A stretch of 64,000 nucleotides of DNA from Gammaproteobacteria bacterium (GTDB taxonomy: Bacteria; Pseudomonadota; Gammaproteobacteria; Xanthomonadales; Wenzhouxiangellaceae). Positions 1-64,000 of this stretch are shown here, in pieces (position 1 is the first letter of the stretch; each line of letters begins with the position of its first letter). Location of the stretch: contig JAHJQV010000045.1 in the NCBI GenBank assembly GCA_018819105.1, positions 1 to 64,000 of the forward strand, read 5' to 3'. A program made the position numbers and the translations under genes. The notes below the pieces were generated by a model. It searched no databases. It was given only the letters and a program-made list of their open reading frames with translations, and had not been told where the DNA came from.

Positions 1-12
1 AGCAGCGCTTCC

Positions 13-88
13 GGGGCGCGTGCTCGATTTTGCAATCCTCACATAGTGTGAACTATGCTCCGGTTGGAAAATCTCCGCGCCACGCCCC
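13..88. other. Long imperfect hairpin at the window edge
   Basis: The arms GGGGC (13-17) and GCCCC (84-88), GATTTT (26-31) and AAAATC (68-73), and CATAGT (42-47) and ACTATG (52-57) nest into one imperfect stem closed by a GTGA loop. It lies about 50 bases beyond the stop of the minus-strand gene at 142-600, so it could be that gene's 3' structure or part of an intergenic repeat. No T-run makes it a clear terminator. Short open frames cross it from the left edge, so the tail of an upstream gene cannot be excluded. Confidence 0.4.
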
Positions 89-141
89 GTAAACACTACT
101 CTCCGGGCTCTTGCATCCGGGAATTTATGCAACTGTTGGGT

Positions 142-600
142 TTAGTAGCGTCGATCACCATAGCGGTACCCACCATGGTGACGGCCTCCCCGGTAGCGTT
201 TGCCGTCGCGATAGCCGTGTCGACTGCCATGGCGGTAACCATGCCGGTAGGCTTTGCGATGGCTGCGGCCATAATCGCGACCCCGGTAGCCGTGACCACC
301 ACGGAAGTGCCTGGGACCGTTGCGATAACCATAATGCCGACTGTAACGATAGCGGTCATGCCGATAGTGTCCACGCGGTGCATAATAACCGTAGCGTGGG
401 CCATAGTGGCGTGGACCTGAGTGCACCACGTAAGGCAGTGCATAGCCGACACCAAGGCCGATGGTGAATGCCGCCAGACCATGTCCGCCGCGATGACCGT
501 AGCCGCCGTATCCACCATACCCGCCGGCACTGGCCTGGCTGGCAAACAGTAGCGATCCGAGCGCAAGGGTTGCCGTGATTAGCCATTGTTTATGTCGCAT
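142..600 (-). CDS. Secreted Gly/Tyr/His/Arg-rich basic protein
   Basis: This 152-residue protein opens with a clear Sec signal peptide (residues 1-25, cleavage after SQASA). The mature part starts with a GGYGGYGGYG run and has one hydrophobic, glycine-spaced stretch at about 43-61. The rest is almost entirely Arg, His, Tyr, Gly and Ser in RHGYRHG-like short repeats, so it is strongly basic. The ATG at 600 has a good ribosome site (AAGGAG). I do not recognise a defined family. Proteins of this composition are usually small secreted or surface-associated proteins; metal, nucleic-acid or polyanion binding is possible but only inferred from composition. The gene is divergent from the crotonase gene at 678. 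The skewed composition gives long open frames on the other strand, which I regard as shadows. Confidence 0.75.
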   Translation of the reverse strand: MRHKQWLITATLALGSLLFASQASAGGYGGYGGYGHRGGHGLAAFTIGLGVGYALPYVVHSGPRHYGPRYGYYAPRGHYRHDRYRYSRHYGYRNGPRHFRGGHGYRGRDYGRSHRKAYRHGYRHGSRHGYRDGKRYRGGRHHGGYRYGDRRY

Positions 601-677
601 GGTGTTCTCCTTTGCTGATGTTCGGGTACCATGATAGCGACGCCAACTGAATACACTCTGAACAGGATAACAAGCGC

Positions 678-1430
678 ATGCTGGATATTATCGAACATAA
701 TGAAATCAGGGAATTACGCCTGCACCGCCCGCCGGTGAACGCGCTCAATCCGGAACTGCTGGAGGCCCTGCGGACGCAGCTAGACGAAGTGCATAAGCAG
801 CCGCAGCGCTATGCCGGACTGATTGTTTCCGGACAGCCAGGCATCTTTACCGCCGGACTGGATCTGCCCGAACTGCTGCAATGCTCGCGCCAGCAGATGC
901 AGGGTTTCTGGGTGTTGTTTCATGATCTGTGGCGACTGCTGGCGACCTGTCCGGTGCCGGTGGTGGCAGCGATCACCGGCCACAGTCCGGCCGGGGGTAC
1001 CGTGCTATCGGTGTTTTGCGATTACCGTATCATGGCCGTTGGTGATTACAAGATCGGCCTGAATGAAACGCAGGTGGGGCTGGTGGCACCACAGGCAATC
1101 TATGTCGCCCTGCAGCGACTGCTGGGTGCAAGGGCGGCAGAGCGGCATCTTGTGGCCGGTGCTCTGATCGGGCCGGAGCGGGCCTTGCAACTGGGGCTGG
1201 TGGATCAGCTGGAAGCCGTCGATCAGGTGGTGCCGGCGGCGCTGGCCTGGTGTCAGCAGCATGCTGCCCTGCCGCGCAAGGCCATGCTGGGCAACCGCCG
1301 CATCGCGCGCGCTGCACTGCATGAGCTGTTTGCCGACGACGATGACGGCAGCGCATTTCTTGATGTCTGGTTCGATGCGGCCACGCAACAGGCCCTGCAG
1401 CATGTGGTTGCCAGCCTGGGCAAGCGTTGA
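678..1430 (+). CDS. Enoyl-CoA hydratase/isomerase family protein (delta-isomerase-like)
   Basis: This is a crotonase-fold protein of 250 residues. The substrate loop reads FTAGLDL (about 57-63), the oxyanion-hole segment contains PAGG (about 98-101), and the motif GLNETQVGL near residue 130 matches the catalytic-Glu region of mitochondrial-type delta3,delta2-enoyl-CoA isomerases rather than the two-Glu hydratases. The likely role is moving double bonds so that unsaturated fatty acids can enter beta-oxidation; this is inferred from motifs. It stands alone ahead of prfC with a 77-base gap, and its start is preceded by AGGA. Other crotonase activities cannot be excluded by sequence alone. Confidence 0.85.
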   Translation: MLDIIEHNEIRELRLHRPPVNALNPELLEALRTQLDEVHKQPQRYAGLIVSGQPGIFTAGLDLPELLQCSRQQMQGFWVLFHDLWRLLATCPVPVVAAITGHSPAGGTVLSVFCDYRIMAVGDYKIGLNETQVGLVAPQAIYVALQRLLGARAAERHLVAGALIGPERALQLGLVDQLEAVDQVVPAALAWCQQHAALPRKAMLGNRRIARAALHELFADDDDGSAFLDVWFDAATQQALQHVVASLGKR

Positions 1431-1507
1431 AGACGCTTATCCATGGCATATTGCCGATGGCTTGCGTAGAATTGTGGCTCCCGCAGCAGTATTGAAGGAT
1501 CCATGGC

Positions 1508-3109
1508 ATGACCGCCCATCAGGTCGCTGAGCAGGCTCAGCGGCGTCGCACGTTTGCGATCATCTCGCATCCGGATGCCGGCAAGACCACCATCACCGAA
1601 AAGCTGCTGCTGTTCGGTGGCGCCATCGCGCAGGCGGGATCGGTCAAGGCGCGCAAGGCCGCACGTCATGCCACCTCGGACTGGATGGCAATGGAGAAAG
1701 AACGCGGCATCTCTGTGACCTCGTCAGTGATGCAGTTTGTCTACCAGGACCGTGTGCTGAACCTGCTGGACACCCCCGGTCACGCCGATTTTTCCGAGGA
1801 CACTTACCGCACCCTGACGGCGGTGGATTCGGCGCTGATGGTCATCGACTGTGCCAAAGGCGTAGAGGAACGCACCATCAAGCTGATGGAGGTGTGTCGT
1901 CTGCGCAGCACCCCGATCATGACCTTCATCAACAAACTGGATCGTGAGGGACGTGATCCGATGGAGCTGCTGGATGAGGTGGAGCAGGTGCTGAAAATTG
2001 CCTGTGCCCCGATCACCTGGCCGATCGGCATGGGGCGACGACTGCGTGGCGTTTATCACATGCTGGAAGACAAGGTGCTGCTGTACAGCAGCGGCAGAAA
2101 CTATGTCACCCAGCAGCCGGAAGTGATTGTCGGGCTGGACAATCCGGAACTGGATCAGTTGCTGGGCAGCGCCGCCGCCGAGTTGCGGGAAGAAATCGAA
2201 CTAGTGCGCGGGGCCAGTCATGAATTTGACCGTGAGGCTTACCTGCAGGGCAATCTGACGCCGGTGTTTTTTGGCTCCGCAATCAACAACTTCGGCGTCA
2301 CCCCGTTGCTAGATGCCTTCGTCGAGTTCGCCCCGTCGCCAGCGCGCTATCACACCCTGCAGCGAGACATCGATGCCAGCGAGTCCGATGTCAGCGGTTT
2401 TGTGTTCAAGATTCAGGCCAACATGGACCCGGCCCACCGCGATCGCATTGCCTTCATGCGTCTGTGCAGTGGCAGTTTTGCCCCCGGCGACAAGCTCTAT
2501 CAGGTGCGCAGCGGCAAGTACATCCGCACCGCCGGTGCGCTGACCTTCATGGCTTCTGATCGTGGCGCGCTGGAGCAGGCCTGGCCGGGCGACATTGTCG
2601 GTTTGCACAACCACGGTTCGATCCGCATCGGCGACAGCTTCAGTGCGGGCGAGGCACTGCACTTTACCGGCATTCCCAGTTTTGCGCCGGAACTGTTCCG
2701 CCGCGTGCAGCTGCGTGATCCGTTGAAAAGCAAGCAATTGCTGAAAGGTCTGGAGCAGCTCTCGGAAGAGGGGGCCACACAGTTTTTCAAACCGCTGCTG
2801 GGCAACGATCTGGTGGTGGGGGCCATCGGTGTGCTGCAGTTCGAGGTCACCGCCTACCGACTCAAGCATGAATACAACGTGGAAGCCTCTTTTGAGGCAG
2901 TTAACGTGGTCACTGCGCGCTGGGTGCGTTGCGACGATGCCGAGGAGTTGCGCAAATTCCGCCACAAGAACGAGCCCCAACTGGCCATTGATCACGCTGG
3001 TGAACTGGTTTACCTGGCCCCCAATCGCGCCAACCTGCAGTTGACCATGGAACGCTGGCCGAAAGTTGCGTTTTTGGCCACGCGTGAAATCAGCAGCAGC
3101 AACGACTGA
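1508..3109 (+). CDS. prfC: Peptide chain release factor 3
   Basis: RF3 is a translational GTPase that recycles RF1 and RF2 from the ribosome after peptide release. At 533 residues it has the usual family length. Visible motifs are the P-loop SHPDAGKTT (about 20-28), the switch II segment [14 protein letters not shown] and the [10 protein letters not shown] specificity loop, followed by the beta-barrel domain and the RF3 C-terminal domain. The ATG at 1508 follows GAAGGA. A second ATG a few bases upstream is out of frame. The stop codon overlaps the start of the MATE gene by one base (TGATG), so the two genes are probably translated in a coupled way. Confidence 0.97.
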
Positions 3110-4446
3110 TGCTGCGCTGGTTGCCAGACGCTGAGCGCCGTCGGCAACTGCTGACCATAGCACTGCCCATCATTGGCGGCATGCTGTCACAGAATGTGCT
3201 CAACCTGGTCGACATCGGCATGGTGTCTACACTGGGCGATACCGCGCTGGCTGCCACCGGGGTGGGCTCGTTTTTCAACTATCTGTCGGTGGCCATCGTG
3301 CTTGGGCTGGCCACTGGTGTGCAGGCCACTGCCGCACGGCGATTCGGTGAAAAACGCGACGATCAGGCAGCCCTGCCGCTGAATGGCGGACTGCTGCTGG
3401 CCATGGTCGTCGGCATACCGCTTTCCGTGTTGCTGATCGGGCTCGCCGGTGACATTCTGGCATTTCTCAATAACGATGCCGAGGTGGTGGCGCAGGGCAC
3501 ACCCTATCTGCAGGTGCGCCTGTTCGCGCTCACTGCGGTGGGAATGAACTTTGCCTTTCGCGGCTTCTGGAGTGCCGCACACATGACGAGGCTGTACTTT
3601 TACACCATCGTCAGCATGCATGTGGTCAACATTTTTCTCAACTGGGTGCTGATCTTCGGCAATCTGGGCGCACCGGCACTGGGTGTTTATGGTGCCGGCC
3701 TGGCGACCTCGATTTCGCTGTTCGTCGGTCTGCTGCTGCATTGCCTGTTTGCGCTGCAGTTTGCCCGACCCAACGGCTTTCTGCGTGGCCTGCCCAGCCG
3801 CGAGGCATTGCGTAATCTGATCAACATATCGTTGCCATCCAGCATTCAGCAGGTGTTTTTCTCTGGCGGGCTGGTGGTGCTGATCTGGATTCTTGGTCAG
3901 ATCGGCACCGCGGAAGTGGCGGCGGCGAATGTGCTGTTGACCCTGGGGCTGGTGCTCTTGCTGCCCGCCATGGGCATCGGCATTGCCTGTTCCTCACTGG
4001 TTGGCCGCGCACTCGGACGCAACGACGCCGAGGACGCGCAGCGCTGGGGCTGGGAATCGGCGACACTGATCCTGCTGGTGAATTCTGCCATTGGTCTGCT
4101 GCTGCTGCTGTTCGCCCGACCCATCCTGTCCATTTTTCTGCACGATGCCGAAACGCTGGCACTGGCACTGCCGCCGCTGATGATCAGCGCGCTGATCGTC
4201 GGCATTGATACTTCCGGTCTGGTGCTGATGAATGCACTGCTGGGTGCCGGTGCCAGTCATCGCGTGATGAAAATCTCCATTGTCCTGCAATGGCTGCTGT
4301 TTTTGCCGCTGGCCTGGCTGGTGGGGCCGGTGCTGGGGCTGGGGCTGCTCGGTGTCTGGGTGGTGCAGGCAGTGTACCGCTTGCTGCAGACGCTGGCTCT
4401 GGCGTTAAACTGGCGTAATGATTTCTGGAAACACATCAAGGTCTGA
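3109..4446 (+). CDS. MATE family multidrug/Na+ antiporter (DinF-like)
   Basis: This is a 445-residue inner-membrane protein with about twelve hydrophobic segments and the two internally related halves typical of MATE exporters. The N-terminal ALPIIGGMLSQNVLNLVDIGMVS region is characteristic of the DinF branch. MATE proteins export cationic drugs or metabolites using a Na+ or H+ gradient; the substrate here is unknown. It overlaps prfC by one base and is followed two bases later by the nucleoside transporter, suggesting a prfC-MATE-CNT transcript. The context does not indicate what it exports. Confidence 0.9.
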   Translation: MLRWLPDAERRRQLLTIALPIIGGMLSQNVLNLVDIGMVSTLGDTALAATGVGSFFNYLSVAIVLGLATGVQATAARRFGEKRDDQAALPLNGGLLLAMVVGIPLSVLLIGLAGDILAFLNNDAEVVAQGTPYLQVRLFALTAVGMNFAFRGFWSAAHMTRLYFYTIVSMHVVNIFLNWVLIFGNLGAPALGVYGAGLATSISLFVGLLLHCLFALQFARPNGFLRGLPSREALRNLINISLPSSIQQVFFSGGLVVLIWILGQIGTAEVAAANVLLTLGLVLLLPAMGIGIACSSLVGRALGRNDAEDAQRWGWESATLILLVNSAIGLLLLLFARPILSIFLHDAETLALALPPLMISALIVGIDTSGLVLMNALLGAGASHRVMKISIVLQWLLFLPLAWLVGPVLGLGLLGVWVVQAVYRLLQTLALALNWRNDFWKHIKV

Positions 4447-4448
4447 AC

Positions 4449-5735
4449 ATGACGGAATGGCTGGATAAATTGGCAGCAGTGGGATTCGGAGTGTTCGGAC
4501 TGCTCACGCTGCTGGTGCTGGTGTGGCTGTTGAGCGGACGCCAGCGCAGTGTGCCTTATCGCATGATCGGACTGGGCGTGCTGTTGCAGATCATGTTCGC
4601 GCTGATTGTACTGCGCACGGCCTGGGGGCGGGCGCTGTTTGATGGTCTGGGCAACGTGTTCGTGGTGCTGATCAGTTTTACCCAGGCCGGTACCAGTTTC
4701 ATTTTTGGCGACATGGTGAACGTGGAAAAATACGGTTTCATCGTTGCCATTCAGGTGCTGCCGACCATCATTTTTTTCGCCTCGCTGATGGCCGTGCTGT
4801 ATCACCTGGGCCTGATGCAGCGCATCGTGCAGGGCATGGCCTGGGTGATGACGCGCACGCTCAAGGTCAGTGGGGCCGAATCGCTGGCGGTGGCGGCAAA
4901 CGTGTTTGTCGGCCAGACCGAAGCGCCGCTGGTGGTGCGCCCCTACATCAGCCGCATGACCGAATCGGAGCTGTTCACCATGATGGTTGGCGGCATGGCC
5001 ACCATCGCCGGAGGTGTGCTGGCGGCATACGTGGGTCTGTTGGGCGGCAACGATCCGGTGCAGCAGGTTTACTATGCCAAACACCTGCTGTCGGCCAGCA
5101 TCATGGCGGCACCGGCCACCATTGTGGTGGCAAAAATGATGATTCCCGAGTTTCAGGAGTCCTTGACCAAGGGGGTGGTCAGAATCAAGGTGGAGCACGA
5201 CACGCACAATGTCATCGAAGCGGCCGCCAATGGCGCCGCCGAGGGGGTCAAGCTGGCCATCAATGTCGGTGCCATGCTGCTGGCGTTTCTGGCCCTGATC
5301 GCCATGGTCAACTATCCGCTGGAATGGCTGGGTGCCAACACCGGCATCAATGAGCTGCTGGGACAGCCGCTCAGTCTGGCGCTGGTGGTGGGCTATGTGT
5401 TTGCTCCGCTGGCCTGGATCATCGGGGTGCCCGGCACAGACATTGTCACCGTGGGCGGGCTGATCGGACAGAAGATCGTTGCCAACGAGTTTGTCGCCTA
5501 CTCGCAGCTGAACCAGGTCAAGGACAGCCTCAGTGACCATGCTGTGCTGATCAGTACCTATGCCTTGTGCGGATTTGCCAATTTCTCTTCCATTGCCATC
5601 CAGATTGGCGGTATCGGCGGACTGGCACCCGGACGTCGTTCCGACATCGCGCGGCTGGGCATCAAAGCGGTGATCGGCGGCACCGTGGTGACCATGATGA
5701 CCGCCACCATCGCCGGTGTCATCACTGCTTTCTGA
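4449..5735 (+). CDS. nupC: Concentrative nucleoside transporter (CNT/NupC family)
   Basis: The 428-residue polytopic inner-membrane protein carries the hallmark CNT motif GQTEAPLVVRPY (about 157-168), where the Gln-Thr-Glu residues contact nucleoside and cation, and the NGAAEGVKLAINVGAML region in the second half. CNT proteins import nucleosides with H+ or Na+. It starts two bases after the MATE stop, so it is very likely in the same operon. An importer and an exporter sharing a transcript with a release factor has no obvious metabolic logic; I treat it as simple co-transcription. Confidence 0.93.
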   Translation: MTEWLDKLAAVGFGVFGLLTLLVLVWLLSGRQRSVPYRMIGLGVLLQIMFALIVLRTAWGRALFDGLGNVFVVLISFTQAGTSFIFGDMVNVEKYGFIVAIQVLPTIIFFASLMAVLYHLGLMQRIVQGMAWVMTRTLKVSGAESLAVAANVFVGQTEAPLVVRPYISRMTESELFTMMVGGMATIAGGVLAAYVGLLGGNDPVQQVYYAKHLLSASIMAAPATIVVAKMMIPEFQESLTKGVVRIKVEHDTHNVIEAAANGAAEGVKLAINVGAMLLAFLALIAMVNYPLEWLGANTGINELLGQPLSLALVVGYVFAPLAWIIGVPGTDIVTVGGLIGQKIVANEFVAYSQLNQVKDSLSDHAVLISTYALCGFANFSSIAIQIGGIGGLAPGRRSDIARLGIKAVIGGTVVTMMTATIAGVITAF

Positions 5736-5821
5736 GATGCTACGCACCATGCAACCAAAACAGCCACTAACTGGAATATTGTCGGTGGCCATCAACCTTC
5801 ACGACCAGCGAGGAAACCAAC

Positions 5822-6394
5822 ATGCAGACCACCAATCGCATACCCGGCACAGCAGCCATTTTCACCATGCTGATGCTGGCTTTCAGTTTTAGTGTCGCAG
5901 CGGCAACGCCGGGACAGGGCGATCCGGCACCGGATTTCGTGCTGGCCGACCAGTACGGAGAGCAGCATGCGCTGGCTGATTACAGCGACAACTGGCTGGT
6001 GGTGTTTTTCTATCCCAAGGCCGATACCCCGGGCTGTACCACTGAGGCCTGCAATTTTCGCGACAACATCTACGCCATCCGCGCCGCAGGGGCTGAAGTG
6101 GTTGGCATCAGTGTCGATTCCGTCGCTGATCAGAAACAGTTTTCCGACAAGTACAAACTGCCGTTCACCCTGCTATCAGACAGTGATGGCAAGGTCTGTG
6201 CTGCCTACGGTGTGCTGCGCAACTATGGCGTCATGGAAGTGGCCAGCCGCCAGACTTTTCTGATTGCACCTGACGGCAGCATTGCCAAACACTATGCCAC
6301 GGTGTCGCCGGAAACCCACACCCAGGACGTGATTGCCGATCTTGCACGCCTGACCACAGCTGACCTGCAAAGCGGGGATGCCGTCTATCAGTGA
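5822..6394 (+). CDS. bcp: Exported peroxiredoxin of the PrxQ/Bcp type
   Basis: This 190-residue thiol peroxidase has the PrxQ signature FYPKADTPGCTTEACNFRD (about 64-82). The first Cys is the peroxidatic one, and a second Cys five residues later fits the atypical two-Cys PrxQ mechanism. The N-terminus (residues 1 to about 28) has a basic start, a hydrophobic core and an AAA-type cleavage region, so the protein is probably periplasmic. Bcp/PrxQ enzymes are normally cytoplasmic. The role is reduction of H2O2 and organic peroxides with electrons from a thioredoxin-like partner. The ATG is preceded by AGGAAA. The next gene on the strand begins 94 bases on. Confidence 0.9.
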   Translation: MQTTNRIPGTAAIFTMLMLAFSFSVAAATPGQGDPAPDFVLADQYGEQHALADYSDNWLVVFFYPKADTPGCTTEACNFRDNIYAIRAAGAEVVGISVDSVADQKQFSDKYKLPFTLLSDSDGKVCAAYGVLRNYGVMEVASRQTFLIAPDGSIAKHYATVSPETHTQDVIADLARLTTADLQSGDAVYQ

Positions 6395-6488
6395 TTGCGA
6401 TTTGCCGTGATGACATGACTTCTGCCACATGCAACCGACAGATGCACAGCTAGAATAGACTGCAGACAAAACTACTGGAGGCGCTGCT

Positions 6489-6818
6489 GTGTGGAGTGTA
6501 TTTGGCTGGGTTCTGATCGGCTTCGCGATCTGGGCACTGATGCTGATCATGCATGTGGTGAAGAAGCGCTATGCGCCAGAGTGGAACGACACCCCGCACA
6601 AACCGGGCCGCCACAAGCCCTACCGACGCAGCAGGGCTCGCGGTTTCTGGGACAGCATGTGGGACGCAGGTGATGACGATGACAGCGAATCCTCAGCGGC
6701 GCAGACCGAAGCCCTGCATGAGGAAATCCGCGCGCTGAAAGAGCGGGTCAAGGTGCTGGAGGCGATCGTCACCGACCGCAGCTGGCAGTATGACGAGGAG
6801 TTGCGTGGCAACCAATAA
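6489..6818 (+). CDS. PspB-like small membrane protein
   Basis: This 109-residue protein starts at GTG behind a strong GGAGG site. One N-terminal transmembrane helix (about 4-25) is followed by a basic linker, an acidic patch (DDDDSE, about 61-66) and a C-terminal amphipathic or coiled segment with LKERVKVLEAIVTD. That layout and the Glu/Leu-rich ending resemble PspB, a partner of PspC in the envelope phage-shock response, but the linker is much longer than in PspB (about 75 residues in total). No pspA, pspC or pspF is visible nearby, so I call it PspB-like only. The stop lies four bases before a mobile element. Confidence 0.65.
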   Translation: MWSVFGWVLIGFAIWALMLIMHVVKKRYAPEWNDTPHKPGRHKPYRRSRARGFWDSMWDAGDDDDSESSAAQTEALHEEIRALKERVKVLEAIVTDRSWQYDEELRGNQ

Positions 6819-6822
6819 TCTA

Positions 6823-7096
6823 GTGTACCCCGCCGGAAATACTGTGATATTCAGAACATACCTGAGGCTGCAGTACAGATGCGAATAACAGTGTCTGGGC
6901 AGTGAATGGCAAGCCCTTGACAAGGATTACAACGCCGTAATGCAGCCTCAGGTGCGCTCCCGCAGGGCGAGCCGGAAAGCACTCATCCGCTGTGTTATGG
7001 CTCTTGGCCATGGAATGGCCATGACCTGCGAGCCATGCCTTGCGGCTAAGCGCTTTCCGACTCGCTGAATGTTACAGTATTTCCGGCGGGGTACAC
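6823..7096. mobile_element. MITE-A copy 1 (274 bp)
   Basis: The element has perfect 23-bp terminal inverted repeats (first 20 bases GTGTACCCCGCCGGAAATAC) that continue imperfectly to about 32 bp. A TA dinucleotide flanks the left end and TT the right. Inside are two large hairpins: arms CCTGAGGCTGCA (6861-6872) and its complement (6941-6952), and 14-base arms at 6967-6980 and 7052-7065 with one mismatch, enclosing TGGCCAT-GGA-ATGGCCA (7005-7021). It is about 95 percent identical (14 differences) to the copy at 29057-29330. A 63-codon minus-strand frame recurs in both copies but is probably spurious. No transposase is encoded. TA flanks suggest mobilisation by an IS630/mariner-type enzyme (inference). 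Confidence 0.85.
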
Positions 7097-7123
7097 TTGT
7101 GACCATTGCGTCGCTGAGGCCAA

Positions 7124-7705
7124 TCAGGCGTCGCAGCTGAGCTGGCGCTGCTCGCGCTGATACCAGCCGTCGCCGCTGGGGGCAAACACGTTGCAGGTGG
7201 TCATTTCGCCACTGTACACGTGGATGGAAATGGCCACGTGCTCATCATCAGGATTGCGGATGGTGTGGTATTCGTGCGGCGGGATCAGGCTGCCGGCGCT
7301 GCCGGGGCCGGTGAACATGGTGCCGCAGCGATCAAACTTGTAGCGCCCACTGCTCTGATCTGCAAGCTCGTACTGCACCACCTCTATGTTGCCGGTGAGC
7401 ACACCCTCGACACACCACATGCCGCAGTGATCGTGGATGTTGGTGCCCTGACCAGGTCCCCAGGTCATCGCCATCAGGCAGAACTCATTCGGCTGATGAT
7501 GCAGCATGCGACGGGCATAGCCATCCGCTGCCGCCTGCCAGAATTCTGTTGGCAGCTCAATCTCGCCCGCCGACAGCATGGCCGACAGCACGCTGCGTAC
7601 GGCGTCGGTGATCTGCTGCGGATCCTGCAGCGTGACCGACTCGCGCAATCGCTGCAACAGGGTTTGCTTACCGGGAAAATCGTTTGCTGCGTGTTCGTTG
7701 CTCAT
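7124..7705 (-). CDS. Cysteine dioxygenase
   Basis: Cysteine dioxygenase is a cupin-fold, non-haem iron enzyme that oxidises L-cysteine to cysteine sulfinate. The 193-residue protein has H91 and H93 (IHDHCGMWC) and H147 (HEYHTI) at the ligand positions. C98 lies five residues after H93 and Y164 seventeen after H147. This is the same spacing as the Cys93-Tyr157 thioether pair of the mammalian enzyme, which many bacterial homologues lack. Its start overlaps the metX stop by four bases (ATGA), so the two sulfur-amino-acid genes are translationally coupled. Related 3-mercaptopropionate dioxygenases are the main alternative. Confidence 0.9.
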   Translation of the reverse strand: MSNEHAANDFPGKQTLLQRLRESVTLQDPQQITDAVRSVLSAMLSAGEIELPTEFWQAAADGYARRMLHHQPNEFCLMAMTWGPGQGTNIHDHCGMWCVEGVLTGNIEVVQYELADQSSGRYKFDRCGTMFTGPGSAGSLIPPHEYHTIRNPDDEHVAISIHVYSGEMTTCNVFAPSGDGWYQREQRQLSCDA

Positions 7706-8778
7706 GCCAGATACCTGTGGATGGGGGGACCGAAGCGGTCAATGTCAATCAGAAAGGCGTCATGGCCCTGCAGTGAATCCAGCGCCAGCAGTTCATGACG
7801 AATGCCGGTTTTGTCCATGGCCACAGCCAGTGCCTGCTGGTCGCTGAGCGGAAACAGCAGGTCGGTGTGCACGCCGAGAATCAGCGCAGACTGCAGGGCG
7901 GTCTGGCTCAGCATCGCACTGAGGTCATCGTCATGGCGGTCGCTGGCATCGAACCAGTCCATTGCCCGCGACAGATAGACATAACAGCAGGGGTCAAACT
8001 GGCCGATGAACTTCAGGGCATGGGCTTCCAGATAGGACTCGACCTGAAAGTTCATGCCATAGGTGGTGGTGGCAAACTGTGACTGCGGCTGGCGGTCGAA
8101 ACGCTGCTGCCACTCCAGTGCCGAGCGGTAGCTGATCATGCCCAGCTTGCGCGCCATGCGCATGCCCGAAATCGGCCAGCAGGAATCGCTGTAGTGACCG
8201 TTCTGCCAGTTCGGATCGGTGACGATGGCCTCGCGCTGCAATGAGCGAATGGCGATGGCAAACGGGTTTGCTGCCGCTGCCGATGAGATGCTGATCATGT
8301 GCCGTGCCGACTGCGGAAACTGTTTCAGCAGTGCCAGCGCGGTCATTCCGCCCATGCTGGGTCCGATCACGCAATGCAGCTGCGTTATGCCGAGGTGCTG
8401 AACCACCTGCCAGCTGCTGGCGGCAATGTCCTCAATGGCCAGTTCGGGAAAATCCAGTCGCCACGGCTTGCCGCTGGCCGGATTCAGTGAATCCGGACCG
8501 GTGGAACCCAGGCAGCTGCCCAGTGAGTTGATGCAGATGACAAAAAACCGCGTGCTGTCGATCGGTTTGCCGGGGCCGAGCATGGCTTCCCACCAGCCGG
8601 ATTCTGGGTCGTCCTCGCTGGAAGCGGCGTGCGCGCCAGGCGATAGTCCGGTGAACAGCAGGATGGCATTGCTGCGTTCGGCATTCAGCTCACCCCAGGT
8701 TTCATAGGCCAGCGTGACCGGGCTCAGGGCTTCGCCACGCCAGGTCTGCAACGGTTGCTTGAGCTTGAATTTGTGCAT
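7702..8778 (-). CDS. metX: Homoserine O-acyltransferase
   Basis: MetX activates homoserine with an acetyl or succinyl group, the committed step of methionine synthesis. It has an alpha/beta-hydrolase fold. From the ATG at 8778 the protein has 358 residues, with nucleophile S141 in IGPSMGGM, D306 in GVHTDLLF and H339 in GHDAF completing the triad. A TTG at 8835 would add 19 residues without conserved character, so I prefer the ATG, although no strong ribosome site is seen before either. In proteobacteria metX is often followed by metW; here a cysteine dioxygenase takes that place with an ATGA overlap. The acyl donor cannot be decided by eye. Confidence 0.93.
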   Translation of the reverse strand: MHKFKLKQPLQTWRGEALSPVTLAYETWGELNAERSNAILLFTGLSPGAHAASSEDDPESGWWEAMLGPGKPIDSTRFFVICINSLGSCLGSTGPDSLNPASGKPWRLDFPELAIEDIAASSWQVVQHLGITQLHCVIGPSMGGMTALALLKQFPQSARHMISISSAAAANPFAIAIRSLQREAIVTDPNWQNGHYSDSCWPISGMRMARKLGMISYRSALEWQQRFDRQPQSQFATTTYGMNFQVESYLEAHALKFIGQFDPCCYVYLSRAMDWFDASDRHDDDLSAMLSQTALQSALILGVHTDLLFPLSDQQALAVAMDKTGIRHELLALDSLQGHDAFLIDIDRFGPPIHRYLA

Positions 8779-8857
8779 GGCTGAAACGCGCGGTGAATGC
8801 AGAGTGTGCAGCTTGCGGGGATAGGCTGCGACCAATCTGCTATCTTAACGCAGTCGG

Positions 8858-9733
8858 CTATTTTTTGGTGAACAGCAGCGTGAAGCGGTCGCTCTCGCCG
8901 ATGTCCAGATATTTCTGTGCATCCTCGTCATCGGGCACGCGCAGCGTCGGCGGCAGCGTCCAGACACCGTTTGGATGATCTGCCGTGTCCTGCAGGTTGG
9001 AATTGATCGGTGAGCTGGCCACCAGAGTGAAACCGGCAGTGACAACACGCTTGATCAGCCAGTCCTGGTTGACGTAGCCGTTGCTTGCTCCGGGATCGAT
9101 GGGCTGGGATACCGGAGCGCGATGATCGACCACACCGAAATGGCCACCGCTTCTCAGCATCAGCCGCACCTGCCGCAAGACTTCGGTGAAGGTATCGTCA
9201 GCCAGCCAGTTGTGCACGTTGCGAAAAGTGAGAATCAGATCGACACTGCCGGGTGTGGCAGGCAGGTCGGTGACCGGTGGCTCGAACGGCACGATCTGCA
9301 CTCGATCAAACCAGTCCGGGTTCAACTCCAGCTTGGTGCGGTAGGCATCCAGAGAGCTTTTGAAGAAGATCGCATAGTCGTGCTCGCTGTCGGCATTGAA
9401 GTGCGCCGCGATCAGCTGGCCTTCCTCGCGCAGATACGGTGCCAGGATTTCCGTGTACCAGCCATCGCCGGGCCACAGTTCGAGCACGGTCATGTCTGGA
9501 CGGATGCCGAAAAACTGCAGTGTTTGCAGGGGATGGCGATGACGGTCACGTGCTTTGGATGTTTCCAGGCGCTGCTCGCTGGCGATGATCTGCTCCAGCG
9601 TCAGCGGGCTTTCCTGCGCCTGCAGGGCAGCAGCAGACAGCAGCATACAAAACGCAACGAGCAGGGAATAATGCAGTTTCAAGCTTGTTTTCACGTTGTT
9701 GGCACAGTGACAGATCTCCCGGAAGGTCACCAT
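8858..9733 (-). CDS. Exported predicted class I methyltransferase (COG4798-like)
   Basis: The protein is 291 residues from the ATG at 9733. A GTG at 9694 would begin KTSLKLHYSLLVAFCMLL, a classical signal peptide ending near ALQAQ, so the shorter form may be the real one. The mature part has a Rossmann methyltransferase pattern: VLELWPGDGWYTEILAPYL as motif I, an aspartate-rich second strand and DLILTFRNVHNW as the post-I strand. Secreted methyltransferase-like proteins of this kind are known from genome annotation, but their substrate is unknown, and S-adenosylmethionine is not expected in the periplasm. It lies just upstream of metX on the same strand (79-base gap from the preferred metX start). 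Confidence 0.75.
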   Translation of the reverse strand: MVTFREICHCANNVKTSLKLHYSLLVAFCMLLSAAALQAQESPLTLEQIIASEQRLETSKARDRHRHPLQTLQFFGIRPDMTVLELWPGDGWYTEILAPYLREEGQLIAAHFNADSEHDYAIFFKSSLDAYRTKLELNPDWFDRVQIVPFEPPVTDLPATPGSVDLILTFRNVHNWLADDTFTEVLRQVRLMLRSGGHFGVVDHRAPVSQPIDPGASNGYVNQDWLIKRVVTAGFTLVASSPINSNLQDTADHPNGVWTLPPTLRVPDDEDAQKYLDIGESDRFTLLFTKK

Positions 9734-9877
9734 TATTGCGGTGAATCATCCCGCAGGTCAATTGCTGGCAGATGTTTCATCATGGTTAACCGCTGTATCA
9801 GTGACTGCGCTGGCGGCGGTATCATGTCGCCGGTTACACTACCCTTTCACATTCCGCTCTGACAGAACCCCGCAGGC

Positions 9878-10660
9878 ATGATCACAAGCACTGACTACAT
9901 CGCCAGGGTGAAAGCCTATGGCCAGACCGATGAATCTTATCTGCAATGGCATGCCCAGCGCTTTCTCCTGACCAAGGCATTGTTTGATCAGCGCCACGGG
10001 CAGGCGGGGAGTTGCCGCATTCTGGATATCGGCGCGCATTGGCTGCATCAGTCTTTGTTGTATGCCCTGTCCGGTCACAGCATGATTGCAGCCGATGTCG
10101 GTGGTGTGCTGAATGTGCAGTCAGTGCGGGACATGGCAGCTGAGCACGACATCGCACTGCTGCAGATGGGGGATCTCAGCGCCGCCAGCGTGTTTGATGA
10201 ACTCGAGCCTGATTCCATCGATTTCGTGCTGTTCACCGAGATCCTGGAGCACATCACCTTCAATCCGGTGGGCATGTGGCAAGCCATTCATCGCGTGCTC
10301 AAACCCGGCGGTAAAATCATCATCACCACGCCAAACTATTATTTCTGGCAATCCCGCGCCTGGGGTTTTGGCCGCTTTGCCCGCCGCATGGGTGGAGGTA
10401 TCCCGGTGCACGAGATCATCACAGAGATCACCTACGGCCACCACTGGAAGGAATACAGTAGCCGTGAAATCGTGCGCTACTTTGACATTCTGCCAGTCAG
10501 TCTTTACGTTGATCACATGCACTATGTCAGTTTCAATCATGCCCATCGCCAGCGCATACCGGGTTTTCGATCGTTCTGTGGTCGCCAGCTGGAACAGCGC
10601 ATCGGCTTTTTTCGTGACAGCATATACGCCGAAGTGGCGGTCTATGCCGCCGGAGACTGA
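9878..10660 (+). CDS. Class I SAM-dependent methyltransferase
   Basis: This is a 260-residue cytoplasmic protein. Motif I is ILDIGA (48-53), an acidic end of strand two follows (AADVGG), and the FVLFTEILEHI segment (about 117-127) with VLKPGGKIIITTPN (about 143-156) is typical of the UbiE/Coq5-like Methyltransf_11/23 group. The C-terminal hundred residues, starting near HEIITEITYGHHWKEYS, are common in methyltransferases acting on glycans or lipid-linked intermediates, but the acceptor is unknown. It precedes the MscS gene by five bases, so the two are probably co-transcribed. Confidence 0.85.
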   Translation: MITSTDYIARVKAYGQTDESYLQWHAQRFLLTKALFDQRHGQAGSCRILDIGAHWLHQSLLYALSGHSMIAADVGGVLNVQSVRDMAAEHDIALLQMGDLSAASVFDELEPDSIDFVLFTEILEHITFNPVGMWQAIHRVLKPGGKIIITTPNYYFWQSRAWGFGRFARRMGGGIPVHEIITEITYGHHWKEYSSREIVRYFDILPVSLYVDHMHYVSFNHAHRQRIPGFRSFCGRQLEQRIGFFRDSIYAEVAVYAAGD

Positions 10661-10665
10661 GCGCC

Positions 10666-11838
10666 ATGGAGTTTGACTGGCCGGACTGGCTAGACTGGTT
10701 GCAGCAGGACTGGGTGTCCAACTGGGCGGTAAAGGTCTTTTTGATCGTGCTGCTGGTGGCGCTGCTGGATTTTATCGCCCGCCACATCATGCGTCGCTTG
10801 CTGGCCCGAGTGGAGGCCACTGCAAATCGCTGGGACGATGCCTTGCTGGAAGCGCTGCGTGCGCCGCTGCTGTTGCTGTTGTGGGGCATCGGTATCAGCC
10901 TGGCGATTGAGCAGGTGCCCGGCGCACTGGCAGGCTTCGAGTTGCCCGCCGGGTTGCTCACCAGCCTGCGCGAAGTGGTACTGATCCTTGGCCTGTTCTG
11001 GTTTCTGCTGCGCCTGGTGGCAGGGGTCGAGGCCAACGTGCTGGCGCGGGCGCGGGCCGGTCAGGCCAAGATCGATGAAATCACCGTCATGGGGCTGGGG
11101 CGGCTGGCACGCATCACGGTGCTGGTCACTGCGGTACTGGTGCTGCTGGAATCGATTGGCGTCAGCGTATCCGGGCTGCTTGCTGCCGGTGGCATCGGTG
11201 GCATTGCCATTGGTCTGGCAGCTCGCGACATGCTGGCGAACTTTTTCGGCGGGCTGACCATTTTTCTGGATCGCCCGTTCAAGGTGGGTGACTGGATTGC
11301 TTCGCCGGACCGAGACATTGAAGGTGACGTGGAAGCCATCGGCTGGCGTCAGACGGTGATCCGCCGTTTCGACAAGCGACCGATCTACGTGCCGAACTCG
11401 ATTTTCACCAACATCATCGTGATCAACCCGCAGCGCATGCAAAATCGGCGCATCTACGAGACCATCGGCATCCGCTACGATGATTTCGACTGCATCGATG
11501 GCATCCTGCATGACATACGCGAACTGTTGAAAAACCACCCGGACATTGCCGATCATCAGCGCCAGATGGTGTATTTCACCCGCTATGGCGCATCCTCACT
11601 GGACATCATGCTGTACTGTTTCTGTAATACCCGCGAGTGGGGCGAATATCTGCGGGTGCAGGAGGACGTGCTGCTCAAGGTCGGTCGCATCATTGCCGAA
11701 CATGGTGCCGAAATTGCCTACCCGACGCGCACGCTGAAAATGGACTACCCGGAACCGCGCCATCTGGGGCTAAAAGGGACATCACCACAGACTGAGAATA
11801 ACCCCGATCCGGAGTTGATGCACCCGGATTCTTCATGA
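10666..11838 (+). CDS. Mechanosensitive channel of the MscS family
   Basis: MscS channels open on membrane tension and release solutes during hypo-osmotic shock. The 390-residue protein has hydrophobic helices at about 21-36, 65-80, 102-119 and 146-163. The pore-lining helix rich in Gly and Ala at about 168-187 (AAGGIGGIAIGLAARD) is followed by FFGGLTIFLDRPFKVGDWI, the MscS signature. It has more transmembrane helices than E. coli MscS, like the YbdG/YnaI-size members. Its stop overlaps the stop of the convergent ABC-F gene by six bases, so neither transcript can end before entering the other gene. Confidence 0.92.
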   Translation: MEFDWPDWLDWLQQDWVSNWAVKVFLIVLLVALLDFIARHIMRRLLARVEATANRWDDALLEALRAPLLLLLWGIGISLAIEQVPGALAGFELPAGLLTSLREVVLILGLFWFLLRLVAGVEANVLARARAGQAKIDEITVMGLGRLARITVLVTAVLVLLESIGVSVSGLLAAGGIGGIAIGLAARDMLANFFGGLTIFLDRPFKVGDWIASPDRDIEGDVEAIGWRQTVIRRFDKRPIYVPNSIFTNIIVINPQRMQNRRIYETIGIRYDDFDCIDGILHDIRELLKNHPDIADHQRQMVYFTRYGASSLDIMLYCFCNTREWGEYLRVQEDVLLKVGRIIAEHGAEIAYPTRTLKMDYPEPRHLGLKGTSPQTENNPDPELMHPDSS

Positions 11839-13773
11839 TGTCTGACTGATCGCAGCAAGCTGCAGCTGCTCCAGTTCCTCGGCCTGCTGCAGCCATTGCT
11901 GTTCCAGTTCGTCGTGCTGTTTTTTCAGCTCTCCCTGTTGCTGCAGCAGTGTTTGTAATGTGTTGCTTTGCGGGTTCTGGTAGAGCGTCTCATCAGCCAG
12001 TTGGGCGTGCAGTGTCTGCAACGCTTGGGCCACCTGTGACAGGCGTTTTTCGGTATGCTGGAGGGACTTGCGCATCGGGGCAAGCCGCTGGCGTTGCGCC
12101 GCTGCCTGCTGCCGTCTACGCTTGCGCACGTCGCCGGCTGCGGTGGCAGTCGAGCCGTCTTCCGGCGTGTCGTTTGCGGCCATGCCCGCGTCCGTGCCAG
12201 CGCTGAAGTCCTCGCGCAGCTGTTGCACATAATCTTCCAGGCTGCCACGAAACTGCTGCACCCGACCGCCATGCACATGCCAAAGCTCGTCGGCGCAGCT
12301 GCGCAGCAGGTGACGGTCATGCGACACCAGCAGCACACTGCCGGCAAAACCGGTCAGCGCCACCGTCAGGGCATGGCGCATCTGCATGTCCAGATGGTTG
12401 GTGGGTTCATCCAGAATCAGCAGATTGGGCTTTTGCCAGGCCAGCAGCGCCAATGCCAGTCGGGCTTTTTCGCCGCCGGAGAAATGCGCGATGCCTGCGG
12501 TTTCGGCATCCGCTCCGAAGCCGAAGCCGCCAAGAAAATCGCGGATCGACTGGCTGCTGGCGGCTGGACGCAAACGCTGCAGCTGCAGCATGGGGCTGGT
12601 CTGCAGATCCAGTGCATCAAGCTGGTGCTGGGCAAAATAGCCGATCCTGAGATGCTCGCCGCAGTTGCGTTCACCCGCCAGCAGCGGCTGCAGCCCAGCG
12701 AGCGATTTCAGCAGCGTGCTTTTGCCGGCACCATTGCGACCAAGAATGGCAACGCGCTGGCCGGGACGCAGCGACAGGCTGACCTGACTGAGTATGCAGG
12801 CATCGGCATAGCCCAGCTCGGCGTCGCGCAGATGCAGCAATGGGTCGGACTGGCGATCCGCTGCCGGGAGTTCAAAATGGTACGGTGAATCGGCCTGGGC
12901 GGCTTCAATCTGCGGCAGCCGATCCAGCTCCTTGAGTCGGCTTTGTGCCTGCCTCGCCTTGTTGGCCTGGGCGCGGAAACGGCTGACGAAGCGATTGATC
13001 TGCTCCACCCGCGCCTGCACCTTGACCGCCTGCGCCTGCTGCTGTGCCTGGCGTTGGGCGCGTTGCTGCTCTGCATCCGAGTAGTTGCCGCTGTACAGCT
13101 GCAGCCGGCCCTGTTCGAACGACAGGATGCGCGTGCACACGGCATCGAGAAAATCCCGGTCGTGTGAGATCAGCATCAGGGTGCCGGCATACCGCAGCAG
13201 CCAGCGCTCCAGCCAGGCCACGGCATCGATGTCCAGATGGTTGGTGGGCTCATCCAGCAGCAGGCAGTCAGACGGACACATCAGCGCGCGCGCCAGGTTC
13301 AGCCGCATGCGCCAGCCGCCAGAAAAATCGTTCACTGGCCGGGCACCATCACCGGGTTCGAAACCCAGGCCGGCCAGCAACTGGGCCGCGTTGGCCTCGG
13401 TTTCCCAGGCGCGCAGATGATCCAGACGATCGTGTGCTGCGGCCATGCCGGCAGTGTCGTCTTGCTGTTCGGAGCGCGCCAGCAGGGACTGCGCCTGACG
13501 CAGCTGCACATGGCCATCCAGCACGTAATCCAGTGCGCTGCACGCTACCGCATCGATTTCCTGTTGCATGCAGGCAATCTGCCAGTCCTCAGGGATCGAC
13601 AACCGCCCGCTGTCGACCTCCAGTTGCTGCTGCAACAGCTTCAACAGGCTGGTTTTGCCGCAGCCATTGCGGCCGATGATGCCGATGCGCTCTCCGCGAT
13701 GAATCTGCATGCTGGCCTCGGCAAACAGCAGGTCGCGGCCGCGTCGCAGCGCGAGATTTTCCAGTGCGATCAT
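11833..13773 (-). CDS. ABC-F family ATPase (YheS-like)
   Basis: ABC-F proteins are soluble double-ATPases that act on the ribosome. From ATG 13773 (MIALENLALRRG) the protein is 646 residues, close to YheS. Domain one has GRNGCGKTSLL (about 35-45) and signature SGGWRMRLNLAR with LLDEPTNHLD. A charged interdomain linker follows. Domain two has GRNGAGKSTLL and SGGEKARLALALL with LILDEPTNHLD. The C-terminal ninety residues are Gln/Leu/Glu-rich and probably a coiled coil. The open frame extends upstream to 14538, but that part lies opposite the DUF819 gene and lacks family similarity, so I place the start at 13773. It is divergent from the DUF819 gene. Confidence 0.93.
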   Translation of the reverse strand: MIALENLALRRGRDLLFAEASMQIHRGERIGIIGRNGCGKTSLLKLLQQQLEVDSGRLSIPEDWQIACMQQEIDAVACSALDYVLDGHVQLRQAQSLLARSEQQDDTAGMAAAHDRLDHLRAWETEANAAQLLAGLGFEPGDGARPVNDFSGGWRMRLNLARALMCPSDCLLLDEPTNHLDIDAVAWLERWLLRYAGTLMLISHDRDFLDAVCTRILSFEQGRLQLYSGNYSDAEQQRAQRQAQQQAQAVKVQARVEQINRFVSRFRAQANKARQAQSRLKELDRLPQIEAAQADSPYHFELPAADRQSDPLLHLRDAELGYADACILSQVSLSLRPGQRVAILGRNGAGKSTLLKSLAGLQPLLAGERNCGEHLRIGYFAQHQLDALDLQTSPMLQLQRLRPAASSQSIRDFLGGFGFGADAETAGIAHFSGGEKARLALALLAWQKPNLLILDEPTNHLDMQMRHALTVALTGFAGSVLLVSHDRHLLRSCADELWHVHGGRVQQFRGSLEDYVQQLREDFSAGTDAGMAANDTPEDGSTATAAGDVRKRRRQQAAAQRQRLAPMRKSLQHTEKRLSQVAQALQTLHAQLADETLYQNPQSNTLQTLLQQQGELKKQHDELEQQWLQQAEELEQLQLAAISQTS

Positions 13774-13845
13774 AGCCGATGATTGTAGCTGATTGCGGCG
13801 GGGCTCTGTATGATGGTGAGTCGCGAAAAAACCGTAGCACCATGT

Positions 13846-14997
13846 ATGAACCAGCTTGAAATATTGGCACTGCTGCTGCTGGCCATCGCCATGGCGCACT
13901 GGGCCGGCAGCAAACCGGTCGGTCGCTGGTTCGGTGGTGCCTTGCTGGTGATCATCGTTGCCGCCCTGTTTGCCAACACCGGCATCATCCCGCCGGCCAG
14001 TGCGGGTGTGCCGCTGTACGACACACTGCTTGGCGTGGCGGCACCGGTGTCGATTTTTCTGCTGCTGCTGAACGTGCGGCTGGATTCCCTGCGCAAGGTT
14101 GGACTGCCGATGCTGCTGTTGTTCCTGCTGGCAGCGGCGGCGACCGTGACCGCGGTGCTGGCGGCCGGCTGGATTACCGGCTCGGCCGACTGGATGGGGC
14201 GGTGGTATGGCCCGCTGTCGGGCATGTTTGCGGCCACCTACATCGGTGGCGGGGCCAATTTCAATGCGCTGGCGCTGCATTTCGAGGTACTGCAAAGCGG
14301 CAATTTGTATGTCGCGGCAACGGTCGCCGACAACATCGTTTCGGTGCTCTGGATCAGTCTCCTGCTGCTGTTGCCACAATGGCTGGGACGCTGGTTGCCG
14401 GCACCGGATCCGCAGCACCGGCAGCAGTCGGTGCAGGCATTTACTGCCAGTGCCGAGGCTCCACTGGGGCTGCATGATCTGGTCATGCTGCTGGCATTGA
14501 GCATCGGTGCCTTTGTGCTGTCGCAGCTGCTGGCGCAATGGCTGGAGCGGATCAGCGGCGTTGAGCTGCCACCAATCCTGCTGTTAACGACGCTGGCGCT
14601 GCTGCTGGCGCAGCTGCCGGCGATCCAGAGACTGCGCGGCGGTCAGCGGCTGGGCATGTTCGGTGCTTACCTGTTTCTGGCTGCACTGGGTACCCTGTGC
14701 GAGTTGTCGGCGCTGCGCGAGACCGGCTGGCTGGGCGTTCGCCTGCTGGTCTTTGTGCTGCTGGTGGTGGGCATACACGGACTGTTGTTGGCATTGGCCG
14801 GTCGCCTGCTGCGACAGTCGGCGGAAGTGATTGCGGTGGTCTCGGCCAGCACCGTGGGTGGATCCACCGTGGTGTTGCCGCTGGTGGAGCGATTCCGTCG
14901 CCCGGATCTGCTGCTGCCGGGCATTGTCCTTGGCAGCATCGGCAATGCGCTGGGGACCTATGTCGGTTTTGCGCTGGTGTATTATCTTGCGGCCTGA
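13846..14997 (+). CDS. DUF819 family membrane protein
   Basis: The 383-residue protein has about ten to twelve hydrophobic helices. The GMFAATYIGGGANFNALAL segment and the later STVGGSTVVLPLVERFRRPDLLLPGIVLGSIGNALGTYVG segment are typical of DUF819 (YjcL-like), whose two halves resemble each other. The function is not established; the fold is related to secondary carriers. I chose the ATG at 13846 because it leads straight into a hydrophobic N-terminus; an ATG at 13810 would add twelve polar residues. It is followed forty bases later by a rhomboid gene on the same strand. Confidence 0.85.
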   Translation: MNQLEILALLLLAIAMAHWAGSKPVGRWFGGALLVIIVAALFANTGIIPPASAGVPLYDTLLGVAAPVSIFLLLLNVRLDSLRKVGLPMLLLFLLAAAATVTAVLAAGWITGSADWMGRWYGPLSGMFAATYIGGGANFNALALHFEVLQSGNLYVAATVADNIVSVLWISLLLLLPQWLGRWLPAPDPQHRQQSVQAFTASAEAPLGLHDLVMLLALSIGAFVLSQLLAQWLERISGVELPPILLLTTLALLLAQLPAIQRLRGGQRLGMFGAYLFLAALGTLCELSALRETGWLGVRLLVFVLLVVGIHGLLLALAGRLLRQSAEVIAVVSASTVGGSTVVLPLVERFRRPDLLLPGIVLGSIGNALGTYVGFALVYYLAA

Positions 14998-15037
14998 GCC
15001 GCAGCTCGCTGAAATATAAAACTATGCAGGTATTGCT

Positions 15038-15652
15038 ATGAATAGCATGGTCAATCTGGGCATCATTGCCGTCACCGTGATCGTCTCGCTGCTGGCGTTC
15101 CAGCGCCATGACCTGCTGCGCGAACTGCTGCTGGATCCGCTCTCGATCAAGCGGCGCGGACAGTATTACCGGCTGGTCAGCTACGGTCTGGTGCATGCCG
15201 ACGCGCAGCATCTGCTGTTCAACATGATCACGCTGTTCTTTTTCGGCGGACTCAGCGAACGCCTGATCAGCCAGTATCTGGGTCCGGGCGGCTATGTGAT
15301 GTTCTACACCGCTGCGCTGGTGGTGTCGATCCTGCCCAGCTATCTGCAAAATCGCAACAATCCGCAGTATCTCAGCCTGGGTGCTTCCGGCGCGGTCGCG
15401 GCGGTGCTGTTCATTTATGTGCTGCTGGCACCCTGGTCGCTGATCTTCGTGTTTTTCATTCCGGTGCCGGCGATCGTGTTTGCCGCCTTGTACATCGGTT
15501 ACAGTGTCTACATGGATCGGCGCCGCAGTGACAATGTCAACCACAGTGCGCATCTGGTCGGTGCACTGTTCGGCATGCTGTTCGTGGTGGTGATGGAGCC
15601 GCGTCTGCTGGGCAATTTTTTCCGTCAATTGCTGGCACCGCTGGCATCCTGA
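15038..15652 (+). CDS. Rhomboid family intramembrane serine protease
   Basis: Rhomboid proteases cut transmembrane substrates within the inner membrane. This 204-residue protein has about six membrane helices. The catalytic pair is S117 in SLGASGAV and H172 in NHSAHLVGAL, and H58 with N62 (HLLFNM) form the oxyanion-hole motif of helix two. The loop-one WR motif is not obvious. The protein is minimal in size, without an extra cytoplasmic domain. The likely substrate is unknown. It lies between DUF819 and tesB on the same strand with gaps of about forty bases, so a three-gene transcript is plausible. Confidence 0.92.
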   Translation: MNSMVNLGIIAVTVIVSLLAFQRHDLLRELLLDPLSIKRRGQYYRLVSYGLVHADAQHLLFNMITLFFFGGLSERLISQYLGPGGYVMFYTAALVVSILPSYLQNRNNPQYLSLGASGAVAAVLFIYVLLAPWSLIFVFFIPVPAIVFAALYIGYSVYMDRRRSDNVNHSAHLVGALFGMLFVVVMEPRLLGNFFRQLLAPLAS

Positions 15653-15689
15653 CGGTTGCCACTTACATGAATACGGACAGGAACACAAC

Positions 15690-16562
15690 ATGAGCAACAC
15701 CATGCATCCGGTGCTGGCTGATGTGCTGCAGCTGCTGCAGCTGGAGCGCATCGAGAACAACATTTATCGCGGTGCCAGCAAGGACATCGGCAGCCCGCAG
15801 GTGTTCGGTGGTCAGGTGCTGGGGCAGGCGCTGGCGGCGGCTCATCAGACGGTGGCGCCGGAGCGCTGTCCGCATTCGCTGCATGCCTATTTTCTGCGCC
15901 GGGGTGATGTCAACGCACCGATTGTCTATCAGGTCGACAACCAGCGTGACGGTGGCAGCTTTTCCAACCGGCGTGTGGTGGCGATCCAGCATGGTGCGCC
16001 GATTCTGAACCTGGCGGCATCGTTTCACAAGCCGGAAACAGGCTTTGTGCACCAGACGGACATGCCGGCTGTGGCTGGCCCGGAAGGTCTGCGCAGCACG
16101 CTGGAGATCAACCGTTCGATCATCGATCAGGTGCCGGAAAAAATGCGCCGTTTTCTGGCTCATGAACCGCCGTTTGAATTCCGGCCGGTGGAACCGCCGC
16201 ATTTTCTCAGTGATGAGCCGCAAGCGCCGCGCAAACACATCTGGATGCGTGCCATCGATCGCTTGCCGGACGATGCGGCACTGCATCGCACGCTGCTGAC
16301 CTATGTGTCGGACTATGAACTGCTGGGCACGGCCATGTTGCCGCATGTGGTGGATTTCAGTCGTCAGCAGGTGATCATGGCAAGCCTGGATCACGCCATG
16401 TGGTTTCATCACGACGCTCGCGTGGACGAGTGGTTGTTGTATGCGTTTGACAGCCCCAATGCGGCTGCCAATCGTGGCTACGCCCGCGGGCAGATTTTTA
16501 CCCGCGACGGTCTGCTGCTGGCCTCCACCGCACAGGAAGGACTGATCCGTGTGCTCGCCTGA
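15690..16562 (+). CDS. tesB: Acyl-CoA thioesterase II
   Basis: TesB hydrolyses medium- and long-chain acyl-CoA. The 290-residue protein shows the double hot-dog arrangement: GGQVLGQALAAA (about 43-54) in the first half, HSLHAYFLRRGD, and in the second half LDHAMWFHH (about 231-239) with the DEWLLYAFDSPNAAANRGYARGQIF block that holds catalytic residues. Length and motifs match the family throughout. The start is preceded by GGACAGGAA. It converges with rnd and the two stops are separated by only three bases. Confidence 0.95.
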   Translation: MSNTMHPVLADVLQLLQLERIENNIYRGASKDIGSPQVFGGQVLGQALAAAHQTVAPERCPHSLHAYFLRRGDVNAPIVYQVDNQRDGGSFSNRRVVAIQHGAPILNLAASFHKPETGFVHQTDMPAVAGPEGLRSTLEINRSIIDQVPEKMRRFLAHEPPFEFRPVEPPHFLSDEPQAPRKHIWMRAIDRLPDDAALHRTLLTYVSDYELLGTAMLPHVVDFSRQQVIMASLDHAMWFHHDARVDEWLLYAFDSPNAAANRGYARGQIFTRDGLLLASTAQEGLIRVLA

Positions 16563-16565
16563 AAC

Positions 16566-17777
16566 TCAGAGTTGCTGCAATGCAGTGTTGAGCAACTCGC
16601 CGCGCCAGCCCGGCAATTGCACCACCGGCGCGGACGTTTGACGGAGCCGGAGCAGGGATTCGGTCAACACGCGGCGACTGGCGAGCAGGGCGGGATCAAT
16701 CTGCTCGACTTTGGCGGTGGCGCGAATCAGCTCAAGCATTGCGGTCAGCCGCGCCTTTTCCTGCTGATTCAGCGGTGCTTCCAGCTCTGGCTGATGCGCC
16801 GGCTCAGTGGTCAGCAGCGCCAGCCATTCCTGCTCATGACGCGCCACCACGCGCTGCGGTATTGTTTTGATGTCGCGCAGGGCGGCCTGCATGGTGCTGC
16901 TGTCAGTAGCGACGGCAGCGGCCAGCTGGGCCAGTTCCAGCAGGCCTTCATCGCGCAGCACAAATGAGCGCGGCAGATCCCGGCTGCGCGCCTGCCGATC
17001 ACGCCAGGCGGCCAGCTGCTGCAGTCGTGCCAGCTGCATGCGGTCACAGCGCATGTGACCCTTGACTTTGCGGTAGAGCAGATCGGGATCCATGTCGGTG
17101 GCGGATTTGTCCAACACGCTCTGCATGTCCTGCTGCAGCCAGTGCCAGCGCTTGAGTTCCTGCAATTGCTTCACCAGTTGCCGCATCAGAATGGGCAGAT
17201 AGGCGACATCGTTGCTGGCATAGTGCAGCTGCGCTGCCGACAGCGGGCGCTGCAGCCAGTCACTGCGGCTGGGGCCGGATGGCAGCTCCACCGCAAGCAG
17301 CTCCTGCACCAGGCTTTCATAGCGCATCTGTAGCGGTCTGCCGGTCATTGCCGCAGCCAGTTGGCTGTCGAACACCGCCACGGTCTGCAGGCGATACTGT
17401 TGACTGAGCACTTCCAGATCTTCGGAACAGCTGTGGATGATCTTGTTGATGTCGGGGTTGCCAAGCAGCTCGCGGATCGCGGTATCGTGTTCACGCAGCG
17501 CCGGCACGTCCAGCAGCCAGACGGTGCTGCCATCGGACACCTGCAGCAGTCCCAGGTGGGCATAGAATGTGCGTTCACGAATGAATTCGGTGTCTAGCGC
17601 CAGCCAGCTTTGCCGTTGCCACTGCTCTGCTGCCTGTTGCAGCAGTGCCGGGCTGTCCACCCACACTGGTGCGGCGGCGGCAGCCTGTGCCAGGCGGATG
17701 ACTGATTTGCTGTCTGTTGAGGTGATGAGAGCGTCATCCTGGTCAGGTTGAGCTGGTGTCGAGGTTGGTCTGGACAT
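16566..17777 (-). CDS. rnd: Ribonuclease D
   Basis: RNase D is a 3'-5' exoribonuclease that trims tRNA precursors. The 403-residue protein has the DEDDy exonuclease core: LDTEF (Exo I, about 57-61), HSCSEDLEVL (Exo II) and YASNDVAYL (Exo III with the Tyr). Two HRDC-like helical regions follow, the first at about 240-320. There is an extra N-terminal stretch of about 35 residues before the exonuclease domain (Ala-rich, TDSKSVIRLAQAAA), so the true start may be internal. It is convergent with tesB. Confidence 0.93.
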   Translation of the reverse strand: MSRPTSTPAQPDQDDALITSTDSKSVIRLAQAAAAAPVWVDSPALLQQAAEQWQRQSWLALDTEFIRERTFYAHLGLLQVSDGSTVWLLDVPALREHDTAIRELLGNPDINKIIHSCSEDLEVLSQQYRLQTVAVFDSQLAAAMTGRPLQMRYESLVQELLAVELPSGPSRSDWLQRPLSAAQLHYASNDVAYLPILMRQLVKQLQELKRWHWLQQDMQSVLDKSATDMDPDLLYRKVKGHMRCDRMQLARLQQLAAWRDRQARSRDLPRSFVLRDEGLLELAQLAAAVATDSSTMQAALRDIKTIPQRVVARHEQEWLALLTTEPAHQPELEAPLNQQEKARLTAMLELIRATAKVEQIDPALLASRRVLTESLLRLRQTSAPVVQLPGWRGELLNTALQQL

Positions 17778-17840
17778 GAACAGTAAGGGTCAGCGCGTGG
17801 GCAGTCACAACTATACAGCAATGCTGCTGCAGCTGTATTG

Positions 17841-18037
17841 AGCCCGGATTATGCATGCCCCTGGTGGGCCATGCCATGTGGCTGCGGCAATACTCTCGGT
17901 GGCCTATGCTCACCATACAGGTAAGCACGAATCTGGTGCGCACGGTGAGGTAATGTCGCAACGTCATGAACCCGGATCAGGTGCGGGGCAGGCTCTGGAG
18001 CAGTCTGCTGTCGATCGAGTCATGCAGAATCCGGGTT
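17841..18037. repeat. Diverged MITE-B-like element with imperfect inverted ends
   Basis: This gap between rnd and the SUMF1 gene starts with AGCCCGGATTATGCATG (17841-17857) and ends with the complement of AACCCGGATTCTGCATG (18021-18037); 15 of 17 positions pair. The left end also differs at only two of 17 positions from the perfect repeat end of MITE-B at 31150. The interior shows no gene and little similarity to MITE-B by eye, so it may be an old or distantly related member. The rest of the 414-base gap holds the promoter region of the next gene. Confidence 0.5.
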
Positions 18038-18072
18038 GAACGCTGATGCTGCCCGCCTGTCTCCACCAGGCA

Positions 18073-18092
18073 GGCCTTACAGAAAGGCTTTT
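18073..18092 (+). terminator. Weak hairpin followed by TTTT
   Basis: A short stem (GGCCTT and AAGGCT, with one G-T pair) around a five-base loop ACAGA is followed by TTTT. It could end stray transcription out of the repeat before the SUMF1 promoter. The stem is only six pairs, so this is a weak call. Confidence 0.3.
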
Positions 18093-18131
18093 CTGCAGCG
18101 GCATCACACTGTGCCTGCACTGTCAATATTG

Positions 18132-18182
18132 TGTTAACATCGTCAAAAATTTCGGCCAGATCATAACCAGCTGATCATCAGG
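18132..18182 (+). promoter_or_regulatory. Extended -10 promoter and shared 15-nt leader motif, SUMF1 gene
   Basis: TG-T-TAACAT (18132-18140) fits an extended -10 element. The leader motif CAGCTGATCATCAGG (18168-18182) ends nine bases before the ATG and includes the odd-length palindrome CTGAT-C-ATCAG and the ribosome-site AGG. The same 15 bases occur at exactly the same distance before the gene at 34109, also behind a TGnTAACAT sequence. The function is unknown; a shared regulator or small-RNA target is possible. Confidence 0.4.
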
Positions 18183-18191
18183 GACGTCACC

Positions 18192-20060
18192 ATGAAATTG
18201 AAAGGACACTGTTTTCTTGGCCTGCTGGCCTGTCTGTATCTGTCATCCTGGCCGCTGCTGGCGCAGGACGACAGTGCCGATGAAACGGCAGAGCCAGCGG
18301 TACAAGCCCCCGAAGATGAGGCTGCATCAGCGGAACAGACAAGCGAGGAAGATTCTTCCCGCAGAGTGCGACGTCTGGGGGATTCCGCCAGCAATGAAGG
18401 CTGGTCACTGGGCATTCCCTCGGATTTGCGCGTGCGTGCGCCGGAGGTCGATGTTCCGGTTATCACCACACCTGATCCGGCCCTGAACGACCGTCTGCTG
18501 GCGGTGATGACCGTGCTGGCTTCCAACCCGCAGGATGCCGACAGTCTGGCCGCACTGGAACAGATCAAACAGACGGTGGAGACACGCATCAGCGAGGCCA
18601 TTGCTGCCGCCGATCTGAATGCTGCAGCCTCCTACATCGGCGTGATGCAGGAACTGGAAGCCGACCGGCCCGGCCTGCAATCGGCCCGCGAGCAGTTGGC
18701 GCAGCTGCGTGAATTGCGTGATCTCAATACCCGGTTTGAAGATGCCATTGCTGATCAACGTCTGCTCGGCTCCGGTGACACCAGTGCGCGCGGTCTGCTA
18801 CAGGCCATGCAGGATCTGGCCGCCAGCATCCCGGCTGCGACTGCAGTGGTCGCGGACAGCAGCCAAAGCCTGCAGCAGGCTTTGCAGCAGCAATATGCCG
18901 AATCGCTTGATGAACAGCGCTTTGATGAAGCCGAAACCTGGCTGGATGCGCTGGCGGGTCTGCCCGGTGATCCGGATGTGAGCGAGCAGCGCCAGGCTTT
19001 GCAGCAGCGCAAACAGGGTGCCTTGAACCAGTTCATTCTGGCGGTGGATGACAATATCGCGAGTGGCAATCTGGCCGCTGCCGAACAGCAGTTGAATGAG
19101 CTCATCGCGCTGGGGGCAGCTGCGGATCAGATCACGCCGTTGCGAGCGAGACTGGACGATGCCAGAGTGTATGGCAGTTTTGTGCCCGGTCAGGTGTTCC
19201 GTGACAGCTTTGGCCAGAATACCGGAGAAGGTCCGCCGATGACGGTACTGCCGGCTGGCAATTTCATGATGGGTTCGCCGGAAACCGAGACCGGTCATCG
19301 CAGCAACGAGGCACCCTACCATCGGGTCAGCTTCGCGCGGGGCTTCGCGCTTTCACAGCGGGAAATCACCGTTGGTGAATTTCGCCAGTTCGTGCGTTCC
19401 ACCGGTTACCGCACCACTGCCGAACGCGAGGGCAGCAGCTCGGTCTACAATGAAGAAAGCGGACGTATGAGCGATGAGCGCATTGATTGGCGCAGCGGCT
19501 ACGATGGCAACAATGCCAGCGATGACATGCCGGTGATGCACGTCAGCTGGCAGGATGCGACGGCCTATGTCGAATGGTTGTCTCGCGTGACCAATCGCAG
19601 TTACCGTCTGCCGAGCGAGGCAGAAATGGAGTACGCCATTCGCGGCGGCACCCAGACCATCTACTGGTGGGGCGACGCCTCCCCGTCCAGCGATGAGGTG
19701 GAAAACATCGCCGGCGACGGTGATGTCACCAGCAACCGTCGGCGCTGGAACGACAGTTTTGACGATTATCGCGACGGTTACTGGGGGCCGGCTCCGGCCG
19801 GCAGTCTGCAGCCCAATCTGTATGGTCTGTATGACATCAACGGCAACCTCAAGGAATGGACCGCCGATTGCTGGCATGTGAACTACAATCGCGCGCCCGA
19901 CGACGGCAGTGCCTGGGTCAACCAGGGCTGTGAGTCCAGAGTGGTGCGCGGTGCAGACTGGAGCAGCACGCCGGATCTGAGCCGTTCGGCGCTGCGTCTG
20001 TCAGCCCGTGAGACCACTCGAGGCGTGCGTGTCGGCGTCCGCGTTGCACGAGATTTATAG
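18192..20060 (+). CDS. Secreted SUMF1/FGE-domain protein with long helical N-terminal region
   Basis: The 622-residue protein has a signal peptide (about 1-24, ending SSWPLLAQ), an acidic Ser/Glu/Ala-rich linker to about 65, and a long Gln/Leu/Ala-rich helical region at about 95-320 that looks like repeated helical hairpins. A formylglycine-generating-enzyme-like domain follows at about 345-620 (FMMGSPETETGHRSNEAPYHRVSF, LPSEAEMEYAIRGG, GNLKEWTADCW, VVRGADW). True FGE needs a closely placed cysteine pair; the cysteines here (in TADCW and NQGCES) do not obviously match it, so a binding or PvdO-like role is as likely as catalysis. It is probably periplasmic. No sulfatase is visible nearby. Confidence 0.85.
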   Translation: MKLKGHCFLGLLACLYLSSWPLLAQDDSADETAEPAVQAPEDEAASAEQTSEEDSSRRVRRLGDSASNEGWSLGIPSDLRVRAPEVDVPVITTPDPALNDRLLAVMTVLASNPQDADSLAALEQIKQTVETRISEAIAAADLNAAASYIGVMQELEADRPGLQSAREQLAQLRELRDLNTRFEDAIADQRLLGSGDTSARGLLQAMQDLAASIPAATAVVADSSQSLQQALQQQYAESLDEQRFDEAETWLDALAGLPGDPDVSEQRQALQQRKQGALNQFILAVDDNIASGNLAAAEQQLNELIALGAAADQITPLRARLDDARVYGSFVPGQVFRDSFGQNTGEGPPMTVLPAGNFMMGSPETETGHRSNEAPYHRVSFARGFALSQREITVGEFRQFVRSTGYRTTAEREGSSSVYNEESGRMSDERIDWRSGYDGNNASDDMPVMHVSWQDATAYVEWLSRVTNRSYRLPSEAEMEYAIRGGTQTIYWWGDASPSSDEVENIAGDGDVTSNRRRWNDSFDDYRDGYWGPAPAGSLQPNLYGLYDINGNLKEWTADCWHVNYNRAPDDGSAWVNQGCESRVVRGADWSSTPDLSRSALRLSARETTRGVRVGVRVARDL

Positions 20061-20162
20061 CGCAGATAATTCTGTACAGGCAGATACCATGCAGTGGCCA
20101 TCGTTGCCGCTGGTTTCAGTTGTGTCAAGCCCTGCAAACATTGACCGGATCCTGTAGAAACC

Positions 20163-20666
20163 ATGTTGACATTCATCACCCCGCGCTTGTGGAATCTGAC
20201 TCTGGCTGTGCTGGTCGGGCTGATGCTGGCGTATGCCTTGTACGTGCAGCACGGCATGCTGCTGCAGCCATGTCCACTGTGCATACTGCAACGTGTTGCC
20301 TTCGCCTGGATGGGCGTGTTTGCCTTGCTGGCTGCCTTGCACAATCCGCTGCGCGGGGTGTGGCGCTGGAGCTACAAGCTGCTTATTCTGGCTGGCGGGC
20401 TGGCCGGTATGCTGATTGCCGGGCGTCATCTCTGGCTGCAAAGTCTGCCCCCGGACAAGGTGCCGGAATGTGGCCCCGGGCTCAATTACATGCTGGAAAA
20501 TTTTCCGCTGGGTGAGGTCTGGAACAACATTCTGTACGGTTCCGGCAGTTGCGCTGAAGTGGACTGGCAGTTTCTTGGTCTCAGCATGCCGGCATGGACA
20601 TTGCTCTGGTATGTTCTTCTGGCTGCTGGCACACTGTACTTTTTCCGCAACAGACAAGGTGCATGA
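20163..20666 (+). CDS. dsbB: Disulfide bond formation protein B
   Basis: DsbB reoxidises periplasmic DsbA and passes the electrons to quinone. The 167-residue protein has four transmembrane helices and both redox cysteine pairs: C37 and C40 (CPLC) in the first periplasmic loop and C103 and C130 in the second (PECG, SGSCAEV). The motif LSMPAWTLLWY is typical of the last helix. Its stop overlaps the likely ATG of the downstream DAHP synthase by four bases (ATGA). Confidence 0.96.
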   Translation: MLTFITPRLWNLTLAVLVGLMLAYALYVQHGMLLQPCPLCILQRVAFAWMGVFALLAALHNPLRGVWRWSYKLLILAGGLAGMLIAGRHLWLQSLPPDKVPECGPGLNYMLENFPLGEVWNNILYGSGSCAEVDWQFLGLSMPAWTLLWYVLLAAGTLYFFRNRQGA

Positions 20667-22036
20667 TGCAGCAGGGTTTACATTCACTGGACAAGCTGGA
20701 TTGGCGCATTGACTCCTGGCAGGACAAGCCGGCCCGGCAGCAGGCAAGCTATCCGGATCAGCAGGCGCTGACCGATGTGCTGGAGCAGTTGGCCGAGTTG
20801 CCGCCGCTGGTGACCTCCTGGGAAATCAATACATTGCGCAACGAGCTGGCCATGGCCCAGCGCGGTGAGCGCTTCCTGCTGCAAGGTGGCGACTGTTCGG
20901 AAAACTTTCAGGAATGCAGTTCGCAGGTGATTACCAATCGCCTCAAGGTGCTGCTGCAGATGTCGCTGATCCTGACCCATGGATTGCAGATGCCGGTTAC
21001 ACGCATCGGCCGCTTTGCCGGCCAGTACGCCAAACCGCGCTCCTCCGACACGGAAACCCGTGACGGTGTCACACTCCCCAGCTATCGTGGTGACATTGTC
21101 AACGCGCCAGCGTTTGACGAACAGTCCAGAATTCCTGATCCTCGTCGGCTGCTGCGCGCCCACGCGCGCTCGGCGATGACGCTGAATTTTGTCCGTGGGC
21201 TGGTGGACGGCGGTTTCACGTCGCTGCATCACCCGGAATACTGGAATCTCAGCTGGGTCGAGCATTCGCCGCTGGCGGAAAGATTCCAGCAGTTGACCAG
21301 GGAGATCGGGCAGTCGATCCGCTTCATGGAAATTGTCAGCGGGGTGCAGACCGGCAAGCTGCGTCGGGCCGAATTCTATACCGCACACGAAGCCCTGCAT
21401 CTGCACTATGAACAGGCCATGACGCGGCAGGTGCCGCGGATGGAAGGCTGGCACAATCTGTCCACCCACTTTCCCTGGATCGGCATGCGCACCGCCCAGC
21501 TGGATGGCGCGCACGTGGAGTTTTTCCGTGGTGTGCGCAATCCTATGGGCATCAAGATCGGCCCTGGCATGGACAAGGACTGGCTGTCGGATCTGTTGGA
21601 GGCCTTGAATCCGGCGCGCGAGGATGGTCGCATGACACTGATTCATCGCATGGGGGCCAGCCATATCCAGGATCATCTGCCAGCACTGATCCGCCATGTC
21701 CAGGCCACCGGCCATCCGGTCACCTGGGTGTGTGATCCGATGCATGGCAACACCGAATCCACTGCCGAAGGCATCAAGACGCGGCGCTTTGAAAACATCC
21801 AGTCCGAGCTGGAACAGGCGTTTGACATCCACGCTGCCTGTGGCTCGATTCTGGGTGGTGTGCATCTGGAGCTGACCGGCGAAAACGTCACCGAATGCAC
21901 TGGTGGAGCCCGCGCGCTGCAGGATGTCGATCTGAAAAAGGCCTACAAGACCACGGTCGATCCGCGTCTCAATTACGAGCAGGCGCTGGAGTTGGCCATG
22001 TTGATCGTGCACAAGCGACAATCGCTGCAGGCATGA
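20663..22036 (+). CDS. 3-deoxy-7-phosphoheptulonate synthase, class II
   Basis: This plant-type (class II) DAHP synthase condenses phosphoenolpyruvate and erythrose 4-phosphate, the first step of the shikimate pathway. From the ATG at 20663 it is 457 residues. Visible motifs are LLQGGDCSENF (about 71-81) with the metal-binding Cys, RIGRFAGQYAKPRSSD (about 111-126), THFPWIGMRT, HPVTWVCDPMHGNT and GGARAL near the end. The frame is open further upstream, but that part overlaps dsbB and does not belong to the family. Class II enzymes differ from the E. coli AroFGH type. The ATGA overlap with dsbB implies translational coupling. Confidence 0.94.
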   Translation: MMQQGLHSLDKLDWRIDSWQDKPARQQASYPDQQALTDVLEQLAELPPLVTSWEINTLRNELAMAQRGERFLLQGGDCSENFQECSSQVITNRLKVLLQMSLILTHGLQMPVTRIGRFAGQYAKPRSSDTETRDGVTLPSYRGDIVNAPAFDEQSRIPDPRRLLRAHARSAMTLNFVRGLVDGGFTSLHHPEYWNLSWVEHSPLAERFQQLTREIGQSIRFMEIVSGVQTGKLRRAEFYTAHEALHLHYEQAMTRQVPRMEGWHNLSTHFPWIGMRTAQLDGAHVEFFRGVRNPMGIKIGPGMDKDWLSDLLEALNPAREDGRMTLIHRMGASHIQDHLPALIRHVQATGHPVTWVCDPMHGNTESTAEGIKTRRFENIQSELEQAFDIHAACGSILGGVHLELTGENVTECTGGARALQDVDLKKAYKTTVDPRLNYEQALELAMLIVHKRQSLQA

Positions 22037-22096
22037 AATCAGATCTGATTCGTTGCGGTCTATGCCAGCGCTGGCAACCATCACAGGACTGAGATC

Positions 22097-22771
22097 ATGA
22101 TTTCAACGGGTTTTAACTTCCGCCGCCATCAGCAGGCCTGGCTGGCCGGTTTCTGCTGGCTGCTGCTGTCAGCCGCTGTCCAGGCCGAGTTTTACCCCAG
22201 TGCTGAGCAGGTACGGCCCTTGTTGCCGGGCATGCCGGCTCCAGTGATGCAACTGCGTGATGTGCATGGCGAGCCGGTAAGCATTGATCCGGCCACGCTG
22301 TCGCAACCGATGGTGCTGACCTTTTATCGCGGTGGCTGGTGTCCGTATTGCAACATGCATCTGGCAGAGCTGCGCAAGGCTGAACAGCAACTGCGCGAGC
22401 AGGGCTTCCAGGTCGTATTCATCAGTGCCGACAAGCCGGAACTGCTGTATGCAAGCCTGTCCGTCGAGGACATTGAATATCAGCTGTATTCAGATGCGCC
22501 GCTGGCCGTGGCCCAGGACTTTGGTGTGGCCTTTCGCGTGGACGATGCAACGCTGGCCCGCTATGCCCAGTTCGGCCACGATCTGAGCGCCGCGTCGGGA
22601 CAGGCGCACCAGGGGCTGCCGGTGCCTGCCACCTTCATCATCGGCACTGACGGTCGCATTCACTTCAGTTATGCCAACCCCGATTACACCGTGCGCCTGT
22701 CACCACAGCTGCTGCTGGCCGCGGCGAAGGTCTATCTGGACAATGCCGATCAGCGTCTCAAGCGACGCTGA
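22097..22771 (+). CDS. Exported peroxiredoxin-like thioredoxin-fold protein
   Basis: The 224-residue protein has a signal peptide (about 1-31, ending SAAVQAEF). An AhpC/TSA-like domain follows, with TFYRGGWCPYCNMHLAEL (about 75-92). The active site is therefore a CPYC pair, which is thioredoxin-like rather than the single peroxidatic Cys of classical peroxiredoxins. Homologues are annotated peroxiredoxin-like. A periplasmic thiol reductase or peroxidase role is inferred. It lies 60 bases after the DAHP synthase, close to dsbB, so two envelope thiol proteins share this neighbourhood. It converges with the aminotransferase with a seven-base gap. Confidence 0.87.
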   Translation: MISTGFNFRRHQQAWLAGFCWLLLSAAVQAEFYPSAEQVRPLLPGMPAPVMQLRDVHGEPVSIDPATLSQPMVLTFYRGGWCPYCNMHLAELRKAEQQLREQGFQVVFISADKPELLYASLSVEDIEYQLYSDAPLAVAQDFGVAFRVDDATLARYAQFGHDLSAASGQAHQGLPVPATFIIGTDGRIHFSYANPDYTVRLSPQLLLAAAKVYLDNADQRLKRR

Positions 22772-22778
22772 TCGCTGA

Positions 22779-24278
22779 TCAGGCGGCTTCCGCAGCAGCT
22801 TTTACCGGGCCATGCAACAGGGCCTGGCGGGTGGCGCTGACCAGCAGATCGATTTCCGCACTGGTGATTTTGAAGTGTGGTGTATAGCGCAGCGAGTTTT
22901 CTCCGCCATGGATCACGTTGATGCCGTGCAGGCGCATGTATTCCTCAATGCTGTCACTGCCATGGCTTTTGAACTGGCGGCTGTCCAGTTCGACGGAAAA
23001 CAACAGACCGGTACCTTGCACATTGGTGATCACGTTGGGCATTTCTGCCTGTAACTGACGGAATTTCTGGAGAAATTCCTGGCCACGGTCACGGATGTTC
23101 TGGCGGATCTCATCGGTCAGGCCGTTCAGCACCACATTGCCAATGTCCAACGCGCGCGGGGCAGCGGTCATGGTGTTGCCGTATACCCCCTTGCGATAGA
23201 TGGCTGCAGCGCTGGCAGTCATGGCCAGCACCGACATCGGGTACTGCCCGCCATTCAGCGCTTTGGAGTAGGTTTCCAGATCCGGAGGTGGCAACTGCTC
23301 AAAACCGGGATAGTCCACCACCGACAGCACACCGTGGGTGCGCAAGCCGGCCTGGATGCTGTCCACCAGCAGCAGTGAGCCATGTGCTGCAGTCAGTTCC
23401 CGGGCCAAAGCGTAGAACTCGGGGCTAATGGCCTGGCCCGGATTGCCTTCGCCCATCACTGGTTCCATGAACATGGACTCGATGAAAACGTTGTCGCGCT
23501 CGGCCTGGGCAAAGGCATCGCGCAGACTGTCCAGATTGTTCGGTTCCACCGTTACCAGATCGTTCAGGTCACGGTAGCTGGCCAGGTGGTTGCGGTAGGC
23601 TTTGATGGTCGAGTGCGAGTAACGCGCCGGACGGTCGGTGCGGCCATGAAAGCCGCCGCTGAGTGACATCTGGCGAATGCGCTTGCCGGCATGGCGGCCA
23701 TCCGGGTCGGTATGTACCTTGGCGTTGATGTCGGAAATGCGTGCTGCCACGGTGACCGATTCGGAACCGGAGTTAAGACACAGGAATTTGTCAAATGGGC
23801 AGCCGCTATCGCGGCGGTGGCCGATTTCACGTTGCAGCGAGCGGGCGAAGCGCAGCTGGCTGAAATTCGGGCTCATGATGTTGGCCATGACCTGGGGCTG
23901 ACTCATCACATCGAGAATTTCCTGCGGTGCATGACCAAAACCAAGCATGCCGTAACCACCATTGTCATGCAGCACGGCACCCTTGACGGTGACCAGCCAG
24001 GGGCCCTTGGCCGCCAGCGAAATGTAGGGGTTGATGGCGTCATCGGCGTAGAAATTGATGAAGCCTGACTGCAGCAGATCGATCAGTTCGGCTTCGTCGC
24101 GATCGAGCAGGTCGCCAAATTCCTCGCGCAGCTGGTGGTAGCCGGTGACAGCCATGTCGATCGCCAGCTGCAGATTCTGATCGGTGGCGGCAAAGCGTTC
24201 GATGATGTCATCGGCCAGTCCTGTTGTTCTGGCCTGTCCGGCCGCGCGCAAAGGTTTCAGTTTGTTGATGATGCTCAT
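22779..24278 (-). CDS. Class III PLP-dependent aminotransferase
   Basis: The 499-residue enzyme shows the class III fold: NSGSESV (169-175) binding the cofactor phosphate, SGGFHGRT (208-214), the EPV segment (272-274), D306 in LLVDSIQAGLR contacting the pyridine nitrogen, and K339 in YSKALNGG as the Schiff-base lysine. The usual DEVQTGxGRTG reads DSIQAGLRTHG here, which marks a separate subfamily with roughly 75 extra N-terminal residues. The amino donor is unknown; lysine, ornithine or GABA-type omega-amino substrates are typical of the class. It lies on the same strand as queG, 75 bases downstream of it, beyond a pair of hairpins. Confidence 0.87.
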   Translation of the reverse strand: MSIINKLKPLRAAGQARTTGLADDIIERFAATDQNLQLAIDMAVTGYHQLREEFGDLLDRDEAELIDLLQSGFINFYADDAINPYISLAAKGPWLVTVKGAVLHDNGGYGMLGFGHAPQEILDVMSQPQVMANIMSPNFSQLRFARSLQREIGHRRDSGCPFDKFLCLNSGSESVTVAARISDINAKVHTDPDGRHAGKRIRQMSLSGGFHGRTDRPARYSHSTIKAYRNHLASYRDLNDLVTVEPNNLDSLRDAFAQAERDNVFIESMFMEPVMGEGNPGQAISPEFYALARELTAAHGSLLLVDSIQAGLRTHGVLSVVDYPGFEQLPPPDLETYSKALNGGQYPMSVLAMTASAAAIYRKGVYGNTMTAAPRALDIGNVVLNGLTDEIRQNIRDRGQEFLQKFRQLQAEMPNVITNVQGTGLLFSVELDSRQFKSHGSDSIEEYMRLHGINVIHGGENSLRYTPHFKITSAEIDLLVSATRQALLHGPVKAAAEAA

Positions 24279-24300
24279 GGTAAAGGTGTCCTGATTGTGT

Positions 24301-24355
24301 GCACCGTCTGCTGTGACCGGTGCCAGATCATGAAAGATGTCTATACGGACATCTT
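24301..24355 (-). promoter_or_regulatory. Two hairpins between queG and the aminotransferase gene
   Basis: A perfect eight-pair stem AAGATGTC (24334-24341) with GACATCTT (24348-24355), loop TATACG, overlaps the queG stop codon. A second stem GCACCG (24301-24306) with CGGTGC (24317-24322) follows in the minus direction. Neither has a convincing T-run, so they may be 3'-end stabilising or attenuating structures. I see no strong promoter in the 75-base gap. Confidence 0.4.
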
Positions 24356-25439
24356 AGGCATTCTGCAGATGCTGCGCAAGCGCCCACTCGATGTGTTCGC
24401 GCAGCATTGCCGAAGGGTGTTCGCGGCGTTGCTGCAGCGCAGACACCACGGCCGATGAGCTTGGTGCGTTGCCCAGTGCCACAGCCAGGTTGCGCAACCA
24501 GTGCAGGTGATCAATGCGGCGGATTGCGGTGCCGGCGGTGGCTTGCAGGAACTGCGCTTCTGACCAACCAAACAGCTCCACCAGCTTCGGTGCATCCAGC
24601 TGTTCCCTTGGTGTGAACGCCTGCTCCTGACTGTAGCGGGCGAATTTGTTCCACGGACACACGGCCAGGCAATCGTCGCAGCCGAACACATGGTTGCCGA
24701 TGGCGTGCCGGTACTGCAGCGGGATGCTGCTGCGGTGTTCGATGGTCAGATAGGAGATGCATTTGCGCGCGTCCAGCTGATAGGGGGCGGTGATGGCGGC
24801 GGTGGGGCAGACGTCGATGCATTGGCGACAACTGCCGCAGTGATCCGTGGCCGGCTGGTCGCGTGGCAGCATCAGGGTGGTGTAGATCTCGCCAAGAAAA
24901 AACCAGTTGCCGGCCTTGCTGTGCAGCAGATTGGTATGTTTGCCGATCCAGCCCAGCCCGGCTTTCTGGGCGAACACTTTTTCCATCACCGGCGCAGAGT
25001 CGACAAAGGCGCGATGATTGCCGCCGGCTGCGGCGGTGATTCTGGCCGCCAGCCGTGCCAGCCGCTTGCGCATCAGCTTGTGGTAGTCGCGCCCTGCGGC
25101 ATAGCGGGAAATGTGTCCGCCATCAGCCTGCTGCTGCAGTTGCTGCGGGGCAGTGGCCTCGGCACGCAGATAATCCAGACGCACACAGATCACGCTGTTG
25201 ACGCCGGCATGCAGTAATTCCGGTTGCAGGCGCAAGGCGGCATGTCGCTGCATCCAGGCCATGCTGCCATGGCGACCCTGCTGCAGCCACTGCTCCAGGT
25301 AGGCGCCATGCTGCCCAGGATCAGGATCGGTGATGCCGGTGGCATTAAAGCCCAACTCCCGGCTCCATGCCATGATCTGCTGTTTCAGCTGCATGGCAGA
25401 ATTCCTGGTCGCGGCTTCGGCAGTCGGCTGATCAGACAT
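24354..25439 (-). CDS. queG: Epoxyqueuosine reductase
   Basis: QueG carries out the last step of queuosine synthesis in tRNA, reducing epoxyqueuosine with cobalamin and two [4Fe-4S] clusters. The 361-residue protein has the N-terminal cobalamin-binding domain, the ferredoxin-like cluster motif CGSCRQCIDVCPTA, the second cysteine set in CDDCLAVCPWNKFA, and a C-terminal HEAT-like extension. Its start codon is only 11 bases from the divergent nnr start, so the two genes must share overlapping promoter DNA. The frame, length and motifs are all ordinary for gammaproteobacteria. Confidence 0.96.
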   Translation of the reverse strand: MSDQPTAEAATRNSAMQLKQQIMAWSRELGFNATGITDPDPGQHGAYLEQWLQQGRHGSMAWMQRHAALRLQPELLHAGVNSVICVRLDYLRAEATAPQQLQQQADGGHISRYAAGRDYHKLMRKRLARLAARITAAAGGNHRAFVDSAPVMEKVFAQKAGLGWIGKHTNLLHSKAGNWFFLGEIYTTLMLPRDQPATDHCGSCRQCIDVCPTAAITAPYQLDARKCISYLTIEHRSSIPLQYRHAIGNHVFGCDDCLAVCPWNKFARYSQEQAFTPREQLDAPKLVELFGWSEAQFLQATAGTAIRRIDHLHWLRNLAVALGNAPSSSAVVSALQQRREHPSAMLREHIEWALAQHLQNA

Positions 25440-25470
25440 ATAATGTTTCCATGAGCATGGCTACATTATA
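25439..25470. promoter_or_regulatory. Face-to-face -10 boxes between queG and nnr
   Basis: A perfect TATAAT on the plus strand (25439-25444) would start transcription at or next to the nnr ATG (25451), giving a leaderless or near-leaderless mRNA. A perfect TATAAT on the minus strand (25465-25470, inside nnr) would give queG a leader of about 19 bases. Matching -35 boxes are weak on both strands. No ribosome site is visible before nnr. Confidence 0.5.
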
Positions 25471-27070
25471 TACGTCAGCACAAATGCGGCAGATGGACCA
25501 ACGGCTGGCAGCGGCGCGCGCTGTGCCCACCTTCACCTTGATGCGGGAAGCCGCCCAGGCTGCATTGCGGGTACTGCGCGCCAACTGGCCGCAGGCGGGC
25601 AGGGTGCTGATCATGACCGGTGGCGGCAACAACGGCGGTGACGGCTGGATGCTGGCGGCGCTGTTGCAGCAGGCTGCCCTTCTAGTCAACGAGCAGCCGG
25701 TGGTGGTTCAGGTCATCGCCTGCAGCGACCCGGCGGCCCTCAGCGGGGATGCGGCAGAGGCCTTTGCCTGCGCCGATCGCGCCGGTGTCGCCTGGCAAGC
25801 TTATGCCGCCGCCACACTGCCGGAGCAGTGTGAGCGCGCAGATGTGCTGGTCGATGCCATGCTGGGTACCGGTCTCAGTGGTGCCTTGCGCGCGCCACTG
25901 GATGAGGTGGTACGACAGCTCAATGCGGCTGGCAAACCGCTGCTGGCGATCGATGTGCCGACCGGTCTGCAGGCCGACACCGGCTGGGTAAACGGTGTCG
26001 CGTTGCGCGCTGACATTACCGTGACCCTGGTTGCGCCCAAGCGCGGCCAGTTTACTGCCGATGGTCCTGATCACTGCGGTCGACTGGTGCTGGACGATCT
26101 CGGCTGGCAGCAGCACAGCGCCGCCATTCAGGCGCAGTCGCCATCGCTGCAACAGGACACGGTGGCACTGCTGGATCGCAAACTGTTGCTGCAGTTGCCG
26201 GTGCGGCGCAGCAACAGTCACAAGCACGATTACGGTCGTGTGCTGGTGATTGCCGGGCAGCCCGGCATGGCCGGAGCCGGACTGCTCAGCGCCACCGCCG
26301 CGCTGCGCAGTGGTGCCGGGCTGGTGGTGCTGGCGACCCATGCTGCCCATGCTGCCGACCTGCATGCTGCCCAGCCTGAGCTGATGATCAGTGCCATCCC
26401 GGCGTCGACAGCTGATCTCCACGCCGCGCTGAGCGTTGAGCTGCAGGCGGCCGATGCGGTGGTGTTCGGGCCGGGTATCGGCCGCGATGACTGGGCGGGT
26501 GTTTGCTGGCAGGCGGTGCAGCAGGAAATTGCACGGCGCGCCATGGCGCTACCGCTGGTGGTCGATGCCGATGGTCTGTACTGGCTGCAAAAACAGCCGC
26601 TGACAGCCGCCATGGCTGCGCGCATGCGTGAGCAGCTGATGCTGACCCCGCACAGTGGTGAAGCCGCCCGCCTGCTCGACTGTGCTGCCAGTGAGGTGCA
26701 GCAGCAGCGTTTCGAGCAGGCCCGCGCACTCGCCCGGCGCTGGCAGGCGCTGGTGGTGCTGAAGGGCAACGGCAGCATTGTGGCCACAGCAGACGGCACG
26801 CTGGCACTGTGTGCCGCCGGACATCCCGGCATGGCGACCGCCGGCAGTGGCGATGTGCTCAGCGGCATCTGTGCCGCCTTGCAGGCTGCCCGCGAACAGC
26901 CTGGGCAGGCAGCCACTGCGCTGGCACCGCGCTTGCGCCTTGCCGCCGCCGTGCTGGCGCATGCGCTGGCGGCCGAACATGCGTTGGCGGTCAGTGGGCC
27001 CAACCGGCGCGGCGGTGCCGGCATGCTGGCCACGGACATCGTGCAGGCATTGCCCCAGGTGCTGGCATGA
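25451..27070 (+). CDS. nnr: Bifunctional NAD(P)H-hydrate epimerase / ADP-dependent NAD(P)H-hydrate dehydratase
   Basis: This fused repair enzyme converts hydrated NAD(P)H back to NAD(P)H. The N-terminal YjeF_N epimerase (about 1-215) has TGGGNNGGDGW (about 57-67) and DAMLGTGLSG. The C-terminal carbohydrate-kinase-like dehydratase (about 240-535) has the GPGIGRD region, LTPHSGEAARLL, VVLKGNGSIV and the catalytic AGSGDVLSGI motif. Its 539 residues are normal for the fusion. A second ATG two codons in is possible. The stop overlaps tsaE (ATGA), in the conserved queG-nnr-tsaE-amiB arrangement. Confidence 0.96.
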   Translation: MSMATLYTSAQMRQMDQRLAAARAVPTFTLMREAAQAALRVLRANWPQAGRVLIMTGGGNNGGDGWMLAALLQQAALLVNEQPVVVQVIACSDPAALSGDAAEAFACADRAGVAWQAYAAATLPEQCERADVLVDAMLGTGLSGALRAPLDEVVRQLNAAGKPLLAIDVPTGLQADTGWVNGVALRADITVTLVAPKRGQFTADGPDHCGRLVLDDLGWQQHSAAIQAQSPSLQQDTVALLDRKLLLQLPVRRSNSHKHDYGRVLVIAGQPGMAGAGLLSATAALRSGAGLVVLATHAAHAADLHAAQPELMISAIPASTADLHAALSVELQAADAVVFGPGIGRDDWAGVCWQAVQQEIARRAMALPLVVDADGLYWLQKQPLTAAMAARMREQLMLTPHSGEAARLLDCAASEVQQQRFEQARALARRWQALVVLKGNGSIVATADGTLALCAAGHPGMATAGSGDVLSGICAALQAAREQPGQAATALAPRLRLAAAVLAHALAAEHALAVSGPNRRGGAGMLATDIVQALPQVLA

Positions 27071-27591
27071 CTGCTGCGGAGCAGCCAGCGACAGCCGCTG
27101 GCCAGACACCTGCGGTGGTGGACATCTCGACAGTAGACATCTCGACTCTGGCGGCGACTGCGCGACTGGCGCAGACGCTGGCGCAGCAGGCATCCTGGTT
27201 GCGCGGCAAGGTGGTGTATCTGTATGGCGATCTCGGTGCCGGAAAGACCACGCTGGTGCGGTTTCTGCTGCAGGCGTTGGGCGAAACGGGCAAGGTGAAA
27301 AGCCCGACCTATGGGCTGATGGAGTGCTATCAGCCGGCCAACTGCCCGCAGCCGGGGATGAAAATCCTGCATCTGGATCTGTATCGGCTGCAGGATCCGG
27401 AAGAGCTGGAATACCTGGGTTTGCGTGACCTGCTGGATGCCGACACGTTGCTGCTGGTGGAATGGCCGCAACGCGGTGCCGGTGTGCTGCCAGCACCTGA
27501 TGCTACCATCCGGCTGTCACAAGCAGCCGATCAACGCAGTGCCGAGATACACCCTCAGGCCCTGGCAGCGGCGGCTTCAGCGCGCACATAA
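27067..27591 (+). CDS. tsaE: tRNA t6A37 biosynthesis ATPase TsaE
   Basis: TsaE works with TsaB, TsaC and TsaD to make N6-threonylcarbamoyladenosine at position 37 of ANN-decoding tRNAs. From the ATG at 27067 (overlapping the nnr stop) it is 174 residues. The Walker A is GDLGAGKTT (54-62), followed by KSPTYGLMECY and HLDLYRL, and by VEWPQRG near 140. The N-terminus is about 20 residues longer than usual and contains a small tandem duplication (DIST-VDIST, from a 15-base repeat). A longer upstream reading exists inside nnr but is not family-like. Confidence 0.95.
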   Translation: MTAAEQPATAAGQTPAVVDISTVDISTLAATARLAQTLAQQASWLRGKVVYLYGDLGAGKTTLVRFLLQALGETGKVKSPTYGLMECYQPANCPQPGMKILHLDLYRLQDPEELEYLGLRDLLDADTLLLVEWPQRGAGVLPAPDATIRLSQAADQRSAEIHPQALAAAASART

Positions 27592-27719
27592 CTTGAGTAT
27601 TCATTTTAGGTAAATGTCATAGCTTACGGATTTACATATAAAAAATTAAAAAATAAAGCTTGATTATTGGATCGGATTTCGGCAACATAGAAGCTGCGAT
27701 GTTGCGATGTGGGAACGTC
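27592..27719 (+). promoter_or_regulatory. AT-rich promoter region before amiB
   Basis: This stretch is far richer in A and T than anything around it, with A-tracts at about 27640-27656. A possible sigma-70 pair is TTTACA (27631-27636) and TAAAGC (27654-27659) with a 17-base spacer. The A-tracts could act as curved DNA. It suggests that amiB has its own promoter despite following tsaE closely. Confidence 0.4.
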
Positions 27720-29024
27720 ATGATCAAAATCATGCGAAAAATCAGTTGTTTGCTGCTGCTGGCGGGGTTTTGCTTCCCGGCCATGGCCGCAGACATTGAA
27801 GATTTTCGCATCTGGTCGGGCCCGGACAAGACCCGTGCCGTGCTGGATCTGAACGGTCCGGTGGAGCATCAGTTGTTCACCCTGCAGAACCCGCCGCGTG
27901 TCGTTATCGACATTCCCCGCGCTGGCCTGAATGCCGAATTCGTGCTGCCATCCAGCCGTTCGGCTGGTCCACTCAGCCGCATCCGTCATGGTGTGCGTGC
28001 CAACGACACGCTGCGCGTGGTGTTTGATCTGAACGACGACGTCAAGCCGAAAAGCTTTCTGCTCAATCCGGTCGCGGGCCATGGTCATCGTCTGGTCATC
28101 GATCTGTTCCCGTTGCAGGAAAACGAAGTCATCGCTACGCCGACCTGGGAACCCAACCCCGAACGTCAGGTGATAGTCGCCATTGACGCCGGCCACGGCG
28201 GTGAAGATCCAGGTGCCATCGGTCCGCATGGCGTGCGCGAGAAGGAAGTCACCCTGCAGATTGCCCGTCGTCTGCATCAGGAGCTGACCGCCATGCCCGG
28301 CATCAGCAGCTTTCTGGTGCGTGATGGCGATTACTACATCGAGCATCGCCAGCGCTATGAGGCGGCCCGTGCCCGTCGTGCCGATCTGTTTGTTTCCATT
28401 CACGCCGATGCCTTCAAGACGCCGCGCCCGAGTGGCAGTTCGGTGTACATCCTGTCGCGCAACGGTGCCAGCAGTGAGGCGGCGCGCCTGCTGGCCAACA
28501 GCGAAAACCGTGCCGATGAAATCGGTGGCGTCTATCTGGGGGACAAGGAGGACACCGTGCGCACGGTAATTCTGGAGCTGTCGCAGTCAGGTACCCTGCA
28601 GGCCAGCGATCAGGCCGCTGACAGTCTGCTTGGCTCGCTCAAGACCATCGGCAAGGTGCACAAGGATCACGTTGAGCGGGCCAATTTTGCCGTGCTGCGT
28701 TCGCCTGATGTACCCAGCGTGCTGGTGGAAACCGCTTTCATCAGCAATCCGCAGGAAGAGGCCCGGCTGCAAGACCCTGCGCATCAGGCGCGTCTGGCAA
28801 AAGCCATGGCCGCAGGCATTGAGCAGCATTTCCACAACCAGCCGCCACCTGGCACCTGGATTGCCAACCATCGGCGACCCAGCCGCCACATCGTCTCGCG
28901 TGGCGACACCCTGGGTGCCATTGCCAATCACTACCAGACCAGCGTGTCCAGCCTGCGCCAGGCCAATGGGCTGCGCAGTGACAACATTCTGGTCGGCACG
29001 GTGCTGGTGATTCCCAGCACCTGA
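27720..29024 (+). CDS. amiB: N-acetylmuramoyl-L-alanine amidase with AMIN and LysM domains
   Basis: This periplasmic zinc amidase cuts the stem peptide from peptidoglycan during daughter-cell separation. From ATG 27720 (behind GGGAA) it has 434 residues: signal peptide (about 1-24), AMIN domain (about 28-125), Amidase_3 (about 155-375) and a C-terminal LysM (HIVSRGDTLGAIANHY to about 432). Zinc ligands are visible in DAGHGGEDPG, the Glu of EKEVTLQIA and SIHADAF, and the catalytic Glu in VETAFISNP. The gene order after tsaE matches amiB of E. coli, but mutL does not follow; a mobile element and an M49 gene do. Confidence 0.95.
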   Translation: MIKIMRKISCLLLLAGFCFPAMAADIEDFRIWSGPDKTRAVLDLNGPVEHQLFTLQNPPRVVIDIPRAGLNAEFVLPSSRSAGPLSRIRHGVRANDTLRVVFDLNDDVKPKSFLLNPVAGHGHRLVIDLFPLQENEVIATPTWEPNPERQVIVAIDAGHGGEDPGAIGPHGVREKEVTLQIARRLHQELTAMPGISSFLVRDGDYYIEHRQRYEAARARRADLFVSIHADAFKTPRPSGSSVYILSRNGASSEAARLLANSENRADEIGGVYLGDKEDTVRTVILELSQSGTLQASDQAADSLLGSLKTIGKVHKDHVERANFAVLRSPDVPSVLVETAFISNPQEEARLQDPAHQARLAKAMAAGIEQHFHNQPPPGTWIANHRRPSRHIVSRGDTLGAIANHYQTSVSSLRQANGLRSDNILVGTVLVIPST

Positions 29025-29056
29025 GCCGCTGGTCGCCGCCGACTTCTCGCAAGCTA

Positions 29057-29330
29057 GTATACCCCGCCGGAAATACTGTGACATTCAGAGCATACCTGAG
29101 GCTGCAGTACAGACGCGAATCGTAGTGTCTGGGCAGTCAATGGCAAGCCCTTGACAAGGATTGCAACGCCGTAATGCAGCTTCAGGGGCGCTCCCGCAGG
29201 GCGAGCCGGAAAGCACTCATCCGCTGTGTTATGGCTCTTGGCCATGGAATGACCATGACCTGCGAGCCATGCCTTGCGGCTAAGCGCTTTCCGATTCGCT
29301 GAACGTTACAGTATTTCCGGCGGGGTACAC
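29057..29330. mobile_element. MITE-A copy 2 (274 bp)
   Basis: This copy has the same length and orientation as the one at 6823 and differs at 14 of 274 positions. TA dinucleotides flank both ends (29055-29056 and 29331-29332), the expected 2-bp target duplication of an IS630/mariner-like event. The left end has one substitution (GTATACC instead of GTGTACC). The internal hairpins are kept; the C-to-T change in the right arm of the first hairpin leaves a G-U pair in plus-strand RNA. The last base of the element plus the TA forms the TAG stop codon of the minus-strand gene that follows. Confidence 0.87.
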
Positions 29331-31099
29331 TAGTGCTCTGCAGTTGACAGTCGGGCAGCCGCTTCCGTTAGTCCGGCGGTTTCGATGCCCTGCTCAAACA
29401 CGATGTCCACGGCGATGTCGCGTGCCGCCAGTCGCTGCAGATCCTGTTTCAGATCGGCGGGAATGCTGCCCTGATCCTTCAGCAAAGCAGTGGCGGTGGG
29501 GTGATCACCATCGCCCTGGATGGTCAGAATCAGCCGGCTCAGGTTTTCACTGGCGGCAGCAAAGCGCTGCGGGTCGATGCGGTATAGACCGCTGTCTGCA
29601 TCGCGGCTGAAGGCGCCCTGCTCGCGGAAGAAGTTGAAGCGCACCAGGTTGGCCTGACCGTGGGCGCTGGATGAGCCAAACCGTACCGAACGGAAAATGC
29701 TGGCGAGGAAGGTCACGTAATTGTCCATCAACTCGCCGTCGCTGATCTCATCGCGCTGGCGCAGCTGTTCAATCATGTACAGGCCCAGCACGTCGGCCTT
29801 GCCTTCTTCCAGCCATGAGGCATGCTCACGCAGCGCCTCACGCACGCTGCCGTTGTTGTTGATGGTGTTCTTGATGCCCAGTCCATGCGCCACCTCATGA
29901 AACATGGTGTTGGCAAAAAACGCATCAAAGGTGACGTGCTCGCGCTGATCGGCAGCGATCAGCTGGTCAGCAATCGGCAGCAGGATCTGGTCGAATTTCG
30001 CGCGCATGGCATTCTTTAATTGCAGCCGACGGGTGCCTTTCTGCAGCTGCACGCGCTCGTCGTTGGGCAGGTTGATGGCAATGGTCTTGGAGCCGGCATT
30101 GCTGTGGCCAGCGTAGTAGATCACATCATACGCCCCCAGGTCGGCATCACTGCCCGGTGACTCCTGCTTGTAGACATCGGCCACCGGCAGACCGCGCTGC
30201 AGTTCCGGCAGGTAATCGGCAAACCGCGCCAGCCGCTCACTCCAGTCCAGATCCTTGATCAGTACATACGCCTCGTAAGCGGCCCGGTAGCCGAACAACT
30301 GGTCTTCATAGGTTTCGATCGGACCGTACACCAGTTCGATGGGGTTGTCCTTCATCTCCATCCAGGCCATGTCACTGGCCAGGTAATCGTCGCTGAGTAT
30401 GGCCTCGGCGCGCATACGCAGATAATTGGCAAAGGCCTGGTTGTCGGCCAGCTCGGCGGCATCGCGCAGACAGTCAGCCGCGCGTGCCAGTTCATCCGCC
30501 CACACGGTGTGGTATGGCAGCAGACTCAGCGCGCCGCGCTCATCGCGCCGCACCAGTGAATACAGGCCGGTCTTGCCGGGCTGATCCCAGTCCTCGAACT
30601 CCTGTTTGCTCATGTCGGCGGGATAGAAGCGCGCGCCGGGCGGTTTTGCGCCGACATCACGCAGGAACGGGCGGTCGCCGTCAAGACGGTCCCAGGGGCC
30701 GTAGTTGATGTCGGCAAAACGCCGCAGCCCGGCATCGTCGATGTCCGTCAGCAGCGCATCGCGATCGCCCCAGGCCTGCGCCCAGAACAACTGATCCATG
30801 ATCCTGCTGGCCTCGATCAGCTTCACCAGCAGCTGCTGCTGGCGCAGGCTGAGATGGCTAAGATCCGCCTGCAGCTTGAACGGCGCATAGATGTCCAGGC
30901 GCGCCGGATCAAAGTTTGCTGCCATCTGTGCCGGCCTGGCCGCAGCGGACTCGTTCTCGCGCGCGCTGGCATCGCTGTCGGTAGCAGCCGGCGCGGCGTC
31001 TGGTGCGGTGGGCGGTTCCGGCTGCTGCTGGCAGCCGTTCAACATGGCTGCGACAGTCAGCAGCAGGGCAAAGATGGGAAGACGTGACAGTGAGGGCAT
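29330..31099 (-). CDS. M49 (dipeptidyl-peptidase III-like) zinc peptidase, lipoprotein
   Basis: The 589-residue protein begins with a lipoprotein signal (lipobox LNGC, lipidated C23) and a Pro/Ala/Asp/Ser-rich linker to about 60. The catalytic domain has HEVAH (401-405) and EEGKAD (431-436), which correspond to the HExxGH and EECRAD motifs of DPP III. The zinc motif is thus the five-residue HExxH form, as reported for some bacterial DPP III proteins. The likely role is cutting dipeptides from short peptides at the cell envelope. Its stop codon TAG is formed by the edge of MITE-A, so the original C-terminus may have been altered. MITE-B lies just upstream. Confidence 0.82.
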   Translation of the reverse strand: MPSLSRLPIFALLLTVAAMLNGCQQQPEPPTAPDAAPAATDSDASARENESAAARPAQMAANFDPARLDIYAPFKLQADLSHLSLRQQQLLVKLIEASRIMDQLFWAQAWGDRDALLTDIDDAGLRRFADINYGPWDRLDGDRPFLRDVGAKPPGARFYPADMSKQEFEDWDQPGKTGLYSLVRRDERGALSLLPYHTVWADELARAADCLRDAAELADNQAFANYLRMRAEAILSDDYLASDMAWMEMKDNPIELVYGPIETYEDQLFGYRAAYEAYVLIKDLDWSERLARFADYLPELQRGLPVADVYKQESPGSDADLGAYDVIYYAGHSNAGSKTIAINLPNDERVQLQKGTRRLQLKNAMRAKFDQILLPIADQLIAADQREHVTFDAFFANTMFHEVAHGLGIKNTINNNGSVREALREHASWLEEGKADVLGLYMIEQLRQRDEISDGELMDNYVTFLASIFRSVRFGSSSAHGQANLVRFNFFREQGAFSRDADSGLYRIDPQRFAAASENLSRLILTIQGDGDHPTATALLKDQGSIPADLKQDLQRLAARDIAVDIVFEQGIETAGLTEAAARLSTAEH

Positions 31100-31149
31100 G
31101 TAGGTGTACCGGTTTGAACGAAACCGTCATTCTACAATGCTGACGCCAA

Positions 31150-31336
31150 CTAGCCCGCATTATTCATGAACCTGACTACTGCGATGCCTCCAGCCCGCGC
31201 ATCTGCGGCGTTTTGCTCGGTCACGAATCCTCAACGTACTGTTCAAGTACGCCTGCGGTTCGTTCGGTCGCGAAACACCACAGCTACACGTTCTGGCAGC
31301 ATCTCGTTACGTCAATTCATGAATAATGCGGGCTAG
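31150..31336. mobile_element. MITE-B (187 bp)
   Basis: The ends form a perfect 21-bp inverted repeat beginning CTAGCCCGCATTATTCATGA. A TA near each end is consistent with a TA target duplication. The interior has the hairpin CGTACT-GTTCA-AGTACG (31235-31251), flanked by imperfect direct repeats (TTGCTCGGTCACGAA and TTCGTTCGGTCGCGAA). No gene is encoded. It occupies most of the 301-base gap between the divergent M49 and fmdB genes, so it may contribute to or separate their promoters. A solitary end of the same type is at 52634, and a related element is at 17841. Confidence 0.8.
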
Positions 31337-31400
31337 TGTCGTGCCGGAATGACCACATATCGGGCATCAGGTTACAATAGTCATCTTTCGGTGAGCCAAC

Positions 31401-31787
31401 ATGCCAATCTACGAATACCAATGCAAAGCCTGCGGCGAAAAAATGGAAAAGCTGCAGAAAATCAGTGATCCGGTATTGCTCGATTGCCCGCTGTGCGGTA
31501 AGCCGGCGCTGCAGAAAATGGTCACTGCAGCCGGTTTCCGCCTGAAAGGATCGGGCTGGTACGAAACCGACTTCAAGACCGAAGGCAAGCGCAATCTGGC
31601 TGGAGATCAGGAATCTTCCGACACCGCTTCTGCTGGCAGCAAAGCCACAGCGGACAAGTCTGCCAGCGCGAGCAAACCCGCCGCCGCCAAGGCAGCCGGC
31701 AGCGACAGCAAAAAAGCCAAACCAGCCAGCGCCAGCAAGCCTGGCGGCAAGACCGATGGCAAAGGCGAAAGCCCGGCCGCAAGCTGA
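31401..31787 (+). CDS. FmdB-type zinc ribbon protein with charged tail
   Basis: This 128-residue protein starts MPIYEYQCKACGEKMEKLQ with CxxC pairs C8/C11 and C29/C32, forming the zinc ribbon of the FmdB putative regulatory family, and includes the usual GFRLKGSGWYETDF ending. The last 60 residues are a low-complexity Ala/Ser/Lys tail that is probably disordered and may bind nucleic acid. The function of the family is not established. It sits 30 bases ahead of aspS, a common pairing in proteobacteria, and they are likely co-transcribed. Confidence 0.9.
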   Translation: MPIYEYQCKACGEKMEKLQKISDPVLLDCPLCGKPALQKMVTAAGFRLKGSGWYETDFKTEGKRNLAGDQESSDTASAGSKATADKSASASKPAAAKAAGSDSKKAKPASASKPGGKTDGKGESPAAS

Positions 31788-31817
31788 ACCCACCCCGATA
31801 TACAAGGAATCCTGACT

Positions 31818-33581
31818 ATGCGTTCTCATTTTTGCGGCCAGCTCGACGAGCACATGGCGGGCATCACGGTTACCCTGTGTGGCTGGGTGCAACGGCGTCG
31901 CGATCTCGGCGGCCTGATCTTTATTGGCCTGCGCGACCACCATGGCGTGGTGCAGGCGGTGATCGAGCCGGACAACCAGCAGGCCTTCGCCAGTGGCGAG
32001 CAGTTGCGCAATGAGTTTTGCATCCGTCTTACCGGCCTGGTGCGTCTGCGCCCGGACAGCCAGCGCAATGAAGCCATGGCCACAGGCGCGGTGGAAGTGC
32101 TGGTGGATGAGCTGGAAATTCTCAATGTCGCAGCACCCCTGCCACTGCTGATGTCGGACGACGACAGCGAAGAGACGCGTTTGCGTTATCGCTACCTGGA
32201 TCTGCGCCGTGACCGCATGCAGCGCAACCTGCGTCTGCGCACGCGGCTTACGCGGGCGCTGCGCCAGTATCTGGACAGTCATGATTTCCAGGATCTGGAG
32301 ACGCCGATTCTCACTCGCGCCACCCCCGAGGGCGCGCGTGATTACCTGGTGCCATCGCGCGTGCATCCTGGCAGTTTCTACGCTTTGCCGCAGTCGCCGC
32401 AGCTGTTCAAGCAGCTGCTGATCATGGGCGGCATGGACCGTTACTATCAGATTGCCCGCTGCTTCCGCGATGAAGACCTGCGCGCCGATCGCCAGCCGGA
32501 GTTCACCCAGCTGGACATGGAGCTGGCGTTTGTGGATGAACAGGATGTGCGCGCTACGGCCGAAGCGCTGATCCGGCACACTTTCCGGGAGGTGCTGGAT
32601 GCCGACCTTGGCAGCTTTCCGGTCATGAGCTGGCATGAGGCCATGCAGCGCTATGGTTCTGACAAGCCGGATCTGCGCAATCCGCTGGAGCTGATCAGTA
32701 TCGATGCGCTGGTCACAGACAGCGAGTTCAAGGTGTTTGCCGGACCGGCTGCCGATCCGGCCGGGCGGGTGGCTGCACTGCGGGCACCGGGCGCTGCCAG
32801 TTACAGTCGCAAGCAGATCGACGATCTGGAAGCGCTGGCGAAAAAACACGCCGCCAAAGGGCTGGCCTGGATGAAGATCAACCGTGCCCAGGACGGTGCC
32901 GCAGGCGTACAGTCTCCGATCGCCAAATTTTTCAGTGACGCCCAACTCAATGCGATACAGACGGCGGTGGCAGCCGAGACGGGTGATCTGCTGTTGTTCG
33001 GTGCCGGGCCCGAGAGCCAGGTCAATCAGTTCATGGGAGCGGTGCGACTGCAGCTTGGGCGCGATCTTGACCTGGTCGAGCCAGGCTGGAAGCCGCTGTG
33101 GGTGGTCGACTTTCCGATGTTTGAATACGATCAGGACAGTGCTCGCCTGTATGCACTGCATCACCCGTTCACGGCACCGGACTGCAGCCTGGAGCAGATG
33201 CAGCAGGCGCCGGAGCAGGCGCTGTCCAAGGCCTATGACATGGTGCTCAACGGCGCTGAAATCGGCGGCGGTTCGATCCGTATTCATCGCCCCGACATGC
33301 AGCAGGCCGTGTTTGATCTGCTTGGCATCGCTGCCGAGGAAGCACAGGAACGCTTCGGTTTTCTGCTGGAAGCGCTCAAATACGGCTGCCCGCCGCTGGG
33401 CGGCATCGCCTTTGGCATCGACCGCATCGCCGCCCTGATGGCCGGTGAAGCCTCCATCCGTGATGTCATCGCCTTCCCCAAAACCACCACTGCGGCCTGT
33501 CCGTTGACGCAGGCACCGTCGCAGATCGATCAGGCGCAGCTGGATGAGCTGAGCCTGCAGGTGAATGCCGGGGCGGAATGA
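31818..33581 (+). CDS. aspS: Aspartyl-tRNA synthetase
   Basis: AspRS charges tRNA(Asp). The 587-residue length with a GAD insertion domain marks the bacterial type. The N-terminal OB-fold anticodon-binding domain (about 15-105) is followed by class II motif 1, motif 2 ([23 protein letters not shown], about 210-232) and motif 3 ([12 protein letters not shown], about 530-541). The start has an upstream AGGAA. It closes the fmdB-aspS unit; the 527 bases after its stop hold no convincing gene. Confidence 0.97.
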
Positions 33582-34108
33582 TCTGCTGGCTGCGGCACAG
33601 CTGCAGCGGATGCAACGTCACACAGCCCAGCAACATATACTAATACTTGTGCAGGTATTAGTAATTGTTGCCGGAATCACGCATTTTAATGTGGGGTGGG
33701 TAGTGTGGCCTTGGCTGCTAAGAAAATCGGGTTTTTCGCATTCGCAATCAGAGCGGCAGCGGCAGCTCATGCAGACATTGCTGGCCGATGCTGAAAGCAC
33801 CGTGCCGGGTAAGCGTTCGGCTGAATTGCGTCGCATCAGCAGAAATATGCACGCCGTCATAAAACCAAAAACCGCAACGCGCCAAGGTCATAGCTGGCAA
33901 GTAATGAGGGTGATCAGATATCTGTCAACATGCCTGGTGCTGCACAGCCTGGCAGCAGGTACCTGCATCGCCGGGCGGACATTCTCAGCCGAATGTGCAT
34001 GATCAATTCGGCGAAGGTTTCACAATCACGAGTGAGAGTGCACACAAGGATTCTGCTAACATCAGACTTGCAAGGATCCAAGGGCAGCTGATCATCAGGA
34101 GTTTCATA
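33582..34108. other. Gene-poor 527-bp stretch between aspS and the ELWxxDGT gene
   Basis: I see no gene I can defend here. The clearest structure is a perfect inverted repeat TACTAATAC (33638-33646), eight-base spacer, GTATTAGTA (33655-33663). It looks more like an operator for a dimeric regulator, or a structure at a former insertion, than a terminator, because no T-run follows. A 145-codon frame starting inside aspS at 33565 has no recognisable domain and an unlikely start. The stretch is visibly less GC-rich than its surroundings and ends in the promoter of the next gene. Confidence 0.5.
34054..34099 (+). promoter_or_regulatory. Extended -10 promoter and shared 15-nt leader motif, ELWxxDGT gene
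   Basis: TG-C-TAACAT (34054-34062) fits an extended -10. CAGCTGATCATCAGG (34085-34099) ends nine bases before the ATG at 34109, exactly as it does before the gene at 18192. The motif includes the AGG of the ribosome site. The -10 to motif distance differs by five bases between the two genes. Confidence 0.4.
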
Positions 34109-35956
34109 ATGTACACAAGGGCAAGATTTAACGCTGTTGCATGCATCATCGTCTGCGCAGCCTGCTGGAACACCGGGCATGCCCTGGTGCTAAATCGTAT
34201 AACCACGCTTGATGCCCAGATCGCTGATCCGAATGCGCTGCTAGTCAGTGACGGCATGTTGTATTTTCTTGATCAGCAGCAGCGCCTGCTTGTCACTGAC
34301 GGCACTTCAACAGGTACCCTGCAGCTCAGCGAGCATGTCGCCGGTGAGGGCATGCAGGCTGGGTCTGCTGACCTGGTGGCGCTCGATGGCATGGTGTATT
34401 TCATACGCGATGAGGCCGGGTCGCAACAAGCTTCCCAGGCTGATTACAGGCTGTGGAAAACCGATGGCACACCAGCTGGCACACAACGGGCGCTGGATGT
34501 GAATCTGCCTGCTCTTGAAAGCTCCAACGGCATGCGTGAACTGGGTGGCAGACTGCTTCTGCTGGCAGCACCTGATGTTGACCCGGACAGTACCTCGATC
34601 GATCTGGTGGTGACGGATGGCACACCATCTGGCAGCTTTCGAATCAACGCAGTCAGGCCAGAGTTGAGCAACGCCTGCCAAATCAACGAGGACGTCTTCT
34701 ATTATGTTGACAACAGTCCGGACAGCAACCCGAATACCAGGCTGTTTCGGGTTGGCGGCGGCCAGGTTGAGCCGGTTGTGCTGACCTCGTCGTCGCAACG
34801 CTTTAAGCGCTTCACAAATAGCTTTTCGCTTGCCGGAGACTGTGTTTTCCTCACCCGCGATGAAGACAGTGGCAGGACTGTGTTGCTGGCGCTTGATGCA
34901 GGTTCTGAGTACAGATTGCTGGATGTGCCCAACGCACACGCCGATTTAACTGACGACAGACTGCTGAGCTATGCCATCGAGGAGCGTTTGTACTTTACCC
35001 GCAGCACTGATGGTTTTGCCGGCGTCCCAGGCGCTCGACCCTCTTCCAGCTGGTTGCATGAATATCTGCCTGGCGCTCAGGAGCTGTTCAGGCACGATCT
35101 GAAAGCGATAGCCGGGCTGGAGATTCCAGGATTTATCGCCTCCCTGGATGTGACGAACAACTTTTTCTACCTTGGAGTTGGCAGCGATGTGGCCACTGGA
35201 TCCTTTCCCATGGGAGTGCTCACCAGCGAGCTTGAATTTGTGCGTAATCTGTCAACCTCACTTGCATCAGCCCAACGAGAAGTAACTCTGCCACCGCGCA
35301 GTGTATCCGTCGGCATGGTTGTGGATGCTGGTGGCGAAGACTGGTACTTCACTCTTGCAAGTCAGCGACTGGTCAGGCTGGATGGTGAGGAAATCGAATT
35401 GCTGTTGCGCAGTCATGACAAGCGCATCAGCAACATCGTCAGTCTCACCGGTGCGGCTGGCAAGCTGCGACAGCTGGTGTTGGCAAGCGAGCTTGATGCC
35501 AATCGATTCGCGCTGTATGAACTCGCAACAACCGCAACCATCTCAGAACGCCTGGCCGGTATGTGGACCAATGCAGAGCTTGAGCGCAGTGCTGTGATCA
35601 TCAACAGTGCACTGGGCGCTGACAATAAATCGCGCTTTCTGTCTATCAGCGTTCTGACCTATCTGGACGGGGTGCCATTCTGGCTGTTTGGTGCAGCACC
35701 CATGCCGGATGGGCTGCAACAACTTGACTTTGATCTGAACTACACAACCGGGCCGGGTTTTCTCGGCAGCAACCCGGTTGGCGCGACCACGCTGATCGCC
35801 GCAGGCACGGCGAGATTGAGTACAATTTCCTGTGACCAGATTGAAGTCCGCCTGCAGCTGTCGCCAACTGCAGACGATACTGCAAGCGAACAGGATATCG
35901 AGCTTGACCTGTCCAGGTTGCTGGATACTGCATCGTCATCCCTGTGTATTGATTAG
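34109..35956 (+). CDS. Secreted ELWxxDGT-repeat protein
   Basis: From the ATG at 34109 (behind AGGAG) this is 615 residues with a signal peptide (about 1-25). ELWxxDGT-type repeats are visible as LLVTDGTSTGT (60-70), LWKTDGTPAGT (115-125) and LVVTDGTPSGS (166-176). Such repeats are expected to build beta-propeller-like folds, and proteins with them are exported. The middle and C-terminal parts continue the WYFTLASQRLVRLDG type of blade pattern, with two late cysteines (in STISCDQ and SSLCID). Function unknown; a surface or periplasmic binding role is inferred. Codon use and base composition are less GC-rich than neighbours, suggesting acquisition. Confidence 0.75.
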   Translation: MYTRARFNAVACIIVCAACWNTGHALVLNRITTLDAQIADPNALLVSDGMLYFLDQQQRLLVTDGTSTGTLQLSEHVAGEGMQAGSADLVALDGMVYFIRDEAGSQQASQADYRLWKTDGTPAGTQRALDVNLPALESSNGMRELGGRLLLLAAPDVDPDSTSIDLVVTDGTPSGSFRINAVRPELSNACQINEDVFYYVDNSPDSNPNTRLFRVGGGQVEPVVLTSSSQRFKRFTNSFSLAGDCVFLTRDEDSGRTVLLALDAGSEYRLLDVPNAHADLTDDRLLSYAIEERLYFTRSTDGFAGVPGARPSSSWLHEYLPGAQELFRHDLKAIAGLEIPGFIASLDVTNNFFYLGVGSDVATGSFPMGVLTSELEFVRNLSTSLASAQREVTLPPRSVSVGMVVDAGGEDWYFTLASQRLVRLDGEEIELLLRSHDKRISNIVSLTGAAGKLRQLVLASELDANRFALYELATTATISERLAGMWTNAELERSAVIINSALGADNKSRFLSISVLTYLDGVPFWLFGAAPMPDGLQQLDFDLNYTTGPGFLGSNPVGATTLIAAGTARLSTISCDQIEVRLQLSPTADDTASEQDIELDLSRLLDTASSSLCID

Positions 35957-36031
35957 GGCCCATGGACGTAGATTTACAGGTTCAGTTCGGTCGGCATGAC
36001 CAGAGCTTTTGCGCGCTGATGTAGCACTGTA

Positions 36032-37024
36032 ATGGGTGACTCCGAACCCGACATTCTGGGACAATCGGCTGGCTTTGTTCTGGGCACAGCCTATGTTCTA
36101 CTTTTCGCATTTCTATTTTCTTTGGGTGACGATGACTCCATCAGCGTGCTGGAGTTTGTGTCCATCGCGATGCTTGTCATCACGCCGCTCTCGGTCGGTT
36201 TTATTACTGTTGTGCTGTCCACCAGGGAGCAGGCTGCGAGCAGAAAATACAAGCTTTACTCGCCATGGGTTCCGGTTATTGTATGGTCCCTCATCTCTTT
36301 GTCGTTTGCCTGGGAAACGATCATATGCATTGCTATGATATTGCCACTATATCTGCCTTTGGCCAGTATGGGTGGAATCATCGGTGCCAATGTTCGACTG
36401 AACCATTGCGATAAAACAAAATTTGGAGTGTTGTCGTGCTTCTCGCTGCTACCCCTGCTGGTTGCGCCCATAGAGTCGCCCATTCAGTCCCCGACCATCA
36501 GGCATGCTGTCGAGGATGCAGTAGTCATTGACGCACCGATAGACCAGGTCTGGAACAGTCTCGCAAACATTGAAGACATTCAGGCATCAGAGCTGCGATG
36601 GAATTTATCTCATGCTCTGGGGTTGCCCCGGCCAGTGGCTGCAAGGACCAAAAATTTTGCCGTGGGCGCTGTCCGAGAGCTTTATTGGGAAAAAGGTGTG
36701 CACTTCCAGGAGCTGATCACCCGCATTGAAGAAAACAGACTGCTGGCATATGAGGTTCTGGTTGATGAAGATTCCATGCAGATTGCCGAACTGGATACAC
36801 ATATTACTGTTGGTGATCAGTATTTTGATGTGGAATCGGGCTGCTATCGCTTGCAAAGTATGAATGGTAAAACGCAGCTTTCTTTAACGACGACGTATCG
36901 GATGACATCAAAAGTGAACTGGTATGGGCGGCTGTGGGCAAACTATGTGCTGGATGACTTTCATAAATCAGTGCTTAATTTAATCAAGCACAGAAATGAA
37001 AGTCATCGATCCGATCAGATCTGA
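36032..37024 (+). CDS. Membrane protein with C-terminal SRPBCC-like domain
   Basis: The 330-residue protein has about five hydrophobic segments in residues 12-160. A soluble domain then starts with AVVIDAPIDQVWNSLANIEDI, a typical opening of START/polyketide-cyclase-like (SRPBCC) domains, and runs to about 320 with a Trp-rich last helix. SRPBCC domains bind hydrophobic ligands; a membrane-tethered one could handle lipids, but nothing shows the ligand. It is 75 bases downstream of the ELWxxDGT gene, on the same strand and of similarly low GC, so the two may have arrived together. A 14-bp palindrome (GATCAGATCTGATC, 37013-37026) overlaps the stop. Confidence 0.72.
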   Translation: MGDSEPDILGQSAGFVLGTAYVLLFAFLFSLGDDDSISVLEFVSIAMLVITPLSVGFITVVLSTREQAASRKYKLYSPWVPVIVWSLISLSFAWETIICIAMILPLYLPLASMGGIIGANVRLNHCDKTKFGVLSCFSLLPLLVAPIESPIQSPTIRHAVEDAVVIDAPIDQVWNSLANIEDIQASELRWNLSHALGLPRPVAARTKNFAVGAVRELYWEKGVHFQELITRIEENRLLAYEVLVDEDSMQIAELDTHITVGDQYFDVESGCYRLQSMNGKTQLSLTTTYRMTSKVNWYGRLWANYVLDDFHKSVLNLIKHRNESHRSDQI

Positions 37025-37077
37025 TCATTGCTCCTGTTGATGCTTGATTTGCCACGTGCTTGAAAATGCGCGCAGGC

Positions 37078-37731
37078 TCAGCGTTGCTGCAGCAGTACCA
37101 CGTTGGCGGCAGGCAGCTCGATGTGCAGCCGATAACGCTGTGCAATCCAGTGCATGGTCTGTAAGCGGTAAAAACAGACATGCGTGGGGTCGCGCCGGTA
37201 ATGCCAGTTGGCAAAGCGTTCATCGTCGTCCTGCAGGCTGGTCATCAGTGCCAGCCAGCCGTGCTGCTGCAGCATGCCGGTGAGAAGTGTGAACTGTGCA
37301 GCCGGCTGGTGAAAATGCTCCACCACTTCGGTGCAGGTGATAAACCCGTACTGCTGCAGCAGGGCGTCTGGGTCATTGGCAAACAGCGGATCGAACAGGC
37401 GCACACTGTGCCCGGCTTCACGCAGCATCTGCGCCAGTGCCGGGCCTGGCCCGCAGCCATAATCCAGGCCATGGCTGGCTGCCGGCAGCCGCTGCAGCAA
37501 CGGCTCGGCCAGACGGGCAAGGAAGTGGCGATAACCGGCGTCCTCCGGGTCGTTGTTGTGCAGGCGGTAATGCGCCAGTTCTTCGCTGAGCGTTGGCCGA
37601 CGGTCTGCCTGCAGAAAGCGCAGGCCGCAATCTTCGCAACGCCAGTAATGGCGTTCCTGTACGGTGCAGAATGCAGTGGCGGATGCGGTCAGACAAAGAG
37701 GGCAGTTCTGCTGGTGGGCGATTGGTCGCAT
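37078..37731 (-). CDS. Class I SAM-dependent methyltransferase with N-terminal zinc-ribbon-like segment
   Basis: From the ATG at 37731 the protein has 217 residues; a TTG at 37764 would add eleven. The N-terminus has a CPLC pair and a CEDC pair about 27 residues apart (zinc-binding in appearance). The methyltransferase domain then has LDYGCGPGPALAQML as motif I, RLFDPLF, and FITCTEVVEHFHQPAAQF as the post-I strand. This CPLC-type plus Methyltransf_23 layout is common, with unknown substrate. The gene is divergent from the M24 peptidase gene and convergent with the SRPBCC gene. Confidence 0.85.
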   Translation of the reverse strand: MRPIAHQQNCPLCLTASATAFCTVQERHYWRCEDCGLRFLQADRRPTLSEELAHYRLHNNDPEDAGYRHFLARLAEPLLQRLPAASHGLDYGCGPGPALAQMLREAGHSVRLFDPLFANDPDALLQQYGFITCTEVVEHFHQPAAQFTLLTGMLQQHGWLALMTSLQDDDERFANWHYRRDPTHVCFYRLQTMHWIAQRYRLHIELPAANVVLLQQR

Positions 37732-37834
37732 TGAATCGATATCTGGGCGCAAGCGTTTGGCCAAGCCATGCTGATGTCGGCGTTGATTGCTGTAGGATAG
37801 TCGAATTGTCGATCAAGCTGACTGGAAACTCAAC

Positions 37835-39223
37835 ATGCCATCCATCATGGTCAATCCATCCAATCGCGGCGGCCCATTGCTGGGTATCGTTTTGCTGCTG
37901 TGGACATTGTGCCTGCCGGTAACTGCGCAGCAGCCTGAATTTGCGCAGGGGCGTGCGCTGCAAGGCATGCCGGCGGTACTGCCCATGCGCGAGCGCCCGG
38001 CGGTGGAAAACCGCATGCTCAGCGAGCGTCTGCACAGCCTGTTGCCTGATCTGATGCGAGAAACCGGCATCGACATGTGGCTGGTGCTGGCACGCGAGTA
38101 TGCCGAGGATCCGGTGTACTACTCGCTGGTGCCACAACCCACCCATGCAGCGCGGCGCACCACCATGCTGGTGTTTCATCGTCAGGCCGATGGCAGCGTG
38201 GACAAGCTCACGGTGAACCGCTACCCGCTGGGTGAGCCGTATGAATCGGTCTGGTCCGGCGGCGATCTGGACGCGCAGTGGCAGGCGCTGGGTGAGCTGA
38301 TCGCCGCGCGCAATCCTGAGCGCATCGGCATCAACAGTTCCAGACACTGGCCGGTCGCCGATGGCCTCACCCATGGCCTGCACCAGCGTCTGCTGGAAGT
38401 GCTGGATGACGATCTGCAGCAGCGTCTGGTGTCGGCCGAAGATCTGTTCATCCGCTGGCTGGAGACGCGCAGCGAATCCGAGCTGGCGGTGTATCCGCAG
38501 ATCGTGGCGCTGGCGCGCAGTGTCATTGCCGAGGCTTTTTCCAACCATGTCATCACCCCGGGCGCAACCAGTACCGACGATGTCGCCTGGTACATTGCCC
38601 AGCGCTTCACCGATCTGAATCTGCCGATCTGGTTTCAGCCCTATGTCAACCGCCAGCGGCGCGGCGACAACTGTGCAGCCGACGACACGTTCTGTGGCCA
38701 GTCCGGCCTCATCATGCCCGGCGATGTGCTGCACACCGATGTTGGCATCTGCTATCTGAAGTTGTGTACCGACACCCAGGAGATGGCCTACGTGCTGCGC
38801 CCCGATGAAAACCGGGTGCCGGATGGTCTGCGGGCAGCACTGGCCACGGGCAACCGCTGGCAGGATTTGCTCACCACCGAGTTTGTCAGCGGTCGCAGCG
38901 GCAACGAGATTCTGCGCCGTGCCCAAGCAGCCAGTGCGGCAGCCGGTATTGTCAGCAACATCTACACGCATCCACTGGGCATGTTTGGTCACGCGCCGGG
39001 TCCGGCCGTGGGCATGTGGGATCTGCCGGCAGCGGTGCCGCACACCGGCGAACGCAAGCTCTACCCGAACACCGCCTATGCCATTGAGGGCAACATCAAA
39101 CAGGCGCTGCCGGAATGGGACGACGAACTGGTGGCGATCAAGCTGGAGCAAAGTGCCTGGTTTGATGGCCAGCGGGTGATCTACCTGGCTGGACGCCAGA
39201 CCCGCTGGCATGTGATCCGCTGA
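37835..39223 (+). CDS. Exported M24 (Xaa-Pro peptidase-like) metallopeptidase
   Basis: The 462-residue protein has a long signal region (about 1-32, ending LPVTAQQ). An N-terminal creatinase/prolidase-like domain follows, then the pita-bread M24 domain. Metal ligands can be placed in HTDVGICYL and CTDTQEM (two Asp), the His of IYTHPLGMFGHAPG, and two Glu in YAIEGNI and VAIKLEQ. Such enzymes remove the residue before proline from peptides. It is followed 31 bases later by an exported prolyl oligopeptidase, so the pair may digest proline-rich peptides in the envelope. One or more internal starts near the signal peptide are possible. Confidence 0.87.
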   Translation: MPSIMVNPSNRGGPLLGIVLLLWTLCLPVTAQQPEFAQGRALQGMPAVLPMRERPAVENRMLSERLHSLLPDLMRETGIDMWLVLAREYAEDPVYYSLVPQPTHAARRTTMLVFHRQADGSVDKLTVNRYPLGEPYESVWSGGDLDAQWQALGELIAARNPERIGINSSRHWPVADGLTHGLHQRLLEVLDDDLQQRLVSAEDLFIRWLETRSESELAVYPQIVALARSVIAEAFSNHVITPGATSTDDVAWYIAQRFTDLNLPIWFQPYVNRQRRGDNCAADDTFCGQSGLIMPGDVLHTDVGICYLKLCTDTQEMAYVLRPDENRVPDGLRAALATGNRWQDLLTTEFVSGRSGNEILRRAQAASAAAGIVSNIYTHPLGMFGHAPGPAVGMWDLPAAVPHTGERKLYPNTAYAIEGNIKQALPEWDDELVAIKLEQSAWFDGQRVIYLAGRQTRWHVIR

Positions 39224-39254
39224 CTTGACTTCACATTAATTGAGACCAAATGCC

Positions 39255-41477
39255 ATGCAACGATTTCTACTGGTACTGCTGATGACTTCTACTCTGATTG
39301 GCTGTGAGTCGGGCGATAAGCCCACCGACAGCGATGCTGCGAACACCTTCGCTGACAGCGCGGCAGTCAGCGTGCCGCCTGGCACGCTGGCGTATCCAGT
39401 CACGCACAAGGTCGATGTGGTGGACAATTACCACGGCACCGAAGTGGCCGATCCCTATCGCTGGCTGGAAGACGACGTGCGGGAATCGGCTGCGGTTGCC
39501 GACTGGGTGGCCGCGCAGAACCGGCTCACCGACAGCTATCTGGAGACCTTGCCGCAGCGAGCTGACATCCATGCCCGGCTCACCGAGCTGTGGAACTACG
39601 CGCGCTACAGCGTGCCGTTCACTGAGGGCGGGCGCATTTTCTTCAGCAAAAACGATGGCCTGCAGAACCAGGCCGTGTTGTATGTGCAGGACAGCGCTGA
39701 GGCCGATGCGCGCGTACTGATTGACCCCAATCAGTGGTCTGAGGATGGCACCATGGCCCTGGGTGCCGCGGTGCCCAGCCCGGATGGGCGCTACCTGGCC
39801 TATGCGATCCAGGATGGCGGCTCGGACTGGCGCAGCTGGCGCATCATGGAGATCGATTCCGGCAAACTGCTGGATGATGAACTGCGCTGGCTGAAATTCA
39901 CCTCGGTGAGCTGGGCCAGCGACAGCAAGGGCTTTTACTACTCGCGCTATCCGACACCCGAGGAAGGTGCGGCCATGCAGAGCCTGAACCTCAATCAGGC
40001 GGTGTATTTCCACCAGATCAACACCGCACAGTCTGCCGACACCGAGGTGTTCGCCACCCCCGAGCACCCGGAATGGGGACACTTTGCCGAAGTCAGCGAA
40101 GATGGCAGATGGCTGATCATCACCACGTTTGTCGGCACCGACAACCGCTACCGTGTCACCGTGCGCGATTTGCGTGAGCACAGCACGCTGGCACTGATCG
40201 ATCATTTCCGCCACGATTACAGCTTCATCGGCAACCTGGGCAGCGAGTTCTATTTCCTCAGCAACGATGCCGCGCCGAAGTACCGCATCATCGCCATGGA
40301 CCTGCAGCAGCCGGCTCCCGAGCACTGGCGTGAAGTGGTGCCGGAAGCGGAGCATGTGCTGGTCGGTGCCAGCCTGTTTGCCAGTTCGGCTGCAGCAGAG
40401 ACGACCGCAGGCGACGAGGCGGCATCCGGTCGACTGCTGCTGGAGTACCTGCAGGATGCCAAATCGAGCGTCATGCAGTATGCCCTGGATGGCAGCCTGA
40501 TCGGGCCGGTAGCATTGCCAGGCATCGGCAGCGTGGCCGGATTCGGCGGCAGACAGGATGCCAGCAGCACCTATTTCAGTTTTTCCAGCTACAACACACC
40601 GCCAGCCATTTATCGCCATGACATCGCCAGTGGCGAGCGCAGCCTGTTTCGTCAGGCCGAGGTCGATTTCGAGCCGGAAGACTACATTGTCACCCAGGTG
40701 TTCTATGCATCCAAGGATGGTACCCGCGTGCCGATGTTCATCGCCCACCGGCGTGACCTGCAGCGCAACGGCAGCCAGCCGACGCTGTTGTACGGCTACG
40801 GCGGTTTCAACATCTCGCTGACGCCCGATTTCTCGGTGCGCTGGCTGGCGTGGATGGAAATGGGCGGTGTGGTGGCGGTGGCCAATCTGCGCGGTGGCGG
40901 CGAGTACGGACGCGAATGGCATCAGGCCGGCACGCGCCTGAACAAGCAGAACGTGTTTGACGATTTCATCGCCGCAGCCGAATACCTGCAGCAGGAACAA
41001 TACACCGACCGCCAGCATCTGGCTATCATGGGCGGTTCCAATGGCGGCCTGCTGGTGGGCGCGGTGCTCAATCAGCGTCCGCAGCTGTTTGCTGCGGCAC
41101 TGCCTGCGGTCGGGGTGATGGACATGCTGCGCTTTCATCGGTTTACTGCCGGCAGGTTCTGGACCGACGATTACGGCTCGGCCGACAATGCCGAGGAGTT
41201 TGCCGCCCTGTATGCCTATTCGCCTTATCACAATCTGCAGCCGGGAACCGGGTATCCGGCTGTGCTGGTGACCACCGCAGATCGTGATGACAGGGTGGTG
41301 CCGGGACACAGTTTCAAATATGCGGCACGCCTGCAGGAAGTGCAGTCAGGCCCGGCTCCGGTGCTGATCCGCATCGAGACCCGTGCCGGTCATGGCGGCG
41401 GCACCGCCACCGACAAGGCCATCGAACTGCTGGCCGATCAGTACGCTTTTCTGGCGCAGCACCTGGGTATGAAATAA
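39255..41477 (+). CDS. Prolyl oligopeptidase, lipoprotein
   Basis: From the ATG at 39255 (MQRFLLVLLMTSTLIGCES) this 740-residue S9 serine peptidase has a lipobox LIGC at about 14-17; a TTG at 39240 would give five extra residues and is less likely. A seven-bladed propeller (about 110-460) covers an alpha/beta-hydrolase domain with catalytic S595 (GGSNGG), D678 (DDRVVP) and H713 (GHGGG). The family cleaves short peptides after proline. Location at the membrane surface is inferred from the lipobox. It shares strand and closeness with the M24 gene. Confidence 0.93.
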   Translation: MQRFLLVLLMTSTLIGCESGDKPTDSDAANTFADSAAVSVPPGTLAYPVTHKVDVVDNYHGTEVADPYRWLEDDVRESAAVADWVAAQNRLTDSYLETLPQRADIHARLTELWNYARYSVPFTEGGRIFFSKNDGLQNQAVLYVQDSAEADARVLIDPNQWSEDGTMALGAAVPSPDGRYLAYAIQDGGSDWRSWRIMEIDSGKLLDDELRWLKFTSVSWASDSKGFYYSRYPTPEEGAAMQSLNLNQAVYFHQINTAQSADTEVFATPEHPEWGHFAEVSEDGRWLIITTFVGTDNRYRVTVRDLREHSTLALIDHFRHDYSFIGNLGSEFYFLSNDAAPKYRIIAMDLQQPAPEHWREVVPEAEHVLVGASLFASSAAAETTAGDEAASGRLLLEYLQDAKSSVMQYALDGSLIGPVALPGIGSVAGFGGRQDASSTYFSFSSYNTPPAIYRHDIASGERSLFRQAEVDFEPEDYIVTQVFYASKDGTRVPMFIAHRRDLQRNGSQPTLLYGYGGFNISLTPDFSVRWLAWMEMGGVVAVANLRGGGEYGREWHQAGTRLNKQNVFDDFIAAAEYLQQEQYTDRQHLAIMGGSNGGLLVGAVLNQRPQLFAAALPAVGVMDMLRFHRFTAGRFWTDDYGSADNAEEFAALYAYSPYHNLQPGTGYPAVLVTTADRDDRVVPGHSFKYAARLQEVQSGPAPVLIRIETRAGHGGGTATDKAIELLADQYAFLAQHLGMK

Positions 41478-41541
41478 TAGGCTCACCCGTTGCTGATGCA
41501 GTGTGCTCAGACCGCGCTGGCTTATTTGCCGCATGATCAGT

Positions 41542-41660
41542 TATAATGCTTGATGGTACGGAGGGTTATGCGCCCGTGGGGCATGGCCGATAAGCTGACA
41601 GAGTGTATGTCTGGTGCATACATCATCTGATTTTAGAGGCCCCGCATGGGGCCTTTTTCG
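41542..41660 (+). ncRNA. Candidate rimP leader RNA with attenuator
   Basis: A perfect TATAAT (41542-41547; -35 weak) should start an RNA near 41554. It would end at a strong intrinsic terminator at 41637-41658, before the rimP start at 41690. GTGGGGC (41576-41582) can pair over seven positions (one G-U) with GCCCCGC (41639-41645), the left arm of that terminator, so terminator and antiterminator are mutually exclusive. A small stem GTATG/CATAC (41605-41621) lies between. Gammaproteobacterial rimP leaders have been proposed as attenuators; whether this one belongs to the same family I cannot test here. Confidence 0.55.
41637..41658 (+). terminator. Intrinsic terminator before rimP
   Basis: A perfect seven-pair stem AGGCCCC and GGGGCCT with a GCAT loop runs into five T residues. 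It lies 32 bases ahead of the rimP ATG and 160 after the prolyl oligopeptidase stop, so it could end that transcript and also act as the conditional stop of the rimP leader. Confidence 0.8.
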
Positions 41661-41689
41661 TTAATGCGCTGGAGAGCTTTGCGGACGGC

Positions 41690-42184
41690 ATGAGTCGATT
41701 GATCACAGAACTGCAAACGCTGCTGGGCGGGCTGGTCGAGGATCTGGGCTACCGGCTCTGGGCGCTGCAGCTGCTGGGAGAAGGCGGCAGCAAAACGCTC
41801 AGGCTGTTCATTGATCAGCCCGACTTCAGCGGTGACATCGGGCTGGAAGACTGCGAGCAGGTCAGTCGTGAAGTGGCTGCGCTGCTGGACGTGAACGATC
41901 CGATTCCTGGCCATTACACGCTGGAGGTGTCTTCGCCGGGTGTGGATCGGCCACTGTTTGATCCGGAACACTATCGCCTGTGTCTGGCGCAGGACGTTAA
42001 CATCAGGACATTCAGCAAGCAGGAAGGGCGCCACCGTCATCATGGCAGGCTGCTGGCGGCGGATGCCGACGGCATAAGCCTGCAGCGTGATGACGATGTG
42101 CAGGTCACGCTGCCGTATGCGGAAATCCGCAGCGCCAAGCTGGCGCCGGACTACGCCAGGCTGCTGGCCGGGCAGGCAGAGTGA
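41690..42184 (+). CDS. rimP: Ribosome maturation factor RimP
   Basis: RimP assists assembly of the 30S subunit. From the ATG at 41690 (MSRLITELQTLLGG) it has 164 residues with the usual two domains: the N-terminal alpha/beta part with LRLFIDQ and DCEQVSREV, and YTLEVSSPGVDRPL opening the second SH3-like part, which ends with YAEIRSAKLAPDY. A longer frame upstream crosses the terminator and is not expected to be translated. It opens the rimP-nusA-infB-rbfA-truB run. Confidence 0.95.
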   Translation: MSRLITELQTLLGGLVEDLGYRLWALQLLGEGGSKTLRLFIDQPDFSGDIGLEDCEQVSREVAALLDVNDPIPGHYTLEVSSPGVDRPLFDPEHYRLCLAQDVNIRTFSKQEGRHRHHGRLLAADADGISLQRDDDVQVTLPYAEIRSAKLAPDYARLLAGQAE

Positions 42185-42289
42185 TGCGTGCCGGCATGAA
42201 TTGAACAGCCCGCTGCCATGCGCACTATACGAAAGTGTGCTGGTGATGGGTCGATTTTGGAATGATTGAATTGCGGGTTGAGGAATAAC

Positions 42290-43780
42290 ATGGCAAAAGA
42301 GATTTTGCTGGTAGCCGAAGCGGTTGCCAACGAGAAAGGTGTCAGCAAGGCGGTGATCTTCGATGCGATCGAAGCCGCACTGGCATCGGCTGCGCGCAAG
42401 AAGCACGATCTGGAAATTGATGCGCGTGTCAGCATTGATCAGAAAACCGGTGAGTACGAGACTTTCCGGGTCTGGCACGTGGTCGACGATGATGAGGAAA
42501 TCGAGTTTCCTGATCAGCAGATCACGGTCACCGAGGCGCGCCAGCAGGATGCTGATCTGAATCCCGGCGATCGCATCGAAGAGAAAATCGAAAACCCCGG
42601 CTTTGGACGCATCGCCGCACAGGCTGCCAAGCAGGTGATCGTGCAGAAAGTGCGCGAAGCCGAACGCGAGCAGGTGTATGAGGAATATGCCAACCGCTCC
42701 GGCGAGCTGATCAGCGGCATCGTCAAACGCTTTGACCGCGGCAGCGTGATCCTCGATCTGGGCGGCAACGCCGAAGCGTTCATTCCTTCGCGTCACATGG
42801 TGCCGGGCGAATCGGTGCGTCCGGGTGATCGGCTGCGCGCCTACCTGTATGAAGTAAAGCAGGACCAGCGCGGACCGCAGCTGTTTGCCAGCCGCACGGT
42901 GAAAGAGTTCCTGATCAAGCTGTTCACGCTGGAAGTGCCGGAAATCGACTCCGAACTGGTCGACATCCTCGCTGCCGCCCGCGACCCTGGACGCCGCGCC
43001 AAGATTGCCGTGCGTGCCAACGACAAGCGCACCGATCCGGTGGGGGCCTGTGTCGGCATGCGTGGCTCGCGCGTGCAGGCGGTCAGCAACGAACTCGCCG
43101 GCGAACGCATAGACATCATCCTGTGGGATGACAACCCGGCGCAGTTTGTCATCAATGCCATGGCTCCGGCAGAAGTGCATTCGATCATCGTTGATGAGGA
43201 AAAGCAGTCCATGGACATTGCCGTGGAGGAGGAAAACCTGTCCCAGGCGATTGGCCGCGGTGGCCAGAATGTGCGTCTGGCCAGCGAGCTGACTGGCTGG
43301 AAGCTCAATGTCATGACCATTGACGACGCCGAGGCCAAGAGTGATTCGGAAGCGCGCGAACTGCGTGAAATCTTCACTGTTGGTCTGGATGTGGATGAGG
43401 ATCTGGCCGGCATTCTGGTCCAGGAAGGCTTCAGCAGCATCGAGGAAATTGCCTACGTGCCGGAAGCCGAGTTGCTGGCCATTGCTGAATTTGACGAGGA
43501 CATCGTCGAAGAGCTGCGGCGGCGCGCACGTGATGCGCTGCTGGTGCAGATGATCGCCAAGGAAGAGGCGCTGGATGAAAACAAGCCGGAACAGGATCTG
43601 CTGGAGTTGGAGGGCATGACCGAAACACTGGCCTATGCACTGGCAGAGCAGGGCATCCGCAGCCGTGAGGATTTGGCCGATTGCGCCACCGATGATCTGG
43701 AGGAGATTCCGGGTCTGGATGCGGAACAGGCCGGCGCACTGATCATGCAGGCGCGCGCGCACTGGTTCGACGAGGACTGA
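42290..43780 (+). CDS. nusA: Transcription termination/antitermination factor NusA
   Basis: NusA binds RNA polymerase and modulates pausing, termination and antitermination. From ATG 42290 (after AGGAATAAC) it has 496 residues: N-terminal polymerase-binding domain (about 1-125), S1 (about 135-200, SGIVKRFDRGSVILDLGGNAEAF), KH1 and KH2 (about 205-345, CVGMRGSRVQAV and AIGRGGQNVRLA) and two acidic C-terminal repeats (about 365-496), as in gammaproteobacteria. The 105-base gap behind rimP contains a small hairpin with arms GCGCACT and AGTGTGC. Confidence 0.97.
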   Translation: MAKEILLVAEAVANEKGVSKAVIFDAIEAALASAARKKHDLEIDARVSIDQKTGEYETFRVWHVVDDDEEIEFPDQQITVTEARQQDADLNPGDRIEEKIENPGFGRIAAQAAKQVIVQKVREAEREQVYEEYANRSGELISGIVKRFDRGSVILDLGGNAEAFIPSRHMVPGESVRPGDRLRAYLYEVKQDQRGPQLFASRTVKEFLIKLFTLEVPEIDSELVDILAAARDPGRRAKIAVRANDKRTDPVGACVGMRGSRVQAVSNELAGERIDIILWDDNPAQFVINAMAPAEVHSIIVDEEKQSMDIAVEEENLSQAIGRGGQNVRLASELTGWKLNVMTIDDAEAKSDSEARELREIFTVGLDVDEDLAGILVQEGFSSIEEIAYVPEAELLAIAEFDEDIVEELRRRARDALLVQMIAKEEALDENKPEQDLLELEGMTETLAYALAEQGIRSREDLADCATDDLEEIPGLDAEQAGALIMQARAHWFDED

Positions 43781-43873
43781 GGCGCACGGTCAACATGAGG
43801 TTGCGTCCGGGATGGGCTGGCCATGTGCACTGCTCATTCCCTACACTATGAATTCATTGCAAAGGTAGATTAG

Positions 43874-46579
43874 ATGTCATCAGAAATGACGGTTGGACAA
43901 TTGGCACAAGTGCTGAACTTGTCGACAGACAAGTTGCTGTCACAATTCAAGGAAGCCGGGATTGACATTGCCTCGGCCGACGCGGTTGTGTCCGGCAAGG
44001 ACAAAAAAGCCCTGCTTGAGCACCTGCGCAGCAGTCACGGCAAATCCGATGCCGTTGCTGGCGCGGCCGCTGGCAAGGTCGCCTTGCGTCGTCGCAGCCG
44101 CAGTGAATTGTCAGTCAGCGGTGGCACTCGCCCGGGGGGACGTCCGGCACCGGCGAAAAAGATCAATGTGGAAGTGCGCAAGAAACGCACCTTACTGAAA
44201 TCCGATGCGCAGCGCAACGCCGAAGCCGAGCAGGAGCGCGAGAAGGCCCGTCAGGCACTGGAGGAAATCCGCCAGCAGCGTGAGGCCGAGCAGCAGCGCC
44301 TGCAGCAGGAGGCCGCTCGCAAGAGTGCTGAAAATGAAGCACAGGCAGCGCCGGCAGGAGACGCTGACAGCGCGCCTGCCCAGGTTCCGGAAAAGGCTGT
44401 GGATGAGCACGCAGCAGTGCCGGAATCCGTTGTCGCAGATGCCGGGCAAGCTGACGAGGCTGCCGCGCAGTCGCAGGATATCCCGGCTCAGGATGAGGCC
44501 GATGCGCCTCCGCCAGCCACAGACAGCGCCGCCGAAGCGCCCGCCAAACCGGCTCGTGCCGACAAGGCAGGCAGCGATGAGGACAGTGGACCGGCGGTGG
44601 AGATTGACGAGGAAGCGGCCAAGCGCATCCGTCAGTACGAAGAGAAAAAGCGCAGCCAGGGCAAGCCCAGAGGCAAGGGCAAGCGGCGTGATGAAGATGA
44701 GCGCAAGCCGCTGCACGTCACCCCTGGCAGTGGCCGTCGTCGCAAAGGCAAGTCACGCCGTCCGGCCGGACTGAACCTGAATCAGGAGCACGGCTTTCAG
44801 CGCCCTACCGAGCCGGTACAGCGCGACGTGGCCATCCCTGAGATCATTACAGTCGGTGAGCTGGCAAAGCTGCTTGCCATCAAGAGTGGCGAATTGATCA
44901 AGGTGATGATGAAGCAGGGCATGATGCTCACCATCAACCAGCCGTTGGAACAGGACACAGCGATACTGATCGTGGAGGAGCTTGGCCATAGCGCACATCC
45001 GGCCGAGCAAAGCGACATTGAAGATGAACTGGCCGCAGAAGCATCGCTGCAAGAAGGCGAGGGCGAGACGCGTCCGCCAGTGGTCACCATTATGGGGCAT
45101 GTTGATCACGGCAAGACCTCGCTGCTTGACTACATTCGCAAGAGCAAGGTGGTCGACAGCGAGGCGGGCGGCATCACTCAGCACATTGGCGCCTACCATG
45201 TGGAGAGCGACAACGGCGGCATCAGCTTCCTGGATACCCCAGGGCACGCCGCCTTCACGGCAATGCGTGCACGCGGTGCCACCGCCACCGACATCGTGGT
45301 GGTGGTGGTGGCAGCCAATGATGGCGTCATGCCGCAGACCGAGGAGGCCATCCAGCACTCGCGCGCGGCCAATGTGCCGATGATCATCGCCATCAACAAG
45401 ATGGATCTGGAAGACGCCGATCCGGACCGGGTCAAGAATGAGTTGAGCAAGCTCGAGGTGATTCCGGAAGAATGGGGCGGCGACCAGATATTTGTCGAAG
45501 TCTCAGCAAAATCCGGAGCCGGTGTGGACAACCTGCTGGATGCCATCCTGTTGCAGGCAGAAGTGCTGGAACTGAAGGCCGATCCGCAGCGCAAGGCGCG
45601 CGGTGTGGTGATCGAATCGCGCCTGGACAAGGGCCGTGGCCCGGTTGCAACCCTGCTGATCCAGGACGGCACGCTGCATCAGGGTGACATGGTGCTGGCC
45701 GGCGAGACCTATGGTCGCGCCCGGTCCATGCACAATGAGCGTGGCGAACGGGTCGATGCGGTGGGACCATCGTTTCCGGTGGAAATCCTCGGTCTGTCCG
45801 GGGTGCCCGATGCCGGTGATGAAATGATGGTGGTGGCCAACGAGCGCAAGGCCCGTGAAGCTGCCGAGCAGCGCTCGTCCAAGAGCCGTGAGGGAAGACT
45901 GGCCCAGCAGCAGGCGGCGAAACTCAAAAACCTGTTCGAGAACATGGGCACCGACGGCCAGAAGCAGACCATCAATCTGGTCATCAAGGCTGACGTGCAG
46001 GGCAGTGTGGAAGCACTGCGGGATGCGCTGACCAGATTGTCCAACGATGAAATTGAAATCAAGGTGATTTCCAGCGGGGTTGGCGGCATCACCGAATCCG
46101 ATGCGTCGCTGGCGCAGGCCTCCAACGCCATCATCATCGGCTTCAACGTGCGTGCCGATGCCACCGCACGCAAGATCATCAAGGACGAAGATCTTGACCT
46201 GCATTACTACAGCATCATTTATGAGGCCATCGATCAGGTCAAGGCGGCCATCACCGGTCTGCTCGGCACCGAAACCCAGGAGCAGATCATCGGTCTGGCC
46301 GAGGTCAAGGATGTGTTCCGCAGCGCCAAGCTCGGTGCCATCGCCGGCTGTCTGGTGGTGGAGGGCGTGGTCAAGCGCGACCGTCCGATTCGCGTTTTGC
46401 GCGACAACGTGGTGGTGTTCGAAGGCGAACTGGAATCCTTGCGCCGGTTCAAGGATGACGTCAAGCAGGTTGAATCCGGCACCGAGTGCGGTATCGGTGT
46501 GAAAGCCTACAACGATGTGCGTCCGGGCGATCAGATCGAGTGCTTCGAACGCATTGAGGTGGCACGTACGCTGGATTGA
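43874..46579 (+). CDS. infB: Translation initiation factor IF-2
   Basis: IF2 places initiator tRNA on the 30S subunit and promotes subunit joining. The 901-residue protein begins with the IF2 N-terminal helix bundle ([12 protein letters not shown]). A long charged Ala/Glu/Arg region (about 110-300) and a second IF2_N segment follow, then the GTPase domain with GHVDHGKTS (about 409-417), DTPGHAAF and [12 protein letters not shown], then domains II-IV. The start has AAAGGT nearby. It is part of the nusA operon. Confidence 0.97.
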
Positions 46580-46686
46580 GCGGTCACAGACTGATTGCAG
46601 TACTGTCGATCACAACCGGGTTTTGACGCCAACAGCGTGCCGGTGGAGATCGTCGCCGAGCCCCAGGCGCAACGGAGATACATGCC

Positions 46687-47055
46687 ATGAACAGCAGAGG
46701 ATTTGCCCGTCACGAGCGGGTAGCGGCGCAGTTGCGCCGTGATCTGGCCACTTTGATCCAGCAAGAGGTGAAAGATCCGGAAGTCGGATTTGTCAGTGTC
46801 TCAGACGTTGAAGTCACCCGCGATCTTGGTCACGCCAAGGTGTATGTGACCGTGTTCGACAGCGACACCGCGAAGGTCTGTGTGGGCGCGCTCAATCGCA
46901 GTGCCGGCTTTCTGCGCACCAGGCTTGGTCAGCAGTTGCGCATGCGCAGCGTGCCGGAACTGCATTTTCATCATGACACCTCGGTGGAGCAGGGCGCGCA
47001 CATGGATGCCCTGATCAGCAGCCTCAACGTGCAGGCCGTTGACGAAGAGGAATAA
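46687..47055 (+). CDS. rbfA: Ribosome-binding factor A
   Basis: RbfA is a small KH-fold factor for late 30S maturation and 16S 5'-end processing. The 122-residue protein has the typical RHERVAAQLRRDLATLIQ opening, VSVSDVEVTRDLGHAKVYVTVF and LRMRSVPELHFHHDTSVEQGAHMD. It follows infB after 107 bases and is preceded by CGGAGATAC. Its 3' end overlaps the likely TTG start of truB. Confidence 0.96.
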   Translation: MNSRGFARHERVAAQLRRDLATLIQQEVKDPEVGFVSVSDVEVTRDLGHAKVYVTVFDSDTAKVCVGALNRSAGFLRTRLGQQLRMRSVPELHFHHDTSVEQGAHMDALISSLNVQAVDEEE

Positions 47056-47983
47056 GACCATCAGCGCGGTATCCGGTGCTGCGGCCACAACGCCGCCGGC
47101 ACAGCAGGCTCCAGCGGGCCTGCTGTTGCTGGACAAACCGGCCGGTATCAGCTCTGCCCAGACCCTGACCGCCGCCAAGCGCCTGCTCGGTGTGCGCAAG
47201 GCTGGCCACGCCGGGACGCTGGATCCATTTGCCAGCGGCATGCTGATCTGCGCCTTTGGTCGCGCCACCCGCGTCAACGCCTTCATGCTCGAATTCGACA
47301 AATCCTATCGCGCCGGAGTCCGTCTCGGGATGGCCACCAGCACCGGCGATCCGGATGGCGAGGTGTGTGCCACAGCGCCGGTGCCACAGCTCACGCTGGC
47401 CCAGTGGCAGACCCTGGCAGACACTCTGTGCGGCCAGCTTGCACAGGTGCCACCCATGTATTCAGCCATCAAGCAGCAGGGCAAGCGTCTGTATCAGCTC
47501 GCGCGCCAGGGCATCGAGGTGGTGCGTGAACCGCGCCAGGTGCACATTCACGCATTGACCGTGACCGCCGTGGATGGTGACGATCTGTGCTTTGAGGTGC
47601 GCTGCAGTAAAGGTACCTACGTGCGTACCCTGGCGCAGCAACTGGCCGGGTTGGCCGGCACACAGGCGCATTTGCACAGCCTTCGACGCACCGGTATCGG
47701 GCCCTTTGTCGAAGCCGACATGGTGACACCGATCCAGCTGCAGGACGCGCCTGATCGTTGCAATCTGCTGCAACCGGTGGATGCGGCATTGCAGCATCTG
47801 CCGCAGATCAGGCTGAATGCGGCACAGACCGAAGGGTTTTTGCATGGTCAGAAGCTGACCTCGGTAGCCTGTCCGGATGGTGTGCAGTGCGGCCAGGCGG
47901 TGCGGGTCTACGGTGATGCGCGGCTGCTGGGGGTTGCCAGTTATGATGATGCGCTTCGGCTGTGTCCGAAACGAGTGTTTTGA
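47039..47983 (+). CDS. truB: tRNA pseudouridine(55) synthase
   Basis: TruB makes pseudouridine 55 in the T-loop of tRNAs. The frame has LLLLDKPAGISSAQ, the catalytic motif GHAGTLDPFASGML, YRAGVRLGMATSTGDPDG and RCSKGTYVRTLAQQLA, and about 310 residues. No ATG or GTG lies near the beginning. The only ordinary option is TTG at 47039, inside rbfA. A GAGGA (47047-47051) stands eight bases before an in-frame ATC at 47060, a spacing that would suit a start at that unusual codon. I give the TTG coordinate as the conservative choice. Confidence 0.93.
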   Translation: MTKRNKTISAVSGAAATTPPAQQAPAGLLLLDKPAGISSAQTLTAAKRLLGVRKAGHAGTLDPFASGMLICAFGRATRVNAFMLEFDKSYRAGVRLGMATSTGDPDGEVCATAPVPQLTLAQWQTLADTLCGQLAQVPPMYSAIKQQGKRLYQLARQGIEVVREPRQVHIHALTVTAVDGDDLCFEVRCSKGTYVRTLAQQLAGLAGTQAHLHSLRRTGIGPFVEADMVTPIQLQDAPDRCNLLQPVDAALQHLPQIRLNAAQTEGFLHGQKLTSVACPDGVQCGQAVRVYGDARLLGVASYDDALRLCPKRVF

Positions 47984-48052
47984 TGCAGATTTCTATGCTC
48001 GCTCAGGCATGTATGCAAGCGGCAGCGTAGTCAATTCAGATCGCCCACCCGT

Positions 48053-49189
48053 TCAGGCGAAACGGTCAGCCAGGCGGTGAATCATATAGCTGCTCTCGCT
48101 CATCGCGGTCTGGCTGAACTCACCAAAATACCTGCTGATGGCCTCGAATTCGGCAATGAACCCGGCCCGGTCGTTGTTGCGGATCAGTTCAGCCAGATTG
48201 GCGTGATGGGCGCAAAACTCTGCCAGCAGCTGCCGGCGCTCCGGATTGGCCAGCACGATGTCGGCGTACAGTTCGGCCTGCTGGGCAAACATGCGCCCGA
48301 TCATCATCAACTCGGCGCGATAAATCGGACTGGAGCAGCGCAGCATGTCTTCCGGCTGCATGCCGCAGTGCTGCAGAAATGAGCCATGCAGCCAGGCGAT
48401 GTAGTGGCGCAGTCCCTGCACCAGATTCATCATACGATCATGCTCATCGGGCGCGCATGCGAACACACGCATGCCCCAGAGGTGGCACTGCTCCAGCAGC
48501 CATGCTGCCTGCTCGCCGTTACGCACCGCACAGGCAATCATGAGCTGTCGGGACACCTGGTGCACGTCGGCACCATGCATCGGGTGCAGACCGATGACCG
48601 GGCCTGAGTGCGCTGCCAGCATGGCATTCACCGAGCTGGCCTTGTTGCTGGTGAAGTCGGCCAGTATGCAATCTGGCGGCAGTCTGCCGGCAAGCCGCTC
48701 GATCACCGCCACGGTGGCATCGATGGGCACACTGACGATGACCAGATCGGTGCCCGGCAGCATGGCATCAAGCTGGCTCCAGCCATCACGGTCGATACCG
48801 GAGACCCGATGTCCGCTGCGTTCGAACATCTGCGCATACAGCCTGGCCATGGCGCCATCGGCACCAATGAACAGCACCTGCCGAGCGCGCTCGCCGGCAC
48901 GCACAAAGCTGTCGCGTGACTGGCTGGCGCGTGAGGCGGCCATGATCATGCGCAGAAAATCTTCCGCCCAGTCCGGTTGCAAACCCAGCGCTTGGGCCTG
49001 ATCACGAAAGCGCCGGGTCTTGTCCTGCTCGCGTTGAGCCACATACACCGGTTGCCGCTGCCGGCGCTTGGCGCTGACCACCTCGGCCACGACCGCATTG
49101 CGCTGCTGCAACAGGGCCAGAATCTGCTCGTCGATGTCATCAATGCGATGCCGCAGCTTGTCCAGCGGTTCGGAATGTTCAGCGTTCAT
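48053..49189 (-). CDS. tyrA: Bifunctional chorismate mutase / prephenate dehydrogenase
   Basis: This is the T-protein of tyrosine synthesis. From the ATG at 49189 (MNAEHSEPLDKLRHRIDDID) it has 378 residues. The N-terminal AroQ-type mutase (about 1-90) has RHRIDDIDEQILALL and the RRQRQPVYVAQRE segment. The dehydrogenase domain (about 100-370) has VLFIGADGAMARLYAQMF, an altered nucleotide-binding loop (GADGAMA rather than GxGxxG), then GLHPMHGADVH and CAPDEHDRMMNLVQGLRHY. It sits in reverse orientation between truB and rpsO, where these genes are usually adjacent, and diverges from rpsO. Gammaproteobacteria commonly have this fusion. Confidence 0.95.
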   Translation of the reverse strand: MNAEHSEPLDKLRHRIDDIDEQILALLQQRNAVVAEVVSAKRRQRQPVYVAQREQDKTRRFRDQAQALGLQPDWAEDFLRMIMAASRASQSRDSFVRAGERARQVLFIGADGAMARLYAQMFERSGHRVSGIDRDGWSQLDAMLPGTDLVIVSVPIDATVAVIERLAGRLPPDCILADFTSNKASSVNAMLAAHSGPVIGLHPMHGADVHQVSRQLMIACAVRNGEQAAWLLEQCHLWGMRVFACAPDEHDRMMNLVQGLRHYIAWLHGSFLQHCGMQPEDMLRCSSPIYRAELMMIGRMFAQQAELYADIVLANPERRQLLAEFCAHHANLAELIRNNDRAGFIAEFEAISRYFGEFSQTAMSESSYMIHRLADRFA

Positions 49190-49253
49190 GCTGCATCCGG
49201 ACGCGGCCACCGGCAGGACAGCGCTTCGTCTGCAGTCCGAAGATACGCTGAGG

Positions 49254-49283
49254 TTTACAATTCATTGTCACAGGTAGTAAAAT
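49254..49283 (+). promoter_or_regulatory. Sigma-70 promoter for rpsO
   Basis: TTTACA (49254-49259), an 18-base spacer and TAAAAT (49278-49283) form a good promoter pointing at rpsO. It starts 65 bases past the tyrA start on the opposite strand. It would give an rpsO leader of about 190 bases. Confidence 0.6.
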
Positions 49284-49303
49284 AGCGAGCTAGACATAAT
49301 ACA

Positions 49304-49451
49304 GGCAACGGCGAGGCTTTGTGCAAGTGTCTGTGGCTGCTCACGATGAGTGCGGTGCCTTCACACGGCCATTTGCATAAAGCCTCGTTGCCATGATCCA
49401 TCGGTTGCCATACGCCTGCCCGGTCTGAATCTGGCAGGCAATTGCGGCAAC
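49304..49451 (+). promoter_or_regulatory. Structured rpsO mRNA leader
   Basis: Two stem-loops lie in the leader. The first joins 49304-49326 with 49373-49392 (GAGGCTTTGTGCAA against TTGCATAAAGCCTC, plus GGCAACG with CGTTGCC beyond a two-base bulge), about 20 pairs. The second joins GTTGCC (49404-49409) with GGCAAC (49446-49451) and GCCTGCC (49414-49420) with GGCAGGC (49433-49439). The repeated GGCAAC and GTTGCC arms could exchange partners. S15 is known to bind and repress its own mRNA in several bacteria; this leader is a candidate site. Confidence 0.55.
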
Positions 49452-49481
49452 GAACACATTTATATTTGGAGAACGACGAGC

Positions 49482-49751
49482 ATGTCACTGAGTCCACAGG
49501 AAAAGTCCGCGATTGTTGCTGATTACCAGCGCGCGCCCAACGACACCGGTTCACCGGAGGTGCAGATTGCCCTGCTGACCAGTCAGATCCAGCATCTGAC
49601 CCAGCATTTCGCCACGCACAAGGGTGATCACCATTCGCGTCGCGGTCTGCTGCAGATGGTCAACCGCCGCCGCCACCTGCTTGCCTATCTGAAAAAAATT
49701 GATCTGGAACGTTACCGCGAACTGATCGGACGTCTGAATCTGCGCCACTGA
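49482..49751 (+). CDS. rpsO: 30S ribosomal protein S15
   Basis: S15 is a primary binding protein of the central domain of 16S rRNA. From the ATG at 49482 (after GGAGAACGACGAGC) it has 89 residues, the standard length, with [37 protein letters not shown] and [13 protein letters not shown] all in place. It precedes pnp, as in most gammaproteobacteria, with a strong hairpin between the two. Confidence 0.98.
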
Positions 49752-49803
49752 TCTGACCGCGACGATCATCACCGTCCCGTTCATGCCCAAGCAGCCCAGC
49801 CTG

Positions 49804-49831
49804 GAACTGCGAGGCCTCCGGCCCGCAGTTC
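49804..49831 (+). promoter_or_regulatory. Strong hairpin between rpsO and pnp
   Basis: GAACTGCG-A-GGCC (49804-49816) pairs with GGCC-CGCAGTTC (49820-49831) around a TCC loop, giving twelve pairs with one bulged A. In E. coli the rpsO-pnp gap holds a terminator and an RNase III-cut leader hairpin used for PNPase self-control. The position here matches, but the T-run is poor (TTCTTG), so processing or partial termination is likelier than a full stop. Confidence 0.6.
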
Positions 49832-49922
49832 TTGTGCGTGTGCCCACATGTCATGCGCCTCATGACCGTCTGCGATCTGGTTGCGGCGGCAAATTGCTTT
49901 CTATCCAAAGGACTACATAGTT

Positions 49923-52031
49923 GTGAATAAAATATCCCGTACTTTCAAATACGGTGACCATGAGGTCACTCTGGAAACCGGCCACATCGCGCGTCAGGCC
50001 GATGCCGCCGTCATGGTCACCATGAACGACTCCACCGTTCTGGTCACAGCAGTGGCGCAGAAGACCGCCGATCCGGGCCGTCCGTTTTTTCCGTTGACGG
50101 TCAACTATCAGGAAAAATTCTACGCTGCCGGCCGCATTCCCGGTGGTTTCTTCAAACGCGAAGGCCGCCCCACCGAAAGTGAAACGCTGATCTGTCGCTT
50201 GATTGATCGCCCGATCCGGCCGATGTTTCCCAAGGGTTTCATGAACGAAACCCAGATCACGGCGACGCTGCTGTCGTCCAATCCGGACGTGAACCCGGAC
50301 ATTCTTGCTCTGCTCGGCACCTCTGCCGCGCTGGCGCTTTCCGGGGTGCCGTTCAACGGCCCGCTCGGTGCCGCCAGGGTTGGCTACCGGGATGGCGAGT
50401 ATCTGCTCAATCCCGGTGTAGACAGCCTGAAAACATCGGATCTGGATCTGGTCGTTGCCGGCACCAGTCAGGCCGTTCTGATGGTGGAATCAGAAGCCAA
50501 CATGCTGTCTGAAGATGTCATGCTCGGCGCCGTGACCTTTGGCCACCGCGCCATGCAGGCAGCCATTGAGGTGATCACGGATCTGGCCAGCGAAGCCGGC
50601 AAGCCGGCCTGGGACTGGCAGGTGCCGGAACAGGACACCAGCCTGCAGGACAAAGTCGCGGCCATGCTTGGCGACGATCTGCAGCAAGCCTATGAAATCA
50701 CTGACAAGCTGCAGCGCCGTGACGCCGTGGCCGCACTGCGTGACAAGGTCATGCAGGCCATGGGCGAGGGCGATGATGCCCCCAGTGCAGACGACATCAA
50801 TGCGGCCTTCAATCGCATTGAGAAAGCCATGGTGCGTGACCGTATTCTTGATGGCAAGCCGCGCATCGATGGTCGCGATCTGACCACCGTGCGTCCGATT
50901 GACATTGAAGTGGGCGTGCTGCCACGCGTGCACGGCTCAGCGGTGTTCACCCGTGGTGAAACCCAGGCCATTGTCACCACCACGCTGGGCACCACCCGCG
51001 ATGCACAGATCATTGATGCAGTGGGTGGCGAGTTCAAGGATCACTTCATGCTGCATTACAACTTTCCGCCATACTGTGTTGGCGAGACCGGCTTCATGAG
51101 CGGACCCAAGCGCCGTGAAATCGGTCATGGCCGGCTGGCACGGCGTGGTGTGGCCGCAGTGGTGCCGACACTGGAAGAGTTCCCGTATGTCATGCGTATC
51201 GTGTCGGAAATCACCGAATCAAACGGTTCCAGCTCCATGGCCTCGGTCTGTGGTGGTTCGCTGGCGATGATGGATGCCGGTGTGCCGCTGAAAGCCCCGG
51301 TGGCCGGCATTGCCATGGGTCTGGTGAAGGAAAACGAGCGCTTTGCCGTGCTCACCGACATTCTCGGTGACGAGGATCATCTGGGCGATATGGACTTCAA
51401 GGTGGCCGGCTCCAGTGATGGCATTACTGCCCTGCAGATGGACATCAAGATCGATGGCATCACCGAGGAAATCATGCGCATCGCCCTGGCCCAGGCCAAG
51501 GAAGGGCGTTTGCATATTCTCGGCGAGATGAACAAGGTGCTGGACAAGCCACGTCAGGAAATGTCCAGTTATGCACCGCGCCTGATGACCATGAAAGTGC
51601 ATCCGGACAAGATCCGCGACATCATCGGCAAGGGTGGTGTCACCATCCGTCAGATCACCGACGAGACCGGTGCCATCATCGACATCGCCGACGATGGCAC
51701 GGTGACCATCGCCTCCGCCAACAAGGAAGCTGCCGAGGACGCGCGTCGTCGCATCGAGCAGATTACCGCCGATGTCGAGCCTGGTCAGATCTACGACGGC
51801 ACCGTGCAGCGACTGATGAACTTCGGTGCCTTTGTCAGCATTCTGCCGGGCAAGGACGGGCTGGTGCACATTTCGCAGATATCCGACGAGCGGGTGGAAA
51901 ACGTTTCCGACAAGCTCAAGGAAGGCGACAAGGTCAAGGTCAAGGTGCTCGAAGTCGACAAGCAGGGTCGCATACGCCTGAGCATGAAAGCCATCAATGG
52001 CGACGACAAGGTGCATGGCGATCACGATTGA
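49923..52031 (+). CDS. pnp: Polynucleotide phosphorylase
   Basis: PNPase degrades RNA 3'-5' using phosphate and is part of the degradosome. From the GTG at 49923 ([20 protein letters not shown], behind AAAGGA) it has 702 residues. It contains two RNase PH-like domains (about 1-215 and 310-545; [22 protein letters not shown] and [16 protein letters not shown]), a linking alpha domain, a KH domain ([18 protein letters not shown], about 562-579) and an S1 domain to the end. All match the family. A terminator lies about 80 bases beyond its stop. Confidence 0.98.
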
Positions 52032-52112
52032 TCCAGGCTGGTTCGCCGATGGCGGCTTGCCATGCCGGGAGCAGGCATCGTGTTCAGACTATGATGCCAT
52101 CGCAGACACATC

Positions 52113-52138
52113 AGGGCCTGGTACGACCAGGCTCTTTT
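52113..52138 (+). terminator. Intrinsic terminator after pnp
   Basis: The stem AGGGCCTGGT with ACCAGGCTCT makes ten pairs (one G-T) around an ACG loop and is followed by TTTT. It cleanly ends the rpsO-pnp transcript before the DUF6165 gene. Confidence 0.8.
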
Positions 52139-52233
52139 GTATCCGAACATGGACACCAACCCGCGTTGTTCATGCAGCGGCATCTTGGCACGATGACGCA
52201 TGATTTATTCCGTCTAGTCGGAGCAAAGGGCCA

Positions 52234-52632
52234 ATGAACACCACCAACAACAATCTTCAGATACCGGTATCACCGGGTGAACTGCTGGACAAGATCAGCA
52301 TCCTGCTGCTGAAACAGGAACACATGACGGAAGCCACCCAACTGAACCATGTGCGGCACGAACTGGCATTGCTGCAGCAGGTGCGTGAGCAATTGCCTGA
52401 CAATGCTGAGTTGCAGAAGCTGTTCGAGCGCCTGACTGAGGTCAACCAGCAACTGTGGCGTATCGAGGATGGTCTGCGTGCCAAGGAAGCCGCTGGCAAG
52501 TTCGATCAGAGCTTCATTGAACAGGCGCGCATGGTGTATATCAACAACGATCAGCGGGCGGCGATCAAACGCGCCATCAACGAACTGCTGGGATCCGACA
52601 TCCAGGAACAGAAGTCCTACACCGATTATTGA
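52234..52632 (+). CDS. DUF6165 family protein
   Basis: This soluble protein of 132 residues matches the DUF6165 pattern: PVSPGELLDKISILLLKQ near the start, a helical middle (HVRHELALLQQVREQLPDN), RIEDGLRAKEAAGKFDQSFIEQARMVYINNDQRAAIKRAINELLGS and a polar tail. The sequence is almost entirely helical. Its function is not established. The nearby heptosyltransferase and KDO kinase genes suggest a link to lipopolysaccharide assembly, an inference from context only. The ribosome site is GGAG/AAAGGG. A solitary MITE-B end begins one base after the stop. Confidence 0.82.
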   Translation: MNTTNNNLQIPVSPGELLDKISILLLKQEHMTEATQLNHVRHELALLQQVREQLPDNAELQKLFERLTEVNQQLWRIEDGLRAKEAAGKFDQSFIEQARMVYINNDQRAAIKRAINELLGSDIQEQKSYTDY

Positions 52633-52633
52633 C

Positions 52634-52652
52634 TATCCCGCATTATTCATGA
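52634..52652. repeat. Solitary MITE-B end
   Basis: TATCCCGCATTATTCATGA matches the MITE-B terminal repeat at 18 of 19 positions. I see no matching opposite end downstream. It is probably a remnant of a deleted copy or a recombination scar directly behind the DUF6165 stop codon. Confidence 0.6.
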
Positions 52653-52654
52653 CC

Positions 52655-52678
52655 AAACGGCAACCCGGTGGGTTGCCG
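52655..52678 (-). terminator. Hairpin terminator of hsp20 (minus strand)
   Basis: A perfect nine-pair stem (CGGCAACCC with GGGTTGCCG, loop GGT on the plus strand) lies 48 bases beyond the hsp20 stop. Read on the minus strand it is followed by TTT and then GG, so it is a moderate terminator in that direction and not in the plus direction. Confidence 0.6.
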
Positions 52679-52725
52679 CCATGGCCTCAATAGCCTGTCA
52701 GTCACGCCTTGGAACAGTTGATGGC

Positions 52726-53262
52726 TCAACGCCCGATCGGAATCCGATGACTGGTTGCCTTGTCCGGCTTGCTGCGTCCGATGCGGATCTTGAGCACGCC
52801 TTTTTTGACATCGGCTTTGATGTCGTTGCTGTCGGCGTCATCGGGCAGGTTGAGCACGCGCTGGAAACTGCCATAACTGCGCTCTACCTTATGAAAGCCA
52901 TTCTCGTCCTTGCTGCTTTCCTGCTTCTTCTCACCGCTGATGGTGAGTAGATTCTGCTCCAGCGTGATGTCGATGTCGTCTTCATTGACACCGGGTACTT
53001 CCACCGCAACGGTGTAATGCTTGTCGGACTCGGCGATGTCCAGCTGTGGCCGCAGGATCATGGTCTCCAGGGTGCCGCTGTTACCAAATGGTGTTGGGAA
53101 GTCAGCTAGAAAACGATCAAACATTCGATCAAGCTGATCATGCATGCTGGTCAGTGGATCATTATGACGCGTGAGACTGGTTGACTTGTGCTGATCCGCT
53201 TCCCGGTTGAACCAGTTCCACGGCTTCAGGCTGAGACGTTTTTCCGCTGTAGATTTCATCAT
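52726..53262 (-). CDS. Hsp20/alpha-crystallin family small heat-shock protein
   Basis: Small heat-shock proteins are ATP-independent holdases. The 178-residue protein has a variable N-terminal arm (about 1-65, with LTSMHDQLDRMFDRFLADF typical of the class), an alpha-crystallin domain (about 68-165; AVEVPGVNEDDIDITLEQNLLTISGEKK and the conserved KKGVLKI) and a short basic tail. The second ATG of the ATG-ATG pair is equally possible as start; GGAGG stands just upstream. It has its own promoter and terminator, so it is a single-gene unit. Confidence 0.94.
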   Translation of the reverse strand: MMKSTAEKRLSLKPWNWFNREADQHKSTSLTRHNDPLTSMHDQLDRMFDRFLADFPTPFGNSGTLETMILRPQLDIAESDKHYTVAVEVPGVNEDDIDITLEQNLLTISGEKKQESSKDENGFHKVERSYGSFQRVLNLPDDADSNDIKADVKKGVLKIRIGRSKPDKATSHRIPIGR

Positions 53263-53302
53263 GACCTCCAGATCAAAAGATCATTGCAGTTAACCTGTCT
53301 CT

Positions 53303-53330
53303 AATATAGCGCTATCTGATATGGAATCAA
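53303..53330 (-). promoter_or_regulatory. Promoter of hsp20
   Basis: On the minus strand TTGATT (53325-53330), a 16-base spacer and TATATT (53303-53308) make a good sigma-70 promoter. The -35 reads CTTGAT with its preceding base, close to the CTTGAA of sigma-32 promoters. The -10 is not the CCCCAT type, so heat control through sigma-32 is possible but unproven. Confidence 0.55.
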
Positions 53331-53472
53331 GCGTTACCATGTGGCGAATGCAGCTCTCGACAGCAACATCTGCTTCCTGTTGGGCATTGCATTGCCGCGT
53401 AATCACCGCATGACCGCAGCTGTCAGACCTCTTTGCTGCGGGTTGAAGTAGTGCTTGGGTGGAGAAGTAGAA

Positions 53473-54543
53473 TCAATCAGATCGAAGATTTATTTCAGAT
53501 TCTTCACGCACCTGATCAAGCCGGGTGATCACCGCATCGACGCTGATCAGATCCATCACCCCCGGGACTTCGATGCGGCTGCCCCAGCGCAGCTGTGCGG
53601 CCGTTTTGTGGCGAAACTGTTGCGCCGCCTGCTCGAAGCGGTCGACGCACAGGTGCAGTGAATGGTACGGGCCGCTGCGCCGTGACCAGGTGGCCGCGTG
53701 CAGGCCGATCACCGGCGTGCCCAGTGCGCTGGCCCAGTGTGCCGGACCACTGTCTGGCGACAGCAGCACATCGCAGCGTTGCAGCAATGCCAGCATGCGC
53801 GTGGGCGAGTCACGCCCGATCAGGTTGCACAATGCTCGGCGGTCGGCCTGGCCCATGGTTTCATTAAGCTGCTGCTCAATCGCTGTGCCCATGCGCTGCT
53901 CGGCATCACCCGGGCCGCCCAGCAGGCACACGCGCATACCCGAGCGGATGGCATGGGCGGCGACGGCGGCGTAGCCGGCAGCATGCCAGTTGCGCAGCGG
54001 GTGACTGGAACAGGGACTGATGCCCAGCAGCGCTTGCTCACCGGGCAGCATCTGCGTGGCAAACGCCTGATCCGCAGCGGCGATGCGGATGGGCCAGTGC
54101 GGTTCGTGGACAGGACAACCCAGGTGGCGGGCAAAAGCGAGAAAACCCTGCACCTGATGCTGCGGGGCGTGCTCGGCAATGGTTTCGTTGCAGCACCAGC
54201 GATGGCCCTCGCGCTGGCGGCTGCGATCCCAGCCGATGCGGCGATCGGCGCGGATCATCAGGCTGAGCAGATTGGCGCGCAGCGAGGTCTGCAGTTGCAG
54301 CAGAACATCATAGCGTGAAGCCAGTTGCTGTCGCAGTGCGCTAATGGCGGCACGTCCGCCCCGCTTGTCGTAAGTCAGTAACGTCAGACCAGGCAGATCG
54401 GGGATCAGTGCCTGATGGCGCGGATCGATGATCCAGTCAATGCGGCATTCAGGGTGGGTCTGCAGCAATGCATGCAGCACTGGCAGCACATGGGCGATGT
54501 CACCCAGTGACGACAGGCGCAGGATGCAGATGTGCAGGCTCAT
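53473..54543 (-). CDS. waaC: Glycosyltransferase family 9, LPS heptosyltransferase
   Basis: This GT9 enzyme of 356 residues probably adds L-glycero-D-manno-heptose to the lipopolysaccharide inner core. The N-terminus ILRLSSLGDIAHVLPVLHAL and the C-terminal donor-site motif SPDSGPAHWASALGTPVIGLH are the family marks; ISPCSSHPLRNWHAAGYA lies between. I favour heptosyltransferase I (WaaC) from overall resemblance and from the divergent neighbouring KDO kinase, but other GT9 members such as WaaF or WaaQ are possible. The two start codons are 29 bases apart. Confidence 0.82.
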   Translation of the reverse strand: MSLHICILRLSSLGDIAHVLPVLHALLQTHPECRIDWIIDPRHQALIPDLPGLTLLTYDKRGGRAAISALRQQLASRYDVLLQLQTSLRANLLSLMIRADRRIGWDRSRQREGHRWCCNETIAEHAPQHQVQGFLAFARHLGCPVHEPHWPIRIAAADQAFATQMLPGEQALLGISPCSSHPLRNWHAAGYAAVAAHAIRSGMRVCLLGGPGDAEQRMGTAIEQQLNETMGQADRRALCNLIGRDSPTRMLALLQRCDVLLSPDSGPAHWASALGTPVIGLHAATWSRRSGPYHSLHLCVDRFEQAAQQFRHKTAAQLRWGSRIEVPGVMDLISVDAVITRLDQVREESEINLRSD

Positions 54544-54572
54544 TGGCGCCGACGGGTTCGCGGTGCGGTATC

Positions 54573-55346
54573 ATGAGCGCCCCGGTAACATGCAACAGCA
54601 GTGAGTACAGGCCCGTGCAGGCGGCTTTGAATCGTCAACAACATCTGCGTATTCTATACGATGCCGATCAACTCCAGCGGCCGGTCCCGGGCTGGTTTGA
54701 GGTGGACTACTGGGAGCATCTGCAGGCGGTTGTGCACATCAGCGGTGGACGTGGTGGGGTTTGTCGGGTGCAGACGCCGTCGGGCGCGGCGGCCCTGAAG
54801 CGCTATCTGCGTGGCGGACAGATGAGCAGAATCAGTCGCGACCGCTACCTGTTTACCGGCTGGGAACGCTGTCGCAGTTTTCGTGAGTGGCGCTTGCTGG
54901 CGCACATGCGTGACTTGCAGTTGCCAGTGCCGCAACCGCTGGCGGCCTTGTGCAGCAGGTCAGGCCGTCGTTATCAGGCGGCATTGCTGACGCGCTGGAT
55001 CGACAATGCCGTGCCATTGCATCAGCGGCTGGAGCAGGTCAGCGACGCGCAGGCTGACGGGCTGTTCAGCCTGGTGTTGCAGACCATTGCCGATTTGCAT
55101 GCTGCCGGTGTCTACCATCCGGACCTGAACTTTGGCAATGTGCTCATTGATGCCAGTGACAGCGTCTGGCTGATCGATTTTGATCGTGCCAGATTGCTCG
55201 ACCAGGCATCACGACGTCACCGGCTGGCCCTGCCGTCCATGCATGCGCGCCTGCTGCGTTCGGCTCGGCGTCTGCAACAGGGTGCCAGGCTGCAGCCGCA
55301 GCATGTGCTGCGGCTGCAGGAACTGCTGGTCAAACAGCAGGACTGA
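54573..55346 (+). CDS. kdkA: 3-deoxy-D-manno-octulosonic acid kinase
   Basis: KdkA phosphorylates KDO in the lipid A-core of bacteria that carry a single, phosphorylated KDO. From ATG 54573 it has 257 residues with a bacterial protein-kinase-like fold: K76 in LKRYLRGGQ, RDRYLFTGWERCRSFREWRLLAHM (about 89-112), the catalytic loop HPDLNFGNVLI (182-192) and the metal-binding DFD (202-204). A GTG at the VQAALN codon is an alternative start. It diverges from the heptosyltransferase gene, a layout that fits a core-oligosaccharide locus, and converges with the M16 gene with only a two-base gap. Confidence 0.92.
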   Translation: MSAPVTCNSSEYRPVQAALNRQQHLRILYDADQLQRPVPGWFEVDYWEHLQAVVHISGGRGGVCRVQTPSGAAALKRYLRGGQMSRISRDRYLFTGWERCRSFREWRLLAHMRDLQLPVPQPLAALCSRSGRRYQAALLTRWIDNAVPLHQRLEQVSDAQADGLFSLVLQTIADLHAAGVYHPDLNFGNVLIDASDSVWLIDFDRARLLDQASRRHRLALPSMHARLLRSARRLQQGARLQPQHVLRLQELLVKQQD

Positions 55347-55348
55347 CG

Positions 55349-58099
55349 TCAGTCGATCGGCTGACCGTTTTCGTCCAGATACTGGATCGGGCCCAGCTGC
55401 AGTGATTCCAGTTCTTCGCTGATCGCTGCGCGATCACCCACCAGCACCCAGAGCAGGCTGTCGTCATTAATGTGCTGATTGGCGGCAGACTGAATTGCCT
55501 CCAGTTGCAGCGAGCGGTAGCGTGAGGCCAGCGTCTCCACATAATTGTCCGGGCGGCCATAGACATGGTTTGCGACCAGAGCACCGAGCACGGCCCGGGC
55601 GGTCTCGAACTGACCCGGCAGGCTGTTGGTGTTGTTGTTGACGGTTTTTTCCAGCTCCTCGACCGTGGCCGGTGCTGCGCCCAGATAGTCGGTCAGCTCG
55701 CGTTGAATTTCCGCGATGGACTCGCCGGTTTTGTCGGTCTGCACTGGCGCATAGATCAGCCATGGGCGCTGACCCCTGGCATCCTGCATGAAGCTGAAGG
55801 CACCATACGCCCAGCCTTTGTCCTCTCGCAGGTTCATATTGATGCGCGAAGTAAAGCTGCCGCCAAAAATCTCGTTCATCGCACTGATCTGGAGATTGCT
55901 GTCGGTGCCGGTGGGCGGAAACAGCTGACCGGCCATGATCACGGTCTGGGGTGAGTCCGGGCGATCGATCAGATACACGGCAGTCTTGTTGCGGGCGGGC
56001 ACGGTCGGCAGCGTTTTGCTGATGCTGGCAGACGATTGCGGCTGCCAGTCGGCAAAGTGCCGGTTGAGCAGCTTGAGCAGCTCATCCAGGTCGCTGTCAC
56101 CCACCACGAACAGCCTGGCATTGTCAGGACGCAGCCAGTTCTGGTGAAAGCTGATCAGATCATCGCGCTGCAGACTGGCAACCGATGCCTCGGTGCCGGA
56201 TCCGGTGAACGGGATGCCATAGGCGTGATTTTTGCCGTACAGCAGCGGTGGCAGGGTGCGCAGTGCCAGACCGACCGGCTGGGCTTTTTCCTGCTGTATG
56301 CGCACCAGCTGACGCTTTTTCTGCAGTGCCAGATCGTCCTCGTGGAACGCCGGATTGCGGATCACGTCGCTGTACAGCTCTATCGATGCATCGAGATTGC
56401 TGCGCAGCGCCGACAGCGTGACACTGGTCGTGTCCAGGCCACTGCCGGCACCGATGCGTGCCCCCAGCTCTTCGCTGCGCTGGCTGATCTCCAGCGCAGT
56501 GCGTCTTTGTGTGCCTTCACTGAGCATGCCGGCGGTGAAACCGGCCAGACCCAGCTTGCCGCCGGCATCGGCGGCGTAACCGGCGTCAAACACCATTTGC
56601 ATTTCCACCACCGGCACCGCACCACGGTGCGCGAACACCACTTCGATGCCATTGTCCAGTTGGGCGCGCTGGATGGCAGGGAAATTGAGATCGGGCATGC
56701 TGCCTACCGCCGGCAGTTGGCTGCGATCGGCCTCGGTTTCGACCGTGGCGTAGTTCGGGAACGGTAACACCGTGAGCTGGTGATAGGGACGCGTCAGCCA
56801 CTGTTCTGCGATGTTTTGCAGATCCTTGCCCGTGGCGGCATTGATGCGTTCCAGGCTGCGCTGGAAATGTCCCGGATCATCGGCGTACAGCGCACCCTGG
56901 GCCAGCGTCACCGCCTTGCCGCCAAAGCCGCCAATCTGCTCCAGGCCGCGGATGACGCTGGCATTGATGCTGGTCTTGATGCGTTGCAGCTCCTGCTTGT
57001 CCGGTCCCTGCGCAATCAGCCGCTGCAGTTCCTGCTCGATGATGTCGGTGACTTCGACGGCGTCGGCCTCCGGCTGCAGGCTGGCGGTGATGGTGAATAT
57101 GCTGGCCAGTTCGTGACGCTCCAGGCTGGCGCTGATGTCGGTTGCCAGTTGCAGCTCCTGCACCAGTTTCTGATACAGGCGTGAGGTTTTGCCGCCACCG
57201 AGCAGGTCGGCGAACAGGTCGAGCTGATCGGCGGCTGCGGTGATGCGGCCGGGCACGGTCCAGCTGCGGTAGATGCGCGTCTGCGGCACCTGATCATACA
57301 TGCTTTCGATGATGTTGCTGTCCGGCTCCGGCACCCAGTGATTGAGCTTTTGCAGCGGCGGCCCGGCGGCAATGTCGCCGAAGTATTTTTCCACCAGCGG
57401 TCTGGCGCTGGCGGCGTCGATGTCACCGGCCAGCACCAGCACGGTGTTGGCGGCACCGTAATAGGTGTTGAACCATTCCTTGACGTCGTCCAGGCTTGCG
57501 GCATTGAGATCCTCCATCGATCCGATGGTGCTCCAGCGGTATGGGTGTCCCTGCGGAAACAGGCCTTCCTGCATGCGATAGCGCACCTTGCCATAGGGCT
57601 GGTTGTCGCCCTGGCGTTTTTCGTTCTGCACCACCCCGCGCTGCTCGTCGAGCCTGGCCTGATCAACCACGCCCAGCAAGTGTCCCATGCGGTCGGATTC
57701 CATCCACAAGGCCATCTCCAGCGCCGGGGTCGGCACGGTGGCGAAATAATTGGTGCGGTCCAGCCAGGTGGTGCCGTTCATGCCGGTGGCACCCACCTGC
57801 TCGAACGGTTTGAAATACTCGTCGTTGTAGTTCTCGCTGCCGTTGAACATCAGGTGCTCAAACAGATGCGCGAAGCCGGTCTTGCCGGGCTTCTCATCCT
57901 TGGAGCCGACGTGATACCAGACGCTGACGGCGACAATCGGTGCCTTGCGGTCTTCATGCACCACCACGCGCAGTCCATTGTCGAGCTGAAACTGCTCGTA
58001 ATCGATATTGATGTCGGGGCCTGTGGCCAGCGCGATGTTGCTGATGTACAGCAGCAGCAGGGTCAAGCAAATGCGGTGTCGAATCATGTCGGTGTTCAT
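55349..58099 (-). CDS. Exported M16 family zinc metallopeptidase (two-domain)
   Basis: The 916-residue protein has a signal peptide (about 1-26, LLLLYISNIALAT) and two M16 repeats. The first (about 30-470) has the inverted zinc motif HLFEH (H78, E81, H82) and a distal Glu in the VVQNEKRQ region. The second (about 480-905) lacks HxxEH and should be the inactive partner (LDNGIEVVFAHRGAVPVVEM). Such pitrilysin-like enzymes degrade oligopeptides; the periplasmic location comes from the signal peptide. It diverges from the TIGR02466 gene by 70 bases. Confidence 0.93.
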   Translation of the reverse strand: MNTDMIRHRICLTLLLLYISNIALATGPDINIDYEQFQLDNGLRVVVHEDRKAPIVAVSVWYHVGSKDEKPGKTGFAHLFEHLMFNGSENYNDEYFKPFEQVGATGMNGTTWLDRTNYFATVPTPALEMALWMESDRMGHLLGVVDQARLDEQRGVVQNEKRQGDNQPYGKVRYRMQEGLFPQGHPYRWSTIGSMEDLNAASLDDVKEWFNTYYGAANTVLVLAGDIDAASARPLVEKYFGDIAAGPPLQKLNHWVPEPDSNIIESMYDQVPQTRIYRSWTVPGRITAAADQLDLFADLLGGGKTSRLYQKLVQELQLATDISASLERHELASIFTITASLQPEADAVEVTDIIEQELQRLIAQGPDKQELQRIKTSINASVIRGLEQIGGFGGKAVTLAQGALYADDPGHFQRSLERINAATGKDLQNIAEQWLTRPYHQLTVLPFPNYATVETEADRSQLPAVGSMPDLNFPAIQRAQLDNGIEVVFAHRGAVPVVEMQMVFDAGYAADAGGKLGLAGFTAGMLSEGTQRRTALEISQRSEELGARIGAGSGLDTTSVTLSALRSNLDASIELYSDVIRNPAFHEDDLALQKKRQLVRIQQEKAQPVGLALRTLPPLLYGKNHAYGIPFTGSGTEASVASLQRDDLISFHQNWLRPDNARLFVVGDSDLDELLKLLNRHFADWQPQSSASISKTLPTVPARNKTAVYLIDRPDSPQTVIMAGQLFPPTGTDSNLQISAMNEIFGGSFTSRINMNLREDKGWAYGAFSFMQDARGQRPWLIYAPVQTDKTGESIAEIQRELTDYLGAAPATVEELEKTVNNNTNSLPGQFETARAVLGALVANHVYGRPDNYVETLASRYRSLQLEAIQSAANQHINDDSLLWVLVGDRAAISEELESLQLGPIQYLDENGQPID

Positions 58100-58169
58100 C
58101 CTGATTGGTTTTATCGGTCAATTGGCCTATTATCCGGCTATGCCCATGCATCGGCCTGTGTAAATCGTC

Positions 58170-58847
58170 ATGTCCATCGATCGTGTTGAACTGTTCAGTG
58201 TGCCCATCTGGCGCAGCCGCATACCGGAAATGCAGCCTTTTGCCGAGCAACTGCGCGAGCAGCTGCTGCAGCAATGGCGAGATGGCCAGTTTCAGAAGCA
58301 TCAGTATGGCTACGGTTACCAGACCCCCAGCGTGCTGTTTGATCGCGACAATCTTCTGGCCAGTCCTGCCATGCAGACCCTGCAGCAGGCGTTTTTGTCA
58401 CGCGTGCGCGAAATTCTGCGTCAGCGTGTCAACCACACTGTGCATCTGCCGCCGGACATTTATGCCAGCATGGCCTGGGCGCTGATCCAGACCAATGAAG
58501 ACTGGGTCAACGGCAGCTGGCATGATCACGCTCCGGCGCTGATTAGCGGCTGTTACTATCTGCAGCAGCCTGAGACCACGAACGAGACCGAAGGTGCACT
58601 GGCATTTCAGCGCCCTGGCAGTGTGGATGCATTTGTCCAGCAGGTGCAGTTCGTGAAGCCGCAGCAGGGTGATTTCATTCTGTTCCCGTCCTATCTGAGT
58701 CATCGCCCCACACCCTGTCCCTCGGCGCAGGATCTGCGCATCTCCATCAATATGGACGCTTACGTGCACTGGCTGCACTGGGATGAGGCGGGCAAGCCGC
58801 GCATCCACCCGGAGCGCTACCGGCAGCTGCGTGAGGATTCATTGTGA
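58170..58847 (+). CDS. TIGR02466 family, putative 2-oxoglutarate/Fe(II) oxygenase
   Basis: This 225-residue soluble protein follows the TIGR02466 pattern: ELFSVPIWRSRIPE at the start, SWHDHAPALISGCYYL (116-131) carrying candidate iron ligands H118/H120, and LFPSYLSHRPTPC (171-183) with H178 as the distal ligand and R190 as a candidate 2-oxoglutarate contact. The substrate is unknown. It diverges from the M16 gene and converges with csiV with a three-base gap. Confidence 0.84.
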   Translation: MSIDRVELFSVPIWRSRIPEMQPFAEQLREQLLQQWRDGQFQKHQYGYGYQTPSVLFDRDNLLASPAMQTLQQAFLSRVREILRQRVNHTVHLPPDIYASMAWALIQTNEDWVNGSWHDHAPALISGCYYLQQPETTNETEGALAFQRPGSVDAFVQQVQFVKPQQGDFILFPSYLSHRPTPCPSAQDLRISINMDAYVHWLHWDEAGKPRIHPERYRQLREDSL

Positions 58848-58850
58848 GGA

Positions 58851-59708
58851 TCACTGTTCAGCTGCGTTTGCCGTTGGGTCTTCGGTTACCGGCAGCTCAC
58901 TGATCAGCACCAGCGCGGCCAGGCCCGAGCTGTCGAAATATTCCATTCTTCCGGCCTGGATGCGACGCTTCTGCTGCAGTGCGCGCACACGATAATCGGC
59001 CGGGTTTTCATCGTCGCTGGGTATCTGGCGGTCTTCGCTGCCGGACTGGTCGTCATTGCCGTCAGCGAGATCCTCATTGCGGTAGTACAGCACGCGCGAA
59101 CGCTCACGCACATTGAGTTCGGCCACCCCGACCTTGCCGGTGTTGATTTTCAGGCTGCCATCCAGCACGTACTGGAACTGTGGCGCGGCATCAGGCTGGG
59201 GCGGGTTGTCCGCAGCGCTGGCCAGGTCAGACGTTGCCGAGACCACTGACTGCGCGGTGCCAGTGCTGTCCGTTGGCCCTGAATCAGCGCTGATGCCGTC
59301 TGTGCTCAGCGGTGCTTCACCATGGATGCGCCAGCGCCGCCCAATGCCTTCCAGCTGGTTCCAGCGGTAATAACCAAGCAGGTCATACCGGCCCTGCATG
59401 CGCTGCCAGGCGCTGGCCATGGGTTCACTGGCGAATGGTTCGATGTCTTCGCTGTCTGTGTCAGGCGCGCTGGCCACCGGTATGGCCGGCATCACCGGCA
59501 ACGGGCGGAAGTCCTGCAGGCGGGTCTGCTCACGCCAGGCGATGTCACCGGGACGATGTGCGAACAGCAGCACCTCAACGTGCCAGATGTTCTCTGCGGG
59601 CGCGGTTTCGGTGGACGGTTGGGACTGACTCCATGCCGGCACCGACAGGGTCAGCAGCAGGCCGCACAGCCAGTACGGTGATGACGATTTGTGCTCAGTG
59701 CCGGTCAT
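58851..59708 (-). CDS. csiV: Peptidoglycan-binding protein CsiV
   Basis: CsiV is a periplasmic protein first described in Vibrio cholerae that supports PBP1A/LpoA peptidoglycan synthesis. This 285-residue protein has a signal peptide (about 1-28), the typical WHVEVLLFAHRPGDIAWREQ opening, an Asp/Ser/Ala-rich middle, and LDGSLKINTGKVGVAELNVRERSRVLYYR near the C-terminus. It lies just behind mfd and overlaps its 3' end by 14 bases, the arrangement usual for csiV, which strengthens the call. Confidence 0.87.
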   Translation of the reverse strand: MTGTEHKSSSPYWLCGLLLTLSVPAWSQSQPSTETAPAENIWHVEVLLFAHRPGDIAWREQTRLQDFRPLPVMPAIPVASAPDTDSEDIEPFASEPMASAWQRMQGRYDLLGYYRWNQLEGIGRRWRIHGEAPLSTDGISADSGPTDSTGTAQSVVSATSDLASAADNPPQPDAAPQFQYVLDGSLKINTGKVGVAELNVRERSRVLYYRNEDLADGNDDQSGSEDRQIPSDDENPADYRVRALQQKRRIQAGRMEYFDSSGLAALVLISELPVTEDPTANAAEQ

Positions 59709-62700
59709 GCTGCTGCTGTTCTCCGCTTGATTTCCGCGCGTCAGGCTGGTTTGCCGGATCGGGTTTCAGATCCTGCAACAACTGACGAATATAAAGCAAT
59801 CGCTGCTGGTCGTCATCCAGCAGCGCTTTCAGGCTCAGTCGCTGCTGACCCTGCAGCTTGAATTCGTCTGCCTGGTATTGCACTTTGGCGATCAGTTTCG
59901 CGCTGTCTATGCGCGGCTGTTCGCTGAAATCGATCCAGCCACCACCAGGGCCGAAGTCGATGCGTGCCAGCCCAAGCTGTTTTGCCTGCAGCTTGAGGTT
60001 GCTGATGGCGATCAGGTTCTTTGTTGCCTGCGGCAACAATCCGAAACGATCGATCAGCTCGATCTGCAGCTGCCGCAGGGCCTCGTTGTCGCTGGCCATG
60101 CTGATGCGCTTGTACAGGGTCAGCCGCATCGGCACATCAGGCAGGTAGTCGTCGGGTATGAATGCCGGCAGATGCAGCTCCACCGTACCTGTGCGCAGCA
60201 TGGGCTGACTCAGATCGGGCTCCTCGCCGGCACGCAGGGCGGCCACGGCCTGTTCCAGCATCTGCAGATGCAGTTCGAAGCCGATGGCGTGCATCTGCCC
60301 GCTCTGCTCCTCGCCCAGCAGTTCGCCGGCACCGCGGATTTCCATGTCATGGGTGGACAGGGCAAAGCCGGCCCCGAGGTCTTCCAGCTCACTGATCGCC
60401 TGCAGCCGCTTCTGGGCATCGGCGGTGATGTTCTGCCAGTCTGCAATCAGCAGGTAGGCAAACGCGCGATGGTGCGAACGGCCGACGCGTCCACGCAACT
60501 GGTGCAACTGGGCCAGGCCGAAATGATCGGCCTTGTTGATGAGAATGGTGTTGGCGCTGGCCACGTCGATGCCGTTTTCGATGATCGTGGTGCACACCAG
60601 GATGCTGAAGCGCCGGGCATAGAAGTCGCGCATCACCCGTTCCAGCTCCGGCTGCGGCATCTGGCCGTGGGCAATGGCAATGGATTCCTGTGGAAACAGG
60701 CGACCCAGCTGAGTGGCCATGGAGGCGATTGTGCGCACTTTATTGTGCACAAAGTACACCTGTCCGCCACGCTGCAGCTCTCGCTCGATGGCATCGCTGA
60801 TGAGGCTGTCGTCCCATTGTGTCACCGTGGTCTTGACGGCAATGCGGCGGGCCGGCGGGGTGGCGATGATGGACAGGTCGCGGATGCCGGACATGGCCAT
60901 GCCCAGGGTGCGCGGGATTGGTGTTGCGGTCAGCGTCAGCATGTCCACCTCGGCGCGCAGGGTTTTCAATTTTTCCTTGTGCCGCACCCCGAAGCGCTGT
61001 TCTTCGTCCACGATCAACAGACCGAGGTTGGCAAAGCCGATGTTGTCCTGCAGCAGCTTGTGCGTGCCGATGATGATGTCGAGCTTGCCTGCAGCCAGCG
61101 CATCCAGCAGTTCCCGGCTCTCCCTGGCGCTACGGGTGCGCGAAAGCAGGCCAATTTTCACCGGCCAGTCAGCGAAGCGGTCCGAGAACACGTTGAAGTG
61201 CTGCCGCGCCAGCAGCGTGGTCGGGCACAGCAGCGCGACCTGATGACCGCTCTGCACGGCCACGAATGCGGCACGCAGGGCCACCTCGGTCTTGCCGAAA
61301 CCGACGTCACCGCAGACCACCCGGTCCATGATCCTTGGGCTGGTCATGTCGGCAATGACGGCGTCAATGGCAGTCTGCTGATCCGCAGTTTCCTCGAACG
61401 GAAAGGCCCCGGCAAATTCGGTATACAGTTTGCGATCCAGGGTCATGGCGGTACCGCTGGCGGCTTCGCGGCGGGCATAGATGTCCAGCAGCTCGGCAGC
61501 GGCATCCCGGATCTTGCGCGCTGCCTTGCGCCGGGTTTTCTGCCAGCGGTCGCTGCCCAGCCTGTGCAACGCGGTGCTGTCCTGATCGCCGCCGATGTAG
61601 CGGGTGATCAGCTGCAGATCGCTGATCGGTACATACAGTTTGTCGCCTTCGGCATATTCCAGCGTCAGATACTCGCCCTGCATGCCGGCCACCTCCAGCA
61701 CGCTGAGCCCCTGGTAGCGACCGATGCCCTGTTCTTCGTGCACCACCAGCGCGCCCACCTGCAGATCGGCCAGGCCACGGATCACGGCGGCCGGATCGCG
61801 TTCGCCCGGGCGGCGCTGCTTCTGTCTGACGCGGCCCTTGAACAGCTGTGATTCGGTCAGGATCAGCAGCTGTTCCTGGGGCAGCTCCAGGCCGTCGCTC
61901 AAAGGCAGATCGACCACCGCCAGCGGCACATCCGGACTGGCGCGGAATGCATGCCAGTCGGGCAGATGGCGTGGTCGCAGTCGGAATGCCGCCAGTGACT
62001 CACTCAGCACCTCGCGTCGGCCGGCGCTGTCGGCCGCGAGCAGTATGCGTCCAGGGTAATGCTCGGCAAGATGGCTGAGGCTGTGTTCTGCGTGGCTGCT
62101 GTGCAGATCCAGCTCCGGTGCGGGTTTGACATCGAACTGCGCCAGCGCAATGTGCTGACCGCTGCGCGCGCTCGGCTCGGCGAGCAGCTCGATGCTGCCG
62201 CGGCGCTGCAGCCATGGTTGCAGTTCGGGCAGACTGATGAACAGTTCAGCGGGCGTCAGAATCGGTCGCTGGATGTCATGCCGGCGCTGCTCATGGCGCT
62301 CATCCACATGCTGCAGAAACTGTGCCGCCGTGTCCTCAATGCCGGGCTGCAGGATCAGTTGCGGCTGTGGGCCCAGATAATCGAACAGACTGCTGGTGTG
62401 CTCGAAAAAAAGCGGCAGAAAGTATTCCAGCCCCTGCGGGTGGTAGCCCTTGCGCAGATCCTGATAGATCGTGCAGTGGCGCATGTCCAGGCTGAAGCGC
62501 TGACGAAAGCGCTGGCGGAACTGCTCACTGGACTCCGGCGTGAATGGATACTCGCGACTGGGCAGCAGTCGCACCGATGTCATGGCCTGCAGGGAGCGCT
62601 GGGTTTCCGGGTCGAAACTGCGCAGCGAGTCGATGTCGTCGTCCAGCCACTCGATACGCAGGGGCAGGTCGATGCCGGCCGGAAACACATCGATCAGGGC

Positions 62701-63228
62701 ACCGCGTTGGGCAAACTGACCACTTTGATAAACCGCGTCCACCGGCTCATAGCCGGTGTTGATCAGGTTTTCCCGGAACGCCAGCATCGGCAGTGTCTCA
62801 CCGACACTGATCTGCAGACTGTGGCCGCGGATGAACTCGATCGGTGCCAGCCGTTGCAGCAGCGTGCTGACCGGCACTATGAGCAGTCCGCGCTGGGTAT
62901 CGGGCAGGCTGGCAAGCGTCGCCAGGCGTGCCGAAATGATGTCCGGGTGGGGCGAAAACAGGTCGTAGGGGAGGGTTTCCCAGTCCGGGAAATGCAGCAC
63001 CGGCAGGCTGTCGTCGTCTCGCAGCAGCAGGCAGTCCCGCTCCAGCATGCTGGCCTGCTGCGCCGAGGTGCAGATCACCACGGTCAATCCGGCATGTTGT
63101 CTGGCAGTGGCGCAGATGGCCATCGCTGCGGCGGCAGCAAGCGCCGGCTGACCATACAGGCCCGACCACAGGTTGCGGCGATCAGCGACGGGAGAAGGTG
63201 GCTGCAATGGCGAATGAATGTCTGGCAT
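59695..63228 (-). CDS. mfd: Transcription-repair coupling factor
   Basis: Mfd pushes stalled RNA polymerase off DNA and recruits UvrA for repair. The 1177-residue protein has UvrB-like N-terminal domains (about 1-340), the CarD-like polymerase-interaction domain (about 500-570; VGALVVHEEQGIGRYQGL), the RecG-like motor with GDVGFGKTEVALRAAF (about 663-678), VDEEQRFG and QLRGRVGRS, and the TRCF C-terminal domain (about 1030-1145). The last 14 bases overlap the start of csiV. Length and motif order are ordinary. Confidence 0.98.
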   Translation of the reverse strand: MPDIHSPLQPPSPVADRRNLWSGLYGQPALAAAAAMAICATARQHAGLTVVICTSAQQASMLERDCLLLRDDDSLPVLHFPDWETLPYDLFSPHPDIISARLATLASLPDTQRGLLIVPVSTLLQRLAPIEFIRGHSLQISVGETLPMLAFRENLINTGYEPVDAVYQSGQFAQRGALIDVFPAGIDLPLRIEWLDDDIDSLRSFDPETQRSLQAMTSVRLLPSREYPFTPESSEQFRQRFRQRFSLDMRHCTIYQDLRKGYHPQGLEYFLPLFFEHTSSLFDYLGPQPQLILQPGIEDTAAQFLQHVDERHEQRRHDIQRPILTPAELFISLPELQPWLQRRGSIELLAEPSARSGQHIALAQFDVKPAPELDLHSSHAEHSLSHLAEHYPGRILLAADSAGRREVLSESLAAFRLRPRHLPDWHAFRASPDVPLAVVDLPLSDGLELPQEQLLILTESQLFKGRVRQKQRRPGERDPAAVIRGLADLQVGALVVHEEQGIGRYQGLSVLEVAGMQGEYLTLEYAEGDKLYVPISDLQLITRYIGGDQDSTALHRLGSDRWQKTRRKAARKIRDAAAELLDIYARREAASGTAMTLDRKLYTEFAGAFPFEETADQQTAIDAVIADMTSPRIMDRVVCGDVGFGKTEVALRAAFVAVQSGHQVALLCPTTLLARQHFNVFSDRFADWPVKIGLLSRTRSARESRELLDALAAGKLDIIIGTHKLLQDNIGFANLGLLIVDEEQRFGVRHKEKLKTLRAEVDMLTLTATPIPRTLGMAMSGIRDLSIIATPPARRIAVKTTVTQWDDSLISDAIERELQRGGQVYFVHNKVRTIASMATQLGRLFPQESIAIAHGQMPQPELERVMRDFYARRFSILVCTTIIENGIDVASANTILINKADHFGLAQLHQLRGRVGRSHHRAFAYLLIADWQNITADAQKRLQAISELEDLGAGFALSTHDMEIRGAGELLGEEQSGQMHAIGFELHLQMLEQAVAALRAGEEPDLSQPMLRTGTVELHLPAFIPDDYLPDVPMRLTLYKRISMASDNEALRQLQIELIDRFGLLPQATKNLIAISNLKLQAKQLGLARIDFGPGGGWIDFSEQPRIDSAKLIAKVQYQADEFKLQGQQRLSLKALLDDDQQRLLYIRQLLQDLKPDPANQPDARKSSGEQQQHDRH

Positions 63229-63315
63229 AGTGAACGTGACGGTGGCAGCAGACCTACGAGGTCAGAGCTGTTGGTGAGTGAGTCTCGCCGCCTGTGACAC
63301 GGCTGGCCGTTGGCG

Positions 63316-64000
63316 TCAAGGGCGGTAATTGATAACCGGTTTACCCAGCCAGCGCAGTATTATAAACAGACTCAGCGCGGCCAGCAGCATTCCCAGCCAC
63401 CACGGCATGCCGTATCCAACCGGGATCATGGCCACCAGCATCGCCACCACGCCTACCAGCAGAGCATACGGCAGCTGGGTGCGCACATGCTCGATGTGAT
63501 CGCAATGACTGGCCATGGATGACATGATCGTGGTGTCGGAGATCGGCGAGCAGTGGTCGCCCCAGACCGCACCACCCAGCACCGCTGCGGTGGCGGTGTA
63601 GAGGATGTGCCAATGCTGCTGTTCGGTCATGCTCTGCATGTCCAGCATGGTCCAGGCGGTGGGCACCACCAGCGGCAGCAGGATGCCCATGACCCCCCAG
63701 CTGGAACCGGTGGCAAACGCAGTCAGTGCAGCAATCACGAACACCAGTGCCGGCAGCAGTTGCACCGGCAGCCAGGTACCAATCAATGCCACCAGATAAG
63801 CCGCGGTACCCAGCAACTGGGTGATTTCTCCCAATGACCAGGCCAGCAGCAGAATGACCATGGCAAACAGCATGTTCTGCACGCCGCCGAACCAGGCCTT
63901 GACCGTGTCCTCCATGTTCAGCAGCCCGCTGAAGATGGTCATCACAGCGGCCACCAGCACGCCCAGCATGGAACCCCACAACAGCGCCTGGTAACTGTCT
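63316..64000 (-). CDS. NhaC family Na+/H+ antiporter, C-terminal part (partial)
   Basis: The frame runs off the right edge, so the N-terminal part is outside the window. The visible 227 residues have about six membrane helices and the family motifs TAFATGSSWGVMGILLPLVVP and GGAVWGDHCSPISDTTIMSSMAS. These proteins exchange Na+ for H+ at the inner membrane and support pH and salt balance. The strand is the same as mfd, which follows 87 bases further on. Confidence 0.9.
   Translation of the reverse strand, partial: DSYQALLWGSMLGVLVAAVMTIFSGLLNMEDTVKAWFGGVQNMLFAMVILLLAWSLGEITQLLGTAAYLVALIGTWLPVQLLPALVFVIAALTAFATGSSWGVMGILLPLVVPTAWTMLDMQSMTEQQHWHILYTATAAVLGGAVWGDHCSPISDTTIMSSMASHCDHIEHVRTQLPYALLVGVVAMLVAMIPVGYGMPWWLGMLLAALSLFIILRWLGKPVINYRP

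Follow-up and report, generated by a model that had tools for sequence, protein, structure and literature searches.

A probable IS5-type MITE with a conserved inverted pair of bulged hairpins, found in a gammaproteobacterial genome and shared as a structure by many Pseudomonadota

The window, by which we mean the whole 64,000-nucleotide stretch of DNA that was analysed, contains two copies of a non-coding repeat at 6823–7096 and 29057–29330, both placed between convergent genes near the gene ends. Each copy is 274 bp long, and the two differ by 14 substitutions and no indels. The terminal inverted repeats (TIRs) of copy 1 are perfect over 23 bp and those of copy 2 carry one change, at position 3. 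Sequences flanking the two copies are only 24% and 33% identical and are therefore unrelated, so that a segmental duplication, which had been named as a possible refutation, can be set aside. The repeat folds with a free energy of -153.5 kcal/mol (z = -12.4 relative to shuffled sequences, with 0 of 200 shuffles equally good) and includes two internal hairpins with outer arms of 12 bp and ~14 bp. A sequence-only reading of this DNA had described the length, the second copy with its 14 differences, the 23-bp perfect ends and hairpin arms of 12 and 14 bases; all of this was confirmed, the perfect ends for copy 1.

The limits of the element were set from 21 full copies, which had the flank pattern CTA-GTGTACCCC...GGGGTACAC-TAG. 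Read as a transposon, this pattern is CTAG-TGTACCCC...GGGGTACA-CTAG, that is, an element with a 4-bp target duplication, and the outermost G and C of the 274 bp belong to the CTAG target site. The element proper of copy 1 (274-bp subtype, plus strand) thus spans 6824–7095 (272 bp), preceded by CTAG at 6820–6823 and followed at 7096–7099 by CTTG, one change from CTAG. Its terminal stem, delimited by fold and sequence, has its left arm at 6824–6854 and its right arm at 7065–7095, both annotated on the plus strand. Within this stem, covariance model R1 identified hairpin module 1 in antisense at 6856–6955 (minus strand, E = 3.5e-6) and hairpin module 2 in sense at 6972–7062 (plus strand, GTGTT...GCCTTG, E = 5.7e-21); the latter module is among the 23 sequences from which R1 was built. 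A linker at 6956–6971 forms a mini-hairpin (CCC-GCA-GGG) between the modules. Copy 2 (29058–29329, plus strand) has the same arrangement, with module 1 at 29090–29189 (minus strand, E = 7.5e-6), module 2 at 29206–29296 (plus strand, E = 1.1e-20) and an intact CTAG on the left (29054–29057) and on the right (29330–29333).

Sequence searches of the element's own genome assembly (3.14 Mb in 68 contigs) located it at about 40 places, some 20 of which were full-length and many of which were cut by contig ends. Since 22 contig ends fall inside copies, the assembly evidently breaks on the repeat and the copy number is a minimum. Two subtypes of 274 bp and 265 bp were present, distinguished by a stretch of ~12 nt in the first hairpin. 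The element is thus non-coding, MITE-like mobile DNA: 272 bp long, with 23-bp perfect ends and about 40 dispersed locations, as the sequence-only reading had anticipated when it proposed a mobile element with many copies across the genome. Remnants were also seen: palindromes that retain both ends but have lost the interior (46 bp at L143 2035–2080; L272 1801–1850), solo ends at the borders of genes and, in Salinivibrio, a remnant of type 3. Short remnants are as expected, because long palindromes lose their middle.

Nearly all copies are bordered on both sides by CTAG or by sequence derived from it, and other YTAR targets are rare (one copy, L006, lies between TTAA and TTAG). The tetranucleotide CTAG is strongly depleted in the window, where 16 occurrences were seen compared to ~230 expected from base composition. 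In a relative (G022), the stop codon (CTC-TAG) of a gene read as hslU is the exact insertion point of one copy. Thirteen relatives lack the element at this site, and two of these (L165 and L170) keep the native ctctag; the empty site is documented by this comparison for the left junction only, the right junction not being alignable.

A 4-bp CTAG duplication points to IS5-type rather than IS630-type transposition. An IS630-type parent, which the sequence-only reading had suggested, was rejected because the duplication is CTAG (rarely another YTAR) and not TA, and because the ends of a sister family are those of IS5-family insertion sequences (IS). This sister family comprises module-bearing MITEs of ~271 bp with ends CTAG-GGYCTGTTGACGTTT in Pseudomonas-like genomes and plasmids, the plasmid hosts being Azotobacter chroococcum, Halomonas and P. 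aeruginosa PA83. Identical ends, again flanked left and right by CTAG, bound an IS5 transposase gene on Halomonas pHA020_1 and A. chroococcum pAcX50f; these insertion sequences measure 863 bp including the target duplications, and their transposase matches NCBIfam IS5_3 with 281 bits. Only the terminal ~17 bp are common to the GGYCTGTTGACGTTT-ended IS and the sister MITE, and the covariance model found no module within the IS. It was previously shown that MITEPsy1, an IS5-type MITE, transposes and duplicates CTAG or YTAA (PMC3189936). From its target and from the sister family, we infer that the window element is likewise an IS5-type MITE.

Neither the element's own genome nor those of relatives yielded a transposase gene bounded by TGTACCCC, and the own assembly contained no DDE_Tnp_1 gene; insertion sequences may have fallen into gaps of the assembly, or the parent may no longer exist. 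Several candidates were rejected. In G022 (L246), a DDE_Tnp_1 gene seemed to be bounded by TGTACCCC, but these were one-mismatch chance matches and the ends do not match, and the transposase genes of other relatives have different ends. An IS1380 parent was discarded on account of the CTAG duplication and the lack of PF13701 in the genome, and mobilisation by a RAYT was discarded because the genome's two Y1 genes are flanked by other repeats.

The interior of the element consists of two bulged hairpin modules of ~90 bp, placed in inverted order with the mini-hairpin between them and enclosed by a terminal stem of ~30 bp. Each module runs through an outer stem of ~15 bp, CNGYGTT, a 7-bp stem, TTG, a 5-bp stem with its loop, CNGC, a second 7-bp stem, GCCTTG and the other side of the outer stem. 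An alignment of 66 distinct hairpins (one from L114 was a false match and was excluded) showed that the bulge motifs (CNGYGTT and GCCTTG) are conserved while the stem sequences are freely exchanged. Ten positions, C19, G21, G23, T24, T25, G66, C68, T69, T70 and G71 in the numbering of the first sequence, were invariant in 23 representatives, and on our reading of the fold the two conserved TT stretches would be bulges on opposite strands. Relatives within the same family have elements of equal size and ends whose hairpin stems differ in sequence, and module order was minus, plus in every element in which both modules were detected. Longer versions of 330–333 bp were also observed (L131 1570–1650, L043, L044, L037, L075, L099 and L102). 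The three that were read (L131, L043 and L044) carry a related sub-hairpin of ~66 nt at an identical invariant spot (AAC^GCCGC) although the remaining module stems are unrelated, which suggests module swapping.

Of 249 Pseudomonadota genomes from 132 genera, 63 genomes from 37 genera had a module match to the covariance model (E ≤ 1e-4 per genome), with E values that are rough owing to short calibration and with genomes close to the threshold not checked individually; about 20 loci were checked for the motifs by eye and for the inverted partner by the model. Several genomes had at least 17 matches, whereas 315 kb of viral contigs (35 degenerate-pattern loci), which served as negative control, had none. 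The module-bearing elements are ~250–290 bp long and have at least six unrelated end sequences; further ends enclosing a module pair included CTAG-TGGTCCTTCAACC, CTAG-TGGGCCATGCGG, TTAA-CCCGGCGGCAAT and CTAG-GAGCCTGTCGGACTTAA, besides the CTAG-GGYCTGTTGACGTTT of the sister family. Six far relatives measured 247–274 bp, comparable to the window element, and a copy in Guyparkeria hydrothermalis adjoins a tRNA gene. No module was found in Salinivibrio. Searches with blastn gave no match to the window element in plasmids, where its ends gave only a chance match in a coding gene, and none in phages. Rfam had no match in the window at gathering scores, and the hairpins of eight module-bearing loci yielded only sub-threshold hits to MIR8788 (≤ 41 bits relative to a cut-off of 124).

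Among known systems, MITEPsy1 of Pseudomonas syringae (PMC3189936) resembles the window element in having no coding capacity, TIRs, a 4-bp CTAG or YTAA duplication and presumably an IS5 transposase acting in trans. However, it is 100 bp long with 18-bp ends matching ISPsy2, whereas the window element is 272 bp long, with a terminal stem of ~30 bp, a conserved double-hairpin interior and no parent IS found. Coxiella QMITE2 (PMC10969869), whose ends measure about 25 bp, and other structured MITEs such as Correia and ERIC are also 100–300 bp long, strongly folded and intergenic, and in the literature surveyed none was found with one structured core common to many unrelated end families and genera. 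REP, REPIN and BIME sequences with TnpA-REP (RAYT), and TIRtrons, likewise consist of bulged palindromes in inverted pairs with many intergenic copies and structure in the DNA (PMC3733652, PMC8266576). Yet REPs are 20–50 nt long and carry a GTAG tag, whereas the modules are ~90 nt long with two opposed bulges, are untagged and lie within transposon ends with a target duplication; linkage to a RAYT was likewise not seen, and the GGGGWSAS motif of TIRtrons is unmatched in the modules. Integron attC sites are recombination hairpins in which the stem sequence is free and extrahelical bases are fixed. The modules share these free stems and fixed unpaired bases but differ from attC in lacking the RYYYAAC/GTTRRRY box pair (the invariant GYGTT lies opposite GCCTTG, with no AAC partner), in having no link to an integrase and in forming inverted pairs within transposon ends. 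No description of the element emerged from the literature covered (which took in few subscription journals and not ISfinder), whether by its ends or as a double-hairpin MITE, and the sources searched offered no named family, in keeping with the sequence-only reading, which had recognised none.

Covariation in the stems was pronounced across families: 87.8% of cells were paired, compared to 56.9% in shuffled and at most 42% in slid alignments, with double changes in 27 of 30 stem pairs, and a second set, which was fitted to the model and partly overlaps the first, had 92.0% paired. Selection on RNA should leave many G-U pairs. Here, G-U accounted for 7 and 10 cells in the two sets relative to 599 and 707 Watson-Crick cells and was rarer than A-C mismatches. 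The same was examined among 20 aligned copies of the own genome, in which single changes gave 13 G-U and 19 A-C (P = 0.38), 20 transversions broke pairs, and the one double change was not a standard swap, so that the compensatory changes sought in the hairpin arms were nowhere convincing. As G-U is not favoured over A-C within the genome, individual copies appear to decay regardless of RNA pairing. The extremely stable fold and the position of both window copies between convergent genes had spoken for a stable functional RNA, as first supposed, or for a domesticated terminator or mRNA stabiliser. Against these stand the substitution counts, the presence of one module per orientation in each element and a gene context no different from random: by crude ORF calling, 47 elements lay between 10 convergent, 27 tandem and 10 divergent gene pairs, at similar distances from 3' and 5' gene ends, which gives no sign of terminator use. 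We therefore regard an RNA function as very improbable. The occurrence of this interior in short mobile elements whose ends are unrelated, in roughly one in four of the proteobacterial species sampled, suggests that what spreads is the folded DNA and not an RNA. Paired columns were less diverse within the genome than unpaired columns (0.033 vs 0.121, the latter partly explained by an indel-rich loop), which could indicate weak ongoing selection. Low diversity in paired columns, together with strict Watson-Crick pairing almost free of G-U intermediates, would also be expected if palindromes self-correct their arms by replication template switching, so that pairing is automatic, covariation is functionless and only the bulge motif and the ends are inherited. 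The data do not separate such rewriting from maintenance of the structure at the DNA level in spreading copies. Nevertheless, correction should erase the GYGTT and GCCTTG bulges, which across many genera hardly vary and remain unpaired, and module and element length are nearly fixed; we consider template switching as the whole explanation quite unlikely.

The bulges can also be read as the mark of a single-stranded hairpin substrate on which a strand-specific HUH enzyme or tyrosine recombinase would act, much as with REP or attC. The inverted pair would then ensure that either strand presents one functional module, and the IS5-like ends would move the element by a separate route of their own. 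Consistent with this are bulges that are invariant and fixed in place amid otherwise free, purely Watson-Crick stems, the documented strand-specific recognition of bulged REP hairpins (PMC8266576) and the ~66-nt sub-hairpin that looks as if swapped at one invariant spot. However, no enzyme gene was found adjoining modules, the other repeats around the two Y1 transposases and the missing GTAG tag point elsewhere, and the target duplication speaks for a DDE reaction, all of which makes a recombinase substrate unlikely. The reading that we favour, and consider probable, is a non-autonomous IS5-type MITE whose interior is a conserved inverted pair of bulged DNA hairpins with a probable role in mobility. 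In such an element, a transposase supplied in trans, predicted to be of the IS5 type by analogy with the sister family, would cut at TGTACCCC.../...GGGGTACA and insert the element at CTAG, duplicating 4 bp. The interior would not be a deletion remnant of an IS; it would be a conserved hairpin pair, of the kind that many Pseudomonadota carry inside short elements whose ends are unrelated, kept folded as DNA in spreading lineages and decaying after insertion, with no visible selection on RNA pairing. The hairpins may extrude as a cruciform or fold in single strands, and might then hold both ends together or bind a structure-specific protein; a role in mobility is the most likely one for the module. 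More tentatively, the modules could represent an undescribed class of mobile DNA structure, inverted bulged hairpins that act when folded, are recognised by some structure-specific protein and travel through Pseudomonadota by means of the ends of many different transposons.

As a probable IS5-type MITE the element is ordinary; what is unusual is its conserved structured interior across unrelated end families and many genera. MITE interiors are usually taken as the meaningless remnant of a deleted transposase gene, whereas here it is the ends that change and the interior that is conserved. Should spreading depend on the folded DNA, the long-standing question of why bacterial MITEs fold so strongly becomes directly testable, and the covariance model provides a means to annotate a class of repeat that roughly one in four of the Pseudomonadota genomes sampled carries.

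Other repeats were also seen. In another taxonomic family of the order, two double-hairpin elements lie close together at L105 (G059; 584–782 and 966–1165); their ends include AGGGTCTCTTCAGCGCCATTCGCGCG, and CTAG is lacking. Another repeat family, bounded by TAGCCCGNATTATTCATGAAA, contains AACGCCGCAG and has no GCCTTG motif. Its members are inserted into copies of the element or adjoin them, with CTAG or TTAG common to both; examples are found at L051 (~600–690), at L047 (where ~190 bp interrupt the core at GTTA) and in the flanks of L010, L011 and L022. Partnerless solo ends CTAGTGTACCCCGYC (L137–L141, L147–L155, L110, L112, L118, L119, L123 and L135) were commoner than a reversed-pattern control and often lay directly 3' of gene stop codons, the TGA or TAG being supplied by the end itself.
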